Origin: Pseudomonadota bacterium
Lineage (GTDB): Bacteria; Pseudomonadota; Gammaproteobacteria; Pseudomonadales; Pseudohongiellaceae
Assembly: GCA_027621405.1 (NCBI GenBank)
Contig: JAQCBT010000004.1
Span: forward strand, 124,001 to 188,000
Length of the DNA stretch: 64,000 nt
Direction: 5' to 3'
The notes beneath the pieces are model-generated. The model saw only the letters and a list, made by a program, of their open reading frames with translations, was not told the origin of the DNA and searched no databases. This document shows positions 1 to 64,000 of this stretch, one piece after another; the stretch's first letter is position 1, and each line of letters opens with the position of its first letter. The translations under genes and the position numbers were made by a program.

Positions 1-309
1 CAAATCAAAGCGTGACAGTCCAGGACAAACACAATCTGCAGTGTATCTGGATGTTAGTTAGAACATTAGCCAATCAAAAAAGAACGAACCGGAATATAAA
101 GAAAGTCAGCCATTTCGCCGATAGCGGAAATTAACATCAGATCAGAATTTTTAATTCGCTCCCCTTAATCCAAAAACAGTTTCTTTAGAACTCCCTTTTT
201 AATTACTCCTTAAACCTAAATCGAATGGCACAAGTGTGAACGTAATCGCGGTGAACGCGATGCTCGTTCGAACAAGTCGTACCAATAACATTCCTGAAGT
301 ATCACAACT

Positions 310-1569
310 ATGAATCTCACCGAACTCAAGCAGAAGCCCATAGCCGAGCTTATCGAAACAGCTCATGAAATGGGTCTCGACAATGTTTCCCGCACCCGTA
401 AACAAGACATCATTTTCGTTATCCTGAAGAAGCACGCCAAGAATGGCGAAGACATCTACGGTGATGGCGTACTGGAAATATTGCAGGATGGCTTCGGCTT
501 TCTTCGATCGGCAGACTCTTCCTACCTGGCAGGACCGGATGACATCTACGTCTCGCCCAGCCAGATTCGCCGCTTTAATCTGCGTACCGGTGATACCGTA
601 GCGGGCAAGATCAGGCCCCCGAAAGATGGCGAAAGATATTTCGCACTGCTGAAGATCAGCGAGATCAATTTCAGCAAGCCAGAAAACTCCAAGAACAAGA
701 TTCTCTTCGAAAACCTTACTCCACTCTTCCCGCAGGAACGACTTCAGCTCCAGGTTGGTAACGGCAGCACCGAGGATCTCAGTGCCCGTGTTATCGATCT
801 CACTGCACCTATCGGGAAGGGACAGCGTGGCCTGATCGTATCGCCACCGAAAGCGGGTAAGACACTCATCCTGCAGAACATTGCCCAGTCCATCACCCGT
901 AATAATCCAGAGTGTCGGCTGATCGTATTGCTGATCGACGAACGACCGGAAGAGGTGACGGAGATGCAGCGTTCGGTGCGCGGCGAGGTAGTTGCCAGTA
1001 CCTTCGACGAACCACCCTCACGCCACGTACAGGTTGCCGAGATGGTTATCGAGAAGGCGAAGCGACTGGTTGAACACAAGGAAGACGTGGTGATCCTGCT
1101 GGACTCCATCACTCGACTGGCCCGCGCCTACAACACTATCGTGCCTTCCTCAGGCAAGGTACTCACCGGTGGTGTGGACGCCCACGCCCTGGAGCGTCCG
1201 AAGCGTTTCTTTGGTGCTGCCCGTAATCTGGAAGAAGGTGGCAGCCTGACGATCATCGCCACGGCGTTGATCGAAACCGGCTCGAAGATGGATGAAGTGA
1301 TCTACGAAGAATTCAAGGGCACCGGTAATATGGAATTGCACCTGGATCGCAAGATTGCCGAGAAGCGTGTCTATCCCGCGATTAATGTTCGCCGTTCCGG
1401 TACCCGTCGCGAAGATCTGCTGACCACGGAAGAAGAATTGCAACGCATGTGGATCCTGCGCAAGTTGCTCAGTTCCATGGAAGATGTGCAGGCAACCGAA
1501 TTCATTCTTGATAAGTTGAAAGACACCAAGACCAATGATGAATTCTTCAATTCCATGAAGCGCAAATAG
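310..1569 (+). CDS. rho: Transcription termination factor Rho
   Basis: Hexameric RNA-dependent ATPase that ends transcription of untranslated RNA. The 419-residue product has the usual length. It shows an N-terminal helical domain, a cold-shock-like RNA-binding domain (about residues 50-125, with [16 protein letters not shown]), a Walker A loop (SPPKAGKT, about residue 180) and a Walker B stretch ([17 protein letters not shown], about residue 260). The C-terminal RTGTREDLL-type segment is present as [10 protein letters not shown]. No strong ribosome binding site precedes the ATG. The roughly 300 bases upstream contain no convincing gene and may be a leader, as rho is autoregulated in other bacteria. 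ubiD follows on the same strand after 57 bp, the order seen in pseudomonads. Confidence 0.98.
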
Positions 1570-1626
1570 ACCCTGCATGACGAAGCACAGCAGGTAATCC
1601 TCAACGCTTCCGATACGACACCAAGC

Positions 1627-3093
1627 ATGTCATTCAAAGACCTCAGAGATTTCATCGGCCTGTTGGAAAAGGAAGGTGAGCTCAAGCGCATCAGCGCCGA
1701 GGTCGATCCCTATCTGGAAATTACGGAGATCTCCGATCGCACCTTGCGAGCCGGCGGTCCCGCCCTGCTGTTCGAGAACCCCAAAGGCTCGACAATACCT
1801 GTGCTGGCAAACCTGTTCGGCAACACGCGCCGCATCGCCTTGGCCATGGGCCAGGAAGATATTGAAGGTTTGCGCGATGTGGGCAAGTTGCTCGCATTTC
1901 TCAAGGAACCGACCCCGCCAAGCGGCTTCAAGGATCTGTGGCAGAGTCTTCCCAGTTACAAGAGCGTGTTGAATATCGCGCCGACCGTGAAAAAATCAGC
2001 GCCTTGTCAGGAGATTGTGCTTGAAGGCGATGCCGTTGACCTCACGGCCCTGCCCATCCAGACCTGTTGGCCCGGCGATGTAGGTCCTCTTGTGACCTGG
2101 CCTCTGGTTATCACCCGCGGTCCCGAGAAAGAGAGACAGAACCTGGGTATCTATCGCATGCAACTGTTGGGCAGGAACAAGCTCATCATGCGCTGGTTAT
2201 CCCATCGAGGTGGGGCTCTGGATTTTCGGGAATGGAAGATTAAACACCCTGGCGAACCCTTCCCCATCTCGATTGCCATTGGTGCCGATCCGGCCACAAT
2301 CCTGGCTACGGTGACCCCGGTTCCCGATACACTTTCCGAGTACGCTTTCGCCGGACTGCTGCGCAATGCCAAGACCGAAGTCGTGAAGTCATTGAGCAAC
2401 GACCTGCAGGTGCCGGCCAGTGCCGAGTTTGTACTTGAAGGCCATATCGATCCGCAGGAGATGGCCGATGAAGGCCCCTTTGGAGATCACACCGGCTACT
2501 ACAACAATGTAGAACGATTCCCGGTATTCACCGTTACCCATCTCACCCATCGCCGCGACCCGATCTACCACAGCACCTACACCGGACGCCCACCGGATGA
2601 ACCGGCGATGTTGGGAGTGGCGCTGAACGAGGTCTTCGTACCCTTGTTGCAGAAGCAGTTCCCGGAGATTGTGGACTTCTACCTGCCCCCGGAAGGCTGT
2701 TCCTACCGCATGGCGCTGGTGAGCATGAAGAAGCAATATGCGGGACATGCCAAACGAGTCATGATGGGCATCTGGTCTTTCCTGCGCCAGTTCATGTACA
2801 CGAAGTTTGTTGTCGTCGTCGACGATGATGTGGATATCCGCAAATGGGAAGACGTGATCTGGGCGATCACTACCCGCATGGATCCAACTCGGGACACCGT
2901 GCTGATCGACAACACCCCTATCGACTACCTGGATTTCGCCTCACCGGTTGCCGGACTGGGCTCGAAGATGGGTCTGGATGCCACGAACAAGTGGCCGGAA
3001 GAGACCAGCCGGGAATGGGGCGCGACCATCACCATGAGCGATGAGGTCAAGCAGCGCATCGATGCACTATGGGATGATCTGGGAATCGATTAG
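1627..3093 (+). CDS. ubiD: 4-hydroxy-3-polyprenylbenzoate decarboxylase UbiD
   Basis: UbiD removes the carboxyl group of 3-polyprenyl-4-hydroxybenzoate in ubiquinone synthesis, using prenylated FMN supplied by UbiX. The 488-residue length agrees with the E. coli protein (about 497). Recognisable family segments are LGIYRMQ (about residue 174), the long central stretch ending in [12 protein letters not shown] (about residues 284-295), and the C-terminal DPTRDT and WPEE segments. It sits 57 bp downstream of rho and converges with hemY, leaving 13 bp between the stop codons and no obvious hairpin terminator. I am confident of the family. Confidence 0.97.
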
Positions 3094-3106
3094 GATCGAT
3101 TTCGAT

Positions 3107-4357
3107 TCAGTGCGTTCTCTTTTCTGGCACTGGCATCGGCAGTCCCGGCAGGGTCGCGCCTAGCAGGTTGCTGTAGCTTTCCAGGCAAGCCTCACCCGCC
3201 TCTTCATCACCCAACTGTTTGAGTAGACGTCCCAGTTCACCATAGGCCTCGGCCGAGGGTGTGATCTTGATACTGGCTTCGTAGTATTCCCGTGCCTTGC
3301 CCCACAGCTGGTTGCGCATGGAAAGCCTGCCCAGGCTCAGCAGCAACTCGCCATCGGCCGGTCGCGATTGCACCCAGTTTTCAGCAACCAGCAGTTGCTT
3401 GTTAGTGTTACCCAGGATCTTTTCACCATAGAATCGAACCAGGTGCTGATTCCAGCGCTTGTTCAGCGCGGTTTCGATTACCTTGGCGGCCTCGTCGCCC
3501 TCATCTACCTGCAACAACAGATCGGCGTAGTGCCTGACAACCTTCTCATCATCGGCGAAGGCGGCACCTTTCTTCCATTGTTTGCGCAGGGCAGCCATGT
3601 CTGCAGATCCTGCCTTCACCTTCTCGAAGGTCGCGTAAAGCTCCTCCATGAAGAGCCGCTTGCGGATCTTTAGCAGCTCCTCGTCATCCAGTACCTTGTT
3701 TCTTTCCAGCACCGGCAATAATTCGCTGAGACTCGTCCAGTCTGCCAATTGCACATAGACTTCTTTCAGCAGCGTCAGCATGGCCACATCGTTGACCGAA
3801 TTCTTTTTCATCTCCTGCAGCACGGCCAGTGATTGTTCAAGCTGACCGCTGCGGTGATAGAGCTGCGCCTTCAATGAATCTATGGTGGAATGTGCTGTCG
3901 GGTATTTCTTGCCTGCCTGTTCCAGCAAACTGACCCAACCCTCCTTGTCGCCCACCTGGAACGCCGCGTAGGCCGCGGCCAGATAGTTGATCACACTGGC
4001 ATCATTGTCCCGCATGCCTTTCCTGAGCTGGTTCAGGCTTGAGCTCCAGTTGCCGCGGGTGAAAGACAACAAGCCTTCTATGGTGTGGCTACGCCTCTTC
4101 GCCTTGCGGTTCTTGCTGAGCACCCTGCCAGCGTCTAACAGCTTCATTGGATTTATCCACTGCAACACCAGCATCAACAGACGCACGAGCAGGTAAATGA
4201 CTGCCATGGCAACCAACAGGGCGAACAGACTGGTTTCAAAGGTGTAGTTGCCGAAGGCGATGAGCAGATAACCGGGGTCGCCCGGAAATCCCAGGTACAA
4301 GGTCACCCACAAGGCTATGACTATGGCCAGCAGACTAAAGACAAAGAGTCGAATCAT
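3107..4357 (-). CDS. hemY: Heme biosynthesis-associated TPR protein HemY
   Basis: An inner-membrane protein of 416 residues with two N-terminal membrane segments (about residues 1-24 and 37-66) followed by a helical tetratricopeptide-repeat region facing the periplasm. The HemY_N pattern is clear (GDPGYLLIAFGNYTFETS, then a second hydrophobic helix). The exact function is unsettled; HemY is linked genetically to porphyrin homeostasis and is distinct from the protoporphyrinogen oxidase also called HemY. Its ATG overlaps the hemX stop codon by 1 nt (TGATG), indicating translational coupling at the end of the hemC-hemD-hemX-hemY operon. Confidence 0.93.
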   Translation of the reverse strand: MIRLFVFSLLAIVIALWVTLYLGFPGDPGYLLIAFGNYTFETSLFALLVAMAVIYLLVRLLMLVLQWINPMKLLDAGRVLSKNRKAKRRSHTIEGLLSFTRGNWSSSLNQLRKGMRDNDASVINYLAAAYAAFQVGDKEGWVSLLEQAGKKYPTAHSTIDSLKAQLYHRSGQLEQSLAVLQEMKKNSVNDVAMLTLLKEVYVQLADWTSLSELLPVLERNKVLDDEELLKIRKRLFMEELYATFEKVKAGSADMAALRKQWKKGAAFADDEKVVRHYADLLLQVDEGDEAAKVIETALNKRWNQHLVRFYGEKILGNTNKQLLVAENWVQSRPADGELLLSLGRLSMRNQLWGKAREYYEASIKITPSAEAYGELGRLLKQLGDEEAGEACLESYSNLLGATLPGLPMPVPEKRTH

Positions 4358-5496
4358 CAGCGGAGCTCGGCCGTTAGCTGCTGCATGGAGGCCAGACTGC
4401 CAGTAGGTGCTGGCAGTTCCGGATCGACGTCGATCTGCTGCAGGACAGAGACTTCAGCAATGACGGTCTGGCCCAGTTCCGATTCTACAACGGCGTAGCG
4501 TTCCAGCCATGCCAGGCAGTCTGCGAGACTGCCCTGGTAGAGTTCGTTGTTGGCACTCAACAGAGCAAGCTTGGCCTGTTCGATAGTCAGTTGCAGGCGC
4601 TGCAGAATGGCGGTCTCGTTGCCCGGTGCCAACATGGCTGCTGGATCTTCTTCCCAATGCCGCCAGACGAAGATTGAGCCAAGAAACTGCAGGCTGCTAT
4701 CCAGCAGGCCGCCGCTCTGCCCGGTCGTCTCGATTTCTGTGGATTCGCGATTGCGTCGCGCCTCGAAGTTTTCCCGCATGGAACCCACCATGTCCACCTG
4801 GGCAATCTGGCTTGCCAGAGTCTGCAGGCGCAGGTAAATCCCCTCCCGGTCCAGCACCTCGACGGCCTGCAATGCAGTTATATCCGCTGCCAATGCCTCG
4901 CGGGCGGACAGCACCGCGGGACTGCGTGAGTCCAGCAGGGCGCGGTCGGCCTGTTGTAACAAGGCGATCGCCGAGTCGATGTCCCGTTCTATCTGCACCT
5001 TGCGCAGGGCGAGGCCGGCCAGGTATTCCGCCTCAAGGATCTTCCACTGCTGTTCGTTGTTGTCCGTGCTCTCCGCCTGGCGGCTGGCCAGCCTGTTCAG
5101 TTGGGCGGTGAGACGGCTGACTTCCTGTTGCAATTGCGCTTGCAGTTCCTCGGAGACCTGCTGTGTCATCTCGCGCGCCGCGGTGTCGTCGACTTCTACC
5201 TGTTCCGGCACGGCGCTGATCTCTTGCCGCAGATTCTCCAGTCGGCTGTCCTGACTGTTCAGAGCCGCTGTCAGTTGACTGTTTTCAGAGCGCAGGCTGG
5301 CCAGTTCCTGCTGCATCGCAAACTGCAGGTAGGCCACATAGAGCAATCCGCAGAGAATCGGCAGCAGAAGGATGAGTATCAGCATAATACGGCGGCGGGC
5401 CGTCTGTTGCTTGCGTGACCCGGCACCGGATTTCGCGTTTGTCTTCTTGGAAATCTCGTCGAGAATTTTTGGGGTTTCCGGCTGCTCGGCCATCAT
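4357..5496 (-). CDS. hemX: HemX family protein (uroporphyrinogen-III C-methyltransferase-like)
   Basis: A 379-residue membrane-anchored protein. A basic cytoplasmic N-terminus (GSRKQQTARRRI) is followed by one membrane helix (about residues 38-60) and a long coiled coil (about residues 62-145, rich in Q, E, L and R). The C-terminal half carries the HemX-family ending (LLSANNELYQGSLADCLAWLERY). Despite the database name it lacks a SUMT catalytic domain, so an enzymatic role is doubtful; a scaffold role for the heme pathway is inferred from its constant place between hemD and hemY. About 70 bp separate it from hemD. Confidence 0.92.
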   Translation of the reverse strand: MMAEQPETPKILDEISKKTNAKSGAGSRKQQTARRRIMLILILLLPILCGLLYVAYLQFAMQQELASLRSENSQLTAALNSQDSRLENLRQEISAVPEQVEVDDTAAREMTQQVSEELQAQLQQEVSRLTAQLNRLASRQAESTDNNEQQWKILEAEYLAGLALRKVQIERDIDSAIALLQQADRALLDSRSPAVLSAREALAADITALQAVEVLDREGIYLRLQTLASQIAQVDMVGSMRENFEARRNRESTEIETTGQSGGLLDSSLQFLGSIFVWRHWEEDPAAMLAPGNETAILQRLQLTIEQAKLALLSANNELYQGSLADCLAWLERYAVVESELGQTVIAEVSVLQQIDVDPELPAPTGSLASMQQLTAELR

Positions 5497-5567
5497 CTAT
5501 TCCAAATTGCCTGAACTGACATGCAGTATACGCTGTACTTCACTGCACAAAACTTATTGTTAACCAG

Positions 5568-6419
5568 CTAACTGTTTATGTCGGCGTTCTGCCTGATTTC
5601 CCGCAGCGCCGATTTTATAGAACTATCGTCCGCACCCTGGGCGTCGTAAACCTGTTCGAATCCCAGTGCACGTGCCTCGGTGGCGACCCGATTGGATGGA
5701 ACTACCAGCGGCAGGGCCTGGTAGTGTTCCAGCTTGTTCGATCGCTGCAGCAATTCCACGAGAAGCGCCAGGGATTCACCACTATGCACGACCACCGCGT
5801 TTACTGCCCCTGCCTTCAACCTCGCGTTGATTTCGGCCACGGAATAGCGAACAGGCGCGCGCTTGTATAACTCCACATACTGAACCTGCGCTCCGCGCTC
5901 TTCAAGCGTCGAGGCCAGCAACTCCCTGCCGCCTACACCCCGAAAGATCGCGATTCGGCTTCCCTCCAAGTCCTGAAATTCAGGCAATGACAGCAGTTTC
6001 TCACTGTCCCAGCCCTGCAGTGGTGTGACGATGGGCAGGTAGAGCCGATCGATGAGAACCGCGGCTGTGCTACGACCGATCGCCGCCACCTTTACTCCCG
6101 CCGGGAATTGCGGCCAGAAGTCTTCGATCAGGTCGGCACCCAGGCTGGCCGCATTGGTACTGATGAAAATCAGCCACTGGAATTGATCCAGATTCTGTAC
6201 CAGGCTCCTGGCTTTCTGTACCGCCCTGGCACTTCTTACCGGATCGATTCGCATCACCGGCAAACTCACCGTGCGCGCACCATCCATCTCAATGCTCTCC
6301 AGCAGGGAGCTCTGCTGATGAATCGGCCTGGTAACGAGCACGGAGAGTCCAGCGAGCGCTTCTGCCTTATCAGGTTTCAGCCCATCTGAATTCACCGGTA
6401 CCACTCCTGTGATCGCCAA
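5568..6419 (-). CDS. hemD: Uroporphyrinogen-III synthase HemD
   Basis: HemD closes hydroxymethylbilane with inversion of ring D to give uroporphyrinogen III. The 283-residue frame shows the two-lobed family pattern: LAGLSVLVTRP near the N-terminus, WLIFISTNAA, KVAAIGRSTAAVL, FRGVGGRELLASTLEERGAQV, and the late segment VVHSGESLALLVELL. The longest frame begins at a TTG (6419) without a ribosome binding site. A GTG eight codons downstream (6395) is preceded by GGAG at good spacing and may be the true start. It follows hemC by 33 bp and forms part of the reverse-strand heme operon. Confidence 0.94.
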   Translation of the reverse strand: MAITGVVPVNSDGLKPDKAEALAGLSVLVTRPIHQQSSLLESIEMDGARTVSLPVMRIDPVRSARAVQKARSLVQNLDQFQWLIFISTNAASLGADLIEDFWPQFPAGVKVAAIGRSTAAVLIDRLYLPIVTPLQGWDSEKLLSLPEFQDLEGSRIAIFRGVGGRELLASTLEERGAQVQYVELYKRAPVRYSVAEINARLKAGAVNAVVVHSGESLALLVELLQRSNKLEHYQALPLVVPSNRVATEARALGFEQVYDAQGADDSSIKSALREIRQNADINS

Positions 6420-6452
6420 GTAAGAGAATGCACGACACGCGCAGGCAATGAA

Positions 6453-7373
6453 TTAATCACGTAATGCCTCGAGAATGGCCGCGGCTCCCTGTTGCAACAG
6501 GTCATCTGCCACGGACACCCCCAGATGTTCCGCTTCCTGCATGGGGGCAGAACGTTCACTTCGGTAAATAGTCTTGCCATCCAGTGATCCTACCAGCGCC
6601 GACAGACTCAGGGTTTCACCGTTGAGTTCGGCAAAGGCGGCGATAGGTACCTGGCAACCGCCCTGCAGGCGATTGACAACCGCACGCTCTGCGGTCACTC
6701 GCGCGGCAGTTTCGGTGTGATGCAGGCAATGCAGGAGTTTAAGGGTTTCCAGGTCTTCGCTGCGGGACTCGATGCCTACCGCTCCCTGCCCGCCAGCGGG
6801 CAAGGAGACTTCGAATGACAGGCGCTCGCGAATACGTTGCGGAAGCTCGAGCCGGATGAGGCCAGCCGAGGCGAGGATGATGGCGTCATAGTCCCCTGCA
6901 TCGAGCTTGCCCAGGCGGGTGCCCACGTTGCCCCGCAGATCACGAATCTCGAGATCGGGCCGGACCTGCTTGAGCTGGCACTGGCGCCGGAAACTGGAGG
7001 TACCGACTATGGATCCCTCGGGCAATGAATCGAGATTGGCATAGTGGTTGGACACGAAGGCATCGGATGGGTCTTCCCGTTCACAGATGACGGCGAGGCC
7101 GAGTCCCTCGGGGAATTCCATGGGTACATCCTTCATGGAATGCACGGCGATGTCTGCCTTGTCTGCCAGCATCGCGCGCTCCAGTTCCTTGACGAAAAGG
7201 CCCTTGCCGCCGACCTTGGCCAGGGGCGAATCCAGGATCTGGTCGCCCTTTGTGGTCATGGGTACCAGTTCGACCCTGAGGTGCGGGTGATGGGTACGCA
7301 GCGCGCTGCTCACATACTCTGCCTGCCACAATGCCAGTGGGCTTTCCCTGGTGGCTATCCTGATTATTTCCAT
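6453..7373 (-). CDS. hemC: Porphobilinogen deaminase (hydroxymethylbilane synthase) HemC
   Basis: Polymerises four porphobilinogens into hydroxymethylbilane using a dipyrromethane cofactor. Family motifs are [13 protein letters not shown] at the start, [38 protein letters not shown] and [15 protein letters not shown]. The cofactor cysteine lies in [11 protein letters not shown] near residue 245. I chose the ATG at 7373 because E. coli-type HemC proteins begin a few residues before RIATR. A frame extending to 7415 adds 14 basic residues with no family support. It is the first gene of the hemCDXY operon; the upstream 450 bp contain an inverted-repeat element and argH on the other strand. Confidence 0.96.
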
Positions 7374-7508
7374 CTGCTGGCGGGGTCCTTGCCTTTTGTT
7401 CGAACGAGCGGACATTTTACGGTAATTAGGTAGTTTTGTCTGAGCACTTTGAATTCATCAGGATCGACAAACCTCAAGCTCATTGCTTAGGACTTTCGTG
7501 CCAATGGG

Positions 7509-7695
7509 GTTGAGCCACAGGTGGGTACTAATTAGACACGCCGTGAACCTGGGCCCAGCCACCGATCATAGATCGATGTCGTTCGATTCTCGCTGCAAGC
7601 TATCGCTTGCAAGGCACTCGGTCTCACCCCTGGGGGCTCGGGAGCGGCTCCATGCCGCTCACGGTCTAATTTGTACCCACCTGTGGCTCAATCCC
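7509..7695. repeat. MITE-like element with about 27-bp terminal inverted repeats
   Basis: The left end (7509-7537) and the right end (7664-7695) are near-perfect inverted copies, sharing TTGAGCCACAGGTGGGTAC, then one mismatch, then AATTAGAC. Between them are further perfect hairpins: GCAAGC/GCTTGC at 7595-7610 and GAGCGGC/GCCGCTC at 7642-7660. The element is about 187 bp and contains no plausible gene, so it resembles a non-autonomous miniature inverted-repeat element or a large palindromic repeat unit. No target-site duplication is evident. It lies between divergent hemC and argH, close to the argH promoter region. Confidence 0.6.
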
Positions 7696-7769
7696 TTCAA
7701 CTATGGTGAAACTTTCAAAACGAAATTTTCAGACTTTGAACCCAACTTATGGACCGGGAAGCTTCCTGC

Positions 7770-7775
7770 TATAAT
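7770..7775 (+). promoter_or_regulatory. Candidate -10 element of argH
   Basis: A perfect TATAAT lies 66 bp upstream of the argH start and just downstream of the inverted-repeat element. The -35 hexamer at 17-bp spacing (TTATGG) is poor, so this is only a candidate or depends on an activator. Confidence 0.35.
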
Positions 7776-7841
7776 CGCCGCCCTATTTCAGGCCGGGCTC
7801 CGGGATTCGGGGGTTAGGCGATTAGCACGGAAACATCAGGC

Positions 7842-9242
7842 ATGAGCAAAGACGATAAAGGCGCCAAGCTGTGGGGTGGCAGGTTCAGTGAAGCCACGGA
7901 CAGCTTTGTCGAGGAATTCACCGCCTCCGTAGAATTTGACCAACGACTCTTTCGCTATGACATCGAAGGATCGATCGCCCATGCCTCCATGTTGAACAAG
8001 GTGGGTGTGCTGACAGACGATGAGCTGCAGCAGATCAAGGATGGCTTGCAGGGGATTTTGCAGGATATCGAGGCCGGGAACTTTACCTGGTCGGTGGGTC
8101 TGGAAGATGTGCATATGAACATCGAGGCTGCGCTGACCCAGCGCATCGGCGATGTAGGCAAGAAGCTGCACACGGGTCGTTCCAGGAATGACCAGGTGGC
8201 GACGGATATTCGTCTGTATGTGCGCAGTGAGATTGATGGCCTGTGCAAGTTGATTACAGACTTACAGAAGGCGCTGGTTGATCTGGCTGAGCGAGAGGCG
8301 GAAACCGTTATGCCTGGCTTCACGCATTTGCAGACGGCGCAGCCGGTTACCTTTGGCCATCACATGATGGCCTGGTATGAAATGCTGGATCGTGATTATG
8401 CGCGACTGCAGGATTGTCGTAAAAGAGTAAACCTGTCACCTCTTGGTGCAGCGGCGCTCGCCGGTACGACTTATCCGATCGATCGGGAATACAGTGCAAG
8501 CCTGCTGAACTTTTCCGGGCCGACCCGCAACTCGCTGGATTCCGTGAGTGACAGGGACTTCGCTATCGAACTGGCGGCGGCATCGAGCCTCATCATGACT
8601 CACCTCTCGCGCTTCTCGGAAGAGCTGGTGTTGTGGACTTCGGCGCAGTTTGATTTTATCGATCTGCCGGATCGCTTCTGCACCGGCTCCTCCATCATGC
8701 CGCAGAAAAAAAATCCCGATGTGCCGGAGCTGGTAAGAGGCAAGACCGGACGAGTCAATGGCCACCTGGTTTCGCTTCTGACCCTGATGAAGTCACAGCC
8801 CCTGGCATACAACAAGGACAACCAGGAAGACAAGGAGCCGCTGTTCGATTTGATCGATACGGTTTCCAATTGCCTGATTGCCTATGTCGGCATGATGCCC
8901 GCCATCCAGTGCAAGGCAGAGAATATGCGCGCAGCCACCATGAAGGGTTTTGCCACGGCCACGGATCTCGCCGACTACCTGGTGAAGAAGGGCCTGCCGT
9001 TCCGCGATGCCCATGAGGTGGTTGGCAACGCGGTGGCACTGGCGGTGCAGGAGAAGAAAGACCTGGCGGAGCTGAGCCTCGAGCAGCTTGGTGAATTCAG
9101 CGCGCTGATTGGCGATGACGTATACGACGTGCTCACACTCGAAGGTTCATTGGCGGCGCGGGACCACCTCGGCGGGACGGCACCCGCGCAGGTCAGGGCA
9201 GCTATTGCGGTGGCCAGGACAAACCTGGCCGATCGCTACTGA
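7842..9242 (+). CDS. argH: Argininosuccinate lyase
   Basis: Last step of arginine synthesis: cleaves argininosuccinate to arginine and fumarate. The 466-residue length and the fumarase/aspartase superfamily signature [23 protein letters not shown] (about residues 283-305) identify it. Other family segments are KLWGGRFSE at the N-terminus, [20 protein letters not shown] and [11 protein letters not shown], the last carrying the catalytic histidine region. The start ATG matches the family N-terminus. The 3' end overlaps the convergent protease gene by 7 nt. It is unlinked to argE-argA, which lie about 30 kb downstream. Confidence 0.98.
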
Positions 9243-10306
9243 AGCGGCGGCGCCAGTAACTCTACTTCGTATTCCAGCAGGCGATTGTCGCGCACCGTGC
9301 GCACCAACACCGTTTCGCCGGGCTGGTGCTGCTCGATGATTGACGCCAGGTCATCTTCGTTGCGCACAGCCTCGCCGTCGATTTCCACGATCACATCTCC
9401 CAGCAGTATGCGGCCACCGGTGGCACGACTCAGTCCGCGCATGCCGAGCCGGTCCGGGTCACTGCCTTCCACGGTATCCAGCACGATCACACCTTCGATG
9501 CCCCACAGCTTCCTGTAGTACTCGGGCTGCGGAACCCGGGTGATACCCAGGATCGGTGTCTGTACGCGGCCGAATTGAATGAGTTCGGGAACGACATCTT
9601 TCACGGTGTTGACCGGGATGGCGAAGCCGATTCCGGAACTTGCGCCGCTGGGGCTATAGATGGCGGTGTTAACACCGACGAGTTGACCCAGGCTGTTTAA
9701 TAATGGGCCACCGGAGTTACCCGGATTGATGGCTGCGTCGGTCTGTATCACGTCGCGAATCTTGCGCCGGTTTACAGAGTCGATTTCCCGGCCCAGGGCG
9801 CTGACCACACCCACGGTCATGGTCGTATCGAGTCCGAATGGGTTGCCGATGGCGATCACCTTGCGGCCCACCTCCAACAGATCGGAGTCACCGGGCACGA
9901 TGGGTGTCAGGTCCACCCCCGGCGCATCGATCTTCAATACCGACAGGTCACGGCTGGGGTCCAGCCCGACCGGCTGGGCATCGTAGGTAGTGCCGTCCTG
10001 CAAGGTGACCAGGACCCGATCCGCCTGCTGCACGACATGGTAGTTGGTGACGATATGGCCTTCCTTGTCCCAGATGAAGCCGGTGCCAGTACCCTGGGGC
10101 ACTTCCTGCGGGTTCAGGGAATAGAAGGAGCGCACCAGCCGGGCATTGGTGATGTTCACCACCGAGGGGCTGGTACTCTTGAATACCTGGATGTTGTTGG
10201 ACTCATCGTTGGTGCTGAAAGTGGAATAGTCCTGCGCTTGCCCGAGGGACAGCACGGGGGCCGACAGCAGGGCAAGCCCAATCAGCAGGGACTGGAAAAC
10301 TTTCAT
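9236..10306 (-). CDS. DegS/HtrA-like periplasmic serine protease with one PDZ domain
   Basis: Trypsin-fold protease of the HtrA family. The triad is visible as [11 protein letters not shown] (His), [10 protein letters not shown] (Asp) and [11 protein letters not shown] (Ser); one PDZ domain occupies about residues 250-350. HtrA proteins degrade or sense misfolded envelope proteins; DegS/AlgW types trigger the sigma-E response. The start at 10306 gives a signal sequence ([20 protein letters not shown]) ending in an Ala-X-Ala-like region and has GAGG upstream. The longest frame starts at 10366 and would bury that signal. The single PDZ is DegS-like, but the N-terminus looks cleavable rather than a firm anchor, so the DegS role is not certain. 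It overlaps argH convergently and is divergent from a two-component system. Confidence 0.9.
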
Positions 10307-10475
10307 CGTGAACTGACCTCGTTGGTTTCTGGCCTGAATTAGAGTTGGACGACTCAACAGCGGCAAATAGTTCGCTTGATTATATTTTCATAAATAGGTG
10401 CATTCTGCCCTGTTTCAAGCGCCTAAAAGGTCCAATCTCGGCCAAATCTCCGGGTTTTCCATGTGCCTGTGTCGA

Positions 10476-10504
10476 TTGATTTCGGCAGGGCTAATTCGTA
10501 CTAT
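10476..10504 (+). promoter_or_regulatory. Promoter of the two-component operon
   Basis: TTGATT (10476-10481), a 17-bp spacer and TACTAT (10499-10504) fit a sigma-70 promoter, with 4 of 6 matches in each hexamer. The implied transcript start near 10511 lies about 26 nt before the response-regulator ATG and excludes the longer frame that begins at 10504. Confidence 0.45.
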
Positions 10505-10536
10505 TGCTGGGCTGTAGCAAATTTGGCCCCTATCCC

Positions 10537-11235
10537 ATGAAACAAATCCTGATTATCGACGACGACGAGAAGCTGGGCGAACTGCTGACCCAGTACCTCG
10601 AGCGTTATGACATGACTGTGCATGTGGCACTGACCCCGAGTAAAGGATTTGAACTCATCAAGAAGGTGAAGCCAGACCTGCTGATCCTGGATGTGATGCT
10701 GCCGGAAAAGGACGGCTTCGAGATCTGCCGGGAGATTCGCGCCAAGTCATCGATCTACGGCCAGCTTCCCATACTCATGCTGACCGCCCATGCCGAGGTC
10801 ACCGACCGCATCGTGGGCCTGGAACTGGGAGCGGATGATTATCTGCCCAAGCCATTCGAACCACGGGAACTGGTTGCACGCATACACAACATCCTGCGTC
10901 GCAGCAGCGATGACAATTCAGTACGCGACATCAAGCCCATCAACGGCCTGGAAGTGGATGTCTCACGTCGCGAGGTGAAACTCGATGGCGAGGTGCTGGA
11001 ACTGACCACCATGGAATACGAACTGCTGATTCTGTTCATGCAGTTCCCCAACAAGACCTTTACCCGCGACGAGCTGATGAATCGACTGCGCGGCATCGAT
11101 GCGGAACTCTTCTCCCGTGCCGTTGACACCCTGGTCAGCCGGCTGCGGCACAAGCTGAAAGACACGTCCAAGACGCCGCGCTTCATCAAGACGGTGTGGG
11201 GCCGCGGCTATACATTCGTCGGCGAACAACTTTAA
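10537..11235 (+). CDS. OmpR-family response regulator
   Basis: DNA-binding regulator of 232 residues. The receiver domain (about residues 1-120) has the acidic pocket DDDE at residues 8-11, phospho-acceptor Asp52 in LLILDVMLPEKDG, a conserved Thr in MLTAHAE and Lys in LPKPFEPRE. The C-terminal winged helix (about residues 130-230) ends in FIKTVWGRGYTFV, typical of OmpR/PhoB proteins. The ATG at 10537 gives the family N-terminus; a promoter lies over the earlier start. The histidine kinase follows after 24 bp. The overall look is CpxR/RstA-like, but the regulon cannot be read from the sequence. Confidence 0.94.
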   Translation: MKQILIIDDDEKLGELLTQYLERYDMTVHVALTPSKGFELIKKVKPDLLILDVMLPEKDGFEICREIRAKSSIYGQLPILMLTAHAEVTDRIVGLELGADDYLPKPFEPRELVARIHNILRRSSDDNSVRDIKPINGLEVDVSRREVKLDGEVLELTTMEYELLILFMQFPNKTFTRDELMNRLRGIDAELFSRAVDTLVSRLRHKLKDTSKTPRFIKTVWGRGYTFVGEQL

Positions 11236-11259
11236 CAGTTACACTGTGAACCTTCCTGC

Positions 11260-12579
11260 ATGACCACTCTTGTCAGCCAGGTAAAAAAATCTCTGTTCCT
11301 GCGCCTGTTCCTGATCTTCGGATTCACCGTGGTCAGTTTCTTCATTATCGTGTCGGTGTTGCTGCAGAACATCAACCAGGAATCCAACACCATCGATAGT
11401 ATTCCTGACTTCTTTACCCGCAACGTCGAGTCCATTATCGAAGACATCGGTACGCCACCCAACCTGAGCAATGCCATGCGCCTGGCCGATGAGCTGGACT
11501 GGACCATCAATATTCGCAATCCCATCATGCGCTGGAGTTCAGACCCGGACAACCGGCTCAACGTGGATGAGTCGCAATTCGATCGTTCGCTGTCGTCCGA
11601 TGCGGAGGTGCGCACAGTCAATGATGAGGGCATCATCCATGTAAATCGCAGGGGCTACGAATTCTTCCTCTACCCACGCGCTCGCGACGAGGAACGTATC
11701 AATCTGTTCGTCGTGTATGTCGGTGTCGCCCTCGCGGTGCTGGTGCTGTTTCTCAACTACCTCATGGTTAACCGCTTGTTGCAACCGGTGCGCATGTTGC
11801 GCCAGGGTGCGGATCGCATCCAGAAGGGAGACCTTGGCTATCGGGTGGAGAACACTAGCCAGGATGAGTTGGGCGAGCTGACCGACAGCATCAATCATAT
11901 GGCTGACTCCCTGCAGTCCATGCTGGAAGCGAAGCGCCAGCTATTGCTGGCAATCAGTCACGAATTGCGCACCCCCATCACCAAGGCCAAGCTGCGCATG
12001 GAGTTCATGCCCCCCAGCAAGGAACGGGAACAGCTACGTGAAGACATCGAGGAGATTGAACTATTGATTTCCGATCTCATCGAAGCGGAACGATTGAACG
12101 ATGAACACGCCGTGCTGGTGGAAGAGCCCGTCGTGTTGTCCGAGTTCGTAGAAGGCGTCGCCTCGCAATTCTCCGAATACGAGGGCGGCCTGGAACTGCA
12201 GATCGAAGAAGATGACCGTGAGTTTGTCATCGACAAGCTACGCATACGGCTGTTGATAACCAACCTGCTCAACAACGCCTGCCGTCACGGAGAATCCAAT
12301 CCTATTACCGTGAAGCTGAGCTTCGAGGATGAACAGGCGGTCCTGGAGGTAATAGACAATGGCGAAGGCATCGCCGAAGAACACCTGCCCAAACTGAGCG
12401 AACCTTTCTACCGGGCCGACAGCGCCCGACAACGCAATACCGGTGGCTTCGGCCTCGGCCTCTATCTATGCCGCCTCATCGTGCAGGCACACGGCGGCGA
12501 CCTGGCTATCGAGAGTGAACTGGGCCAGGGCACCCACATTACGGTCAAGTTGCCTCCCCACCCGCCGCATCACGGTTAG
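11260..12579 (+). CDS. Sensor histidine kinase
   Basis: Membrane kinase of 439 residues that should phosphorylate the adjacent regulator. One membrane helix lies at about residues 13-37, a periplasmic sensor region runs to about residue 145, and a second helix spans about 147-170. A HAMP segment (QPVRMLRQGADRIQKGDLGYRVE) follows. The H-box is LLAISHELRTPITKAKLRMEF (about residue 230), the N-box NLLNNACRHGE, and the nucleotide-binding glycines DNGEGI and GGFGLGLYLC. The periplasmic region is acidic and about 110 residues long, with no ligand motif I recognise. It forms an operon with the regulator and converges with the ABC cluster. Confidence 0.94.
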   Translation: MTTLVSQVKKSLFLRLFLIFGFTVVSFFIIVSVLLQNINQESNTIDSIPDFFTRNVESIIEDIGTPPNLSNAMRLADELDWTINIRNPIMRWSSDPDNRLNVDESQFDRSLSSDAEVRTVNDEGIIHVNRRGYEFFLYPRARDEERINLFVVYVGVALAVLVLFLNYLMVNRLLQPVRMLRQGADRIQKGDLGYRVENTSQDELGELTDSINHMADSLQSMLEAKRQLLLAISHELRTPITKAKLRMEFMPPSKEREQLREDIEEIELLISDLIEAERLNDEHAVLVEEPVVLSEFVEGVASQFSEYEGGLELQIEEDDREFVIDKLRIRLLITNLLNNACRHGESNPITVKLSFEDEQAVLEVIDNGEGIAEEHLPKLSEPFYRADSARQRNTGGFGLGLYLCRLIVQAHGGDLAIESELGQGTHITVKLPPHPPHHG

Positions 12580-12601
12580 CGAGGCAACTCGACTAATCGA
12601 C

Positions 12602-14620
12602 TCAAGCCGTTGCCCGGCGCCGCCGAACCCGAGCGAAGTGCATCATCAAGGCAATGATGGTGAGCAGGGCTGGCACCAAAATCGTATTGGCCATGGTCAG
12701 GTTGGTCCCCAGGCGATCGATGTCTTCCGTCAGCTGGAACTGCACGTCCCGCAAGCGACGACGGGTATCCAGCAGCTCCTGGTTAAACCTGTCCACCTCG
12801 GCCTGGATCTCCGGCGTGATCTGACCGATCGGATTGCCGTTCTCGTCCTGGTTTAACTGCGCCAGGGCTTCCTCGGTCTCGGTCATGCGATCGAGTAGTT
12901 CTGCCTCCTCGAGACGCAGTCGGTCGTCGGCCTGGCGCTGCAGGTCCACTACCCGGGTAAAGGGTCGTGAATAGGTACCGCGACTGCGGATGCTTACCAG
13001 GTCGGCACCACCGCTGAGGTTATCGAAGGCATTGATGATCAGGTCACCGTTATTGGCAAAGGGCTGGGGAATACGCTGGCCAAGAAACTGTGCCACCTGG
13101 ACCCATAGCCTGTCGGTCAGCAGGTCGGTATCGGCAAACACGATAAGGTTTACCGGCGCCTGGGAACGTTGCAGATGAGGCACAGTCTCTTCGGATTCTT
13201 CAGCAACATCTGCATTGGCCTCGTCGGGCTGGGCAGGGTTGTCGCTGTCTGCCGCCGCATCTGCAGTCGCATCTTCATCGGCCGCCTGCTCTTCAGTCTC
13301 TTCCTCCGCTTCTTCCACCGGCACCACAGGACGGCCATCGGGGAACGCAGTCTCTACCAATCCGCTGATGCGGGCGGCGATGACATGGCTCTCATTGGAT
13401 GATTCGAATTCATCGAAGAGGATGGAAGGATCGGTCACGCTCTCGAGCAGAATCCTGTCCATCAACATGGAGTTGGTGGATGAGGTAATAAGCGGCTCGA
13501 ATGTAGTGCCTGCGCCTTCGATAGGGCTCAGCACACCCGGGGTGGAGAAGTTCACCGATTCCAGGCGGTTGGTGATGATGTCGCCGCGGGCCAGATTGTC
13601 CCGCTTCGCGCCTAGCATGCCCAGGTGTGGCACGGGTCGTTCGGTCTGGCTCATGCGCACCCGCAGGGCGAGGTCGCTGTCGGTGAGGACCTTGTCGTCC
13701 TGGTACTCAATACCCCAGGCCTCCAGCAATCCCGGCAGATTGGAATTCATGCCCGCGGGAATCAGCGCGCCCTGTTGCGACAGGGTCACCATGGAATCGG
13801 CATTGGGATCCAGGAAGACCATGGCCTCGCCACCGGCCAGCACGTGCTGGTCTATGGCATACAGCATCTGGTCGGACAGATCGTTGGGATGCACCAGCAT
13901 CAGGATATCGATGTCTTCGTCGATGGTTTCTGCATCGGCATCCAGGCGACGCACCTCGTAGAGCTGACGCAGCATATCCATGACGAACCAGGAGGGCGTG
14001 GCCTGCCCGGTTGCCGGATTGAATCCACCGTCGATATCCAGTTGGGTAATCAGGCCGATGACCGTGCGATCCGGATTCTCCACATTGGTGATGAGTTTCA
14101 TGAACTCATACTCGAGGAACTGCTCCTGGTCCGGACGGATCAGCGGCATGGTTTCTACCGGGGGTGGGGCCAGCGGGTTGATGTCCTCGGGCGGAATGTC
14201 CTGGGTGACGACCAGGCCGAAGTAGATCTCGATACCGCCCTGGGAAACAGGCACCGCCCGGATACCGTATTGGGTTGCCAGGTCCTCGTCTTCGGAGAAG
14301 GGTTCCGGATCAACCACGGACAGGGTCAGGTTGCCGTTACTGGCGATTACGATTTCCCGCAGCAGTTCCTGCACCCGGTTGCCATAGGCACGAATCTGCG
14401 GCTGGTCTTCGGTCGCGCTCTCGGAATAGAAGAAGGTCAGCTCTTGCGGTGTGGTCAGGTTGCTGACGATATTGCGCGTCCCATCCGACAAGGTGTACAG
14501 GCTGTCTTCCGTGAGATCGATGCGCAGGCTGGGCAGCAGGCTGATCACAGCCACCGCGATAACCAGGGCAACGGCAATTGCCGCCAGGCCCGCAGAGGAA
14601 AATAAAGCTTTCAAATTCAT
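12602..14620 (-). CDS. GldG-type auxiliary component of an ABC transport system
   Basis: A 672-residue protein of the Gld/ABC_transp_aux family: an N-terminal membrane helix (about residues 10-32), a large extracytoplasmic part beginning LRIDLTEDSLYTLSDGTRNIV, and a C-terminal membrane helix (about residues 645-663) followed by a basic tail (RVRRRRA). The family accompanies GldF/GldA-type ABC exporters; gliding is confined to Bacteroidetes, and the role elsewhere is unknown. A strongly acidic, low-complexity insertion of roughly 50 residues (about 430-480, almost all E, A, D) is unusual. A good ribosome binding site (GGAGGA) precedes the ATG. It is the third gene of the ABC operon. Confidence 0.87.
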   Translation of the reverse strand: MNLKALFSSAGLAAIAVALVIAVAVISLLPSLRIDLTEDSLYTLSDGTRNIVSNLTTPQELTFFYSESATEDQPQIRAYGNRVQELLREIVIASNGNLTLSVVDPEPFSEDEDLATQYGIRAVPVSQGGIEIYFGLVVTQDIPPEDINPLAPPPVETMPLIRPDQEQFLEYEFMKLITNVENPDRTVIGLITQLDIDGGFNPATGQATPSWFVMDMLRQLYEVRRLDADAETIDEDIDILMLVHPNDLSDQMLYAIDQHVLAGGEAMVFLDPNADSMVTLSQQGALIPAGMNSNLPGLLEAWGIEYQDDKVLTDSDLALRVRMSQTERPVPHLGMLGAKRDNLARGDIITNRLESVNFSTPGVLSPIEGAGTTFEPLITSSTNSMLMDRILLESVTDPSILFDEFESSNESHVIAARISGLVETAFPDGRPVVPVEEAEEETEEQAADEDATADAAADSDNPAQPDEANADVAEESEETVPHLQRSQAPVNLIVFADTDLLTDRLWVQVAQFLGQRIPQPFANNGDLIINAFDNLSGGADLVSIRSRGTYSRPFTRVVDLQRQADDRLRLEEAELLDRMTETEEALAQLNQDENGNPIGQITPEIQAEVDRFNQELLDTRRRLRDVQFQLTEDIDRLGTNLTMANTILVPALLTIIALMMHFARVRRRRATA

Positions 14621-14632
14621 TCCGGGCTCCTC

Positions 14633-15367
14633 CTAGTTGGCTTTCTTCATTTCAATGACGATGGCACTGGCCAGCAGCCAGGCACCAATGAACACGGCAA
14701 AGAACAGGATGTCGCGGATATCCAGTACGCCCTTGGCGATGGAATCGAAGTGGGTGAGGAATCCCATGGCCGAGATGGCATCCACCAAGAACTGCGGCAC
14801 AAAGTCCGGGAAGGCGTTCAGTAATATCGGCGAACCCATGAGCACGAACAGGAAGCAGATGGACACTGTCAGGATGAAGGCAATTACCGAATTCTTGGTG
14901 CTGGCCGACATGCAGGAACCGATAGCAAGATAGCTACCCGCCATGAACCAGCTTCCCAGGTAGGCGGCGAAGATCACGCCGTTATCGGGGTCACCGAGAT
15001 AGTTCACCGTAATCCAGATCGGGAAGGTCAGCGCCAGGGCCAGACCGGTCAACGCCCAGGCGGCGAGGAACTTACCCAGCACGGCGTCACGGAGCTTCAC
15101 CGGAAGGGTCAGGAGTAACTCGATAGTTCCCGTCTTGCGTTCGTCGGCCCACAGGGTCATGGCAATCGCTGGCACCATGAACAGGTAGAGCCAGGGATGA
15201 AAACTGAAGAACGGCAACAGGTCGGCCTGGCCGCGCAGATAAAAGCCGCCCAGTTCGAAGGTGAATATGCCGTTGGTGATCAGGAAGATCACGATGAAGA
15301 TATAGGCCAGTGGCGTGGCGAAGTAGCTCATCAACTCACGCCAGAAAATGATTCCGAGGTTTCCCAT
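14633..15367 (-). CDS. ABC transporter permease, GldF-like
   Basis: A 244-residue membrane protein with six hydrophobic segments, matching the ABC-2/GldF permease family (FWRELMSYFATPLAYIFIVIF at the start, then ADERKTGTIELLLTLPV, the ABC-2 family loop). It should form the channel with the ATPase encoded 2 bp upstream and the auxiliary protein encoded 12 bp downstream. AGGAGG lies about 8 nt before the ATG. The substrate is unknown. Confidence 0.92.
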   Translation of the reverse strand: MGNLGIIFWRELMSYFATPLAYIFIVIFLITNGIFTFELGGFYLRGQADLLPFFSFHPWLYLFMVPAIAMTLWADERKTGTIELLLTLPVKLRDAVLGKFLAAWALTGLALALTFPIWITVNYLGDPDNGVIFAAYLGSWFMAGSYLAIGSCMSASTKNSVIAFILTVSICFLFVLMGSPILLNAFPDFVPQFLVDAISAMGFLTHFDSIAKGVLDIRDILFFAVFIGAWLLASAIVIEMKKAN

Positions 15368-15369
15368 GC

Positions 15370-16302
15370 CTAAGCCTCCTTTGCCTTTTGCGTGACCGTG
15401 CGGAAGACGTCTTCCAGCTGGCCACGCTGAACATGAAACTCAGTCACCGGCCATTGCTTCTCCTGGGCGATTGCTGACACCTGGGAGAATATGGATTGGC
15501 CGTCTTTGGCGAGTATGGTGTAGGTAAGCGCCTGCTCGGCGTCTTCCTCGATGGTCGCGATGCCATCGATGCCGCCGAGGTCAGCACCCAGGTCATAGCT
15601 GTCGTTGAGACGTACACTCACCGCCTGGTGGTAACGGGAACGGGACTCCAGTTGGGCGGGGGTGCCATCGGCCACGATCCTGCCCTCGGCAATGATGATT
15701 GCCCTGGTGCACACCGCCGTCACTTCTTCGAGAATATGGGTGGAGATGATCACGATCTTGTCCCGGGCCAGGTTCTTGATCAGCTCCCGCACATGATGCT
15801 TCTGGTTCGGGTCGAGGCCGTCGGTGGGCTCGTCGAGAATCAGCACCTTGGGGTCATGCATGATGGCCTGGGCCAGTCCAACCCGGCGCTTGAAACCCTT
15901 GGACAGGGTCTCGATAGTCTGGCGCCGCACCGACTCCAGTTCTACTTCCTTTATTACATGCTGCACCCGGCGATCGATTTCCTCACCACGGTAGCCACGC
16001 ACCTGGGCGATGAAGCGCAGGAATTCTTCCGTGGTCATGTCGCCATAGGAAGGTGCACCCTCGGGCAGGTAGCCAATCAGCGACTTGGCGGCAATGGCGT
16101 CTTCGGTGATGTCATGACCATCGATGGATACCCTACCACTGGTGGGTGCCAGGAATCCGGTGATAACCTTCATGGTGGTGGATTTGCCAGCGCCGTTGGG
16201 GCCGAGGAACCCAAGTACCTCTCCCTCAGCAACCTGAAAGCTCAGATTATCGACGGCGACAAATTGATCGAATTTCTTTACGAGATTCTCAATTTCAATC
16301 AT
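15370..16302 (-). CDS. ABC transporter ATP-binding protein, GldA-like
   Basis: ATPase of 310 residues. It has Walker A GPNGAGKST (about residues 35-43), signature LSKGFKRRVGLAQA, Walker B VLILDEPTDGLDP and the switch histidine in IISTHILEEV. A C-terminal extension of about 90 residues after the nucleotide-binding domain ends in the LEDVFRTVT motif common to DrrA/NodI/GldA types that work with ABC-2 permeases. It is the first gene of a three-gene operon (ATPase, permease, GldG-like), divergent from lptM-lysA. Confidence 0.94.
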   Translation of the reverse strand: MIEIENLVKKFDQFVAVDNLSFQVAEGEVLGFLGPNGAGKSTTMKVITGFLAPTSGRVSIDGHDITEDAIAAKSLIGYLPEGAPSYGDMTTEEFLRFIAQVRGYRGEEIDRRVQHVIKEVELESVRRQTIETLSKGFKRRVGLAQAIMHDPKVLILDEPTDGLDPNQKHHVRELIKNLARDKIVIISTHILEEVTAVCTRAIIIAEGRIVADGTPAQLESRSRYHQAVSVRLNDSYDLGADLGGIDGIATIEEDAEQALTYTILAKDGQSIFSQVSAIAQEKQWPVTEFHVQRGQLEDVFRTVTQKAKEA

Positions 16303-16528
16303 TGCTACTCTCTAAACTCTCTGTCTTCTTGTGTCTGTATTGTTTGTTTTGTCGTCCGCAACGCTGCAAAAAAGCAGGCGCAACGGGGGACGCGAAGAGA
16401 CGGTGAATATAGAGATGGCGACCCGCTTTTTCAAGGTTCATCAGGATATTGGGAGGCGATGCTGACGCAGGCATGAAGGGAACCGGGTTGGCTGGGGTCG
16501 ACACCTGTGTTTATAGGGTCTGGGCGGG

Positions 16529-16534
16529 TATAAT
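16529..16534 (+). promoter_or_regulatory. Candidate -10 element of the lptM-lysA-dapF operon
   Basis: A perfect TATAAT followed by a GC-rich discriminator sits in the 323-bp region between the divergent ABC operon and lptM. No good -35 hexamer is found at 16-18 bp. Apart from this element, the region shows nothing else I can support. Confidence 0.4.
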
Positions 16535-16625
16535 CTGCCGCTCGTCTGTCGTGGCAATCATCAATGGCAAGCGCTGACGGCGGCCCCCATAAATCGTGCT
16601 GATGCCGCAGCCGCTGGATTATCCT

Positions 16626-16742
16626 GTGATCAGATCTGTACTACTGCTGTGTTTTCTCCTGTCCCTGGCCAGCTGCGGTCAGAAGGGTGGCCTCACCCGG
16701 CCGCAACAGGCACAGACCGCCAGTTTCCAACATCAGGCCTGA
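16626..16742 (+). CDS. lptM: Small lipoprotein LptM (YifL family)
   Basis: A 38-residue lipoprotein. A hydrophobic signal (SVLLLCFLLSLASC) contains a lipobox LASC and is followed by CGQKGGL, the hallmark of LptM/YifL. In E. coli LptM assists oxidative maturation of the LPS translocon LptD at the outer membrane, and its gene also lies just upstream of dapF. The start is uncertain: a GTG at 16626 gives a short signal, and an in-frame ATG at 16602 would add eight residues; neither has a clear ribosome binding site. lysA starts 27 bp downstream. Confidence 0.85.
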   Translation: MIRSVLLLCFLLSLASCGQKGGLTRPQQAQTASFQHQA

Positions 16743-16769
16743 TTCGGGCTGTAGCAGGAATTCCCCTCC

Positions 16770-18020
16770 ATGGATCATTTTAATTACCTGGGCGACTCGC
16801 TATATGCCGAGGATGTGCCACTGGCCGAGATCGCCGCGCACTATGGCACCCCCTGTTTCGTGTATTCCCGGGCCACTCTCGAGCGGCATTTCCGGGTCTA
16901 TGAAGAAGCCATGGGCGAGCTGCCACACCTGATCTGCTATGCCGTGAAGGCCAATTCCAACCTGGCCGTGCTGAATCTGCTGGCCCGCAAGGGCGCTGGC
17001 TTCGATATCGTGTCTGGTGGGGAACTGCAGAGGGTGCTGGCCGCCGGCGGCGATGCCGGCAAGGTGATCTTTTCCGGACTGGGCAAGACCACGAGCGAGA
17101 TCGAACAGGCGCTGGATGCGGGCATTCATTGTTTCAATATTGAATCCCCTGCCGAACTGGACCGACTCAATGACATCGCCAGGGCAAGAGGTGTGAGAGC
17201 ACCGATCTCCTTACGGGTAAATCCCGATGTAGATGCCGGCACCCACCCCTATATTTCCACCGGCCTGAAGGAAAACAAGTTCGGTATCGCCAGCGATGAG
17301 GCACTGGACGTGTATCGCCGCGCCGCCAGGATGGAAGGCATCGAAGTGCTGGGTATCGATTGCCATATCGGCTCCCAGCTCACCAGCACGGCGCCGTTCC
17401 TCGACGCCATCGACCGCCTGCTGGTGATGGCGGATACGCTTGCCGGCGAAGGTATTACGATCAGCCATTTCGATATGGGAGGCGGACTGGGAGTCACCTA
17501 TGGCCAGGAGCAGCCCCCGCATCCGTCTGACCTGATCGCCGCGGTGAAGGGCCGGTTCAATGAGAGAGACATGACCCTGTTGATGGAGCCCGGGCGTTCC
17601 ATCGCCGCCAATGCCGGCATATTCCTGACCCGGGTCGAATACCTCAAGTGCAACGAGCACAAGAATTTTGCCATCGTGGACGGTGCCATGAATGACCTGA
17701 TACGCCCTGCTCTCTATGGAGCCTGGCAGGAAATCGTTCCCGTGGTGAAGAAGATTGGCAGCAAGAAGACCTACGATGTGGTCGGGCCGGTGTGTGAGTC
17801 CGGCGATTTCCTCGGCAAGGAACGGGAACTGATCGTTGAAGCCGGTGACCTGCTGGCCGTGCGATCGGCCGGTGCCTACGGCTTCGTGATGAGTTCCAAT
17901 TACAACACCCGGCCACGATCACCCGAGATCATGGTAGACGGGGACAAGCACTACGTGGTTCGCCAGCGGGAAACCGTTGAACAACTGCTGGCGCTGGAAT
18001 CCTGCCTGCCCGAAGGATAG
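16770..18020 (+). CDS. lysA: Diaminopimelate decarboxylase
   Basis: PLP enzyme that turns meso-diaminopimelate into lysine. The 416-residue length fits the bacterial family. The PLP lysine is in CYAVKANSN (about residue 53). The HIGSQ segment, the glycine-rich phosphate-binding segment DMGGGLGV, EPGRSI, and the substrate-binding cysteine in GPVCESGDFL are all present. It stands between lptM and dapF in the order typical of gammaproteobacteria, with 21 bp to dapF, so co-transcription is likely. Confidence 0.98.
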   Translation: MDHFNYLGDSLYAEDVPLAEIAAHYGTPCFVYSRATLERHFRVYEEAMGELPHLICYAVKANSNLAVLNLLARKGAGFDIVSGGELQRVLAAGGDAGKVIFSGLGKTTSEIEQALDAGIHCFNIESPAELDRLNDIARARGVRAPISLRVNPDVDAGTHPYISTGLKENKFGIASDEALDVYRRAARMEGIEVLGIDCHIGSQLTSTAPFLDAIDRLLVMADTLAGEGITISHFDMGGGLGVTYGQEQPPHPSDLIAAVKGRFNERDMTLLMEPGRSIAANAGIFLTRVEYLKCNEHKNFAIVDGAMNDLIRPALYGAWQEIVPVVKKIGSKKTYDVVGPVCESGDFLGKERELIVEAGDLLAVRSAGAYGFVMSSNYNTRPRSPEIMVDGDKHYVVRQRETVEQLLALESCLPEG

Positions 18021-18041
18021 GCAGTTACAAGCGGAAACCCA

Positions 18042-18884
18042 ATGAACATTCCTTTTACCAAGATGCACGGGCTCGGCAACGACTTCATCGTGATCGACGG
18101 TGTATCCCGCGACATCAGCATCTCTCCCGAACGCATTCGGGAGTTGGCCCATCGCCGCTTCGGCATCGGCTTCGATCAGCTACTACTGGTCGAACCCCCG
18201 TCCCAGGACGATGTGGACTTCAATTACCGCATCTTCAATGTGGACGGCGGAGAAGTTGAGCACTGCGGTAATGGTGCGCGCTGCTTCGCACGCTTCGTGC
18301 GTGACAAGGGACTCACCGACAAGAATCCTGTGCGGGTAAAGACCAGCAATCGCATCCTGGTGCTGGATATGGATGAACAGGGCAATGTGGCCGTGGACAT
18401 GGGGCTGCCGGTATTCGTACCCGCCAAGATTCCCCTGCTCGCCAAGGAACAGGCCTTGAACTACCGACGGACCCTGCAAGTGGCTGGCGAATCCATCGAT
18501 GTGGAGTTCAGCGCACTGTCCATGGGCAACCCCCACGCAGTAATAAAGGTTGAAGACCTGGACAAGACGGCCGTAAAAGATATTGGAGAGGCCCTGGGAA
18601 AACACCCGGACTTCCCTGAAGGCGTCAATGTCGGATTCATGGAGATCATTGACCGCCAACACCTCAAGCTACGGGTATTCGAACGCGGCACCGGGGAAAC
18701 CCTGGCCTGCGGCACGGGGGCCTGCGCCGCCGTGGTATCGGCCCGCCGGGCCGGGCTGCTGGACAATGAAGCAGAGGTACAACTCAGGGGTGGCTCTCTC
18801 TCCATACATTGGGATGGAGATGACCAGCCGGTGATGATGACCGGCCCAACCGCATCGGTATTTGAAGGGACAGTAGAGATATGA
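18042..18884 (+). CDS. dapF: Diaminopimelate epimerase
   Basis: Converts LL- to meso-diaminopimelate for peptidoglycan and lysine. The 280 residues begin with the family start FTKMHGLGNDFIVID. The two catalytic cysteines lie in the internal-duplication motifs EHCGNGARCFARF (about residue 73) and LACGTGACAAVVSA (about residue 226). The 3' end overlaps the DUF484 gene by 4 nt (ATGA), implying coupled translation. Confidence 0.98.
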   Translation: MNIPFTKMHGLGNDFIVIDGVSRDISISPERIRELAHRRFGIGFDQLLLVEPPSQDDVDFNYRIFNVDGGEVEHCGNGARCFARFVRDKGLTDKNPVRVKTSNRILVLDMDEQGNVAVDMGLPVFVPAKIPLLAKEQALNYRRTLQVAGESIDVEFSALSMGNPHAVIKVEDLDKTAVKDIGEALGKHPDFPEGVNVGFMEIIDRQHLKLRVFERGTGETLACGTGACAAVVSARRAGLLDNEAEVQLRGGSLSIHWDGDDQPVMMTGPTASVFEGTVEI

Positions 18885-19630
18885 GCAAGCAAGTGAGTAC
18901 CGCCAAGCCAACAGCAAGCGAAGCAACTTCGACGTTGGCTGCTGAGGATGTTGTGGCCTATCTGCGGGAAAACCCGGACTTCTTCCTGGAACAGGAAGAC
19001 CTGCTCGCTGACCTGCTGCTGCCCCACGAGTCAGGCAAGGCGATCTCGCTGCTGGAGCGACAGGTCACTATCCTTCGCGAGCGCGGCATCGAAGCCCGCC
19101 AGAAACTCAACAACCTGCTGGAGAACGCCCGCAACAACGACCAGCTGTTCGATACAACCCGCAACCTCGTGTTGGCACTGTTGCGTGCCCGCGACGTCAC
19201 CGAGATCGTTGAAGTGGCCATGGACCAACTGTCCAACCACGCCAACATCGATGCCTGCGAAATCATATTGCTGGATCAGCCCGAACTGAACGTGGCACCT
19301 TCGATTCGGGTGGAGCCCTTGAGCAAGATGAAGCAGGAATACGCCGACGTGATTCGCCTCAAGCGTACCCATTGCGGCAGTCTCGATAGCGCGCAGATAA
19401 ACGCCCTGTTTCCCGGCAACTGCAAGATCAAATCCACTGCACTGTGCCCGGTAATCAACAACAGCGAAGTACTGGCGTTACTGGCCCTGGGCAACCAGCA
19501 GGAGAATTACTTCAATATCCACCTGGATACCCTGTTCCTGGATTTCATCGGGCATGTGGTAGGCGCCGTGCTGGAGCGGCAGCTATTGACCGATTCCACA
19601 GACGCCGCTCCGGTCGCGCAGGACGCCTAG
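18881..19630 (+). CDS. DUF484 family protein (GAF-like)
   Basis: A 249-residue cytoplasmic protein of the DUF484 family, which regularly sits between dapF and xerC. Visible signs are DVVAYLRENPDFFLEQEDLLADLLLPH at the N-terminus, LLERQVTILRERG with a short coiled coil, and a C-terminal GAF-like part with LALGNQQENYF. The function is unknown. In most relatives xerC (site-specific recombinase) follows directly; here a glycosyltransferase gene follows after 81 bp and no xerC is present in the window. Confidence 0.9.
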   Translation: MSKQVSTAKPTASEATSTLAAEDVVAYLRENPDFFLEQEDLLADLLLPHESGKAISLLERQVTILRERGIEARQKLNNLLENARNNDQLFDTTRNLVLALLRARDVTEIVEVAMDQLSNHANIDACEIILLDQPELNVAPSIRVEPLSKMKQEYADVIRLKRTHCGSLDSAQINALFPGNCKIKSTALCPVINNSEVLALLALGNQQENYFNIHLDTLFLDFIGHVVGAVLERQLLTDSTDAAPVAQDA

Positions 19631-19711
19631 TCCCAGCAGGAGTCCTGCACTGCGCCTCCTGGAGAAAGCGGTTATACTGCCCTCTCCAAGGCTTAGTCTA
19701 AAGCGCCGTCC

Positions 19712-20848
19712 ATGCCCACTGATACCGCACCAGGCCAACCGTCCCTGGTTTCTGTTATTTGCCGCACCATAGGCCGTTCCGAGCTGGAGCAGGCGGTAAA
19801 CTCCGTGGCTGCGCAAACCTACTTGCCCATAGAGCTGGTTGTAGTGGACGCCGCCAACAGCGGCATGGATTCCGTGCCGGGTAATTCCGGGCAGCTTTCC
19901 CTGAAGATCGTGAATACCGGCACCGCCCTGCCACGCGCTGATGCCGCCAATGCCGGCATGAAGGCCGCCAGCGGCGACTACTTCATGTTCCTCGACGATG
20001 ATGACTGGATCGCGCCGAAACACATCGCCGGACTGATGGATGCACTGCAATCCGATACCAGTGCACGAGCCGCCTACAGTAACACCCAGCGTACAGATCC
20101 GGACGGCAGCAACCCCGACTACGTGTTCGAGCAGGACTATGATCCCATCATGCTGCTGCGCGACAACTATGTGCCGATTCACGCCATGTTGTTCGAGCGT
20201 TCCCTGTTCGACGAGGGATGCCGCTTCGACAATCGCTTCGATATTTTCGAAGACTGGGACTTCTGGATTCAAGTAAGCCAACTGACCCCTTTCAGACACA
20301 TTCATGAGGTCACTGCCTTCTACCGTGGTGGTGGCGATTCCGAGACCAGTGCCGATGATGTCAATGTGCGTTATGACAACGACTCGGTCATGGGCAAGGC
20401 GCGCATAAAGGTCTTCAACAAGTGGCTCGGCAAGTGGACCGGGGAACAGGTCAACAGCATGCTGGCTTCCCTCGATCAGGGCAGCGTCGTGCCCGGATTG
20501 CACGCACAATTAAAGGAGCTCGATGCCAGACTCAATGCCGAGCATGACACCAACCTACGGCATCAGCAGCAGATCCAGCAACAGGCAGCAGCGCAGGAAA
20601 CACTGCAGCATGAATACAACGTGGCGAAGGGCACGGTAGAAGATCTGCAGATCAAGCTGACCGATCGCGAAGGAAGAATCGGGGAGCTGGAGCAGCACGC
20701 CACGCATCTCGAACGGGATAAGCAGCTGTTGCAGCAACATCTTGAGCAATTGCGGAATTCATTCTCCTGGAAGATTACCGCTCCACTCCGATATCTTCGA
20801 AGATTATTCGTCAACTCCGATACAAAGCAGGGCAACAGCAGCGAGTGA
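19712..20848 (+). CDS. Family 2 glycosyltransferase with C-terminal coiled coil
   Basis: A GT-A fold glycosyltransferase (about residues 8-220): SLVSVICRTIGR start, ELVVVDA, the metal/nucleotide DXD region FLDDDDW (about residue 95) and the acceptor-side acidic pair FEDWDFWIQ. Residues about 265-350 form a Q/E/L-rich coiled coil. The tail carries NSFSWKITAPLRYLRRL, a basic amphipathic motif also found in the next gene, possibly a membrane contact. The sugar and acceptor cannot be told; surface polysaccharide synthesis is inferred. It overlaps the next gene by 4 nt. Confidence 0.87.
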   Translation: MPTDTAPGQPSLVSVICRTIGRSELEQAVNSVAAQTYLPIELVVVDAANSGMDSVPGNSGQLSLKIVNTGTALPRADAANAGMKAASGDYFMFLDDDDWIAPKHIAGLMDALQSDTSARAAYSNTQRTDPDGSNPDYVFEQDYDPIMLLRDNYVPIHAMLFERSLFDEGCRFDNRFDIFEDWDFWIQVSQLTPFRHIHEVTAFYRGGGDSETSADDVNVRYDNDSVMGKARIKVFNKWLGKWTGEQVNSMLASLDQGSVVPGLHAQLKELDARLNAEHDTNLRHQQQIQQQAAAQETLQHEYNVAKGTVEDLQIKLTDREGRIGELEQHATHLERDKQLLQQHLEQLRNSFSWKITAPLRYLRRLFVNSDTKQGNSSE

Positions 20849-23800
20849 TGAGCCAAGCAGCGCCAGCGACATCCGGTGATTCGGCTCCTTACTGCACAAT
20901 CATCATTCCTACCCGCGACCAGCTCCAGTTCCTGAAGACCTGTGTGGATGGCGTGCTTGCCAGTACGGCGGAATTCCCGTTTGAGCTTGTCATCGTCGAC
21001 AACGGCAGCGAACAGCAGGCAACCCTGGATTACCTGCAGTCGATTCGACAGCACGAGCGGGTGCGGGTGCTGGCGTGGCAACAGGAGTTCAATTTCTCCG
21101 CGATCAACAACTTCGCTGTGGAGCATTGCAGCAGCGAGTTGCTGTGCTTCCTGAATAACGACATCGAGATCATTGACACACACTGGCTGAATGAGCTCGC
21201 AGAGATCGCAGCGCGAGACGACGTGGGTGCCGTGGGTTGTCGCCTGCTGTATCCCGACAACAGAATCCAGCACGCCGGAGTGGCCCTGGACGAAGAGTCG
21301 GTAGCCCGCCACATCGCTCTGGGGGAAGCGGCTGACTATTTACAGCAGCAGGGTCTGCTTGGGCCGGTGGCCGTCGACGCTGTCACCGCAGCGTGCATGA
21401 TGATGCGGCGCGAAGTCTTTCAGCGGCTCGGTGGGTTTGACGAGGACAATCTGGCTGTGTCCTACAATGATGTGGATCTGTGCCTGCGTATTACCGAACT
21501 CGGCCTGCCGGTCCTGATGCATCCGGGAGTCGCGCATATCCATCACGAGTCCGTGTCGCGCCAGAGTGATGAACTGGACAGCAACCGCCCGCGTGCACTT
21601 GCCGAGTTCAACTACATGAAAGGCAACTGGGCGCACCGTCTCGCAGGACACAACTACGCGGCGGGGCTGCCTGCCGGGATGCAGGTGCAGGCGGCAATCT
21701 CGGATGACCTCGATCGTGTTATCACACAGACTCTGTCGGGCGCGGAGCAAACGCGGTTGGAAGACCTGCAGGGTGGTCACATCCGGTCGGTTGCGGTACG
21801 CAACACCGCGGGCGATACCTTTCACCAGCTGGAAGTGAAATACAATGAGTTGCAAGCCCATACGCAACGCCTGGAAGAAGCCCATCGCCTGATTGAGAAT
21901 TCCATCTTCTGGCGCATGACGGCGCCACTGCGTGCACTGAGGGACTTGTTGTCCGGACGCGGCAGGAAACAGGGCAAGCAGGCGACAGGGCAACCGCTAG
22001 TGAGGAGTACTGCGCCTGCCGGCGGCGAGCTAAATGCGACAGACATCGACAGCAGGCCTGGCGATCGCAAAGCCGAACATGATGCCGAAGCCAGGCACCT
22101 GCTGGACAAGTTCCTGGCAAGTGACAAGAAGATTCGTTTCCCCGCAGTAGAAAATCCCGAGATATCCATACTGCTGGTGTTTTACAACAACGCACCACTG
22201 AGCCTGCTGTGCCTGCAGTCCATACTCGAACATGGCGATGTCAGCTACGAGGTGATCATCGTCGACAATCACTCCAGCGATGATACCAACGCGCTGCTGG
22301 ACAGGCTGGAGAATGCAACGGTACTTCGCAACGAGGACAACCTGGGTTTCGTCAAGGCGGTGAACCAGGGGGCGAAGCAGGCCAGGGGCAGAACACTGCT
22401 GCTGTTGAACAACGATGCCGAGCTGGAGGCCCAGTGCCTGTCGGCGGCGCTCAGTACCCTGGACTCGGCAGATGACATCGGCGCGGTAGGAGGCAAGATC
22501 AACTTGCTCGATGGCAGCCTGCAGGAAGCAGGCAGCATTATCTGGGCTGACGGCGCCTGCCTCGGCTACGGCCGCCACGGTGACCCCGATGCCGGTGAAT
22601 ACAATTTCCGCCGCGATGTGGACTACTGTTCCGGCGCGTTCCTGTTGTTCAGCACTTCGCTGTTCAATGAGATGGGCGGTTTCGATGAAGCCTATGCGCC
22701 TGCCTACTACGAGGAATCTGATTTCTGTGTGCGACTGTGGGAGCGTGGACTGCGGGTAGTGTATGAGCCCAGGGCGGTTATCACCCATTATGAGTTTGCC
22801 AGCAGCGGAGGTATCAGCGGGGCCTCGAAATTGCAGCAGGAACACCGCCAGATACTCTGCGACAAGCATGCTGATTTTCTGGCGAAGCAAAAAGCGAACG
22901 ACAGTACACGTGCCCTGTATGCACGCACGGCCAATCACTATCCCAATGTGTTGATCATCGACGACCGGGTGCCCTATCCCAGCCTCGGCGCGGGCTATCC
23001 ACGCTGCTGCCACATCCTCAACACCCTGGCCGACATGCCGGTCAACGTGACTTTCTATCCCTTGTTGTATCCCAATGACCGCTGGCAGGACATCCATGAA
23101 ATTCTTCCTGCTGAAACCGAGGTGATCCTGGAGAGAGGCCAGGCGGGCCTGGGCAAGTTCCTTGAGGAGCGGCAGGGCTTCTATCACACCATCATGATCA
23201 GCCGTGTGCACAACATGGAGATCTTCAACGCGGTAATTAAGGAAACACCCGCGGTCGTGGATGGCTGCCGCATTGTCTATGACGCCGAGGCCGTTACCGC
23301 CCCCCGAGAAGTCCTGCGCCGTCGGTTGTGGGGCGAACAGGTCAGCAGCGAAGAAGAACAGCGCTTGATTGAAACCGAACTACAGCAGGCGAAGGATGCC
23401 GACTGCGTGCTGGCGGTTTCCGAACAGGAGTCCGAACTGTATCGGCAACAGGGCATCGACAATACCGCCGTGCTCGGCCACACCATGGCGGTGCGCGCGT
23501 CGGCCAGTTCGTTTGCGCAGCGGCATGGGCTGCTGTTTGTGGGCGCACTGCGTGACGAGGGTTCGCCCAATGTAGATTCGCTGCTGTGGTTCCTGGTGAA
23601 TTGCCTGCCCCGTATAGAGCAGGCCCTGCCCGACACCCGCCTCTATGTAGTCGGCGACAACACCGCACCCTCACTGGCCACGGTGGTGAAGGACAACGTG
23701 GTCTTCACCGGACGGCTGGATTCCATCGCAGAAATCTACGAGCAGTGTCGCGTCTTCATCGCGCCTACCCGCTTTGCCGCAGGTATTCCACACAAGATTC

Positions 23801-24063
23801 ACGAAGCCGCGGGCAATGGCATACCTTCGGTTGCCACGTCACTGCTGGCGAGACAGCTTGGATGGAATGATGGCAAGGAATTGTTGGTAGCCGATAGCGC
23901 CGAACTCTTCGCCAGCCAATGTTTGCAACTGCTTGGCGATGAAACCCTGTGGAAGCAAATCCAGCAAGGAGGTCTGCAGGCGGTCGGCCGGGATTGTTCC
24001 GATGAGAATTTCCGGCGCAGCCTGGCCCATGCGCTGCAACTGGACGTGGAAGCACAGGCCTGA
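20845..24063 (+). CDS. Three-domain glycosyltransferase (GT2-GT2-GT4)
   Basis: A 1072-residue protein with three catalytic modules. Module 1 (about residues 10-235) is GT2: TIIIPTRDQ, ELVIVDNGS, CFLNNDIEI and GGFDEDNLAVSYNDVDLC. A coiled-coil linker with the motif ENSIFWRMTAPLRALRDLL follows (about 325-375). Module 2 (about 430-680) is a second GT2: ISILLVFYNN, VIIVDNHSSDD, LLLNNDAEL and CSGAFLLFSTSLF. Module 3 (about 700-1070) resembles GT4: SLGAGYPRCCHIL, LLFVGALRDEGSPNVDSL, VFTGRLDSIAEIYEQCRVFIAP and AAGIPHKIHEAAGNGIP. Such proteins build repeating surface glycans. The start overlaps the previous gene's stop by 4 nt, so the pair is coupled. Confidence 0.9.
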   Translation: MMSQAAPATSGDSAPYCTIIIPTRDQLQFLKTCVDGVLASTAEFPFELVIVDNGSEQQATLDYLQSIRQHERVRVLAWQQEFNFSAINNFAVEHCSSELLCFLNNDIEIIDTHWLNELAEIAARDDVGAVGCRLLYPDNRIQHAGVALDEESVARHIALGEAADYLQQQGLLGPVAVDAVTAACMMMRREVFQRLGGFDEDNLAVSYNDVDLCLRITELGLPVLMHPGVAHIHHESVSRQSDELDSNRPRALAEFNYMKGNWAHRLAGHNYAAGLPAGMQVQAAISDDLDRVITQTLSGAEQTRLEDLQGGHIRSVAVRNTAGDTFHQLEVKYNELQAHTQRLEEAHRLIENSIFWRMTAPLRALRDLLSGRGRKQGKQATGQPLVRSTAPAGGELNATDIDSRPGDRKAEHDAEARHLLDKFLASDKKIRFPAVENPEISILLVFYNNAPLSLLCLQSILEHGDVSYEVIIVDNHSSDDTNALLDRLENATVLRNEDNLGFVKAVNQGAKQARGRTLLLLNNDAELEAQCLSAALSTLDSADDIGAVGGKINLLDGSLQEAGSIIWADGACLGYGRHGDPDAGEYNFRRDVDYCSGAFLLFSTSLFNEMGGFDEAYAPAYYEESDFCVRLWERGLRVVYEPRAVITHYEFASSGGISGASKLQQEHRQILCDKHADFLAKQKANDSTRALYARTANHYPNVLIIDDRVPYPSLGAGYPRCCHILNTLADMPVNVTFYPLLYPNDRWQDIHEILPAETEVILERGQAGLGKFLEERQGFYHTIMISRVHNMEIFNAVIKETPAVVDGCRIVYDAEAVTAPREVLRRRLWGEQVSSEEEQRLIETELQQAKDADCVLAVSEQESELYRQQGIDNTAVLGHTMAVRASASSFAQRHGLLFVGALRDEGSPNVDSLLWFLVNCLPRIEQALPDTRLYVVGDNTAPSLATVVKDNVVFTGRLDSIAEIYEQCRVFIAPTRFAAGIPHKIHEAAGNGIPSVATSLLARQLGWNDGKELLVADSAELFASQCLQLLGDETLWKQIQQGGLQAVGRDCSDENFRRSLAHALQLDVEAQA

Positions 24064-24086
24064 ACGACCTGCATGCCTGCGGCGTA

Positions 24087-25019
24087 TCAGTAGCGTCGGG
24101 CCCGGCGATAATAGATGCGTTGCAGGGTCCCCATTTGCACGTCCATTTTTGCCGCCAGTCGCAGTCCACGCCGTTGGTGCGGCGTCAACTCATCGCCATA
24201 CCGGGCCATGAAATCCCGGGCTTGTCGTGCCACTTCCCATAGATGCTTGTTGGGTTGCAGATGCAGCAGCCGGGTCCAGAATCCTGGCTGCGTTGCGACC
24301 GCCTGTTTGTGCTCCTTGGCGCCGATGGTATTGCGGCCATGCTGGCGGTAGTGAATGAGTGCCTGGTCCAGGTACACCACCTTGCCGAAGGCCGCGGCCA
24401 CCAGTGCCAGCCACCAGTCATGCATGATGGCATTGGCAGATACCGGCAGACTCTTGCGCGCCAGTGCCTCGTTGATCAACGCGGTACAACCGGTAACCAG
24501 ATTGCTGATCACCATCTGGTTGAAACCATTGCGGGTGGTTTCCAGTCCCTGGTAGCGGGCCAGCGAGGGCGCTACCGGTTGCAGTGTGTCCGACACCACC
24601 TGCAGGTCGCTGTGCACGAGGACCGGTATAGCGTGGTTTCCCTGCTCGGCCTCGAGCATTGCCTGCCATTCGGTCTCCACCTTCTGCGGATACCACACAT
24701 CATCCTGGTCACAGAACAGCATATAGGCGGACTCGAGTCCCAGCTCCGCCTTGTGTTGCAGCACATGGTTCACAAGAAATGCGAAACTGTCGCGGGCGCC
24801 GAGGTTGCCGGACTCCGATTCGACAAGCTGTAGCCTATCCGGTTCTCGAGATTTGTAATCACCTAGAACGGCCAGCGTGTTGTCGCTGGAACCATCGTCC
24901 CGCACCACCACGACAAAATCTTCATAGGTCTGGGTGAACAGGGAATCCAGTTGCTCGGCGAGGAAGTTGGCTCCGTTCCAGGTGGAGAGCAGGATGGCGA
25001 GTCGTGGCTTTACCGTCAT
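24087..25019 (-). CDS. Family 2 glycosyltransferase
   Basis: A 310-residue GT-A enzyme: LAILLSTWNGANFLAEQLDSLFTQTYEDFVVVVRDDGSSDNT at the N-terminus is a textbook GT2 start, and FCDQDDVWYPQK is its DXD region (about residue 95). The C-terminal half contains the DWWLALVAAAFG and LIHYRQHG segments common in rhamnosyl- and related transferases. Six bp separate it from the next reverse-strand glycosyltransferase, so the two are probably co-transcribed. The donor is not predictable from sequence. Confidence 0.88.
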   Translation of the reverse strand: MTVKPRLAILLSTWNGANFLAEQLDSLFTQTYEDFVVVVRDDGSSDNTLAVLGDYKSREPDRLQLVESESGNLGARDSFAFLVNHVLQHKAELGLESAYMLFCDQDDVWYPQKVETEWQAMLEAEQGNHAIPVLVHSDLQVVSDTLQPVAPSLARYQGLETTRNGFNQMVISNLVTGCTALINEALARKSLPVSANAIMHDWWLALVAAAFGKVVYLDQALIHYRQHGRNTIGAKEHKQAVATQPGFWTRLLHLQPNKHLWEVARQARDFMARYGDELTPHQRRGLRLAAKMDVQMGTLQRIYYRRARRY

Positions 25020-25025
25020 GGGCGA

Positions 25026-25937
25026 TCAGGTCAGTGACTTCGCGTCCCGGATCCCGGAGCGAATGTTATGCCAGTACTGCTTGCGGTCGTGGGAAGAGAG
25101 AATAAGCCAGCTGGCTTTAATAAAGAAGCGTACCCGATCCCTTATCTTCCAGCCCAGGGGTGAGTACTTCATTCCATACAGATGGGTACGATTGCGGCTG
25201 GAGTAGTAGGTACGGGATGGATTGTGCTGCGCCATGATACCGGCCCGCACCAGGGGATTCAGGCTGCGCTCACCGATGGCATGGTAGAGCACGGCACCGT
25301 CGGTGCCGACGAGGTCGAAGCCCAGTGACTTGGCGCGGAAGCACCACTCCAGGTCCACGTTGTCGATGAAGTAGCTCTCCTTCATGTCGCCGATAGCATC
25401 GAGATGTTTGGCGATGACCAGGGTGCCGGAGGTGATCAGGAAGTCGGCGAGAAAATGTTTGGTGGTATGGGCGAAGTGGCGATCGGAGCGCAACATGAGT
25501 CTGTTGAACAGCTTGAAGGGCGTCTGCCGCATGGTCTGGGGATTGATGATCCTCGGCCCCACCGCGGCGATGCCATTCTCGCTGTATTGCACGGCGTCTT
25601 TATAGGACGCAATCATACGTTCAATGAACAGGTCGCACAGGCTGCTGTCCTGGTCGAACAGGAAGATGTATTCGTAACCGGCTTCACGGCCCAGCCTGAT
25701 GCCGATGTTCAGCGCCCTGGCCAGGCCCTCATTGTTCTCCAGTCGCAGCAGTTGCTGGCAGCGCTCATACACGGTGATGGATTTCTCCAGCTTCTCGATC
25801 TGCGGCGAGCCATTGTCTATGACGATGAAGTCGGTCTCCTTGTTGAGCTGACCCAACAACTTCAGCAGTGCGGTCAGTTCTGGTTTGTAGGTGACGACGA
25901 TGGCGTAGCTCTTTGCATTGGGGCGCTGTTTAGCCAT
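25026..25937 (-). CDS. Rhamnosyltransferase-like family 2 glycosyltransferase
   Basis: A 303-residue GT2 protein that resembles RfbN/WbbL-type rhamnosyltransferases: AIVVTYKPE start, TDFIVIDNGS, NNEGLARALNIGIRLG, the DXD-like FLFDQDSS (about residue 100) and FIDNVDLEWCFRAKSLG (about residue 195). The C-terminus carries aromatic and basic residues (YYSSRNRTHL). Rhamnose specificity is an inference from overall resemblance. It lies 6 bp upstream of the preceding reverse-strand glycosyltransferase, and a small membrane protein gene ends 6 bp before it. Confidence 0.87.
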   Translation of the reverse strand: MAKQRPNAKSYAIVVTYKPELTALLKLLGQLNKETDFIVIDNGSPQIEKLEKSITVYERCQQLLRLENNEGLARALNIGIRLGREAGYEYIFLFDQDSSLCDLFIERMIASYKDAVQYSENGIAAVGPRIINPQTMRQTPFKLFNRLMLRSDRHFAHTTKHFLADFLITSGTLVIAKHLDAIGDMKESYFIDNVDLEWCFRAKSLGFDLVGTDGAVLYHAIGERSLNPLVRAGIMAQHNPSRTYYSSRNRTHLYGMKYSPLGWKIRDRVRFFIKASWLILSSHDRKQYWHNIRSGIRDAKSLT

Positions 25938-25943
25938 GAGCGA

Positions 25944-26453
25944 TCACGCTTCCCCGGGCACTTCGAGAGGCACATTCAGGCCGGGCTTGCCCTGGCCCAG
26001 CGCGACCATGAAGTAGGCGATCGATCCGATGCCGATGGTCAGGCCAACCACCACTCCCGCATCCACGATGCCGCGCCAGGGCTGGGGCAACATGCGCGCC
26101 ACGATCACGAAGCACACCACCATCAGGGTCAGTCCAACGGAAAGCAACTGGCGCTTGCGGGTGGCGTGGATATAGCCCATGCAGAACAGCGGGGCCAGGA
26201 CGATGTGGCTGGGTCGGGGATTCTGGTGCAGGTAGTGGGCACGCGCTACCACCCGTGGCGCGAAGCCAAGATGGAAACCCTTGTATCCTTCTGCATAGGC
26301 CATGTACACAACACTGAACAGGAGTGCAGCAAGCTGCGCGGTGGTGAGGGTGATCTCGCGCAATTCCAGCGCCATGGGCGCCAACCGGTAGATGGCGAAA
26401 GACAGCAGCAGAATCACGCCGCCGATTCCCCATGAATAGCCTAAAGCCCGCAA
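25944..26453 (-). CDS. Unknown multi-pass membrane protein
   Basis: I do not recognise this 169-residue protein. It has about four hydrophobic segments (about residues 10-28, 40-58, 100-120 and 130-152) and a periplasm- or cytoplasm-exposed middle section with several His, Arg and Tyr residues (RVVARAHYLHQNPRPSH). The frame opens with TTG and no in-frame ATG is near, so the start is uncertain. It is the first gene of a tight reverse-strand set with two glycosyltransferases, which suggests a role in surface glycan export or lipid-linked sugar handling, by context only. Confidence 0.6.
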   Translation of the reverse strand: MRALGYSWGIGGVILLLSFAIYRLAPMALELREITLTTAQLAALLFSVVYMAYAEGYKGFHLGFAPRVVARAHYLHQNPRPSHIVLAPLFCMGYIHATRKRQLLSVGLTLMVVCFVIVARMLPQPWRGIVDAGVVVGLTIGIGSIAYFMVALGQGKPGLNVPLEVPGEA

Positions 26454-26523
26454 GTTACAACACCACTACAGTAGAAACCCGCTATTATAAACCGGAATGG
26501 CCGCAATCACCGAGCGCCGAGGT

Positions 26524-26548
26524 ACTGGCGTCGCCTTGAAACGCCAGT
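26524..26548. promoter_or_regulatory. Perfect palindrome upstream of gshB
   Basis: ACTGGCGT and ACGCCAGT (8-bp arms, 9-bp centre) flank the region just before TATGAT (26554-26559), a plausible -10 of gshB. The symmetry suits a repressor site or a short hairpin in the leader. No T-tract follows on either strand, so it is not a standard terminator. Confidence 0.3.
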
Positions 26549-26639
26549 TAGGCTATGATTTCGCTGCATTTCCGGGGCAGCAGCCCCCGCCCTTTCGCAG
26601 AGTGCCCGATTCAGCACCGAACCCGATACGAGACCGACT

Positions 26640-27602
26640 ATGACAGTAAAACTGGGTGTCGTGATGGACCCTATCGAGACCATCACCGTGAAGAAAGACA
26701 CAACCCTGGCCATGATGCTGGCGGCACAGCGCCGCGGCTGGCAGGTCTTCTACATGCTGCAGAGCAATCTGTATTCAGACCAGGGCGTCAGTCGCGCCCT
26801 GATGACCCTGATCAATGTACGCGACGACCCGGATGACTGGTTCGAATACGGTGAATGCAGCGACCAGGCCCTGGGCGAGTTGGATGTAATCCTCATGCGT
26901 AAGGATCCGCCCTTCAACATCGACTACATCTATTCTACCTACCTGCTGGAGCAGGCCGAACAACAGGGCACCCTGGTACTGAACAAGCCGCAGAGCCTGC
27001 GGGACTGTAACGAGAAGCTGTTCGCCACCCAGTTTCCCCAGTGCTGCCCCGAATTCCTGGTCTCCGCCAACAAGGAAAAGCTAAAGGCTTTCCATGAATT
27101 GCACGAAGACGCTATATATAAGCCACTGGATGGCATGGGTGGCTCTTCCATCTTCCGGGTAAAGAAGGACGATCCCAATCTCAGCGTGGTGATCGAGACC
27201 CTGACCCTGGAAGGCAAGCGCCAGATCATGGCGCAGAACTACCTGCCGGATATCGCCAAGGGCGACAAGCGCATCCTGATGATCGACGGCAAGCCGGTGG
27301 AGTACTGCCTGGCACGTATTCCCGCCTCCGGCGAGTTGCGGGGCAACCTGGCGGCCGGTGGCAGCGGTGTCACCCAGCCCATCACGGACCGGGATCGCTG
27401 GATCTGTGAACAGGTCGGCCCAACCCTGAAAGAAAAGGGATTAGTCTTTGTGGGCCTGGACGTGATCGGTGACTATCTCACCGAGATCAATGTCACCAGC
27501 CCTACCTGTGTCAGGGAGATCGACAGGGCCCAGGGCCTCGACATCGCCGGTGACCTGATGGACTGCATACACGAGAAACTGCAGGCCAGGCATATTGGCT
27601 AA
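26640..27602 (+). CDS. gshB: Glutathione synthetase
   Basis: ATP-grasp ligase joining gamma-glutamylcysteine and glycine. The 320 residues match the family: VMDPIETITVKKDTTLAMMLAAQ start, LMRKDPPFNIDYIYSTYLLE, NKPQSLRDCNEKLF, the ATP-binding KPLDGMGGSSIFR and the C-terminal GLDVIGDYLTEINVTSPTC. It opens the gshB-tonB-yqgE-ruvX set found in pseudomonads. The upstream region has a palindrome and a possible -10 (TATGAT at 26554). Confidence 0.98.
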   Translation: MTVKLGVVMDPIETITVKKDTTLAMMLAAQRRGWQVFYMLQSNLYSDQGVSRALMTLINVRDDPDDWFEYGECSDQALGELDVILMRKDPPFNIDYIYSTYLLEQAEQQGTLVLNKPQSLRDCNEKLFATQFPQCCPEFLVSANKEKLKAFHELHEDAIYKPLDGMGGSSIFRVKKDDPNLSVVIETLTLEGKRQIMAQNYLPDIAKGDKRILMIDGKPVEYCLARIPASGELRGNLAAGGSGVTQPITDRDRWICEQVGPTLKEKGLVFVGLDVIGDYLTEINVTSPTCVREIDRAQGLDIAGDLMDCIHEKLQARHIG

Positions 27603-27625
27603 CATTAACCCACGATGGTGAGCAG

Positions 27626-28501
27626 GTGGCTGTAGAAGACGAAGAACTATCCAGGGAACGATTCGGTTTCACCGTGTTCCTCTCGGCCTGTTTCCACGCC
27701 ATCATCGTGTTTGGTGTGGGCTTCAGCTACCTTGGCGAATTGAACAGCGAACCGGCGCTGGAAGTCACCATGGCCCAGTACCGTAGCGAGGTGGCACCGG
27801 ACGATGCCGACTTCATCGCCCAGGAGAACCAGATCGGCAGCGGCACCCTGGACGAGGCCGCAGCCCCCAGCACCCCCTTCGAGTCCGACTTCAACGCCGA
27901 CCAGATCCAGGAAGTGGTGCCCGTCCCGCAGGCGCCACAGATCGTTAACGAGGTGCAGCAACAGGATGTGGCCGTCATCGCCAGCATCGAAGACGATGAC
28001 CAGGTAAACCAGAGACTGGAAGAAGTGGAGCCCGAGGAAGAGCAACCGGTAGCCGAGGAAGTCTCCCAGGAAGAACTCAGCCTCGCCATCGCCAGCCTGC
28101 AGGCGCAACTGGACAGGCAACGTCAGGAATATGCACGGCGCCCACGCAAATACACCATCTCTTCCGCCTCAACAAGAAGGAGCCAGGACGCACAGTATCT
28201 GGACAACTGGCGACGGCGCATCGAGGCGGTGGGCAATATCAATTATCCCAACGAGGCGCGACGCCAGCAGATTTACGGCAGTGTGCGCATGATGGTGGCA
28301 CTGCGTCCCACCGGTGAAGTACAGGAGATTCGCATCCTGCAATCCTCCGGCGAGCTCGTCCTCGATCAGGCTGCCGTGGAAATCGTCAATCTCGCCGCAC
28401 CCTTCCAGCCTTTTCCGGAGGAATTGCGGGCCGAAGCTGATATACTGGAAATCATTCGCACGTTCCGTTTCCACGAAGGTAATGCCTTAAGCAGCTACTG
28501 A
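27626..28501 (+). CDS. TonB family protein
   Basis: Energy transducer type: a short cytoplasmic start, one membrane anchor (about residues 13-36, FGFTVFLSACFHAIIVFGVGF, which keeps the His of TonB-type anchors), a periplasmic linker and a C-terminal TonB domain (about residues 195-285: YPNEARRQQIYGSVRMMVALRPTG, LDQAAVEIVNLAAPFQPFP). The linker is acidic and glutamine-rich instead of the Pro-Lys-rich linker of classical TonB. The start is GTG; an ATG 12 nt upstream is out of frame. No exbB/exbD is nearby. It keeps the conserved position between gshB and yqgE. Confidence 0.88.
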   Translation: MAVEDEELSRERFGFTVFLSACFHAIIVFGVGFSYLGELNSEPALEVTMAQYRSEVAPDDADFIAQENQIGSGTLDEAAAPSTPFESDFNADQIQEVVPVPQAPQIVNEVQQQDVAVIASIEDDDQVNQRLEEVEPEEEQPVAEEVSQEELSLAIASLQAQLDRQRQEYARRPRKYTISSASTRRSQDAQYLDNWRRRIEAVGNINYPNEARRQQIYGSVRMMVALRPTGEVQEIRILQSSGELVLDQAAVEIVNLAAPFQPFPEELRAEADILEIIRTFRFHEGNALSSY

Positions 28502-28516
28502 GGTAGCGCTCACCCA

Positions 28517-29107
28517 ATGGCTGACGACAACTCCCATTCAGATTTTCCTGGTACCTTGCAGAACCAGTTCCTCATCGCCATGCCGCAGATGATGGATCCC
28601 TATTTCGCCAATACGGTCACCTACCTGTGGCGACACAACGAAGAGGGAGCACTGGGCATCGTCATCAACAAACCCCTGCAGGCCTGCGTGGCAGACATCT
28701 TCGGTGAGCTCAACATCGAATGCTCTCTGAACGACAGGCGCTTCACCGAGCAACACGTGCTGGCAGGTGGTCCGGTGGAACGGGACAAGGGCTTCATCAT
28801 TCATGACGCCGGCGGCCACTGGGAGTCCTCCATCCAGGTAACTTCCAACATCAGCGTCTGCACCTCGAAGACCATCCTGCAGGACATCGCCACCGGCATG
28901 GGCCCCAACAACTACCTGATCGCCCTGGGCTGCGCGGGCTGGGACGCGGGCCAACTGGAGCGCGAGATCTACGAGAACGCCTGGCTCACCACCCCCGCCA
29001 CCAGCGACCTGTTGTTCTCCGACGACTACGCCAGCAAGGCCCGGTCCGCCGCAGCGCTGCTGGGCATCGACCTGCAACAGCTCTCCCCCGAAGCCGGCCA
29101 TTCCTGA
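28517..29107 (+). CDS. YqgE/AlgH family protein
   Basis: A 196-residue protein of the UPF0301 family. Family signs are LQNQFLIAMPQMMDPYFANTV at the N-terminus, EEGALGIVINKPL, VLAGGPVERDKGFIIHD and ALGCAGWDAGQLEREI. AlgH was described as influencing alginate in Pseudomonas, but the biochemical function is unknown. It lies 15 bp after tonB and 34 bp before ruvX, as in many gammaproteobacteria. Confidence 0.95.
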   Translation: MADDNSHSDFPGTLQNQFLIAMPQMMDPYFANTVTYLWRHNEEGALGIVINKPLQACVADIFGELNIECSLNDRRFTEQHVLAGGPVERDKGFIIHDAGGHWESSIQVTSNISVCTSKTILQDIATGMGPNNYLIALGCAGWDAGQLEREIYENAWLTTPATSDLLFSDDYASKARSAAALLGIDLQQLSPEAGHS

Positions 29108-29141
29108 CCTGCCGCACAGCCGCGGAGTAAAGCAACAGACC

Positions 29142-29609
29142 ATGAGCATAGACTCACTCCCCGCCGACCCGGGCCAAGCCATCGCCGTCCTCGCCTTCGA
29201 CTACGGCACCCAACGCATCGGTGTGGCCTACGGACAATCGGTGTCCGGCACGGCACAAGCGGTGGCAGTGCTGAAGGCAAGAGACGGTATCCCGGACTGG
29301 AATGAGATCCAGGCGCTAATCGATGAGTGGAAGCCAAGCGCCTTCGTCGTTGGCCTGCCCTATAACCTCGATGGAACAGACAGTGACCTGCTACCCAGGG
29401 CCATCAAGTTTGCCAATCGGCTGAATGGCCGATTCAACAAACCCTGTTATGGGATGGACGAACGCCTGTCCTCTAAAGCAGCTATCGAGCAGATTGCGGA
29501 AGAGAATGAGGCAGGGCTGAAACGGAAGAGTTCGGCTGTCGATGACATCGCGGCACAGATCATTCTTGAGAACTGGTTTAACGAATTGAAAGCACAGGCG
29601 AGAGACTGA
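29142..29609 (+). CDS. ruvX: Holliday junction resolvase-like nuclease YqgF/RuvX
   Basis: RNase H-fold nuclease of 155 residues, implicated in 16S rRNA 5' processing and possibly DNA junction resolution. Motifs are LAFDYGTQRIGVAYG (first metal Asp, about residue 19), VVGLPYNLDGT, MDERLSSKAA (Glu) and VDDIAAQIILENW (last Asp). In pseudomonads pyrR-pyrB-pyrC follow; here the operon ends and an AT-rich region with a putative integron cassette begins. Confidence 0.96.
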   Translation: MSIDSLPADPGQAIAVLAFDYGTQRIGVAYGQSVSGTAQAVAVLKARDGIPDWNEIQALIDEWKPSAFVVGLPYNLDGTDSDLLPRAIKFANRLNGRFNKPCYGMDERLSSKAAIEQIAEENEAGLKRKSSAVDDIAAQIILENWFNELKAQARD

Positions 29610-29859
29610 ATCTGGCGTCGGATTCACAACCACTCTGGCGATCTATCCAGCACCCCGGCCCGCTTTCTCCTTTTCCTCTATAAATCTTCGAACTATTTCA
29701 GTTAGTTGCCGCAATGTTCCCACTTACAAGCGAGACCATTCGCTTTCTGCTTACAACTTTTCGCTGTCTACCGGGAATAATTGTTCCATTTCACAATCTT
29801 GGGGGATAGACTGGAAGTCGATTCCCGTCAGATTGCTAGGGGGTCTTCATATTTAAATG

Positions 29860-30346
29860 TTAAATAGCTTCTTCGGATGAAGTGCAAACCATGAGCACAC
29901 ATATTGAGATTGCTGGCGAATATCAAAGTAAATTTAGGTTCTACTTCGTAGGTCTCACCTTTACGCTTTTGGCTGCTAGTATTCAAACTGCGGGTTTGTC
30001 AGAAATGCGAGGTATTAACGCAATCATTGAGTTGTTTGGATGGGTTTCCTTACTCGCTTCAGGTCTCGCAGGTCTCTCATATTTGGAGTTTACGCCCGTC
30101 GTCTATCGGCATATTGATGCCATAGAGAACTCTTCTGGCGAGAACAAAAAACAGCTTGAGGACCAGTTGAAAGGTATTCAGTCAAAAAACAGCATTAGAT
30201 ATGCATTAGGTAAGTATGGATTCGGTTTGGGATTGCTCTGTATAGTAGTTTCTAGAGCCATGCATGGGCTGTATCCTGCAATAGCTATTTAACAATCAAT
30301 TCAATAAAGGACAAATTGCTATGCAATTTGCCCATTAACAAGGGCG
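29860..30346 (+). mobile_element. Candidate single integron cassette without integrase
   Basis: The segment starts inside GTTAAAT (29859-29865, fits GTTRRRY) and ends at the attC core GTTATGC (30346-30352). It contains one AT-rich gene beginning 31 bp from the left boundary and ending in the attC, the compact layout of a gene cassette. No integrase or neighbouring cassette is in the window, so it would be a lone insertion. The 250 bp upstream (29610-29859) hold no gene I can support. Confidence 0.5.
29891..30292 (+). CDS. Unknown small membrane protein, putative cassette gene
   Basis: No family recognised. The 133-residue protein has three probable membrane helices (about residues 13-34, 43-66 and 107-127) and a charged loop between the second and third (EENKKQLEDQLKG-like, E/K/Q-rich). 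I chose the ATG at 29891; the frame also offers a GTG three codons earlier. Base composition is visibly more AT-rich than the flanking genes. The TAA stop lies inside the RYYYAAC motif of an attC-like site, as is common in integron cassettes. Its role is unknown; cassette membrane proteins are often accessory. Confidence 0.75.
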   Translation: MSTHIEIAGEYQSKFRFYFVGLTFTLLAASIQTAGLSEMRGINAIIELFGWVSLLASGLAGLSYLEFTPVVYRHIDAIENSSGENKKQLEDQLKGIQSKNSIRYALGKYGFGLGLLCIVVSRAMHGLYPAIAI

Positions 30347-30352
30347 TTATGC
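30287..30352 (+). other. attC-like recombination site
   Basis: A 66-bp site with ATTTAAC (30287-30293, fits RYYYAAC) at the left and GTTATGC (30346-30352, close to GTTRRRY) at the right. Between them is a strong hairpin: GGACAAATTGC (30309-30319), loop TAT, GCAATTTGCCC (30323-30333), with one mismatched pair. Outer segments TTCAATAAAGG and CCATTAACA are partly complementary, like the L boxes of attC sites. The length is within the known range for attC. Confidence 0.6.
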
Positions 30353-30383
30353 CTTTTTCTAAAGAGCCAGTTCGCGAGATTGA

Positions 30384-30734
30384 ATGGCTAGTAGCGTAAA
30401 ACAATACCTGGATAGCCTGTCTAACGAGGCCAGAAACGCCATCGAATTAATCCGCCACTGTGTCAAAGCCCGGGTTCCGGAATCAGAGGAATTGATTAAC
30501 TACGGAATCCTCGCCTTCGCACTGGTGCCCGGCGGCAAGCGGGATGCCCAGATCATGGTTGCGGGTTACGACAAGCACATTGGCTTCTATCCGGGTCCAG
30601 AAACCATTGCTCATTTTTCGTGTGATCTGGCAGGGTTCAAACGTGCAAAGGGTTCCGTACAGTTTCCCCTGCACAAGGCTATCCCAATGGATCTTGTATC
30701 CAGAATGGTCAGCCACAAGAAAAGACTGGTGTAG
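30384..30734 (+). CDS. DUF1801 domain protein (YdhG-like)
   Basis: A 116-residue protein with the DUF1801/YdhG pattern: SVKQYLDSLSNEARNAIELIRHCVKARVPE at the start, EELINYGILAF, and the central HIGFYPGPETIAHF. The family includes proteins compared with frataxin-like iron chaperones, but most members have no assigned role. It begins 31 bp after the attC-like site; no second attC follows, so it is either native or a remnant of a neighbouring cassette. A bidirectional terminator lies 41 bp downstream. Confidence 0.8.
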   Translation: MASSVKQYLDSLSNEARNAIELIRHCVKARVPESEELINYGILAFALVPGGKRDAQIMVAGYDKHIGFYPGPETIAHFSCDLAGFKRAKGSVQFPLHKAIPMDLVSRMVSHKKRLV

Positions 30735-30754
30735 CGAAGCAGCCTGTCTGTCAG

Positions 30755-30802
30755 TTTTCGTTTGTCCCAAAACGAAAAAGGCCAGATCGCTCTGGCCTTT
30801 TT
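30755..30802. terminator. Bidirectional intrinsic terminator
   Basis: GGCCAGA (30780-30786), loop TCGC and TCTGGCC (30791-30797) flanked by A5 on the left and T5 on the right can stop transcripts from both strands: the DUF1801 gene and the convergent pilT. A second small inverted repeat (TTTCGTTT/AAAACGAAA) precedes it. Confidence 0.85.
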
Positions 30803-30827
30803 AAAACTACTCGCTGTAGATGATTGC

Positions 30828-31862
30828 CTAGAATGACTCCGGCATCTTCGCCTTGGAACGCGCGTCTTCGCGAGTCACCATGCCTTTCGCCAGCAGCTCT
30901 TTAAGACACTGGTCCAGGGTCTGCATGCCTACCGAAGCTCCAGTCTGAATGGCCGAGTACATCTGCGCCACCTTGTCCTCTCGGATCAGGTTACGAATTG
31001 CAGGAGTACCGATCATGATCTCGTGTGCCGCCACTCGACCGCCGCCGGGTTTCTTCAGCAGGGTCTGGGAGATTACTGCCTGCAGTGATTCCGACAACAT
31101 GGATCGCACCATGTCTTTCTCTGCGGCGGGGAACACGTCGATCACACGGTCGATGGTCTTGGCCGCGGAGGTAGTATGCAGGGTGCCGAACACGAGGTGA
31201 CCGGTTTCTGCCGCGGTCAATGCCAGGCGGATGGTTTCCAGGTCACGCAGCTCACCCACGAGGATGATGTCGGGGTCTTCACGCAGGGCCGAGCGCAGGG
31301 CCTCGTTGAAGCCGTGTGTGTCGCGATGCACCTCACGCTGGTTCACCAGGCACTTCTTCGACTGGTGCACGAATTCGATCGGGTCCTCGATGGTGAGGAT
31401 GTGCTCGTACTTGTTGTCGTTGATGTAGTCGATCATCGCCGCCAGGGTGGTGGACTTGCCGGAACCCGTTGGGCCGGTTACAGCAACGAGGCCGCGGGGT
31501 ACCTGGGCAATCTTGCGGAACACCTCGCCCATGCCCAGTTGCTCCATGGAGAGTACCTTGGAGGGAATGGTACGAAACACTGCGGCGGCGCCACGGTTCT
31601 GGATGAAGGCGTTGACACGGAAACGGGCCAGGTTGGGGACTTCGAAGGAGAAGTCAGTCTCCAGGAATTCTTCATAGTCCTTGCGCTGCTTGTCATTCAT
31701 GATTTCATAAATGAGCGCGTGTACTTCCTTGTGATCCATCTCGGGCACGTTGATGCGGCGAATGTCCCCGTCCACACGAATCAGGGGTGGCATGCCAGCA
31801 GTGATGTGCAAGTCAGATGCACCCTGCTTCACGCTAAAACCAAGAAGTTCTGTAATATCCAT
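30828..31862 (-). CDS. pilT: Type IV pilus retraction ATPase PilT
   Basis: Hexameric motor that retracts type IV pili. The 344 residues match PilT: MDITELLGFSVKQGASDLHIT start, Walker A GPTGSGKST (about residue 135), the Asp box TIEDPIEFVH, Walker B-like EDPDIILVGELRD, the His box TGHLVFGTLHT, and the C-terminal AIRNLIREDKVAQMYSAIQTG helix essential for retraction. It is divergent from yggS, the arrangement of Pseudomonas. No pilU follows; the next gene downstream is convergent. Confidence 0.97.
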   Translation of the reverse strand: MDITELLGFSVKQGASDLHITAGMPPLIRVDGDIRRINVPEMDHKEVHALIYEIMNDKQRKDYEEFLETDFSFEVPNLARFRVNAFIQNRGAAAVFRTIPSKVLSMEQLGMGEVFRKIAQVPRGLVAVTGPTGSGKSTTLAAMIDYINDNKYEHILTIEDPIEFVHQSKKCLVNQREVHRDTHGFNEALRSALREDPDIILVGELRDLETIRLALTAAETGHLVFGTLHTTSAAKTIDRVIDVFPAAEKDMVRSMLSESLQAVISQTLLKKPGGGRVAAHEIMIGTPAIRNLIREDKVAQMYSAIQTGASVGMQTLDQCLKELLAKGMVTREDARSKAKMPESF

Positions 31863-32059
31863 GAGCCTTACCTATAACAACAATTCTTGTATGTTCTATT
31901 TAATGTTCTTATTTTGAGTTTTAAGAATTACTTTTAAGACTTTTGTATTCAGTCCCAGCATTCGGCCCAGACGTCTAGCCAATGTTTACACTGTAGCCTA
32001 TAGTATCCCTCCTTTCAGGAATATCACAGACCCAGACCGGCTTTCTCCCAGTAAAAACC

Positions 32060-32743
32060 GTGACCAAGATAGCAGAAAACATTGCCGCCCTGAGCCAGGA
32101 AATTCGGGCTCTGGAGCGCGATTCGCAGCGTCCCGAGGGCTGCGTTACCCTGCTGGCGGTGAGCAAGCGCCACAGTAGTGCAATGATCCGCGAGGCGGCT
32201 GCAGCCGGCCAGGTTCACTTCGGGGAGAACTACCTGCAGGAGGCCGAATCGAAGATCGCCGAGCTCGCGGACCTGGCCCTGGTGTGGCACTTCATTGGTC
32301 CCATCCAGTCCAACAAGACCCGGGGCATCGCCGCCCTGTTCGACTGGGTGCACAGTGTGGATCGTCTCAAGATCGCTCAGCGGCTCAGTGAGCAACGGCC
32401 GCAAGATGCGGAGCCGTTGAATATCTGCGTACAGGTGAACGTATCCGACGAGGCCAGCAAGTCTGGCGTCTCTGATCAGGAAGTGGCGCTGCTGTGCGCG
32501 CAGATAGATGGATTGCCCAAACTCCGCCTGCGGGGACTGATGGCGATTCCCGCCGCGGTGCAAGACTATGACGAGCAGCGAGCCAGCTTCAGGCAGCTGG
32601 CTGCCCTGTACCACTCACTGCGGGAACGGCACCCGGGCATGGATACCCTGTCCATGGGCATGAGTAACGATTTTGCCGCGGCCATTGCCGAAGGCAGCAC
32701 CATGGTGCGGGTTGGCACGGCGATATTCGGTGCCCGGAACTGA
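32060..32743 (+). CDS. PLP homeostasis protein YggS
   Basis: PLP-binding barrel protein of 227 residues (PROSC/YggS family), which maintains vitamin B6 and amino-acid balance. The PLP lysine is in LLAVSKRHS (about residue 37). Other signs are HFGENYLQEAESK, WHFIGPIQSNK, VNVSDEASKSGV, LRGLMAIP and LSMGMSNDFAAAIAEGSTMVRVGTAIFG (phosphate site). The start is GTG. proC, yggT and yggU follow, a nearly universal neighbourhood. Confidence 0.96.
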   Translation: MTKIAENIAALSQEIRALERDSQRPEGCVTLLAVSKRHSSAMIREAAAAGQVHFGENYLQEAESKIAELADLALVWHFIGPIQSNKTRGIAALFDWVHSVDRLKIAQRLSEQRPQDAEPLNICVQVNVSDEASKSGVSDQEVALLCAQIDGLPKLRLRGLMAIPAAVQDYDEQRASFRQLAALYHSLRERHPGMDTLSMGMSNDFAAAIAEGSTMVRVGTAIFGARN

Positions 32744-32889
32744 GCTGTCTATAGCTGTCAGCACCGGCAAAAGACCCCGCTATCGGTTTCACGCACCCCC
32801 CGCGAATGCGCTAGAATAGCCGCTTCGCGCCGATCCGGCAGACTTCAGGCAAGCGCGCTTCAGAACAACTTACGGTTCAGGGATTCGAT

Positions 32890-33708
32890 TTGAGCAAGGT
32901 CAGCATAGGCTTCATCGGTGCAGGCAATATGGCCGGCAGCCTGATCCGGGGAATGATTGCCAGGGGAACCCCCGCAGACACTATCTCTGTCGCGGATCTG
33001 GATAGCACCAAGATCGATCAACTGGTAGCTGAGTTGGGTGTGGTTGGCAGCAGCAATGATGCCATCTCCTCCAGTGCCGATGTGATCGTGCTGGCGGTGA
33101 AGCCCCAGGTGATGGCCGATGTCTGCAAGGCACTGCCGCTCAATGGTCGCGATGCACTGGTGATCTCGGTGGCCGCCGGTATAACCCTCTCCCACATGCA
33201 GGACTGGTTGGGTGAGGACACGGCGATCGTGCGCTGCATGCCCAACACGCCAGCGCTGGTTGGCCAGGGAGCCACGGGGCTCTTTGCCAATGGCCACACC
33301 AGTGCTGAGCAGAAGCAGATTGCCCAGGAGATGCTCGATGCGGTGGGTATCAGCGCCTGGGTAAACAGCGAGGCCGAAATCGACGCCGTGACCGCGCTCT
33401 CCGGCAGCGGCCCGGCTTACTACTTCCTGTTCATGGAAGCGATGCAGGAAGCGGGGCTGGAGTTGGGCCTGGATGAGAAACTGGTGCGCGAGTTCGCCAT
33501 TCAAACCGCATTGGGTGCGGCCATACTGGCCAACAAGAGCGAAGACGATATCGCCGAGCTGCGCCGCAAGGTGACTTCACCCGGTGGTACCACAGAGCGC
33601 GCGCTACAGAATTTTGAAGCAGGCGGCCTGCGCGAGTTGGTCAAGCAATCCCTGAAGGCAGCCCGTGACCGATCACAGGAACTGGCTGCAGAGTTTGGTG
33701 CGAAATAG
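32890..33708 (+). CDS. proC: Pyrroline-5-carboxylate reductase
   Basis: Last step of proline synthesis. A 272-residue protein with an N-terminal NAD(P)-binding fold (IGFIGAGNMAGSLIRGMI), VKPQVM, VRCMPNTPALVGQGATG, and the C-terminal signature ALSGSGPAYYFLFMEAM with VTSPGGTTERAL. The start is a TTG at 32890; no in-frame ATG is placed to give the conserved N-terminus. It lies 146 bp after yggS and 87 bp before yggT. Confidence 0.97.
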   Translation: MSKVSIGFIGAGNMAGSLIRGMIARGTPADTISVADLDSTKIDQLVAELGVVGSSNDAISSSADVIVLAVKPQVMADVCKALPLNGRDALVISVAAGITLSHMQDWLGEDTAIVRCMPNTPALVGQGATGLFANGHTSAEQKQIAQEMLDAVGISAWVNSEAEIDAVTALSGSGPAYYFLFMEAMQEAGLELGLDEKLVREFAIQTALGAAILANKSEDDIAELRRKVTSPGGTTERALQNFEAGGLRELVKQSLKAARDRSQELAAEFGAK

Positions 33709-33795
33709 CCGCACCGCAATTCGAGTCCGATCGTTGCAGGGTCGTTGTAGTGTTTTTGTAGGGTCGTTGTACAAAGATAAGTAAAGGAACAGAGA

Positions 33796-34395
33796 ATGGG
33801 TGTATTGGGTAGTTCAGCCGCGCTTATTGTGAATGCCCTCGGCGGTCTATACCTGCTGGCGGTGCTGTTGCGTTTCCTGCTGCAGCTTGCCCGTGCAGAT
33901 TTCTATAATCCGGTATCCCAGGCCGTGGTGCGAATCACCGACCCGGCGGTGCGCCTGTTCCGTAGTTTCATCCCCGGTTACCGGGGTATCGACTTCTCCT
34001 CGCTGGTGCTCGCCATGGTGGTGGAGGCGATTTTCATCTGCATACTCATCCTGCTATATGGTGGCAGCATTCCCTCTGTTGGCTTCATCATCACCTGGTC
34101 ATTCGTTGGTGTGATCTACTTCATCATCAACATTTACTACTACGCCATTATTGCTTCTATTATTATGTCCTTTGTGATGTTGTTCTCCGGCAACATGAAT
34201 CCGCATCCTCTGTTAAGACTGGTATGGCAACTTACAGAACCGGTGATGGCTCCCATTCGCAAGATATTGCCACCCATGGGCGGGCTGGACTTCTCACCCA
34301 TTTTTATCTTCATCGCAATCGGCCTGATCCAGAACCTGTTAGTCCGGACCTTTGGCATCAGTGAACAACTAGCCGCCGTCGTTATCGGCATCTGA
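33796..34395 (+). CDS. YggT family membrane protein
   Basis: A 199-residue inner-membrane protein with two YggT repeats: each has a hydrophobic helix followed by NPVSQAVVRITDPAVRLFRSFIPGYRGIDFSSLV (first) and NPHPLLRLVWQLTEPVMAPIRKILPPMGGLDFSP (second). The family has been linked to osmotic-shock tolerance and cell division in other organisms, but the function is unproven. Its stop codon overlaps the yggU start by 1 nt (TGATG). Confidence 0.95.
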   Translation: MGVLGSSAALIVNALGGLYLLAVLLRFLLQLARADFYNPVSQAVVRITDPAVRLFRSFIPGYRGIDFSSLVLAMVVEAIFICILILLYGGSIPSVGFIITWSFVGVIYFIINIYYYAIIASIIMSFVMLFSGNMNPHPLLRLVWQLTEPVMAPIRKILPPMGGLDFSPIFIFIAIGLIQNLLVRTFGISEQLAAVVIGI

Positions 34396-34673
34396 TGATC
34401 TATCAGCGCCAGGGCTCCCGCCTCTACCTGAACTGCACGGTGCAGCCGGGCGCCAGGGAGACTGCGATCATTGGCGTACTGGGAGATTCACTCAAGATCA
34501 GACTCAGTGCAGCCGCTACCGATGGCAAGGCCAACAAACAGCTACTGAAGCTGCTGGCCAGCGAGTTCGGCGTGAAGCAAAGCGCAGTGACCCTGATCTC
34601 CGGAGCCAGCAGCCGCAAGAAAAGACTCTGTATAGAAGAACCTGTTAAAGAACCGACAATTCCACAAACCTGA
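34395..34673 (+). CDS. DUF167 family protein YggU
   Basis: A 92-residue protein of the DUF167/YggU family: LNCTVQPGARETAIIGVLGDSLKIRLSAAATDGKANKQLLKLLASEFGVKQSAVTLISGASSRKKRL contains the full conserved core. The function is unknown. It is translationally coupled to yggT and followed after 27 bp by metX. Confidence 0.95.
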   Translation: MIYQRQGSRLYLNCTVQPGARETAIIGVLGDSLKIRLSAAATDGKANKQLLKLLASEFGVKQSAVTLISGASSRKKRLCIEEPVKEPTIPQT

Positions 34674-34700
34674 AGAGAAACATGAAGCACCGCCTGCACA

Positions 34701-35900
34701 ATGCCTAAATCGTTCCCACAAGATTCCGTTGGCCTGGTCTCACCGACACTATACAAGTTCGATGAGGAGCTGGAGCTGCGCAGCGGCAAGGTGCTCAAGC
34801 GCTTCGAGCTGATGGTGGAGACCTACGGTGAGCTGAATGCCGAGCGTAGCAATGCCATCCTCATCTGCCATGCCCTGAGCGGCGATCATCATGCGGCAGG
34901 CTACCACAGCGCGGATGACCAAAAGGCGGGTTGGTGGGATACCTGCATCGGCCCGGGCAAACCCATCGACACCAATCGTTTCTATGTGGTGTCGCTGAAT
35001 AACCTCGGCGGTTGTGCCGGCAGCACCGGTCCCGTGTCCACCAATCCCGACACTGGCAAGCCCTATGGCCCGGACTTTCCCGTAGTGACGGTGCGGGACT
35101 GGGTGAAGAGCCAGAAGATGCTGATGGAGAGACTCGGTATCGAGAAATGGGCGGCCGTGGCCGGCGGTAGCCTCGGTGGCATGCAGGTATTGCGCTGGGC
35201 CATCAGCTATCCCCAGTGCCTGCACAACGCGATCGTGATCGCGGCGGCACCGAAGCTCTCGGCACAGAACATCGCCTTCAATGAGGTGGCGCGGCACTCT
35301 ATTACCAGTGATCCGAATTTTCACCAGGGTCGCTACCTGGAGCACAATACCCTGCCCAAACAGGGGCTGATGCTGGCGCGCATGGTTGGGCATATCACCT
35401 ACCTGTCCGACAGCGCCATGCGTGCCAAGTTTGGCAAGTCCATTGCGGAGTTCGAGGCCCAGGGCACGAACTTCGGTCGTGACCTGCGAACCGGTAAACT
35501 CAGCTTCGGATTCAACGTGGATTTCCAGGTGGAATCCTACCTGCATTACCAGGGTGAGCGTTTCTCGGAAAATTTCGACGCCAACACCTACCTGTTGATG
35601 ACCAAGGCGCTGGATTATTTCGATCCCTCGGTGGACTACGACGGCGACCTGAGCAAGGCCTTCGCGAACAGTGATTGCAGGTTCCTGGTCATGTCCTTCA
35701 GCACGGACTGGCGTTTCCCGCCGGAGCGTTCGAAGGAACTGGTGAACTCCCTGCTCAAGGCGGGCAAGGACGTGAGCTATCTGGAGATCGATGCCGACGA
35801 GGGTCACGATGCCTTCCTGTTACCGGTGCCCCGCTACCTGAATGCGCTGTCGGCATTTCTGGGCAAGGTGCACGAGGAGGTGTGCAGCCATGCGTCCTGA
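34701..35900 (+). CDS. metX: Homoserine O-acyltransferase MetX
   Basis: Activates homoserine with an acyl group for methionine synthesis. The 399 residues show an alpha/beta-hydrolase fold: [12 protein letters not shown] (about residue 55), the nucleophile elbow [15 protein letters not shown] (Ser about residue 155) and the late Asp and His in DWRFPPERS and [11 protein letters not shown]. Whether it uses acetyl-CoA or succinyl-CoA cannot be decided by eye; pseudomonad homologues have been assigned both ways. metW overlaps its 3' end by 11 nt, the standard metX-metW pair. Confidence 0.96.
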
Positions 35901-36483
35901 CCAGGAAATAATTGCCCAGTGGATTGAACCCGGCAGCAAGGTGCTGGACCTCGGTTGTGGAGACGGCAGCCTGTTGCACTTTCTCAACAGCACCCGCAAT
36001 GTCTCGTCCATTGGCCTGGAGATTGACGAGGTCAACATCGAGAAGTGTATTCGCAATGGTGTGAATGTGATCGAACAGAACATCGATCACGGCCTGTCCA
36101 ATTTCCAGTCCAACAGTTTCGATACGGCCCTGCTGGCGCAGACACTACAGGCCTTGAGCAACCCGCACTTGCTGATCGATGAGATGCTGCGCATCGCCAA
36201 TCGGGGTATCGTTACCTTTCCCAATTTTGGTAACTGGAAGAGCCGCATGTATTTGTCCCTGCGCGGCCGCATGCCGGTAAGCAAGTTCATGCCTCACCAG
36301 TGGTATGACACTCCGAACATCCATTTCTGTACGGTGAAGGATTTCGATGCCCTGTGCCGGGAGAAGAAAATCCGGGTGCTGGAACGCACGGTGGTGGATT
36401 CCAGACATCAGGGCAACTGGGCCATGAAGGCCTGGCCGAATTTCCTCGGCGAGATCGCCATCTATCACATCTCCAGGAAATGA
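35890..36483 (+). CDS. metW: Methionine biosynthesis protein MetW
   Basis: A 197-residue protein with a class I methyltransferase-like fold: the SAM-binding loop [12 protein letters not shown] (about residues 18-29), [25 protein letters not shown] and [14 protein letters not shown]. MetW partners MetX in many proteobacteria. The ATG at 35890, inside the end of metX, gives the family N-terminus [12 protein letters not shown]; a longer frame to 35842 is not supported. rdgB follows after 4 bp. Confidence 0.95.
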
Positions 36484-36487
36484 GCAC

Positions 36488-37090
36488 GTGAGCAGAGTCG
36501 TATTGGCCAGCGGCAACAAGGGCAAGCTGGTGGAATTGCAGACTATCCTTGCAGAGAAGGACGTGGAGCTGGTCCCGCAATCGGAGCTGGGGGTAGGGTC
36601 GGTGCCGGAGACGGGGCTCAGCTTCGTTGAGAATGCCCTGATCAAGGCCCGCCACGCAGCGAAGGAAACAGGCCTGCCCGCCCTCGCCGACGATTCAGGC
36701 ATCGAGGTGGATGCCCTCAATGGCGAGCCTGGCATCTACTCGGCCCGCTACGCCGGTGTCGAGGGTGACCTGGCCGATGCGGCAAACAATGCGAAGTTAC
36801 TGGCGGAGCTGGAACAGGTGCCGGAGGCAGAACGCACGGCCCGCTTCCAGTGTGTGATTGTCTACATGCGACACGACAAGGATCCCATGCCGCTGATCTG
36901 CCAGGGCACCTGGGAAGGCAGGATCCTGTTCGAGGAGCAGGGTGAGAACGGCTTCGGCTATGACCACCTGTTCTATGTACCAGAATATGGCTGCGCCTCT
37001 GCCGAACTCAGTCCCGAGATCAAGAACGGCCTGAGTCATCGCGGCCAGGCCCTGCGGGCACTACTGGAATGCTGGAAACCCCTCCCCTGA
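36488..37090 (+). CDS. rdgB: Non-canonical purine NTP pyrophosphatase RdgB (HAM1 family)
   Basis: Hydrolyses dITP, XTP and ITP to keep them out of DNA. The 200 residues show [17 protein letters not shown] at the start, [35 protein letters not shown], and the late substrate motif [14 protein letters not shown] with [10 protein letters not shown]. The start is GTG (36488), four bases after metW. The 3' end overlaps hemW by 22 nt. Confidence 0.97.
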
Positions 37091-38214
37091 GTCTTTACGT
37101 GCACATCCCCTGGTGTGTACGTAAATGTCCCTACTGCGACTTCAATTCGCACCAGTTAAGAGACAACATGCCGGAAGCGGACTATGTTGCTGCGCTGTGT
37201 GGCGACCTCGCCTACGAGGTAGAGCGGCTGGAGACGAAGGCGCCGCTCACTTCCATTTTCATCGGCGGTGGCACTCCCAGCCTGTTCAAGGGCAAGTCCT
37301 ATGGAAAGCTGTTCTATGCCGTAGATCAACTGCTAGGTATCAACGCCGATTGCGAGATCACACTGGAAGCCAATCCCGGCACCGTGGACGCAGAGAACTT
37401 TCGCGCATTTCGTGATGCGGGAATCAATCGCCTGTCACTCGGTATACAGAGCTTCGACGATGACAAGTTGAAATCGCTGGGCAGGATCCACGGTGGCGAC
37501 GAGGCGAAGAGAGCGATCGACATTGCCCGAGGCGCCGGCTTCGAGAACTTCAACCTCGACCTGATGTTCGGTCTGCCTGAGCAGAAGGTGAGCCAGGCAA
37601 TTAGAGATCTGCAGACCGCCATCGGTTTTGAACCGACCCATATCAGTTGGTATCAGCTTACCATCGAGGCGAATACAGAGTTTCACAGTCGACCTCCGAA
37701 ACTGCCACCGGAGCCGGCGATCGTCGAGTTGCAGGATGAAGGCATTGCACTACTGGCAGACTTGGGCTTCGATCGCTATGAAGTCTCGGCCTTTGCACAG
37801 CAAGGCAAGCGTGCGGCACACAACATGAACTACTGGGAGTTCGGCGACTATATCGGCATCGGTGCCGGAGCCCATGGCAAAGTCTCTCACGTTGCGGCGA
37901 ATCGGATTGTGCGAACACGCAAGAAGAAGCAGCCCGATCACTACCTCGCCGCCACACTCAATAGGGATGCGGAGCGAGTCGAGGTGACAATGCCAGAGAG
38001 ACCCTTCGAGTTCCTGCTCAATGCCTTGCGACTAAGGCATGGCTTCGAAGTTTCGTTGTTCGAGAAGCGGACCGGTGTCACTTTTAGCGAAATTGAAAAA
38101 AAGGTAGACTTGATGGTCTCGCAAGGCCTGTTAGTTCTGGAGTCAGGCCGGCTAAGCACCACAGAGCGTGGCTATAGGGTGCTGAACAGCATCCTGGAAG
38201 AATTTCTCGACTAA
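37069..38214 (+). CDS. hemW: Radical SAM heme chaperone HemW
   Basis: HemW (formerly annotated as an HemN-like coproporphyrinogen oxidase) binds heme and an iron-sulfur cluster. The 381-residue protein has the cluster motif [13 protein letters not shown] (CX3CX2C, about residue 17), [14 protein letters not shown] and [10 protein letters not shown]. It lacks the N-terminal extension of true HemN. The ATG lies within the end of rdgB, the usual rdgB-hemW arrangement. Confidence 0.95.
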
Positions 38215-38234
38215 CGGCTAAGCAGAGACTCATT

Positions 38235-38588
38235 GTGGAAGAACTCTATAAAAGAAAGTGTGAACCCTGTGGATTGGGGGCACCGGTGGTAAGCGAGGAA
38301 CAGGCCAATCAACTGGTATTGAGCGTACCTGCCTGGAAGCGTGGGTTCCACGAGGGTGTCGACAAACTGTGGCGGGAATTCTTTTTCGTGGAGTTCAGCG
38401 ACGCTTTCAATTTCACTTACAAGATCGCGACCCTGGCTGAACGTGAGAATCATCACCCCACCCTCGTGACCGAATGGGGCAAGGTGACGGTCTACTGGTG
38501 GACGCACAGGATCAACGGCCTGCACGTCAACGATTTCATTATGGCGGCAAAAACCGATATGATTGCCAAACTGTCTGCACCATCCTGA
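38235..38588 (+). CDS. phhB: Pterin-4a-carbinolamine dehydratase
   Basis: Recycles the pterin cofactor of aromatic amino-acid hydroxylases. The 117 residues match the PCD/DCoH family: a CEPC start, WREFFFVEFSDAFNFTYKIATLAERENHHPTLVTEWGKV with the double-His active site (about residues 74-75), and VYWWTHRINGLHVNDFIMA. The start is GTG. No phenylalanine hydroxylase gene is nearby, so the partner must be elsewhere or the protein serves another purpose. It follows hemW by 20 bp. Confidence 0.92.
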   Translation: MEELYKRKCEPCGLGAPVVSEEQANQLVLSVPAWKRGFHEGVDKLWREFFFVEFSDAFNFTYKIATLAERENHHPTLVTEWGKVTVYWWTHRINGLHVNDFIMAAKTDMIAKLSAPS

Positions 38589-38604
38589 CTATCCAGTCGC
38601 AGCT

Positions 38605-38630
38605 AGCCAATCATTTGGCTTTCAAATTTA
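38605..38630 (+). terminator. Weak hairpin downstream of phhB
   Basis: AGCCAA and TTGGCT with a 4-nt loop (TCAT), followed by a T/A-rich stretch. The stem is short, so termination would be partial. Confidence 0.25.
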
Positions 38631-38649
38631 ACAAGCTAATCATTCAAAA

Positions 38650-39819
38650 ATGCCTAGAGTACTGCCAGATCTTCTGACCCGGCTGGATCACGTGACCCGT
38701 ATCCCCAGCGTCAGCGCCACGAACCCCGAGCTGGATCTCAGCAATCGGCCCATCGTGGAGTGCCTGGCGGATTACCTTGAGGCGCTGGGATTCACTAACG
38801 AGATCGTGGAATGTGAAACCCCGGGCAAGGTCAACCTGATCGCAAGCCTAGGCAGCGGACCGGGCGGGCTGGTATTGGCCGGTCACACCGATACGGTTCC
38901 CTATGACGGTGAGTTATGGACCTCCGACCCGTTCAAACTGGCGGAGCGCGATGGCAAGCTCTATGGTCTCGGTATCACCGACATGAAGGGATTCTTCCCC
39001 ATTGCCATGGAAGCGATACTGCAACTGGGTGACGTGAATTTCAAAGAGCCCTTGATTGTGCTGGCTACCGCCGACGAAGAGACATCCATGGAGGGTGCCA
39101 AGACCCTGGCGGCCATGGGAAAACCAAGGGCCAGGTCCGCGGTGATTGGTGAGCCCACCGGATTGAAACCGGTGAGCACCCACAAGGGTATCCTGATGGA
39201 TGCGATCCGGCTGGCGGGCCAGAGCGGGCATTCCTCGGACCCCAGCCTGGGCCGCAATGCACTGGATGGCATGCACCAGGTCATTAGCAGCCTGCTGGTG
39301 TATCGGGAAGGCCTGAAGAAGCGATACGAGAACCCGCTGTTCGATGTGCCCTATCCCACCTTGAACCTGGGCAGCATCCATGGTGGAGACAATCCGAATC
39401 GCATCTGCGGCCATTGCGAATTACAATTCGACGTTCGCCTGATGCCGGGCATGAACCTGGACACTGTCAGGGCCGAGATTGCGGCACAGGTCAAACAGGT
39501 TGCCGAGCCCCTGGGACTGGAGTTTGAACTGGTCAGCAAGTTCAGCGGCGTGCCTGCCTTCCAGACCTGGGAGAATAGTGCGCTTTTGAAGGCGGCTGAG
39601 AAACTGACGGGCCACAGCGGTATAAGTGTGGCATTTGGCACTGAGGGACCTTACCTGCAGGAGCTGGGCATGGATACGATAATCATGGGTCCGGGCCATA
39701 TAGAACAGGCTCATCAGCCCGACGAGTACATGTCGCTGGATATGATTAATCCAGCCGTCAGTGTCCTGAAAGAATTGATTGTGCAACACTGCATAGAACC
39801 TGCTAATGGCAGTAAATGA
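38650..39819 (+). CDS. argE: Acetylornithine deacetylase
   Basis: M20 metallohydrolase of 389 residues that releases ornithine from N-acetylornithine. Metal and catalytic residues lie in VLAGHTDTVPYDG (His), LGITDMKGF (Asp), ATADEETSMEGA (Glu-Glu), VIGEPTGLKPV and the last ligand GPGHIEQAHQPDEYM. The dimerisation domain is in the middle (GGDNPNRICGHCELQFDVRLMPG). Its adjacency to argA favours ArgE over DapE. The 3' end overlaps argA by 14 nt. Confidence 0.95.
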   Translation: MPRVLPDLLTRLDHVTRIPSVSATNPELDLSNRPIVECLADYLEALGFTNEIVECETPGKVNLIASLGSGPGGLVLAGHTDTVPYDGELWTSDPFKLAERDGKLYGLGITDMKGFFPIAMEAILQLGDVNFKEPLIVLATADEETSMEGAKTLAAMGKPRARSAVIGEPTGLKPVSTHKGILMDAIRLAGQSGHSSDPSLGRNALDGMHQVISSLLVYREGLKKRYENPLFDVPYPTLNLGSIHGGDNPNRICGHCELQFDVRLMPGMNLDTVRAEIAAQVKQVAEPLGLEFELVSKFSGVPAFQTWENSALLKAAEKLTGHSGISVAFGTEGPYLQELGMDTIIMGPGHIEQAHQPDEYMSLDMINPAVSVLKELIVQHCIEPANGSK

Positions 39820-41146
39820 AATGAACGACAATATCGACATCATTGACTGGTTTCGCGCCTCCACCACTTATATCAATGCCCACAGGGGTAAGACCTTTGT
39901 GGTGTTTGTCAGTGGTGAGGCGCTGGCAGACCCGAACCTGCATAACATCGTCTATGATCTCAGCCTGCTGAACAGCCTGGGAGTCAAGCTGGTGCTGGTG
40001 CATGGTGCGCGTCCGCAGATCTCGGCAGCGCTGGCGAAGAACGGCAGGCAATCCAGTTATCACAGGAATCTGCGGGTCACCGAAGCCGACTGCATGCAGA
40101 CAATCAAGGCAACTGTCGGGGGGCTAAGTCTGGAACTGGAATCCATGTTTGCCATGGGCATCAGCGGCTCACCCATGCATGGCGCCAATATCAATTACTG
40201 CCGAGGCAATTTTGTCACCAGCAAACCGGTTGGTGTGGTGGACGGCGTGGACTTTCAATACACCGGTAAGGTGCGCAAGGTTCACAGCAATCGTATCAAC
40301 CAGCAACTGGATGCAGGCAACATTGTCCTCATCTCCAACCTGGGTAATTCCGTCACTGGCGAGTTGTTCAATCTCTCCGCAGAAGAGATTGCCACGGAGG
40401 TGGCTGCTGCGCTGCAGGCCGAGAAGCTGATCCTGTTGATTCCTTCTGCCGGCGTCATGGATGATGAAGGAAACCTGGTAGCCTCACTGCAGGAACAACA
40501 GGCCAGGGAATACGTGCAGACCCTGCGAGCCAGGGGCGATGAAGAATCAGTCTGTGTAGCCCAGGCGCTGGAGGCTTCACTCACCGCCTATGCCAGGAAT
40601 GTGCATCGTTGCCATCTCATCAGCTTCAAGGAAAACGGCGCCATGCTGCGGGAGTTGTTTACCCGCCAGGGCCACGGCAGCCTGATGAGCAAGGACAGTA
40701 TCGATCAGTTACGCAACGCGACCATCGACGATGTGGGCGGCATCCTCAGTCTCATCAAACCCCTGGAAGAGGCCGGCACCCTGGTGGAGCGCTCCCGGGA
40801 GTTACTGGAAACCGAGATCTCCAACTTCAAGGTCATCGAGCTGGAGGAGACAATCATCGCCTGCGCGGCACTGTATCCGATCGGTGAGCATCATGGTGAA
40901 GTCGCCTGTATTGCCATTCATCCCCAGTTTCAGAAGAACGGACTGGGCGACCGCCTGCTTGTGAGCCTGGAGAAGACCGCGAAGAGCGCCGGCATACAAT
41001 CGTTGTTCGTGTTGACCACGGTGGCTTCCCATTTCTTCATCGAACGGGGTTTTACCGAGGTCGGCGTGGAAGACCTGCCCGAACAGCGGCAGCAGTTGTA
41101 CAACTACCAGCGCCGCTCCAAGGTGTTTCGAAAGATCCTGTCCTAG
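39806..41146 (+). CDS. argA: N-acetylglutamate synthase
   Basis: First step of arginine synthesis, normally inhibited by arginine. The 446 residues combine an amino-acid kinase-like regulatory domain (about residues 20-285: KTFVVFVSGEAL, LVLVHGARPQI) and a C-terminal GNAT domain (about residues 300-440: IIACAALYPIGEHHGEVACIAIHPQFQKNGLGDRLL). This is the classical ArgA layout. It overlaps argE by 14 nt, so the pair is probably one transcript. argH is about 30 kb away. Confidence 0.97.
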   Translation: MAVNEMNDNIDIIDWFRASTTYINAHRGKTFVVFVSGEALADPNLHNIVYDLSLLNSLGVKLVLVHGARPQISAALAKNGRQSSYHRNLRVTEADCMQTIKATVGGLSLELESMFAMGISGSPMHGANINYCRGNFVTSKPVGVVDGVDFQYTGKVRKVHSNRINQQLDAGNIVLISNLGNSVTGELFNLSAEEIATEVAAALQAEKLILLIPSAGVMDDEGNLVASLQEQQAREYVQTLRARGDEESVCVAQALEASLTAYARNVHRCHLISFKENGAMLRELFTRQGHGSLMSKDSIDQLRNATIDDVGGILSLIKPLEEAGTLVERSRELLETEISNFKVIELEETIIACAALYPIGEHHGEVACIAIHPQFQKNGLGDRLLVSLEKTAKSAGIQSLFVLTTVASHFFIERGFTEVGVEDLPEQRQQLYNYQRRSKVFRKILS

Positions 41147-41176
41147 AATCCGGCGCTTGGGTCCGAAACTGGAGAG

Positions 41177-41680
41177 CTACTTTCGCTCCAGCAGGCAGAT
41201 GCTGTAGTCGTAGGGGTTAGCCTCATCGTGGGAGAAGTCCTCACGCCACACCTCGTCCCATTCATCCTCATCGAACTCTGCCAGTGCCGTATCCCCTTTC
41301 ACATCAGCATGCACGCGAGTGAGATGGAAGCGATCGGCTCTTGGCAGGGCGGCGGCGTAGAGTCCGGCGCCGCCGATGATGAAGGCTTCTTCGGTGCCGT
41401 CGATCAGGGAGATACTCTCCGCCAGCCTGCAGGCTTGCTCGATTGATCCCACTACTCTTGCGCCTTCCGCCACGTAGTCCGGATTGGTCGTTACCACGAT
41501 GGACGTGCGGCCGGGCAAGGGACGGCCAATGGATTCCCAGGTCTTGCGGCCCATGATGATGCAGTGGCCCATGGTGGTCCGCTTGAAATACTTGAGGTCC
41601 TCGGAAAGGTGCCAGGGCAAACTGTTATTGATGCCGATGGTGCGATTGCTGGCCATGGCACAGATCAGGGATAACTTCAT
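41177..41680 (-). CDS. folA: Dihydrofolate reductase
   Basis: Reduces dihydrofolate to tetrahydrofolate. The 167 residues show SLICAMASNRTIGINNSLPWHLSEDLKYFK (active-site Asp about residue 27), IIMGRKTWESIGRPLPGR (NADPH binding) and EEAFIIGGAGLYAAAL. It follows thyA on the reverse strand after 20 bp, coupling folate recycling to thymidylate synthesis. Confidence 0.98.
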   Translation of the reverse strand: MKLSLICAMASNRTIGINNSLPWHLSEDLKYFKRTTMGHCIIMGRKTWESIGRPLPGRTSIVVTTNPDYVAEGARVVGSIEQACRLAESISLIDGTEEAFIIGGAGLYAAALPRADRFHLTRVHADVKGDTALAEFDEDEWDEVWREDFSHDEANPYDYSICLLERK

Positions 41681-41700
41681 GTTGTCTACACGGGGAATGG

Positions 41701-42552
41701 CTATACAGAAAATGGATAGGCGATGGGATCGTGATGCTGATAACCCACGACTTCGAAGTCATCGAGGGTCACCCATGTCTCGATGTCTTGCAGGCTCTTG
41801 ATATCGGGATTGATGTTTAGCTGCGGCGGATCGAAGGGCTTGCGTTTCAACTGCACATCCCGCATGAGTTGTAATTGGTCTTCGTAGATGTGGGCATTGA
41901 CGATCTTGTGATAGGCCATGCCAGCCTTGTGGCCGGTGATCTGGGCCATTAATGCCAGCAGGGTAAACACCTGGATCTGGTTAAAGTTCAATCCCAGGGG
42001 CACATCGCAGGAACGCTGATAGCTGGTGAGATGAAGTGTGTCACCCAGCAAGGAAAAATTGTGGGTGTGCATGCAGGGACGCAGGCAACCGAGGTCGAAT
42101 TCGCCAGGGTTATAGAAGGTCAGTATCTCGCCGCGATCATCCAGTCCCTGCTGCAGGTTGTTAACGATCTTGGCGAGTTGATCGAGGGTGCTGCCGTCGG
42201 GCTTCTGCCAACTCCTGCCCTGTACCCCATAGACCCGGCCCATGTCATCCTCACCCTTGCGCACCGGGTTGTTGAGCCAGGCTTCGTTGTCGTTGGCGTT
42301 AGCATCCCAGGACTTGGTACCCAATTCGCGGAAGTCCGCGGCATTATCGTAGCCCCGCAGGTAACCGAGCAGCTCAGCGATAGCCGCCCTCCAGTAACTC
42401 TTGCGGGTGGTGATGATGGGGAACTGGTTATTGCCGACGTCGTAGCTGAGATCTGCATTGATCACGGTCAGGCAGCGCTTGCCGGTGCGCTGGTTCTCTA
42501 TCCAGACGCCTTCGTCGACTATGCGTTGGCATAAGGCCAAGTACTGTTGCAT
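41701..42552 (-). CDS. thyA: Thymidylate synthase
   Basis: Makes dTMP from dUMP with methylene-tetrahydrofolate. The 283-residue protein has the start [14 protein letters not shown], the catalytic cysteine in [10 protein letters not shown] (about residue 168), the phosphate-binding [18 protein letters not shown] and the C-terminal IAYPFSV ending. It is longer than the 264-residue E. coli form, as in several other gammaproteobacteria. It sits between lgt (55 bp upstream) and folA. Confidence 0.97.
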
Positions 42553-42607
42553 GAGGCGGTGTTATTCCTTGTTGCCGTTGTTTACTGATGGGGCGTTAGC
42601 CATGGAC

Positions 42608-43414
42608 CTAGGTGCTGCCATTGAGTACGAATCGCCCCTGGCGAAAGTAGGCCAGGTAAAGAAACAGAAGTCCTGCCAGGATCAGGGGCAGGGTCAGCAC
42701 ATGACCCATGGTCAGCCAGTTCGATGCGAGATAGCCAATGTGGGCATCGGGCTCCCGGAAGAACTCGATGAAGAAGCGAAACACTCCGTAGCCCAGGGCG
42801 AACACACCGGAGACGGCGAGTCGTGGCCGTGGCTTGGAGGAGAACCACCAGACGATCGTAAACAGGGCGACACCTTCCAGGGCAAACTCATACAGTTGCG
42901 ATGGGTGGCGCGCGAGATTGTCCACATGGGGAAACACCATGCCCCAGGGGACATCGGTGGGCTGGCCCCAAAGCTCACCACCGATAAAGTTGCCAATGCG
43001 TCCTGCTCCGAGGCCGAAAGGAACGAAGGGCGCGATGAAGTCGATGGTCTCCCAGTAGTCTTTCCTGATGCTGCGGGTATAGAAATAGAAGGCAATTAAT
43101 ACACCGAGGAAACCGCCGTGGAAGGACATGCCGCCCTCCCAGACCCGGAACAACCAGATAGGGTCCTCTATGAAGCGGTCGAAATTGTAGAAGAACACCG
43201 ACCCCACGCGACCACCCAGCACGGCGCCGAGGGCGCCATAGAAAACCAGGTCTGAAATCTGTTCAGCTGTCCACTGGTCTGCTAGTTTACGGGCTCGATA
43301 GCTGGCGAGAGCCCAGGCGCCACCGAAGGCTATGATGTACATGATGCCGTACCAGTGGATGCTTAGTGGTCCAATGGCGATGGCAACCGGGTCAAATTGA
43401 GGATAGGTGAGCAT
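42608..43414 (-). CDS. lgt: Prolipoprotein diacylglyceryl transferase
   Basis: Inner-membrane enzyme that attaches diacylglycerol to the lipobox cysteine. The 268 residues contain about seven membrane helices and the Lgt signature [21 protein letters not shown] (about residues 133-153), plus [12 protein letters not shown] and [11 protein letters not shown] set the start at 43414 ([23 protein letters not shown]). The open frame runs 158 codons further upstream, but that part overlaps the opposite-strand gene and has no family support. Confidence 0.97.
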
Positions 43415-43564
43415 CAGGCACCAGTAATGATTTTGATCTGACTTGCCGCATTTCTTGTCTGCCCTTATGCAGGCGAACCGGGGTCGAATCAGGACAGGGC
43501 CCAGTATAGCAAGATTGCCCCTCCAGCAGGTTAAGGAACCGCTGATTAATTCGAGAAAATTTCC

Positions 43565-44368
43565 ATGTGTTTGATCATCTTCGCCTATCAGGCGAATCCG
43601 GACCTGCCGTTGGTGGTCGCGGCGAATCGCGATGAATTCTTTGCCCGGCCCACGCGCACGGCACAATTCTGGACTGGCGACGGGATGGAGGGCGATCTTC
43701 TCGCTGGCAAGGACCTGCAGGCTGGTGGCACCTGGCTGGGCATCACCCGCTCCGGACGCTTCGCGGCAGTCACCAATATCAGGGATCCCTCCCAGACTGA
43801 ACGCAAGCCTCGTTCGCGGGGTGAGTTGACTGTGGATTTCCTGCTCGGCAACAGAACGGCGGCGGATTACGCCGAAGAGCTGAAGCACAGCTATTCCGAG
43901 TACGCGGGCTACAACCTGCTTCTCAGTGACGGCTGTGAGTTTTACTACGTGAATAACTTCCAGTCGCTGAGCCAGAAACTCTCCCCCGGTATCTATGGCT
44001 TATCCAATGGCCTTCTCAACAACAACTGGCCCAAGGTGGTACGAGGTCAACAGGGGCTGAAGAAGCTACTCGATGGCGAGCCTGATCTGAAGCCCGAGCA
44101 ACTCATCGCCCTGATGGCGAACCGTGAACAGGCGGCAGATAGTGAACTCCCTGATACAGGCTTGCCGCAGGAGTTGGAGAGACGCCTGTCGTCCGCGTTT
44201 ATCACAGACGACAATCGAGGCTACGGCACGCTCTGCTCCACTGCCATCATCCAGGACAAGGCTGGATACATCAGGTTCAGTGAACAGAACTACGCGGCGA
44301 CCGGCGCTGCCACCAAGAATTGCTATTTCAATTTCACTCGCACTGCTGAGGCTGCAGAGAAGGTGTAG
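43565..44368 (+). CDS. NRDE family protein (TANGO2-like)
   Basis: A 267-residue protein beginning [30 protein letters not shown], whose NRDE motif (here ANRDE) and invariant Cys2 define the family (DUF833/TANGO2). Eukaryotic members affect heme or lipid handling; the bacterial role is unknown. Further conserved pieces are [22 protein letters not shown] and [15 protein letters not shown]. It is divergent from lgt, with 150 bp between them, and is followed after 3 bp by an FMN-binding protein gene, suggesting an operon. Confidence 0.9.
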
Positions 44369-44371
44369 GCC

Positions 44372-44956
44372 ATGTATATACCCAGTCATTTCAGGGTCGA
44401 TGATCGCGAGCTAATGGACCAGTTCATAGTTGAGAACAGCTTCGGCCTGTTAGTATCCACGGAGAATGATGCACCCGTGGCCAGCCACCTGCCCTTTCAC
44501 TACAAAGACAACACCCTGCTTTGTCATGTGGCGAAGGCGAATCCCCAGTGGCAGGACCTGGAGGGTCAGCGTGTACTGGTTATCTTTCCCGGTTCACACG
44601 CCTATGTCAGCCCAACATGGTATGCAGGTCCCGGTGTGCCTACCTGGAACTACCAGGCCGTGCATGTTTACGGTCGTGCCACTTGTTTCCACGATGAAGC
44701 ACGGCTTGGTGAACTGGTGCGGACCCTGAGCAGCCTGCACGAGAGTAGCAGCGATTCGCCCTGGAGCGGGGAATTCGATTCCCGCATGTTGCAGGCGATC
44801 GTCGGTATCGAAATCACCATAGAAGACATACAGGGCAAGTACAAGCTGAGCCAGAACAAGTCGGAGCAGGATCAGCGTAATGTTATCGAGCAGCTTGAAG
44901 AACAGGGAGAGACTACTCTGGCTGAGCAGATGAGAAAATCGCTGGCTGGCAGCTAG
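44372..44956 (+). CDS. PaiB-like FMN-binding negative regulator
   Basis: A 194-residue protein with the FMN-binding split-barrel of the PaiB family: MYIPSHFRVDD start, ENSFGLLVSTENDAPVASHLPF, GSHAYVSPTWYAGPGVPTWNYQAVHVYG and IEITIEDIQGKYKLSQNKSEQDQRNVI. In Bacillus PaiB is linked to protease and sporulation control; in gammaproteobacteria it may simply be a flavin protein. It is coupled to the NRDE gene 3 bp upstream. Confidence 0.9.
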   Translation: MYIPSHFRVDDRELMDQFIVENSFGLLVSTENDAPVASHLPFHYKDNTLLCHVAKANPQWQDLEGQRVLVIFPGSHAYVSPTWYAGPGVPTWNYQAVHVYGRATCFHDEARLGELVRTLSSLHESSSDSPWSGEFDSRMLQAIVGIEITIEDIQGKYKLSQNKSEQDQRNVIEQLEEQGETTLAEQMRKSLAGS

Positions 44957-45008
44957 CCGACAACAAAATTCCCCATCACCCTGCCCAAGACATAACACAT
45001 TGGCTTAC

Positions 45009-45026
45009 AATGATTATCTAATCATT
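45009..45026. promoter_or_regulatory. Perfect palindrome upstream of the ferritin-like gene
   Basis: AATGATTATCTAATCATT has 8-bp perfect arms around a 2-nt centre and ends 33 bp before the start codon. Its AATGAT/ATCATT ends recall Fur boxes, but the spacing is not that of the Fur consensus. An operator for an iron- or stress-responsive regulator is inferred from position. Confidence 0.4.
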
Positions 45027-45059
45027 CGGCAACTATCACTCAGCATCAGGAAGTAGACC

Positions 45060-45347
45060 ATGGCAAACGAAGGCTATCACGAACCCATTGAAGAACTCTC
45101 CGATGAAACCCGCGACATGCACAGAGCCATCACCTCACTCATGGAGGAGCTGGAAGCGGTGGACTGGTACAACCAACGGGTGGATGCCTGCAAGGATCCC
45201 GAACTGAAAGCCATACTCGCGCACAATCGGGATGAGGAGAAAGAGCATGCCGCCATGGTGCTGGAATGGATTCGACGTCGCGATTCCTTCCTGGACAAGC
45301 AGCTCAAGGAATTCCTGTTCACCGACAAGCCAATCACCCATGATTAG
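45060..45347 (+). CDS. Encapsulated-ferritin-like protein (EncFtn family)
   Basis: A 95-residue two-helix ferritin-like protein. It matches the EncFtn core closely: LMEELEAVDWYNQRVDACKD and AILAHNRDEEKEHAAMVLEWIRR. The residues that form the ferroxidase centre in EncFtn are present: Glu30, Trp36, Tyr37, Glu60 and His63. Known EncFtn proteins form annular decamers inside encapsulin shells and carry a C-terminal targeting peptide. This one stops right after the second helix and a short tail (FTDKPITHD) with no such peptide, and no encapsulin gene is in the window. AGGAAG precedes the ATG. Carbonic anhydrase follows after 9 bp. Confidence 0.9.
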   Translation: MANEGYHEPIEELSDETRDMHRAITSLMEELEAVDWYNQRVDACKDPELKAILAHNRDEEKEHAAMVLEWIRRRDSFLDKQLKEFLFTDKPITHD

Positions 45348-45356
45348 TGTTCGATC

Positions 45357-45968
45357 ATGATCACTGCCCAGCAAGCCCTCGAACGACTGAAAGAGGGTAA
45401 TGCCTTCTACTTCAATAACCAGCTGGCGACGATTGAAATCGGCGAGCAGGAACGGCGGGAGCTTGTGAAAGAGCAAAAGCCCTTCGCGATCATTCTCGGC
45501 TGCTCCGATTCCCGGGTACCCGCCGAGCTGGTGTTCAATCAAGGCGTCGGTGACCTGTTTGTCATTCGCGTAGCCGGCAATATCGTCGCCCCCTCACAGA
45601 TTGGCAGTATCGAATTTGCCGCTGCCACCTTTGGCACACAACTCGTTGTGGTAATGGGGCACTCCCACTGTGGCGCGGTGAGTGCCACCCTGAATGAGCT
45701 GCGCCAACCCAGCGAACAGCGATCCCCGAACCTGCATTCAATTGTCAGTCGCATCAGTCCTGCGGTGGCGACCCTGCTCGAGGCAGGCACGGCTGAAAAT
45801 GAGGAGGCCTTGCTGTCCATGGCGGTAAAAACCAATATCAGGGCATCGGTAGAGAACCTGCTGCATGGCTCGGAGATTCTGGAAAACCTGGTGAGCGAGA
45901 AGAAACTGCATGTAGTCGGCGCCGAGTATTGTCTGGAAACCGGTGTCGTGACTTTTTTCGATCAGTAA
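45357..45968 (+). CDS. Beta-carbonic anhydrase
   Basis: Zinc enzyme interconverting CO2 and bicarbonate. The 203 residues show the zinc ligands and dyad: Cys-Ser-Asp-Ser-Arg in IILGCSDSRVPAELVFNQG (about residues 45-60) and HSHCGAV (about residues 101-107). GDLFVIRVAGNIV is also typical. It follows the ferritin-like gene by 9 bp, so the two may share a transcript, although a shared function is not obvious. Confidence 0.95.
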   Translation: MITAQQALERLKEGNAFYFNNQLATIEIGEQERRELVKEQKPFAIILGCSDSRVPAELVFNQGVGDLFVIRVAGNIVAPSQIGSIEFAAATFGTQLVVVMGHSHCGAVSATLNELRQPSEQRSPNLHSIVSRISPAVATLLEAGTAENEEALLSMAVKTNIRASVENLLHGSEILENLVSEKKLHVVGAEYCLETGVVTFFDQ

Positions 45969-45973
45969 CACCC

Positions 45974-46552
45974 ATGGTCGAACGATTTCAGCTGCAAACC
46001 GAGCGCCTGCTGCTCAGGCACTGGACAGACCAAGACCTCCTCCCCTTTGCCAGACTCAATACCGATTCAGCGGTGATGGAGTTCTTTCCCGAGGCTCTCG
46101 AGCGCGAGCAGAGCGATGCACTGGCCGCGGAGATTCGCCGACGCATGGATGCCAATGGTTGGGGCATGTGGGCGGTCGAAGTAAAAGCATCGCAACAGTT
46201 CGTCGGCTTCGTTGGCCTCAATACGAATCAGGTTACACCCCGCGGAGAAAATGTAGAGATCGGCTGGCGCCTCGGCAGGGATGCATGGGGAAAAGGCTAT
46301 GCCACGGAAGCGGCGCGGGCCGCCTTACATTTTGCCTTTACCGAATTAGCTCTCGATTCAGTCGTTGCCTTCACCACTCTGAACAATCTGCGCTCCCGTG
46401 GCGTAATGGAACGACTCGGCATGAAGAACACCCATGAGAACTTCGATCACCCCAAGGTGGCAGAGGACAGCCCGCTGCGGGAACACGTGCTGTATGAAAT
46501 CACGGCGCGAGATTTTGCGGAGATTTTAGAAAAGGGGTCAGTTGGTGCGTGA
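45974..46552 (+). CDS. GNAT acetyltransferase (RimJ/RimL type)
   Basis: A 192-residue acetyltransferase: LQTERLLLRHWTDQDLLPFARLN at the start, then the acetyl-CoA region VEIGWRLGRDAWGKGYATEAARAALHFAF (about residues 95-123) and VAFTTLNNLRSRGVMERLGMKN. This is the RimJ/RimL subgroup that acetylates N-termini or small molecules; the substrate is unknown. I chose the ATG at 45974, five bases after the carbonic anhydrase stop. The 3' end overlaps the convergent ptsP by 15 nt. Confidence 0.88.
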   Translation: MVERFQLQTERLLLRHWTDQDLLPFARLNTDSAVMEFFPEALEREQSDALAAEIRRRMDANGWGMWAVEVKASQQFVGFVGLNTNQVTPRGENVEIGWRLGRDAWGKGYATEAARAALHFAFTELALDSVVAFTTLNNLRSRGVMERLGMKNTHENFDHPKVAEDSPLREHVLYEITARDFAEILEKGSVGA

Positions 46553-48811
46553 AGAACGCAGCAGGCGATCCACACCGGCATTGTAGAGCGTCAGGTCCAC
46601 GGCACTGCGGATCATCTGCGCATCGTCCATCTGCAGCACCTGGTCCAACAGATCCTGCGCCGCTTCCAGGCTAACGCTACGGATAACCGACTTTACCTTC
46701 AACAGGTTCGCGGCGTTCATGGACAGGATGTCGAAGCCCATGGCCATGAGCAACACGGCCGCGCCAGGATCACCGGCCATCTCGCCACAGATACAGACCT
46801 GCTTGCCTTCATCCTGCGCTTCCTGCACCACGTGAAAGAGGGCCTGCAGCACCGCAGGATGGAAGGCGCTGTACAGGTTGGCGACCCGGGGATTGTTGCG
46901 GTCTACGGCCAACAGGTATTGGGTCAGGTCGTTGCTGCCCACGGACACGAAGTCCACCAGCCTGACCAGGGCACGAGTCTGGTAAACGGCGGCGGGTAGC
47001 TCGATCATCACTCCCACTGGAGGAAAGCGCACATTCATGCCTTCCTGTAACAGCTCCCGGTGGGCACGCTTGATCAACTGCATCGCAGAATTCACTTCGT
47101 TCACGTTGCTGATCATGGGCAACATGATCTGCAGATTCTCCAGGTCAATGCTGGCTCGCATCATGGCGCGAATCTGGGCCATGAAAATTTCCGGGTGGTC
47201 CAGGGTAACCCGAATGCCACGCCAACCGAGGAAGGGATTTTCTTCCTCGATGGGGAAATAAGACAGCGCCTTGTCCCCGCCCACATCGAGAGTGCGCATG
47301 GTGACCATGGCAGGCGAAAACGCTTCCAGTTGCTCTCGATAAATATTGGTCTGTTCCTGCTCGCTCGGGAAACGTTCACTCAACAGGAAAGGTACCTCGG
47401 TACGAAACAGACCAACGCCTTCGGCACCGTGTTCCAATGACTGGGCCACATCCGTTATCAGGCCGGTGTTTACCCAGAGATGAACGCGATGATTGTCGGT
47501 AGTTTCGCAGGGCAGACTGATGAGTTCCTGCAGTCCCGCTATGAACGCATCCTGTTCCTTGATGGTGGATTGATAGCGTTCCAGCACGGCCTCGGAGGGG
47601 TTGCCGATGAGTTCGCCCTTATAGCCATCGAGAATTACGTCCTTGCCATCCAATTGGCTGATGGGCAGATCCACCGCACCCATAACGGTTGGAATGCCCA
47701 TGGTGCGGGCGAGAATCGCGACGTGTGAGTTTCCTGAACCCTTGATTGAGATGATGCCCTTCAGCTTGTCTTTAGGCACCTCCGCCAGCATTGATGGGGT
47801 CAGCTCTTCACCGAGCAGTATCGTATCGTCGTAATATTCGGTCTCTTCCTGCTCGCCCTCTTGCAGGTAGAACAGCACACGGCTACACAGGTCCTTGATG
47901 TCGGCGGAACGCTCACTGAGATATTCATCCTGCATCAACTCAAAGCTGCGGACGTGTTCTCTGCCTACTGCGGCAAGCGCACCCTGTGCCCACAGACCGT
48001 TCCTGATTCTTGCTACAACTTCATTACCAAGGGCATCATCGTCCAGCATGTGCAGATAGACGTCGAAGATTTTTCGTTCCTCTTCAGCAACATGGCCCGC
48101 CAGTTTCTCGTGCAGTGAGCGCATGTCGTTCCGTACTTTCTCAAGGCTCTGCCTGAATAGTTCAATCTCGGCCTCCACATCCCTGGCCGGACGCATCGGT
48201 ACCTGGCGCAGGTCTGCCTTGGGAAACTTTACGACCACCCTGCCGATTGCCACGCCGGGTGCACCGGAAACGCCGGCAAATACAGTGTCAGAAATCTTGT
48301 GGCCTGATGGGCTTACACCCGCGGCGGCATCGGTCGCCTCGGCAGACGCGATCACACCGGCAAGCTGAGCCGAGAGCGTTATGAGAAAGGCTTCTTCGCT
48401 CTCGTCGAAGCGTCGGCATTCCTTGTTCTGAACGACCAGTACCCCCAACACGACGCGGTGGTGAATAATCGGTACGCCGAGGAAGGCATGGAATTCTTCC
48501 TCACCCGTTTCCTGCAGATAGTGGAAACTGGGGTGGAGGGAAGCATCTTCAAGGTTGATGGGTTCGGCATGTTTTGCTACCAGGCCTACCAGTCCCTCGC
48601 CGACTTCCAGGCTGACGTGGCCTACAGACTCCCGCTTGAGTCCTTCGGATGCCATCAATACATGACTGTTGAGGTCGTTATCGAGGAGGAATACGGAACA
48701 GACATGGGTGTTGAGAGCTTCACGAACACGACGCACGATGATATCCAGCGCATTCTGCAGATCCTGCGCTGAATTTACTTCCTGAACTATTCTACGAAGT
48801 TGTTCAATCAT
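46538..48811 (-). CDS. ptsP: Phosphoenolpyruvate-protein phosphotransferase PtsP (nitrogen PTS enzyme I)
   Basis: First enzyme of the nitrogen-related phosphotransferase system. The 757 residues comprise an N-terminal GAF domain (about residues 5-155), an HPr-binding enzyme I domain, the phospho-His segment GSGNSHVAILARTMGIPTV (about residue 360) and the PEP-binding barrel (GLFRTEVPFL, GVMIELPAAV, FVSVGSNDLTQYLLAVDRNN, active Cys in CICGEMAGDP). The length matches E. coli PtsP (748). rppH lies 183 bp upstream on the same strand, as in many relatives. Confidence 0.97.
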   Translation of the reverse strand: MIEQLRRIVQEVNSAQDLQNALDIIVRRVREALNTHVCSVFLLDNDLNSHVLMASEGLKRESVGHVSLEVGEGLVGLVAKHAEPINLEDASLHPSFHYLQETGEEEFHAFLGVPIIHHRVVLGVLVVQNKECRRFDESEEAFLITLSAQLAGVIASAEATDAAAGVSPSGHKISDTVFAGVSGAPGVAIGRVVVKFPKADLRQVPMRPARDVEAEIELFRQSLEKVRNDMRSLHEKLAGHVAEEERKIFDVYLHMLDDDALGNEVVARIRNGLWAQGALAAVGREHVRSFELMQDEYLSERSADIKDLCSRVLFYLQEGEQEETEYYDDTILLGEELTPSMLAEVPKDKLKGIISIKGSGNSHVAILARTMGIPTVMGAVDLPISQLDGKDVILDGYKGELIGNPSEAVLERYQSTIKEQDAFIAGLQELISLPCETTDNHRVHLWVNTGLITDVAQSLEHGAEGVGLFRTEVPFLLSERFPSEQEQTNIYREQLEAFSPAMVTMRTLDVGGDKALSYFPIEEENPFLGWRGIRVTLDHPEIFMAQIRAMMRASIDLENLQIMLPMISNVNEVNSAMQLIKRAHRELLQEGMNVRFPPVGVMIELPAAVYQTRALVRLVDFVSVGSNDLTQYLLAVDRNNPRVANLYSAFHPAVLQALFHVVQEAQDEGKQVCICGEMAGDPGAAVLLMAMGFDILSMNAANLLKVKSVIRSVSLEAAQDLLDQVLQMDDAQMIRSAVDLTLYNAGVDRLLRSSRTN

Positions 48812-48994
48812 GCCCTGATAGTCTTATCATGCAGACCAAAACCGATACATAGCAGCAATGTTATGTATTTCTTGCTTGAAGTCTCGGTGATTGGCGGATG
48901 AATGAACCAGTTGCTACTGGTTATTCGCTACTTTTATTCTAATTTACTTCTTTTTATATAATTCTTCCGACGCGTTGCTACGCTTGCTCCTGGT

Positions 48995-49483
48995 CTATCG
49001 CGCGTTCAGGTATTTATTCAGCGGGTCCTGCAACTCTTCCAGAGCACGCCGATAGACATCCCGTTTGAATTCTATGACCTGTTCCAGAGGGTACCAGTAG
49101 TTTACCCAGCGCCAGTCATCAAATTCCGGTTCTCCGGATTTGTCCAACTGGATTTGCTCCTCTGCAGACTCGAGGCTCAACAGGAACCATTTTTGTTTTT
49201 GGCCGATACACAGCGGATCCTGTTTGAAACGAATGAAGTTCTTCGGCAAGCGGTAGTGCAACCAGTCATCTGTTCTGTGCAGTATCCTGACATCACTCTC
49301 CGAGAGCCCAACTTCCTCATCCAGTTCCCGGTAGAGAGCCTGTTCAAGAGATTCTTCCTCCTTGATGCCGCCCTGGGGAAACTGCCACGCACTCTGGCCA
49401 ATACGCTTGGCCCATAGCAACTGGCCAAGCTTATTGCAGATTACAATTCCCACATTGGGGCGAAAGCCTTCGGCGTCGATCAT
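48995..49483 (-). CDS. rppH: RNA pyrophosphohydrolase RppH
   Basis: Nudix enzyme that removes pyrophosphate from mRNA 5' ends and starts decay. The 162 residues have the family start [55 protein letters not shown] (Nudix box, about residues 36-58) and [14 protein letters not shown]. The ATG at 49483 is the family start; an upstream one adds 11 residues without support. It precedes ptsP on the same strand. Confidence 0.97.
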
Positions 49484-49718
49484 TACTGCTTCTCTTCTAC
49501 CACGGGTCTTAGACACATGTTCCGGCTTATTGTTTCACACCCTTTCGGCCTCGATCAATGAAAAACTGGCTGATTCACATCAACAAATTCAATAGTTTCA
49601 ATAGCTTATATCGAGCAGTAAGGCAAGGCCCGGGGTGAAAATCGAGCGAAACATCATCAAAGCCCGGGATGCTGGGGGTATAATGGCGATCCGTCCATAA
49701 CACCAGAACCGCTGACCC

Positions 49719-50387
49719 ATGCCTGCAAGACTCGCCCTGTTTGACCTCGACAATACCCTGCTGGCCGGGGATAGCGATCATGCCTGGGGGGAATTCCTCA
49801 TCGCCGAGAAACTGGTAGACGGAGAGGCTCATCGCGCACGCAACGATCAGTTCTATGCTGACTATGAGAAGGGCGAGCTTGATATCCACGCCTACGTGAA
49901 ATTTACCCTCGATCCCATACTTGCCTGCACGGCCACAGAGCGAAAACGCCTGCACGATAAATTCATGCAGCTCTCGGTTTTACCTATGATGCAGGAGAAG
50001 GCGAAGGCGCTGCTAGGCAAGCATCAGCGACAGGGGGATCGTTGCCTGATCATCACTGCCACCAATGCCTTCATTACCACCCCTATCGCGCACTTCCTCG
50101 GAGTCGACACATTGCTGGCTACCGAGTTGGAAACCCTCGATGGCAGGCTAACTGGCAAGATTGCCGGCACGCCCTGTTACCAGGAAGGCAAGGTATCGAG
50201 GCTACAGGAATGGATTGCCGCCCAGGAGACGGGTTTCTCCATGAGCGATGCCTGCTTCTATAGTGACTCCATTAATGATCTGCCGCTGCTGGAACGAGTG
50301 GCTGATCCGGTGGCCGTAGATCCCGACGAACGACTGGCGGAAGTGGCCAGGGAACGAAACTGGCCCTGTATAAGTCTGCGATCATGA
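49719..50387 (+). CDS. HAD-IB family phosphatase
   Basis: A 222-residue HAD hydrolase of the SerB-like IB subclass. Motif I is LALFDLDNTLLAGDSDHAW (nucleophile Asp about residue 9), motif II IITATNAF, and motif III DACFYSDSINDLPLLERV. It has a small helical cap. Similar proteins next to rppH in pseudomonads are annotated as histidinol or phosphoserine phosphatases without proof. The 3' end overlaps the imelysin gene by 4 nt (ATGA), so the two are coupled. Confidence 0.9.
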   Translation: MPARLALFDLDNTLLAGDSDHAWGEFLIAEKLVDGEAHRARNDQFYADYEKGELDIHAYVKFTLDPILACTATERKRLHDKFMQLSVLPMMQEKAKALLGKHQRQGDRCLIITATNAFITTPIAHFLGVDTLLATELETLDGRLTGKIAGTPCYQEGKVSRLQEWIAAQETGFSMSDACFYSDSINDLPLLERVADPVAVDPDERLAEVARERNWPCISLRS

Positions 50388-51637
50388 AAAGCCGGCTCTT
50401 GATTTCATTCATCCTCCTGCTCAGCCTCGCCGCCTGTGACGACTCCCCTGCGCCACAGGTAGCGACCACCTTAGACGAGGTCATGGTTGAAGAAATTGAA
50501 CCCCTGGCAGCGGAATTGGAAATCGCTATCCGGGAGTTGATGGGTGTCTATCTCAACCGCATCGATGTCGATCTGGCCGATGCCAGCAATAATTTCCAGT
50601 TATTCAGTGCGGAGGTTGAGACTTTCCTGCAAGAACCGTCGGAAGAGCGGCTCAATGCCCTGCGCGACTCCTGGCTGGAGGTTCACAACAGTTACGAGGC
50701 AACGGCGATACACCGATTCTTCGCCGACGAAGTGCTGGATGAGCAGCAGGCGCTGATCCTGTTCGATTTGCAGTATCAACTGGATCACTGGCCCATCTTG
50801 CCAGGTTATATCGACTATGTGGGCGACTATCCAGAGAGTGGCATCGTCAATGACATGACCGTACCCCTGGAAACGGTAGTACTGCGCGAGAAGCATGGTG
50901 AGTTTGATATAAGCGAAGCCAGTACCGGCTTTCATGTTCTGGAATTCATGTTGTGGGGGGAGAATGGAGACGGTTCCGGATTACGCCCGTACTCGGATTA
51001 CTTGGCTGCCACCACGCTGAGCGCACAACAAAGAGCGGACGGTCTGCAATTGTTCGAGCTTTCCCCCAACCGCCGTCGCGATTTCCTGACGCTCAATGCT
51101 GCTCTTCTGGAAGATGATTTTCAGGCCCTGGTTAACGCGTGGTCTGCTAACAGCGTGAATTACCGCGCCAGGATCGACACGACGCGTGCAGAACAGCTAC
51201 TCATGGATTTGCTGAACGCCATTACCGGTATGTTCTCCGATGAGTTGATGGTGCGAACACTTTATCCCATGCTCAACGGCGAGTTCGATGAGAGTCTGCC
51301 AGCGATTTACAGTGACAGTTCTCCGGCCACGGTATCGGCACAACTGGCGGGACTCGAGAACCTGCTGCAGGAGCCGGCGAGAGAGGACGGCGTGAATCTG
51401 GATACCGTGCTGTCTGCCCTGTCTGAAGATTTCGAGGAATTCTTTTACCAGAACTTCGACGCCAGCAAGGAGTGCCTGGTGGTCTTGTATGCCACGGAGC
51501 AGGCGCCACAGACGGCACAGCAGTCGGCGGACCTGGAGTTCAAGGTTGTGGAATGCATCAATTTACTCACCAACATGATTGACTATCTCGAGCAGATCAA
51601 ACGTGATCTCATCCTCAAGTTAGGCGCTATTGCGTAG
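50384..51637 (+). CDS. Imelysin-like lipoprotein (peptidase M75 family)
   Basis: A 417-residue exported lipoprotein: signal MKSRLLISFILLLSLAAC with lipobox LAAC, then two helical imelysin domains. The M75 signature GFHVLEFMLWG (GxHxxE, about residue 183) is intact. Family members (IrpA, algal-p7, EfeO-related) occur in iron uptake and heme-linked clusters; peptidase activity is doubtful. No ferrous transporter or cytochrome peroxidase is beside it. It overlaps the convergent gcvR by 11 nt. Confidence 0.88.
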   Translation: MKSRLLISFILLLSLAACDDSPAPQVATTLDEVMVEEIEPLAAELEIAIRELMGVYLNRIDVDLADASNNFQLFSAEVETFLQEPSEERLNALRDSWLEVHNSYEATAIHRFFADEVLDEQQALILFDLQYQLDHWPILPGYIDYVGDYPESGIVNDMTVPLETVVLREKHGEFDISEASTGFHVLEFMLWGENGDGSGLRPYSDYLAATTLSAQQRADGLQLFELSPNRRRDFLTLNAALLEDDFQALVNAWSANSVNYRARIDTTRAEQLLMDLLNAITGMFSDELMVRTLYPMLNGEFDESLPAIYSDSSPATVSAQLAGLENLLQEPAREDGVNLDTVLSALSEDFEEFFYQNFDASKECLVVLYATEQAPQTAQQSADLEFKVVECINLLTNMIDYLEQIKRDLILKLGAIA

Positions 51638-52151
51638 CTTCCTCGATCCTGATCTCGACAATCAGGTCATCTGCCAGTCTTTCCAATTCTTCCTGCAACA
51701 CATCCAGCGCCAGATCCCTCGGTACTTTCAAGGTAGCCCGGGTGCGAAACAGCAGGTCGCTGGACATGGGCGCGGGAGAGCATTCGGTATTGAGTTGTTC
51801 CACGTTCACCGACAGCAGCGCCAGGGCGTGGGAGATCTCGCGCACGATGCCGGGTCGGTCGTTACCGACCAGATTCAGGCGTACGGTACGGGGCGGTTCA
51901 GACGACTCCAGAGTGTTGGCCTGCTCGATGACCAGACGCAAATCGTCCGACAGTTTCTGCAGTTCCGCGACCAGTGCGTTGCTCTGTTCACTTGCCACAC
52001 TCACCCTAAGGATACCGGCAAACTTGCCGGCTAGCTGAGACATGCTGCTTTCTTCCCAGTTGCCGCCGTTGTCGGCGATTACCCGGGACAGGGATTCAAC
52101 CAGTCCAGGCTTGTCGTCGCCTATTACTGTCAGTACCAGGTTAGTCTGCAT
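51627..52151 (-). CDS. gcvR: Glycine cleavage system regulator GcvR-like (two ACT domains)
   Basis: A 174-residue protein with two ACT domains: LVLTVIGDDKPGLVESLSRVIADNGGNWEESSMSQLAGKFAGIL (about residues 3-46) and VRLNLVGNDRPGIVREISHALALLSVNVEQLNTE (about residues 90-123). GcvR antagonises GcvA in E. coli, though this family is broader. The ATG at 52151 gives the family start; the longer frame to 52229 overlaps polB and lacks support. The gene is 19 bp downstream of polB. Confidence 0.88.
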   Translation of the reverse strand: MQTNLVLTVIGDDKPGLVESLSRVIADNGGNWEESSMSQLAGKFAGILRVSVASEQSNALVAELQKLSDDLRLVIEQANTLESSEPPRTVRLNLVGNDRPGIVREISHALALLSVNVEQLNTECSPAPMSSDLLFRTRATLKVPRDLALDVLQEELERLADDLIVEIRIEEATQ

Positions 52152-52170
52152 AATGCTCCTTTGCTCCTCA

Positions 52171-54564
52171 CTAAAATAATCCGATCTGCCGATCCAGCAA
52201 CTTGTCCATGGAAGTTGCATGGAAGACAAGTATTGAATCGGCTATGGGCGCCAGTTGTTTATCGATATAGAAATCGTAATCGATTGGCGATGTCCGATAC
52301 TGCCGCGGTTCCGGCCCCGCCGTGGTCATGATGTATTCAACCCAGCCACCGGAATCATACAGGCTTGGGAGATTCCTTTCCCGCCGAATTTCCTCGGCCT
52401 TGCGGGCGGCCTGCACGTGGGGAGGTACGTTCTTCACGTAGTCTGCCAGCTTGCGGCGCAGGCGTTTGCGTAAGACCAGCTCGGCTTCGTATCGCTTGTC
52501 CTGAATATTCAGTACCAGATCCTTGATGTAGTCCTTGTAGGGCTGTCCCTCGAACACCTTGCGATACAACACCTGCTGGAATTCCCGCGCCAACGGCGAC
52601 CAGTCACTGCGCACTGTCTCCAGTCCCTTGAACATCATGCTGCCGTCGGCGAGCATACCGGCGTAGCGTTTCTTGCTGCCGGTATCGGCACCTCGGACTG
52701 TGGGCATCAGGAATTTGGTGAAATGGGTTTCGAATTCCATTTCCAGGAAACTCTCTACTCCGTATTGCGCTTGCAGTGAATCTTTCAACCAGGCATTGAT
52801 GTCTACCGCCAGTCTGTTACCGATGGCTTGCGCCGCATCGGTGTTTGATTCTCCCAGCAGCACGAATACTGAATCCGTATCGCCGTAGATTACCTGGTAG
52901 CCCTGTTCCTCGATGAAATCCTTGCTGCGAATAATGATGTCGTGACCGCGACGGGTGATGGAACTCACCAGACGCGAATCGAGAAAGCGACATCCCGAGG
53001 TGCCCAGCACACCATAGAAAGAATTCATGATGATCTTGATGGCCTGGGACAATACCTTGTTCCTGTCGGCCTTGGCCCTGTCACGCGCCCGCCACAGGGT
53101 TTCGATCAGTTCCGGAAGAATGACCTCATGGCGGGAAAACTTGCCGCCCTCATAGCCGGGGATCGCATTTTCCTCTTCGAGCCCGACAACCAGGGCCAGT
53201 GGGTCCACGTTGAATGTACGAATGATGCTTGGGTACAGACTCTTGAAGTCCAGCACGATCACGTTGTCGTGTATTCCGGGTATCGATTGCATCACATAGC
53301 CGCCGGGACTGACGTTGCTGGCCTGCAGTTGTTCCAGTGCCGGGGCCACATAGCCGTGCCGATGCAGCCTGGGCAAGTAGAGGAAGTCCAGGGCGGCGAC
53401 CGAACCACCATAGCGATCAAACTCCAGCCCGGTGAGCTTGCTGCGCTCGATAGCAAAGCCCAGCAGATTTTCCTGCGCGAAGATATCCCATACCAGGCGA
53501 CAGTCTTCCAGGTTGTAGCGAGCGAGTGCTGGTTTATCCTCCCTGAACAGCATGCTGATTTCCTCACCGCGCTGATCCACGTCATCCACCAGTTTCCCCC
53601 GGCCTAACAAGGCCTGAGCCACATATTCCAGGGAGAAGTTTTCAAACACGTAGGTGGCTGAACGCATCAGTTCGATACCATCGAGTATTACCCGACCGGG
53701 AATCAGGGCGTAGTACCTGTCCTGATTGTCGCGCGCCTGCCGCCAGCTTATGGCCGAACCGTCACGACCTATGTTGAGATCGAGGGCATAACGATCGGCA
53801 AAATTCTGCAGGCAGCGAAAATCGAAGTTCACTATGGTCCAGCCTATCAGCACGTCCGGGTCCAGTTCTCGCATCGCGGCTACGAATGCCACCAGCAATT
53901 CTTTCTCACCTGCGTAGTAGCGTAGTTCGATGTCCTCGGATTGCAGTAGTTGCTTCGCCGTTGCATCCTCCTCACCAACCATCATCACTCGGGACAATGA
54001 CTCGGAGTAGAGAGCGATGGAATAGAGCTGTTGCGCCTGATAGTCGGTCTCGATATCGAGGGAGATGGCTTGCAGTGCGGGGTGAAAATCTCCCGGCCTG
54101 AAGCGGCCGTTCAGCATCAGCTTGTAGCTGCCATTGTTTCCACCTTCATCAACGATCGTGCCATTGAGCCGGGTAGCACCGGTGACGAAGCGTTCCATCA
54201 GGAAGCGGTCGGTGGGCTTGATATCTGCTTCCAGTAAATAAGTCTGCTGCCTGGCCAATCGATCACGGGCTGCGAACAGGGTTCGCTGGCTGCTAAAGTA
54301 GATTGCCGACACAGGCTCGCCGGAAAAGTTCTTTAATTCTGTTTCAGCGACTCGCCAAGCAGTCAATCCACGCAGGCTAGTCTGCAGCTCAGCCGTATAT
54401 TTACTCGGCAGGAAACATACCGCTTCCTGGCGACTGACTCGCACGCACAGCGGCTTGCCCTCAGTCGCTAGCCAGAAGGTGAGTAGAATTCCGGAGGATG
54501 TTTCTGCCCACTGTCGAGTGAGTATGAATCCCTCGACAGTGGCAGCAGGTTTTTCATCTGACAC
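52171..54564 (-). CDS. polB: DNA polymerase II
   Basis: B-family repair polymerase with proofreading; in E. coli it is SOS-induced. The 797 residues match E. coli PolB (783). Exonuclease motifs are SLDIETD, IGWTIVNFDF and ARYNLEDCRLVWDI; polymerase motifs are DFKSLYPSII (A), KIIMNSFYGVLGTSGCRF (B) and YGDTDSVFV (C). No obvious LexA box (CTG-N10-CAG with the right core) is visible just upstream. The upstream 86 bp separate it from the sulfite oxidase gene on the same strand. Confidence 0.97.
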   Translation of the reverse strand: MSDEKPAATVEGFILTRQWAETSSGILLTFWLATEGKPLCVRVSRQEAVCFLPSKYTAELQTSLRGLTAWRVAETELKNFSGEPVSAIYFSSQRTLFAARDRLARQQTYLLEADIKPTDRFLMERFVTGATRLNGTIVDEGGNNGSYKLMLNGRFRPGDFHPALQAISLDIETDYQAQQLYSIALYSESLSRVMMVGEEDATAKQLLQSEDIELRYYAGEKELLVAFVAAMRELDPDVLIGWTIVNFDFRCLQNFADRYALDLNIGRDGSAISWRQARDNQDRYYALIPGRVILDGIELMRSATYVFENFSLEYVAQALLGRGKLVDDVDQRGEEISMLFREDKPALARYNLEDCRLVWDIFAQENLLGFAIERSKLTGLEFDRYGGSVAALDFLYLPRLHRHGYVAPALEQLQASNVSPGGYVMQSIPGIHDNVIVLDFKSLYPSIIRTFNVDPLALVVGLEEENAIPGYEGGKFSRHEVILPELIETLWRARDRAKADRNKVLSQAIKIIMNSFYGVLGTSGCRFLDSRLVSSITRRGHDIIIRSKDFIEEQGYQVIYGDTDSVFVLLGESNTDAAQAIGNRLAVDINAWLKDSLQAQYGVESFLEMEFETHFTKFLMPTVRGADTGSKKRYAGMLADGSMMFKGLETVRSDWSPLAREFQQVLYRKVFEGQPYKDYIKDLVLNIQDKRYEAELVLRKRLRRKLADYVKNVPPHVQAARKAEEIRRERNLPSLYDSGGWVEYIMTTAGPEPRQYRTSPIDYDFYIDKQLAPIADSILVFHATSMDKLLDRQIGLF

Positions 54565-54650
54565 GAGCGCTAATCACACTCTGCGCACGGCGCCTTGCGG
54601 CAAGTTGAGACAGGCTCCGCAGAGCCGAAATTTAACGAGACAGGCAGTTC

Positions 54651-55802
54651 CTAGATACGAACCGTTCTCTGGAACTGACCAAAGTCTTCCCAGTAACTGA
54701 CCTTCTCGGGTAATTGATCAGGGGTTGCCTGCACATTACCGTTGATGTCGGTAACCCGGGAAACGAGTCGATGTTCACCCGGCGAAGGATTGTTCCAGTT
54801 CAGGCTGAACAGCTTCCACGAGTATTGGGTATTGTTTGGATTCATATCCGCTTGCTGCCAGGGTCCGTCATCGATCTTCACTTCGACGCTGCGCAGTGGA
54901 GTGCCATCGTTCAGAACGAAGCCATGAACCCTGTAGTTTCCACCGAGCTCGGTCACACGAGTGATAGCAGACTTGAGGTTCATGGTAGTAACGGAGTTTT
55001 CAACCCAGCGCTCCACACCACCTACTTCCTCGCGTTTCAAGGTCACGTAGTCACGGCCCATGAAACGACCCATGTAACGTGTGTTTTGTACGTGAATCTG
55101 GTTGAGCCACTTGACGTTGGCAACGCCGTACCAGCCCGGAACTACAAGACGGAGTGGCTTGCCGTGATAGTGTGGCAACGGTTCACCATTCATCTCGAAT
55201 GCCAGCATGTTCTCATCTCGCATGGCATCGGGAATGGACAGGGAGCGGGCGAATGCTTTCTCTACTTCGCGGCCCCTGATCTCTTCTGTGGCGATATCTG
55301 AACCAAAGAACACGATCTCCTTCGCACCATCCTGGATACCGGCGCGCTCGAGAATGCGCTTCAGGGAAACTCCACGCCAGATGGCATTACCAATCAGACC
55401 GTGGAACAGGCGCTGGCTGTTGCCGCCACACTCGAAGCCGACCTGCTGCTCCATGATCTGCTCATTCATCAGATCACGCAGGGAGAATTCCAGCTCATTG
55501 TCCACCATGCCGGTTACCCGAAGCCGCCAGGCATCGTTGTCGATCTCTGGCTGGCCGTAGTGCTGTACCAGGTAAAAGTCGTCGTTGTCCGTCAGGAATT
55601 CTGATATCTGTCGAGTGTCCTGCCAGTGAGTGCTATTGGGTCGCACCGGGTTTACCTGGAATGTATCGGGGACATCTGTGAATGGGACTATGCGCTCTCC
55701 CTGGGCCAGGGTGGGCATAACGAGTCCAGGCACAGTGGCAACACCTGCGGCCAGAATGCCTCCCTTCAAAACCTTGCGTCGACTTGTATCTTCAGGATTC
55801 AT
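54651..55802 (-). CDS. Sulfite oxidase/dehydrogenase SorA/SoxC-like molybdoenzyme
   Basis: A periplasmic molybdenum-cofactor protein of 383 residues. A Tat-type signal (SRRKVLKGG, then a hydrophobic stretch to about residue 34) leads to the oxidoreductase domain with the Mo-ligand cysteine in FECGGNSQRLF (about residue 123), followed by KPLRLVVPGWYGVANVKWL and a C-terminal dimerisation domain (about residues 270-375). SorA normally passes electrons to a cytochrome SorB, which is absent here; SoxC would need SoxD, also absent. The electron acceptor is thus unknown. Confidence 0.88.
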   Translation of the reverse strand: MNPEDTSRRKVLKGGILAAGVATVPGLVMPTLAQGERIVPFTDVPDTFQVNPVRPNSTHWQDTRQISEFLTDNDDFYLVQHYGQPEIDNDAWRLRVTGMVDNELEFSLRDLMNEQIMEQQVGFECGGNSQRLFHGLIGNAIWRGVSLKRILERAGIQDGAKEIVFFGSDIATEEIRGREVEKAFARSLSIPDAMRDENMLAFEMNGEPLPHYHGKPLRLVVPGWYGVANVKWLNQIHVQNTRYMGRFMGRDYVTLKREEVGGVERWVENSVTTMNLKSAITRVTELGGNYRVHGFVLNDGTPLRSVEVKIDDGPWQQADMNPNNTQYSWKLFSLNWNNPSPGEHRLVSRVTDINGNVQATPDQLPEKVSYWEDFGQFQRTVRI

Positions 55803-55937
55803 GGTCTTCTCTCTCGCTTCTTTATCTATTCTGTCAGTTAATGGTTCTTGTAGTTAGTAACCGCACCGCGTGGCTTGCGAATCCCAGTACCTTACCACAG
55901 TCCTTTCGGTATTAGGCAGGGCAAGAATGCGCGTAGC

Positions 55938-56186
55938 TCAGGACAGGGAATCGATCTCCTCAGACAGGCGAAAATCCCTGGAAGTAACGATGGACTCCAG
56001 TGTCTGAACCCGTTTCTCGAGTTTCTCGATAATGGTCCGCAATTCCTCATTCTCAACTTCGAAGTGGGAGCCCTGGCGTTCGTTGAGGAGCCGTAGCTGC
56101 TTGGTCTTGTGGCTCATATAAGTGCTGAAGGCGACAAAGCCAAAGACAATGGCGACTATTAGCACAGGCACTAATTCTTCGGTCAT
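55938..56186 (-). CDS. PspB-like small membrane protein
   Basis: An 82-residue protein with one N-terminal membrane helix (about residues 5-25), a basic stop-transfer region and an amphipathic C-terminal coiled coil (EELRTIIEKLEKRVQTLESIV). The KRVQTLESIV ending and the topology resemble PspB, which with PspC senses envelope stress. No pspA or pspC is adjacent, so PspB is a resemblance, not an assignment. 135 bp of non-coding sequence separate it from the sulfite oxidase gene. Confidence 0.65.
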   Translation of the reverse strand: MTEELVPVLIVAIVFGFVAFSTYMSHKTKQLRLLNERQGSHFEVENEELRTIIEKLEKRVQTLESIVTSRDFRLSEEIDSLS

Positions 56187-56380
56187 GGGCTACCTCTGGC
56201 CGTTTATTGCTGCCGGACTAGCGAATAGCGACGCCCGGTTGAAGCTGCTATTGTGAACCCTATGGACGCCGTATGTCACCGGTATCTACCAATTATGTCT
56301 ATTATTCGTGCACGCGCCGGTTGGCAAATCCGCCCTCGCAAGTATTTTTGTGCGCCAGCAACTGATACGGAATCCGCAAG

Positions 56381-56839
56381 ATGACAGGCCCGGTTAAGAA
56401 GATGCTCAGCGTGGAATATGGCCCGGCCACCGGTGGCCGTATGCAGATCTGGCACTGGCTGTGCAGCTTCCGCAATTGGCCGGAGATAGTCACTAATCTG
56501 CAAGCGGTTGAGCAACTCGATGAGGGAGCGCCGGGGCGTGGAACGACTTTACGACTGCAATGGCCGGGTTCAACCCAACTCTGGGTTGTCAGCCACTGGC
56601 ACCCGGGTCAGCAGTTGGATCTGCTGCGCAAGGGTGCGACGGGTCGCCGTGCCTATCGAATAGCCATCGAAGAATCCGGTGATCCCGGTTACTACCGCCT
56701 CGTCGTGTATTCCCAGGTCGAGTATGAAGGATTCTGGAGTTTCCTCGGCCCCCTGTTCACCGCCATTGAGAGCAAGCGGGCACACAGCTGGTTGCAGCAG
56801 CTACTAGCGGGCCTCTCAAGCCTGCATGCCCAGATCTAG
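56381..56839 (+). CDS. SRPBCC-like protein (polyketide cyclase/dehydrase fold)
   Basis: A 152-residue protein whose pattern fits the START/SRPBCC fold: IWHWLCSFRNWPEIVTNLQAVEQLDEGAPGRGTTLRLQWPGSTQLWVVSHWHPGQQLDLL and a C-terminal helix. These proteins bind small hydrophobic ligands. The assignment rests on overall pattern only. It is preceded by 194 bp of non-coding sequence and followed by 233 bp before the cyclase-like gene on the same strand; neither interval holds a gene I can support. Confidence 0.6.
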   Translation: MTGPVKKMLSVEYGPATGGRMQIWHWLCSFRNWPEIVTNLQAVEQLDEGAPGRGTTLRLQWPGSTQLWVVSHWHPGQQLDLLRKGATGRRAYRIAIEESGDPGYYRLVVYSQVEYEGFWSFLGPLFTAIESKRAHSWLQQLLAGLSSLHAQI

Positions 56840-57072
56840 CGCCATCCGGCTACTATATTTAGTAGGTAGAGTGCGCTCCCACTACTATAACTAGTTTGTC
56901 CAGGCAGCTACCACGAAACTGCTTGGCCAGATCATACAAATAGCTGATTTTTAAGTAGATTCTGTGTAATGTGTCTGAGTTCACAGATACTGGCACTAGT
57001 GCTGGATTGTTCCTCTCAAAAGGCAATACTGCGATGCTGATCAAATTTGGTCCATAAAAATAATTAGCCGCC

Positions 57073-59385
57073 ATGAATTCTGAAGTCGCTACCACCTTGC
57101 TGGAACAGGTGGAAACACAAAGGTCGCTGCAGATATCGATCGATAGTATGTCCAAGGGCATAGACAACTATCACATCGATGTTCGCATTAGTCGTCGCTT
57201 CGCTTCAGATGTGAAAAAGCTGATCGCCCTGCTGACATCCCAGCTCGCAGTCCCCAAGCCCAAGAACTGGGACAATTCCAAACTCTTCGAAAAGCTGCGG
57301 GACAAGTACGTCGACCTGATGACGGTTCTCATCCACCGGGTGAAGACCGATCTTAGTGCTGATGAGATTTGCCTGCTGCAGTTCGCCGCCATCAAATACA
57401 CACTCAGGTTTACCCGCAGCACCCTGGATGACGACATTCGCCGGGTTAATGCAAAACTTGCCGAGAATCGCAACAAGGGTTCTTCAGAGGCGCTGGCAAC
57501 CCAACAGCGACTGTTCTGGCTCAAGAAAAACTATGACGCCATTCTGTATGCCGTGAACAAGCAATTGTTTGCTCAATTACAGAGAGCTGAGGAAAGACAG
57601 CTAGCGGGTGTACGCGAACAGTACCTGGGTGAGCAGTATCGCTTTGTCGTGGATATCTTGATGAACCCCCTGCTCTACACGTCGGATCTCAGTTCCCTGA
57701 CCCTGCTGCTCAATGAATTCAGCCTGTGGACTTTGAACGCGGAGAATAGCGGCTTCATTGATCTTAATGATGAAGTGGAGAACCTGCTTAACAAGCGCCT
57801 CAAGGGACTTGAGATCACCTCTCTCAAGCATGATGCATCGGTGGACAGTGCCCACGCCGAGATTCATGATGCGCTGAAGGGACTATTCCAGACCCAGGAC
57901 TTCATGGGCAAGGCCCAGGACACCAAGAGCACAATCGCAGAAGAATTTTGCTGGTTCGAAATTCCGGAAAACCTTTCACTTCTGTTCAATGCCAGGAGTA
58001 ATGCGGATCGTCTGAAGGAGATTCGAAAACGCGAAGGCTTCGGTGCCTGGTGGAAAGCGCGGGGGGAAGTAGCTCATTTAAACCGAACGCTGAATGCGTT
58101 CACTCGCCTGTTGAGGAAAAAGAAACTATTGCCGCAACTGCTGGCTTCACCCTTCATGCGACGCTCGATCAATCCCACGATCAGGGAACACGTCGATCTG
58201 AAGACTATCTGCCAGTATCTCTGCGGCAAGATAACACTGGAGAAACTGCAGGAAAGCATTCCGGGCTCAAACAAGCTCAGTGAAGAGCAATTGAAATCAC
58301 TGGAAGAGGTGCGGGCAAGTCTCGAAGAGCAGATCAAGAAGGCAGACTTCAACGATTCATTGCGTTTGCTTCTGGACATCAGCCAGTATCGGCAGAAATT
58401 AAAGTTTTATCGATTTGCCCATCGCGCCTTCAATCGCTTCCAGATTCTCACTGCGGAAGACGATATCAAGCTTTCCAAGTCTGCCGGTACCCTATACCTG
58501 CTACCTACTTCTTCCGAGATTGAAGAAGACGAGGAACGGATCTGTCATCACGCCATCCTCAAGGCCGATGTACGAGGTTCCACGACGGTAACCGACGAAT
58601 TGCAGGCCAAGGGGCTTAATCCCGCTTCCTATTTCAGCGTGCGATTTTTCAATCCAATCAACAAGATTCTGGAGAGCTATGGCGCAAACAAGGTCTTCAT
58701 AGAAGGCGACGCAATCATTCTCAGTTTCCTCGAGTATGAGCACACGCCCCAGCAGTGGTTCGCTGTCGCGCGTGCATGTGGTAATGCCAGGGACATGCTG
58801 AAGATCACCAGTTCCAACAACCGCTATTCCACCCAGATGGGTCTGCCCTTGCTGGAATTGGGAATCGGTATCTGCTATTCCGATGAGGCGCCTCGCTTCC
58901 TCTACGATGGCGACCATCCGATCATGATTTCCGGCGCCATCGGTCTGGCCGATCGCATGTCTGGTTGCTCGTGGAATCTGCGCGCTGCCATCCAGAAGAG
59001 CCTGTTCAACGTCGATGTTCTTCGTATAGCCGATGGAGAAACCGGAAAGGGAGAGAAAGGGCAGGTATTACTCCGTTACAACGTGAATGGTATCAATCTG
59101 GACGACAAGGCTTTTTCCAAGCTCAAGACTGAAATCTCAATGCGCAGCTTGAAGATGAAGCTCAATGGCAAGGAATACCTGTTCCACACTGGTCAGTACC
59201 CCGACGTGAATGGTCGCAAGAAGGAGCTGGTAATCAGGGAAGGCAAGATTGGTTTGTGGAAGGATCAGGAAATACATGATGATCCCGATAGCGAGGATAG
59301 TTACTATGAGGTGGTGGTTAATCGCAAGGTTCTCACGCTTATTGCAGACTCGATGAAGAGTACGCAAACCATCACTACCGACTAG
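57073..59385 (+). CDS. Large protein with C-terminal class III nucleotide-cyclase-like domain
   Basis: A 770-residue protein I cannot assign to a named family. Residues about 1-480 are mostly helical and charged, without membrane segments or a recognised domain. From about residue 490 a cyclase-like core appears: KADVRGSTTV (first metal Asp, 499), GANKVFIEGDAIILSF (second metal Asp 546, Lys 540 in the purine-recognition position) and GAIGLADRMSG (Arg 628). The asparagine of the usual VNxAxRL motif is glycine here (624), so catalysis may be altered or absent. After about residue 645 comes a further 125-residue part. The next gene starts 6 bp downstream, so they form an operon. Confidence 0.75.
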   Translation: MNSEVATTLLEQVETQRSLQISIDSMSKGIDNYHIDVRISRRFASDVKKLIALLTSQLAVPKPKNWDNSKLFEKLRDKYVDLMTVLIHRVKTDLSADEICLLQFAAIKYTLRFTRSTLDDDIRRVNAKLAENRNKGSSEALATQQRLFWLKKNYDAILYAVNKQLFAQLQRAEERQLAGVREQYLGEQYRFVVDILMNPLLYTSDLSSLTLLLNEFSLWTLNAENSGFIDLNDEVENLLNKRLKGLEITSLKHDASVDSAHAEIHDALKGLFQTQDFMGKAQDTKSTIAEEFCWFEIPENLSLLFNARSNADRLKEIRKREGFGAWWKARGEVAHLNRTLNAFTRLLRKKKLLPQLLASPFMRRSINPTIREHVDLKTICQYLCGKITLEKLQESIPGSNKLSEEQLKSLEEVRASLEEQIKKADFNDSLRLLLDISQYRQKLKFYRFAHRAFNRFQILTAEDDIKLSKSAGTLYLLPTSSEIEEDEERICHHAILKADVRGSTTVTDELQAKGLNPASYFSVRFFNPINKILESYGANKVFIEGDAIILSFLEYEHTPQQWFAVARACGNARDMLKITSSNNRYSTQMGLPLLELGIGICYSDEAPRFLYDGDHPIMISGAIGLADRMSGCSWNLRAAIQKSLFNVDVLRIADGETGKGEKGQVLLRYNVNGINLDDKAFSKLKTEISMRSLKMKLNGKEYLFHTGQYPDVNGRKKELVIREGKIGLWKDQEIHDDPDSEDSYYEVVVNRKVLTLIADSMKSTQTITTD

Positions 59386-59390
59386 CCCTC

Positions 59391-60389
59391 ATGCCAGTCG
59401 AGAGCGATCACACCGATCCCCTGCTGCCTGTACCCGTAGACCCCCCCAGGGCGATCAGCAGACTGACTCACTATTTTTCTCTCACCCTTTCCATTCCCGA
59501 GAGAACGGCCAGAGCGATGGGTGCAATCGTTGGCGGCAGTACCATGCTGCTGACCCAGACGCTGGTACCGGCTGCCATCAAGAATTCCTCCAGCTATCAC
59601 TTCACGGTGGGTATGTTCCAGGCGTTCCTGGTTCAGAATGTGGCCGGCATGCAGGACATCAAGAACGATACCCGCTTGCAGGACCGATTTATCCATCGAA
59701 AGCTGGTAGGCACATCCCTGGAAGCAGCGGGTCTGCTGACCATGCATCTTTCACCGGTGTGGGTGTTCGCCATTGCTGCGGATGCGGCCCGCGGCGGTCA
59801 GGTCTTTCTGCAGCGCCTGGTACAACACCTGAAAGAGAATGGCGTCATTGCCAGGGAGAGCAATCCCGAGACGCTCGAGCAGATTCTCAAGTCGATTCAG
59901 GATATGTCCCATCGTGGTGCAACAGCCATCGACACGCCTCCGCTCAGTAGCGAGGAGATCAGAATTCTGGCAGACGAACTGCGCCAGAGTACGTCCAGAC
60001 TTAGCGCAAACTACAGTGAGTTACTGCCCAGTTTTGAAAAGCTTTGGAACCAGATCCTGCTGGTAGCCAGGAAAGAAAAGCTCAGCGTGCCTGAACTGCT
60101 GGGCATGCTTTCTGTGCATGCCTCCAGTTTGTCCAGTGCGGGAATCAACACGGCGGGTGCCCTCGGTCGTACTGGCTATGGAATCCTGGATGAGATGATT
60201 CTGTCGGATTACAAGCAAACCCTGCAGGGAATAGCCGAGCACGGCGCTGGGAATTATCTCTCCAGTCACATGACGCCGTTTCTTGAAAACGCGCGATCTC
60301 ATTTCGATCTCAATCGCGAAACCGCAACCCAGCGCTGGTTTTTGAACACCTGGGACAAGTTTAAGTCCAAGTTATTGTCCGATAAGTGA
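59391..60389 (+). CDS. Unknown protein paired with the cyclase-like gene
   Basis: Not recognised. The 332-residue protein has two moderately hydrophobic stretches (about residues 40-65, MGAIVGGSTMLLTQTLVPAA, and about 105-133, LEAAGLLTMHLSPVWVFAIAAD) and is otherwise helical and soluble-looking. It may be peripheral to the membrane or insert into it. It begins 6 bp after the cyclase-like gene and is followed by 251 bp without a convincing gene, which makes these two a tight unit. A membrane target, effector or regulator of the cyclase-like protein is a guess from context. Confidence 0.65.
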   Translation: MPVESDHTDPLLPVPVDPPRAISRLTHYFSLTLSIPERTARAMGAIVGGSTMLLTQTLVPAAIKNSSSYHFTVGMFQAFLVQNVAGMQDIKNDTRLQDRFIHRKLVGTSLEAAGLLTMHLSPVWVFAIAADAARGGQVFLQRLVQHLKENGVIARESNPETLEQILKSIQDMSHRGATAIDTPPLSSEEIRILADELRQSTSRLSANYSELLPSFEKLWNQILLVARKEKLSVPELLGMLSVHASSLSSAGINTAGALGRTGYGILDEMILSDYKQTLQGIAEHGAGNYLSSHMTPFLENARSHFDLNRETATQRWFLNTWDKFKSKLLSDK

Positions 60390-60640
60390 ATTTCTATTCT
60401 GAAATTTGCACTTGCGATGCACTAATAATTGAAATTTTTGATTCATTTCCCGGTAATTTCAAGAAAAGATTGTCAAAGTAAAAGACTGTGATAGCTTAAT
60501 TTTGACCCCTGAATTTAGGGATCTTTCGATAATCGCCAGTGCAGGAACGCCCGGCTGCTAAACTTGGATATGCGACCCCGAAGAGTTGAGGATAGTACCT
60601 CCCAAGGGTCAGAAAATAGCTAAAACCTGGACCAAACCGT

Positions 60641-60949
60641 ATGAATCAACCCCAATTTTCCAAATTCTCACCAATCACTGTGGCCGTGAAGAAAAACATC
60701 CGGCGCTTGCGATTGAATGCGGGTTACTCGATGAACGAGGGCGCACGACTGCTGGGCGTGTCTCGCAAACAACTGGAAGATATTGAGACTGTGCGCAACT
60801 ATGGCTGCCACCTTGACCTCGAGCTACTGGCCAAGATGAAAGTTATTTACAAGACCTCTCTCGATGAACTGGTAGGAGATCTTCCCGAAGACTACTATTC
60901 AGACTACTACATGCGTCCCCGCAAACGCCTGGGCTCGAAGTCCAGATAA
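60641..60949 (+). CDS. XRE-like helix-turn-helix regulator
   Basis: A 102-residue protein whose centre fits an XRE/Cro helix-turn-helix: VAVKKNIRRLRLNAGYSMNEGARLLGVSRKQLEDIETVRNYG (about residues 10-52), then LELLAKMKVIYKTSLDELVGD. The C-terminus is acidic then basic (DYYSDYYMRPRKRLGSKSR). It has its own upstream region of 251 bp with AT-rich sequence and a weak promoter candidate (TTGTCA near 60473). Targets are unknown; it might control the upstream pair, which is on the same strand. Confidence 0.75.
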   Translation: MNQPQFSKFSPITVAVKKNIRRLRLNAGYSMNEGARLLGVSRKQLEDIETVRNYGCHLDLELLAKMKVIYKTSLDELVGDLPEDYYSDYYMRPRKRLGSKSR

Positions 60950-61016
60950 CAGCAATCGCTTTATCCTCTACCAAGGCCTCCAGGCATCCGCCTCTGAGGC
61001 CTCGATTCCCGCCGAA

Positions 61017-61046
61017 TTAGCAGTGGGTCCCCATTTCGTGTATAAT
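61017..61046 (+). promoter_or_regulatory. Promoter of the small gene at 61080
   Basis: TTAGCA (61017-61022) and a perfect TATAAT (61041-61046) with 18-bp spacing. The implied start, near 61053, leaves a leader of about 27 nt. Confidence 0.6.
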
Positions 61047-61079
61047 CTGCGGTCTTTTTGACGCAACGAGAAAGTGTTC

Positions 61080-61256
61080 ATGGCTAGTAAAGCAAAAAAA
61101 GAAGCAGCAGTAAGTTCCCGGGAAGATCTGGAGGAGCATATCGCAGCATTCCTGAAGGCGGGCGGCAAGGTCCAACAAATTCCTTCCGGCGTGAGCGGTC
61201 AAACATCTACCAGCGGGCCAAGACAGATCGTTCTGAGCCACAAAACCAGTTCTTGA
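61080..61256 (+). CDS. Small SutA-like protein
   Basis: A 58-residue protein with a basic start (MASKAKKEAA), an amphipathic helix (SREDLEEHIAAFLKAGGKVQQIPSGVSG) and a polar tail. The FLKAGGKVQQI segment resembles the FLxxGGKVQxI part of SutA, an RNA-polymerase-binding stress protein of Pseudomonas, but this protein is shorter and lacks SutA's acidic N-terminus. It has a good promoter, a purine-rich ribosome binding site (GAGAAAG) and a following hairpin, which support a real, well-expressed gene. SutA membership is tentative. Confidence 0.7.
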   Translation: MASKAKKEAAVSSREDLEEHIAAFLKAGGKVQQIPSGVSGQTSTSGPRQIVLSHKTSS

Positions 61257-61321
61257 TTCCGCCTGTATCCCCAGCAAGGGGAGCCCGGTAATCAGCTAGC
61301 TACTTCAGCGAACATTACAAT

Positions 61322-61345
61322 GAAAGGGGTCTTTATTCACATAAA
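61322..61345 (+). terminator. Hairpin terminator between the small gene and a convergent gene
   Basis: The stem AAAGGGG.CTTTAT / ATAAAG.CCCCTTT (one mismatch) with a TCAC loop lies about 65 bp after the SutA-like gene. The following T-run is modest. A short tandem repeat TTTGGTCTGGGT occurs just after it. Confidence 0.55.
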
Positions 61346-61464
61346 GGCCCCTTTGCATTTTGGTCTGGGTATTTTTTGGTCTGGGTTTGGATTTTTCGAA
61401 ATAGCGAGATGAAATACCGGCGAGTCCCTGGGTATATTCCGAGAGCAGCACTCGATCGAGGCTG

Positions 61465-62412
61465 TCAGAGTTGGGTGACGTCGTAGCCTCTGGCCTGCAA
61501 CATCTCCAGCAGCCCGTCTTCGCCAACGAGATGAGCGGCGCCTACCAGCACGAACTCTTTATCATTGTCGCGCAGCATCGCTTCGATCTGGGGCATCCAT
61601 TTCAGGTTTCTCTGGCGTAACAGCGAGTCGTAGACTTCGGGAGCCTGATTGCGCATATCGTCCACGAACAGCTCCTGAAGCTGCCGTGCATTACCGCTAC
61701 GCCAGGCGGAGATCATCTGCGCCATCATCTGTTCGGTATCTTCGAGGTCGGCGATCGACAGGAGCACAAACTCACTCTCATTGCCTTCCCCCATGGCTGC
61801 GATGAAGCCAATCTGTTCTTCGATAGTCTCCAGGGCACCGGTGTTCTTGCCATCTCCCATTGCCCTGGAATTGTAGAAGGCATCTACTCCCTGCGGCGTG
61901 AATCCAAGCTTTTGAAATTCCAGCACCTGCAGGGTACTGATGAGCAGACCGGGCTTCATCTTCTCCAGCATCATCAGGGGCAGGCCGGTGCTCATTGCGT
62001 ATTCATTTAGTGCATCGTAGGCTTCTGTGGAGAGTACAGTTCGTAACGTGCGTTCATCCTGGTAGGTAAGCCGCTGCAACATCTGGACCTGAATGTTCAG
62101 GTCGGTCGTCATCGCCGTGATATCAGTTTCAAAATACAGTTCATCAGAATCCTGATAGGCGTCTTCGTACTCGTCCGGCAGTGGGTAGTCACTCGGGCGC
62201 AGAAGGTGCACTGTGCCTCCCAGGTAGATTACATTACTGCCTGAACTGACCCGCCACACCGAGGTGTCTGCCTGGGTACCCGCGCTGAACAGCAATCCTA
62301 TTATGGTGCTTAAGACGATGATTGCTTTGTTCGTAGTCTTGCCAAGCATGGGGCCGGCAAGGACCTGGTTCAATCTGCTCGCAAAGGAAGAAATGGGTGT
62401 TCTGATTAACAT
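61465..62412 (-). CDS. TraB/GumN family protein
   Basis: A 315-residue putative exported protein of the TraB/GumN (Tiki-like) family. A hydrophobic signal (about residues 28-45, NKAIIVLSTIIGLLFSAG) precedes SVWRVSSGSNVIYLGGTVHLLRPSDYPLP, the family's GX2H-type motif, and the C-terminus VLVGAAHLVGEDGLLEMLQARGYDV carries the second conserved His. Eukaryotic Tiki relatives are metalloproteases; bacterial function is unknown. The ATG at 62412 has AGGAGA eight bases upstream and is preferred over the longer frame to 62466. Confidence 0.88.
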   Translation of the reverse strand: MLIRTPISSFASRLNQVLAGPMLGKTTNKAIIVLSTIIGLLFSAGTQADTSVWRVSSGSNVIYLGGTVHLLRPSDYPLPDEYEDAYQDSDELYFETDITAMTTDLNIQVQMLQRLTYQDERTLRTVLSTEAYDALNEYAMSTGLPLMMLEKMKPGLLISTLQVLEFQKLGFTPQGVDAFYNSRAMGDGKNTGALETIEEQIGFIAAMGEGNESEFVLLSIADLEDTEQMMAQMISAWRSGNARQLQELFVDDMRNQAPEVYDSLLRQRNLKWMPQIEAMLRDNDKEFVLVGAAHLVGEDGLLEMLQARGYDVTQL

Positions 62413-62556
62413 ACTTATCTCCTGGGAGACTCGTGAGCGGCCTGTGATACCGCGGGCCAAATTCACTGGCTAGTTCAAAGAACTATAGCCGTTGCATTGA
62501 GTACAAAGTAGCATGGACGGTTATAGAGGGAAAAGAGTCCCGAAAATTCTTCGATC

Positions 62557-62916
62557 ATGGCCAAACTACTCTTCAAAATGCGCAATGTCCCGGACGATGA
62601 AGCCCTGGAGGTACGCGAGCTTCTGGAAGCCAATGAGATAGAGTATTTCGAGACCTTCGCTGGCAATTGGGGCATGTCCATGCCTGCGCTCTGGGTCAAG
62701 CAGGAGCAACAGTTCGGCGAGGCCAGACGCTTGCTTGATGAGTATCAGGCGGAACGTGCTCAACGAATCAAGTCGGAGTACGAATCCCAGCGGGCACGAG
62801 GCGAGGCTCGCACCATGTGGCACAGCTTTGTGGAAGACCCGTTTCGGTTTACAGCCATTATGATAGGGATCGGGCTGGTGTTGTATTTTTCACTGCGTTT
62901 CTTTCTAACACTCTGA
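62557..62916 (+). CDS. DUF6164-type small membrane protein
   Basis: A 119-residue protein: a soluble N-terminal domain that looks like a signal-transducing DUF2007/DUF6164 fold (AKLLFKMRNVPDDEALEVRELLEANEIEYFETFAGNWGMSMPALWV), a charged linker helix (residues about 62-90, E/R-rich) and one C-terminal membrane helix (about 97-118). The function is unknown. It is divergent from the TraB-like gene and converges with the PilZ gene. Confidence 0.8.
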   Translation: MAKLLFKMRNVPDDEALEVRELLEANEIEYFETFAGNWGMSMPALWVKQEQQFGEARRLLDEYQAERAQRIKSEYESQRARGEARTMWHSFVEDPFRFTAIMIGIGLVLYFSLRFFLTL

Positions 62917-62955
62917 CCTTACACTCTGATCCTGACTCTCTGAGCAATAGAATAC

Positions 62956-63324
62956 TCAGATACGCAGGTTCAGGTCTTCACCGTCGTCGCGCAGGTAGTT
63001 GTCTTCCACAGGAAGATCCAGCTCATCTTCAAAAGGAGGAGCCCAGAAATCATCACAGTTGTCCATGAAGGCCAGCGCGATCTCCCTGTCCTGTACGCGC
63101 ACGACCTGAACGGGTAGCGAGGGCATGGTCTCGTCCCAGCCGGCACCGTGAATGCGTACATCCAGTTCCATCATCACGAAGAACTTCATTTCCTTATCCA
63201 GGGTCAGCGACAGACCGCTCACCGACATGTCCTGAATTTCAGCTGTTACGCTACCGACGAGGGGATGTTTAAGGCTGGCCCAGTAGTCCACCTCAACCCG
63301 ACGATGCTGTCTTCTTTCCATCAC
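62956..63324 (-). CDS. PilZ domain protein
   Basis: A 122-residue single-domain c-di-GMP receptor candidate. The RxxxR motif is MERRQHRRVEVDY (Arg-Arg at residues 4-9) and the D/NxSxxG motif is EIQDMSVSGLSLTL (about residues 31-44). The acidic C-terminus (DELDLPVEDNYLRDDGEDLN) is a distinctive tail. Such proteins regulate motility, exopolysaccharide or, given the pilT gene in this window, pilus function. It is divergent from the candidate RNA at 63547. Confidence 0.88.
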   Translation of the reverse strand: MMERRQHRRVEVDYWASLKHPLVGSVTAEIQDMSVSGLSLTLDKEMKFFVMMELDVRIHGAGWDETMPSLPVQVVRVQDREIALAFMDNCDDFWAPPFEDELDLPVEDNYLRDDGEDLNLRI

Positions 63325-63511
63325 TAACCTGCTTGGCTTGGTTTGCGCCTTTTCAACATGAATCTTGAGAATCCAGTGCCTTGATTGACTTCGATTTACT
63401 CACAGCTTGTTAACTGTAGACTGTGAGGAGCTGCACAAATTGAACAATGGCATAGGAAAATTTCCTGAAACCGTGAATTGCTACAGCTAATAACCTGATG
63501 TCATCAAAGAC

Positions 63512-63540
63512 TTTACTCATGACGATTGCTGTTATATAAA
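63512..63540 (+). promoter_or_regulatory. Promoter of the candidate RNA
   Basis: TTTACT (63512-63517), 17-bp spacer, TATAAA (63535-63540): 4 of 6 and 5 of 6 matches to sigma-70 hexamers. The transcript would start near 63547. Confidence 0.5.
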
Positions 63541-63546
63541 AACCGT

Positions 63547-63840
63547 GGACTTTTGTTAGTGGTTCCAACAGGGGGGACCTCCTAGCATTCTCTGCTACCC
63601 TGGCTCGCAAAGGAGGTGATCCCATCAATAGTCAATCTATTAAGGGAGCCTCCGGTTACTGCAAATAAGCTGCCCGAGTTTGTTGTACGGATAGTTTTGA
63701 GGTAACTGGAGAGAAAGTATCATTTGAACTTTCTTCGCTCCCATACGTAGATGCAGTGTGATAGAAACTTCGTGTTTCCGTTAAACTGCAACCGAACGAT
63801 CCCGCTGTCTCATTTTAAACTGGGGCAGCGGGATTTTTTG
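63547..63840 (+). ncRNA. Candidate structured RNA of about 290 nt
   Basis: Bounded by a promoter (63512-63540) and an intrinsic terminator (63799-63840), with no plausible gene inside. Stems in order: ACCTCCT 63577-63583 with AGGAGGT 63611-63617, enclosing AGCA/TGCT; alternatively GGAGG 63612-63616 with CCTCC 63649-63653 plus CCC/GGG, enclosing AATAG/CTATT; CTCCGGTTAC 63650-63659 with GTAACTGGAG 63702-63711; AGAAAGT 63712-63718 with ACTTTCT 63728-63734; TGCAGT 63752-63757 with ACTGCA 63785-63790, enclosing GAAAC/GTTTC. Several GGA triplets occur in or near loops. It may be a regulatory small RNA or a leader. I cannot assign it to a known RNA family. Confidence 0.5.
63799..63840 (+). terminator. 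Strong intrinsic terminator
   Basis: ATCCCGCTG (63799-63807) pairs with CAGCGGGAT (63826-63834) and is followed by a run of six T. It ends a forward-strand transcript, for which the only upstream candidate is the RNA at 63547. The last 160 bases of the window hold a small hairpin (GTCTCGC/GCGAGAC near 63872) but no gene I can support. Confidence 0.85.
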
Positions 63841-64000
63841 TGCAACGCATTCTGTGATCACTCCCTCGTACAGGTCTCGCCATCCATTGTGGCGATGCGA
63901 GACGATCAGTAGCAGCTGGATCTTCTTACACTGAAAGCAATGGGATCGGAGCAGGTCCTGCGACTTATACCCGACTGACAGGGGTCGTGTCGAAATGTGT

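Follow-up and report, generated by a model that had tools for sequence, protein, structure and literature searches.

The window analyzed here, a stretch of 64,000 nucleotides, contains an open reading frame, gene A (57073..59385, +), encoding a protein of 770 amino acids that was characterized through its family, the invariant residues of that family, and a profile match to class III cyclases. A is followed by gene B (59391..60389, +; 332 amino acids) and by an XRE-like open reading frame (60641-60949). Five bases separate the stop codon of A from the start of B, and the XRE-like frame lies 251 bases beyond B, close to the 6 bp and 250 bp given in a previous sequence-only reading of this DNA. 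The A protein is composed of a long helical N-terminal region (residues 1-480; 57073..58512, +) with a conserved G-x-D-N-x-x-x-D-V motif at residues 29-37, a divergent class III cyclase-like domain delimited by family alignment and profile comparison (residues 486-655; 58528..59037, +), and a C-terminal extension that is strand-rich in a low-confidence model (residues 656-770; 59038..59382, +). Landmarks of the cyclase-like domain are Asp499, a KGLNPASYFS motif at 513-522, Phe542, Asp546, Ile617, Gly624, and Arg628. The sequence-only reading had already described the 770-residue frame, the metal positions Asp499 and Asp546, the glycine at 624, and a 480-residue helical N-terminal part devoid of domains, and each was recovered. 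Domain scans, including a Pfam scan of 34 family members, found no recognized domain in the N-terminal 480 residues, most of which a low-confidence model (mean pLDDT 45.5) shows as helix. As compared to 13 near relatives, residues 20-460 of A are 48-70% identical, whereas the cyclase-like domain is 71-95% identical to the same 13 proteins, indicating that this domain is under strong constraint. It is the most conserved part of A, even where position 624 is Gly or Ala.

Scans of Pfam, NCBIfam, and PADLOC assigned no family to A. A profile search against Guanylate_cyc and cyclase-like families had been proposed as a check, and it came back empty, with 0/34 family members matching Guanylate_cyc (PF00211) or any other Pfam cyclase model at E values up to 1. 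Sixteen families were matched by any member at this threshold, and the sole repeated match below 0.001, to TraI_2 (3/34 members, best E 4.5e-4), was taken as chance. The proposed cyclase resemblance of the C-terminal domain was instead borne out by profile-profile comparison. When 30 A-family domains (22 after hhalign's own redundancy filter) were aligned to seven ordinary class III cyclases, hhalign returned a probability of 95.7, an E value of 1e-8, and a score of 57.6, as compared to at most 21.1 for column shuffles (n = 60) and 14.7 and 16.9 for two unrelated alignments. The metal and transition-state positions were in register in this alignment. Searched against the PDB, the domain profile found an adenylate cyclase as its weak best sequence match (E 0.027), and the full-length A profile found no cyclase. 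An AlphaFold (AF2) model of A, built from a 9-row alignment, was too poor to use; the element order at residues 492-601 fits, with a pLDDT below 50 there. Foldseek placed class III cyclases (Rv1625c, 5o5k, and the uridylate cyclase 8jsz) high in its list for this model, among ABC transporters, with cyclase E values of 0.047 or worse and a best match overall of 0.045; the listing was not counted as proof.

The active-site residues were then compared across 76 aligned A-family sequences. Both metal aspartates, Asp499 and Asp546, are present in every sequence and align with the canonical class III pair, and the transition-state Arg628 is retained in all but one (75/76). Lys540, Phe542, Glu544, and Ile617 are likewise invariant (76/76). 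In class III enzymes the base is specified by a pair of residues, Lys with Asp/Thr for ATP or Glu with Cys for GTP, and neither pair occurs in any of the 76 sequences; Phe542 occupies the purine-site lysine position and Ile617 the second base site. The residue four before the second metal aspartate is Lys in five of the seven ordinary cyclases and Glu in the other two. In A this residue is Phe542, with Lys540 standing six before Asp546, and the purine-site lysine credited to A in the sequence-only reading is therefore out of register. Since the purine-specifying pair is replaced, A probably selects its substrate by other means than ordinary ATP and GTP cyclases do, and because the base pocket is fixed, yet unlike the pockets that read ATP or GTP, the family stands out as a candidate source of an unusual nucleotide signal. 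Position 624, which is Gly in the window protein, holds the transition-state Asn in 51 of the 76 sequences.

Relatives of A occupy at least 80 loci in Gammaproteobacteria, Desulfobacterota, and Acidobacteriota. The resemblance to cyclases extends wider than the author of the sequence-only reading could know, and the libraries used here for protein annotation miss a cyclase-like family found in three phyla. Within the genus, A is dispensable, as 24 of 36 congeners (including some incomplete genomes) gave no match to it and the gene is broken or a remnant in five. In three Syntrophales-type loci (L078, L080, L116) A is preceded on its own strand by two genes, one with HEAT repeats and one of the HD_5 (HD-GYP-like) type, identified by Pfam in L116 and by clustering in the other two. 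In a fourth locus (L071, from a Desulfocicer relative with Asn624) the genes immediately before A encode a histidine kinase and a sigma-54 response regulator; these four are signaling neighborhoods. In the Acidobacteriota loci tested the neighbors are housekeeping genes, with representatives from L083, L105, and L119 encoding a tRNA synthetase, HhH-GPD (MutY-like), redoxin, M28 peptidase, TonB-type, and molybdopterin-enzyme proteins, and no conserved neighbor that would explain A across phyla was found when these representatives were scanned. Plasmid and phage records held no match to A, and viral contigs held neither A, in a scan reaching close relatives, nor B, in an alignment-based scan. 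A phage or plasmid origin finds no support in these records.

In 7 of 12 genomes that belong to the same class but not to the genus of the window, the A-type protein is preceded by a signal peptidase II domain. The Peptidase_A8 (LspA) domain was in frame in all four long A homologues scanned, with E values of 9.4e-5 to 2.9e-16, the weakest of which falls under the curated cut-off, and the aspartate dyad of the signal peptidase II-like domain is kept in all four. Unlike signal peptidase II itself, the fused copy is joined to the A family, and the genomes that carry it have a separate LspA match as well. A domain scan did not find the domain in the window protein, and full-text searches of a limited literature collection listed nothing relevant joining signal peptidase II or LspA with cyclases. 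The fusion suggests an unexpected membrane input.

We predict, with a little better than even confidence, that A belongs to a subfamily, as yet uncatalogued, within the class III-type nucleotidyl cyclases and acts as an atypical nucleotide-signal synthase. The direct results behind this explanation are the profile kinship, residue conservation, domain fusion in relatives, and distribution, from which we infer dimerization, catalysis, base choice, and regulation. Two copies of A would pair, with Asp499 and Asp546 holding the metals during NTP conversion, while Arg628, together with Asn624 in most sampled relatives, would stabilize the transition state to yield a cyclic nucleotide or a product closely akin to one. 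In the pocket that would read the base, the invariant Phe542 and Ile617 replace the purine-specifying Lys and Asp/Thr. Regulatory input would enter through the N-terminal helical region, which in some gammaproteobacteria is attached to the signal peptidase II-like membrane domain, and the change of Asn624 to Gly in the lineage of the window may slow or alter the reaction. A more speculative extension, to which we give little credence, is that the family makes a cyclic nucleotide without the purine-code choice of base and that the signal peptidase II-like membrane domain of the gammaproteobacterial fusions, which retains its aspartate dyad, drives this synthesis in response to the lipoprotein traffic it senses; if true, lipoprotein processing would be linked directly to a second messenger.

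The order and spacing of the metal aspartate pair and the transition-state arginine are those of class III adenylate/guanylate cyclases (PF00211). A differs from these enzymes in its Phe/Ile base-reading positions, in the Asn to Gly change of the window protein, in the KGLNPASYFS stretch, which falls against gaps in the seven ordinary cyclases, and in that neither its N-terminal region nor its C-terminal extension has a recognized domain. Loss of the asparagine raises the possibility, which we consider doubtful but worth weighing, that in the lineage of the window the domain is a pseudo-cyclase that kept metal and nucleotide binding, lost cyclization, and acts on the N-terminal part as a nucleotide-binding switch. 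All 18 window-clade rows have Gly or Ala in place of Asn624, and 7 of 10 other same-class rows have Gly, Ala, or Ser there, with at least six changes on a 49-row tree. Every one of the 48 rows titled Desulfobacterota or Acidobacteriota has Asn; Gly624 belongs to the gammaproteobacterial clade. The strong conservation of the domain despite this loss is consistent with such a switch, and, were catalysis absent, A would be a well-conserved pseudo-cyclase, and the disappearance of its catalytic Asn could be traced on a tree. Against it, both metal aspartates and the transition-state arginine are retained, and PMC4886424 describes the Asn as replaced in other cyclases too, the atypical mycobacterial Rv1900c among them. 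The DUF2652 cyclase-like proteins of the same source (Ramakrishnan et al. 2016) resemble A in having a class III-like domain that is divergent, and its mycobacterial set lacks the Asn and has an altered substrate pair. Unlike A, the DUF2652 proteins average ∼250 amino acids and are mostly single-domain. The DUF2652 Pfam model was matched by 0/34 A-family members at E values up to 1.

Predicted synthesis by A also invites comparison with Pycsar, an anti-phage system in which A would be the pyrimidine cyclase and B the effector, an assignment we consider very improbable. As in the Pycsar pyrimidine cyclases of PMC11224242, the base-selecting residues of A are unusual and its predicted fold is of class III type. 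One PADLOC PycC model was weakly matched by 3/34 A members (best E 6.7e-4) and another by a single member (E 0.011), and Foldseek listed the uridylate cyclase 8jsz for the poor A model at E 1.1. The PycC match is not specific, however, because 7/7 ordinary class III cyclases match these models far better, down to 3.7e-28. The residues at the base-selecting positions also differ: placed by distance from the AnPycC metal residues D62 and D106, F60, K104, and F109 of AnPycC, as given in PMC11224242, fall on Lys497, Glu544, and Ile549 of A. An equation of Phe542 with Phe60 of the clade D pyrimidine cyclases was dropped, as Phe60 in that account lies two residues before the first metal aspartate. 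Pfam and PADLOC detected no TIR, TM, or CNBD effector domain in B or the XRE-like protein, leaving B without a recognized Pycsar effector domain, and both the synteny of the locus within the genus and the absence of A from the plasmid, phage, and viral records scanned argue against a Pycsar role. The sequence-only reading's proposal of a signaling module dedicated to A, B, and the XRE-like gene also seems improbable. The tight spacing behind its two-gene unit is real, 5-22 bases in 5 of the 19 named loci with at least part of both genes, and all three genes remain within one syntenic block, so A and B are not unlinked in all relatives. In the other 14 of these loci, however, a convergent FKBP gene separates A from B by 496-1861 bases. 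Some loci have an intact B next to a broken or remnant A (L036, by length the same contig as L055; L039, by length the same contig as L067; L042; L043; and L058), and two others, L035 and L037 (the same contigs as L066 and L065), have a full-length A but no B. Other families and phyla have A without B, and the XRE-like gene, found in 21 of 58 genomes, occurs in eight of them without a match to A. B was assigned no family by Pfam (nine members) or by NCBIfam and PADLOC (a single protein), its predicted structure, from a 9-row alignment, was helical but too poor to use (pLDDT 37.8), and EcsC was rejected as its identity, with no Pfam EcsC match in nine members and an hhalign probability of 0.2 to one EcsC protein. 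B was found in 10 of 58 relatives, its own genome included, all in the genus of the window, and among 369 genomes drawn from the class it turned up in a single one, that of the window; it is an optional, loosely attached local companion of A rather than an obligate partner.

Gene A (57073-59385, plus strand) encodes a 770-residue protein and gene B (59391-60389, plus strand) one of 332 residues, followed by an XRE-like regulator gene (60641-60949, plus strand); all three open reading frames have the coordinates and lengths described in the sequence-only reading. Scanned singly against Pfam, NCBIfam and PADLOC, neither A nor B could be placed convincingly in a family, in agreement with the earlier view of B as a protein without a known family. 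The earliest hint of cyclase kinship was a weak phmmer alignment of A residues 494-601 with the adenylate cyclase chain 2w01 (E 0.054). A profile-profile comparison set 30 A domains against seven ordinary class III cyclases, of which six came from the window's genome via PF00211 and one from a relative (G045), and gave a probability of 95.7 and an E value of 1e-8. Its score of 57.6 compares with at most 21.1 in 60 column shuffles and with 14.7 and 16.9 for two unrelated alignments, upholding the resemblance to cyclases that had been noticed by eye. The proposed search for Guanylate_cyc-type models came back empty, as no Pfam cyclase model matched any of 34 family members. Full-length A profiles found no cyclase in the PDB, and the domain profile retrieved cyclases only weakly (2w01, E 0.027; 6fht, E 0.22). 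The N-terminal region of A showed no similarity to the seven cyclases or to B. The kinship of A with class III cyclases is well supported; that A is catalytic, and what it would produce, we infer.

The family alignment comprised the window's A and 65 open reading frames of more than 680 aa (66 sequences, shorter frames left out) and was extended by ten same-class sequences to 76 rows. Lys497, Asp499, Arg501, Lys540, Phe542, Glu544, Asp546, Ile617, Ile619, Ser620 and Asp627 are invariant in all 76 rows, as is the LNP portion of the KGLNPASYFS motif, and Arg628 is kept in 75. Two homologues outside these rows (L136 and L138) have the same residues at these sites when inspected separately; fragments L144 and L145 yielded no sequence. 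Canonical residue assignments were taken from the seven ordinary cyclases, passages of PMC4886424 and, in part, general knowledge. In the profile alignment, Asp499 and Asp546 align with the metal aspartates of class III cyclases, as had been claimed, and Arg628 aligns with the transition-state arginine. The purine-site lysine of the sequence-only reading is unsupported, because the position four residues ahead of the second metal aspartate (Lys in five of seven ordinary cyclases, Glu in two) is Phe542 in the A family and Lys540 lies two residues further upstream. The second base site, which we take to lie seven residues ahead of the asparagine, is Ile617. The usual purine-reading pair is thus absent from all 76 rows. 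The description that fits A best is an uncatalogued class III cyclase-like family whose base pocket is atypical. A limited literature search, judged mostly at overview level, found no published account of this family.

The replacement of the transition-state asparagine by Gly624 was borne out by the register with ordinary cyclases. At this position, Asn is found in 48 of 48 rows with a Desulfobacterota or Acidobacteriota title; window-clade rows (n = 18) have Gly in 17 and Ala in one, and other same-class rows (n = 10) have Gly in five, Asn in three, and Ala and Ser in one each. At least six changes are required on a 49-row tree, built by a quick search from thinned rows with the site's own columns removed and containing several long branches and 11 open forks. 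One Asn row titled Acidobacteriota (L073) was placed within the gammaproteobacterial clade. Loss of Asn624 does not seem to reflect general decay of the domain, since among 13 near relatives the cyclase-like domain is the best conserved part of A, at 71-95% identity compared with 48-70% over residues 20-460 and 57-77% over residues 656-760. The missing Asn does not exclude activity: Rv1900c has His in its place, according to passages of PMC4886424.

Of 58 relatives' genomes, 14 gave a match to A. These are the window's own genome, those of 12 of the 36 congeners and that of one further member of the order; the match in the last is weak (E 5.9e-4) and, judged from its sequence, is a response-regulator-type cyclase. 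The remaining 24 congeners, many with incomplete genomes, gave no match. Five of the 12 congeners have a complete or nearly complete A (L032, L033, L034, L035, L037); it is truncated by a contig end in one (L038), without its N-terminal part in one (L040), and interrupted or a remnant in five (L036, L039, L041, L042, L043). Part of these interruptions could be assembly errors; the four pieces and 19 stops of the G007 copy, and the G022 and G012 remnants of 57 and 40 residues, look like decay. At L040 (G003), several genes that other congeners have between an imelysin-like gene and A are also missing, so that the imelysin-like gene adjoins the remaining cyclase-like domain. A GTDB genome scan gave at least 80 loci, those listed being titled gammaproteobacterial, Pseudomonadales, SAR86 or plain Proteobacteria (28), Desulfobacterota-type, including Deltaproteobacteria (12), and Acidobacteriota-type (40). 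Some contigs, judged by their length, appear twice (for example L049=L032, L055=L036, L065=L037, L066=L035, L067=L039), and counts from the congener (L032-L043) and named (L045-L070) sets overlap and are not additive. A sample of 369 genomes from the window's class contained A in 15 at E 1e-10, the window counted. No match was found in the plasmids or phages searched, or in viral contigs, where the scan reaches close relatives only.

A and B are not unlinked in relatives: the window's genus has a syntenic block of an SRPBCC-like gene, A, often an opposite-strand FKBP/SlyD-like gene, B and the XRE-like gene. At least part of both A and B is present in 19 of the 26 named loci; the gap between them is 5-22 bases in five, as in the window, and 496-1861 bases with the FKBP gene in 14. 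The proposed two-gene unit holds as a local arrangement with tight spacing in those five loci, but B is intact beside a broken or remnant A at L036, L039, L042, L043 and L058, and full-length A stands without B at L035 and L037, and at L061 as judged by clustering (L068 terminates at A and is uninformative on B). B was found in 10 of 58 relatives and, its own genome apart, in none of 22 order-level genomes or 369 genomes of the class. The XRE-like gene does lie in the same block; however, it occurs in 21 of 58 relatives, eight of them congeners without an A match. Its product is far better conserved than neighbouring proteins (81-92% identity across 11 congeners that have A; in a twelfth it is split). 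A, B and the XRE-like gene therefore share a location and not a proven function.

The convergent FKBP/SlyD-like gene of those 14 loci (L033:7620-8162, L032:10920-11483 and orthologues) encodes a His-containing tail; no orthologue is present at the window locus, and the window's genome has distant matches elsewhere (39% and 30%). The SRPBCC-like gene (56381-56839, plus strand; Polyketide_cyc2, E 0.01) ends 233 bases 5' of A and is fast-evolving, eight aligned same-place counterparts being just 20-31% identical. Adjoining the XRE-like gene is a gene (61074-61256, plus strand) for a small protein that contains the SutA RNA polymerase-binding domain (E 3e-14).

The window's A has no Peptidase_A8 (signal peptidase II) domain. 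Four homologues, 911-950 aa long and from genomes of the same class (L134, L135, L137, L141), all carry one at the N terminus (E 9.4e-5, just under the curated cut-off, 2.9e-16, 4.4e-7 and 1.3e-9), in genomes with a separate LspA match. Aligned with LspA of the window's genome, all four retain both catalytic aspartates of signal peptidase II; both motifs are visible by eye in two further fusions (L136, L138). PF01252 was searched in 12 of the 14 non-window A-bearing genomes of the 369, leaving out G264 and G411 (fragmentary A matches). In seven the domain lies directly upstream of A in a frame open to at least the A start, with a second match elsewhere; in G144 this second match is fragmentary, and the shared frame breaks off inside A. 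The remaining five genomes have a single, ordinary match.

Acidobacteriota loci tested have A among housekeeping genes, and at L071 it follows a histidine kinase/sigma-54 regulator pair. In Syntrophales-type genomes (L078, L080 and L116, with Pfam applied to L116 alone), A lies downstream of HEAT-repeat and HD_5 (HD-GYP-like) genes in an apparent operon.
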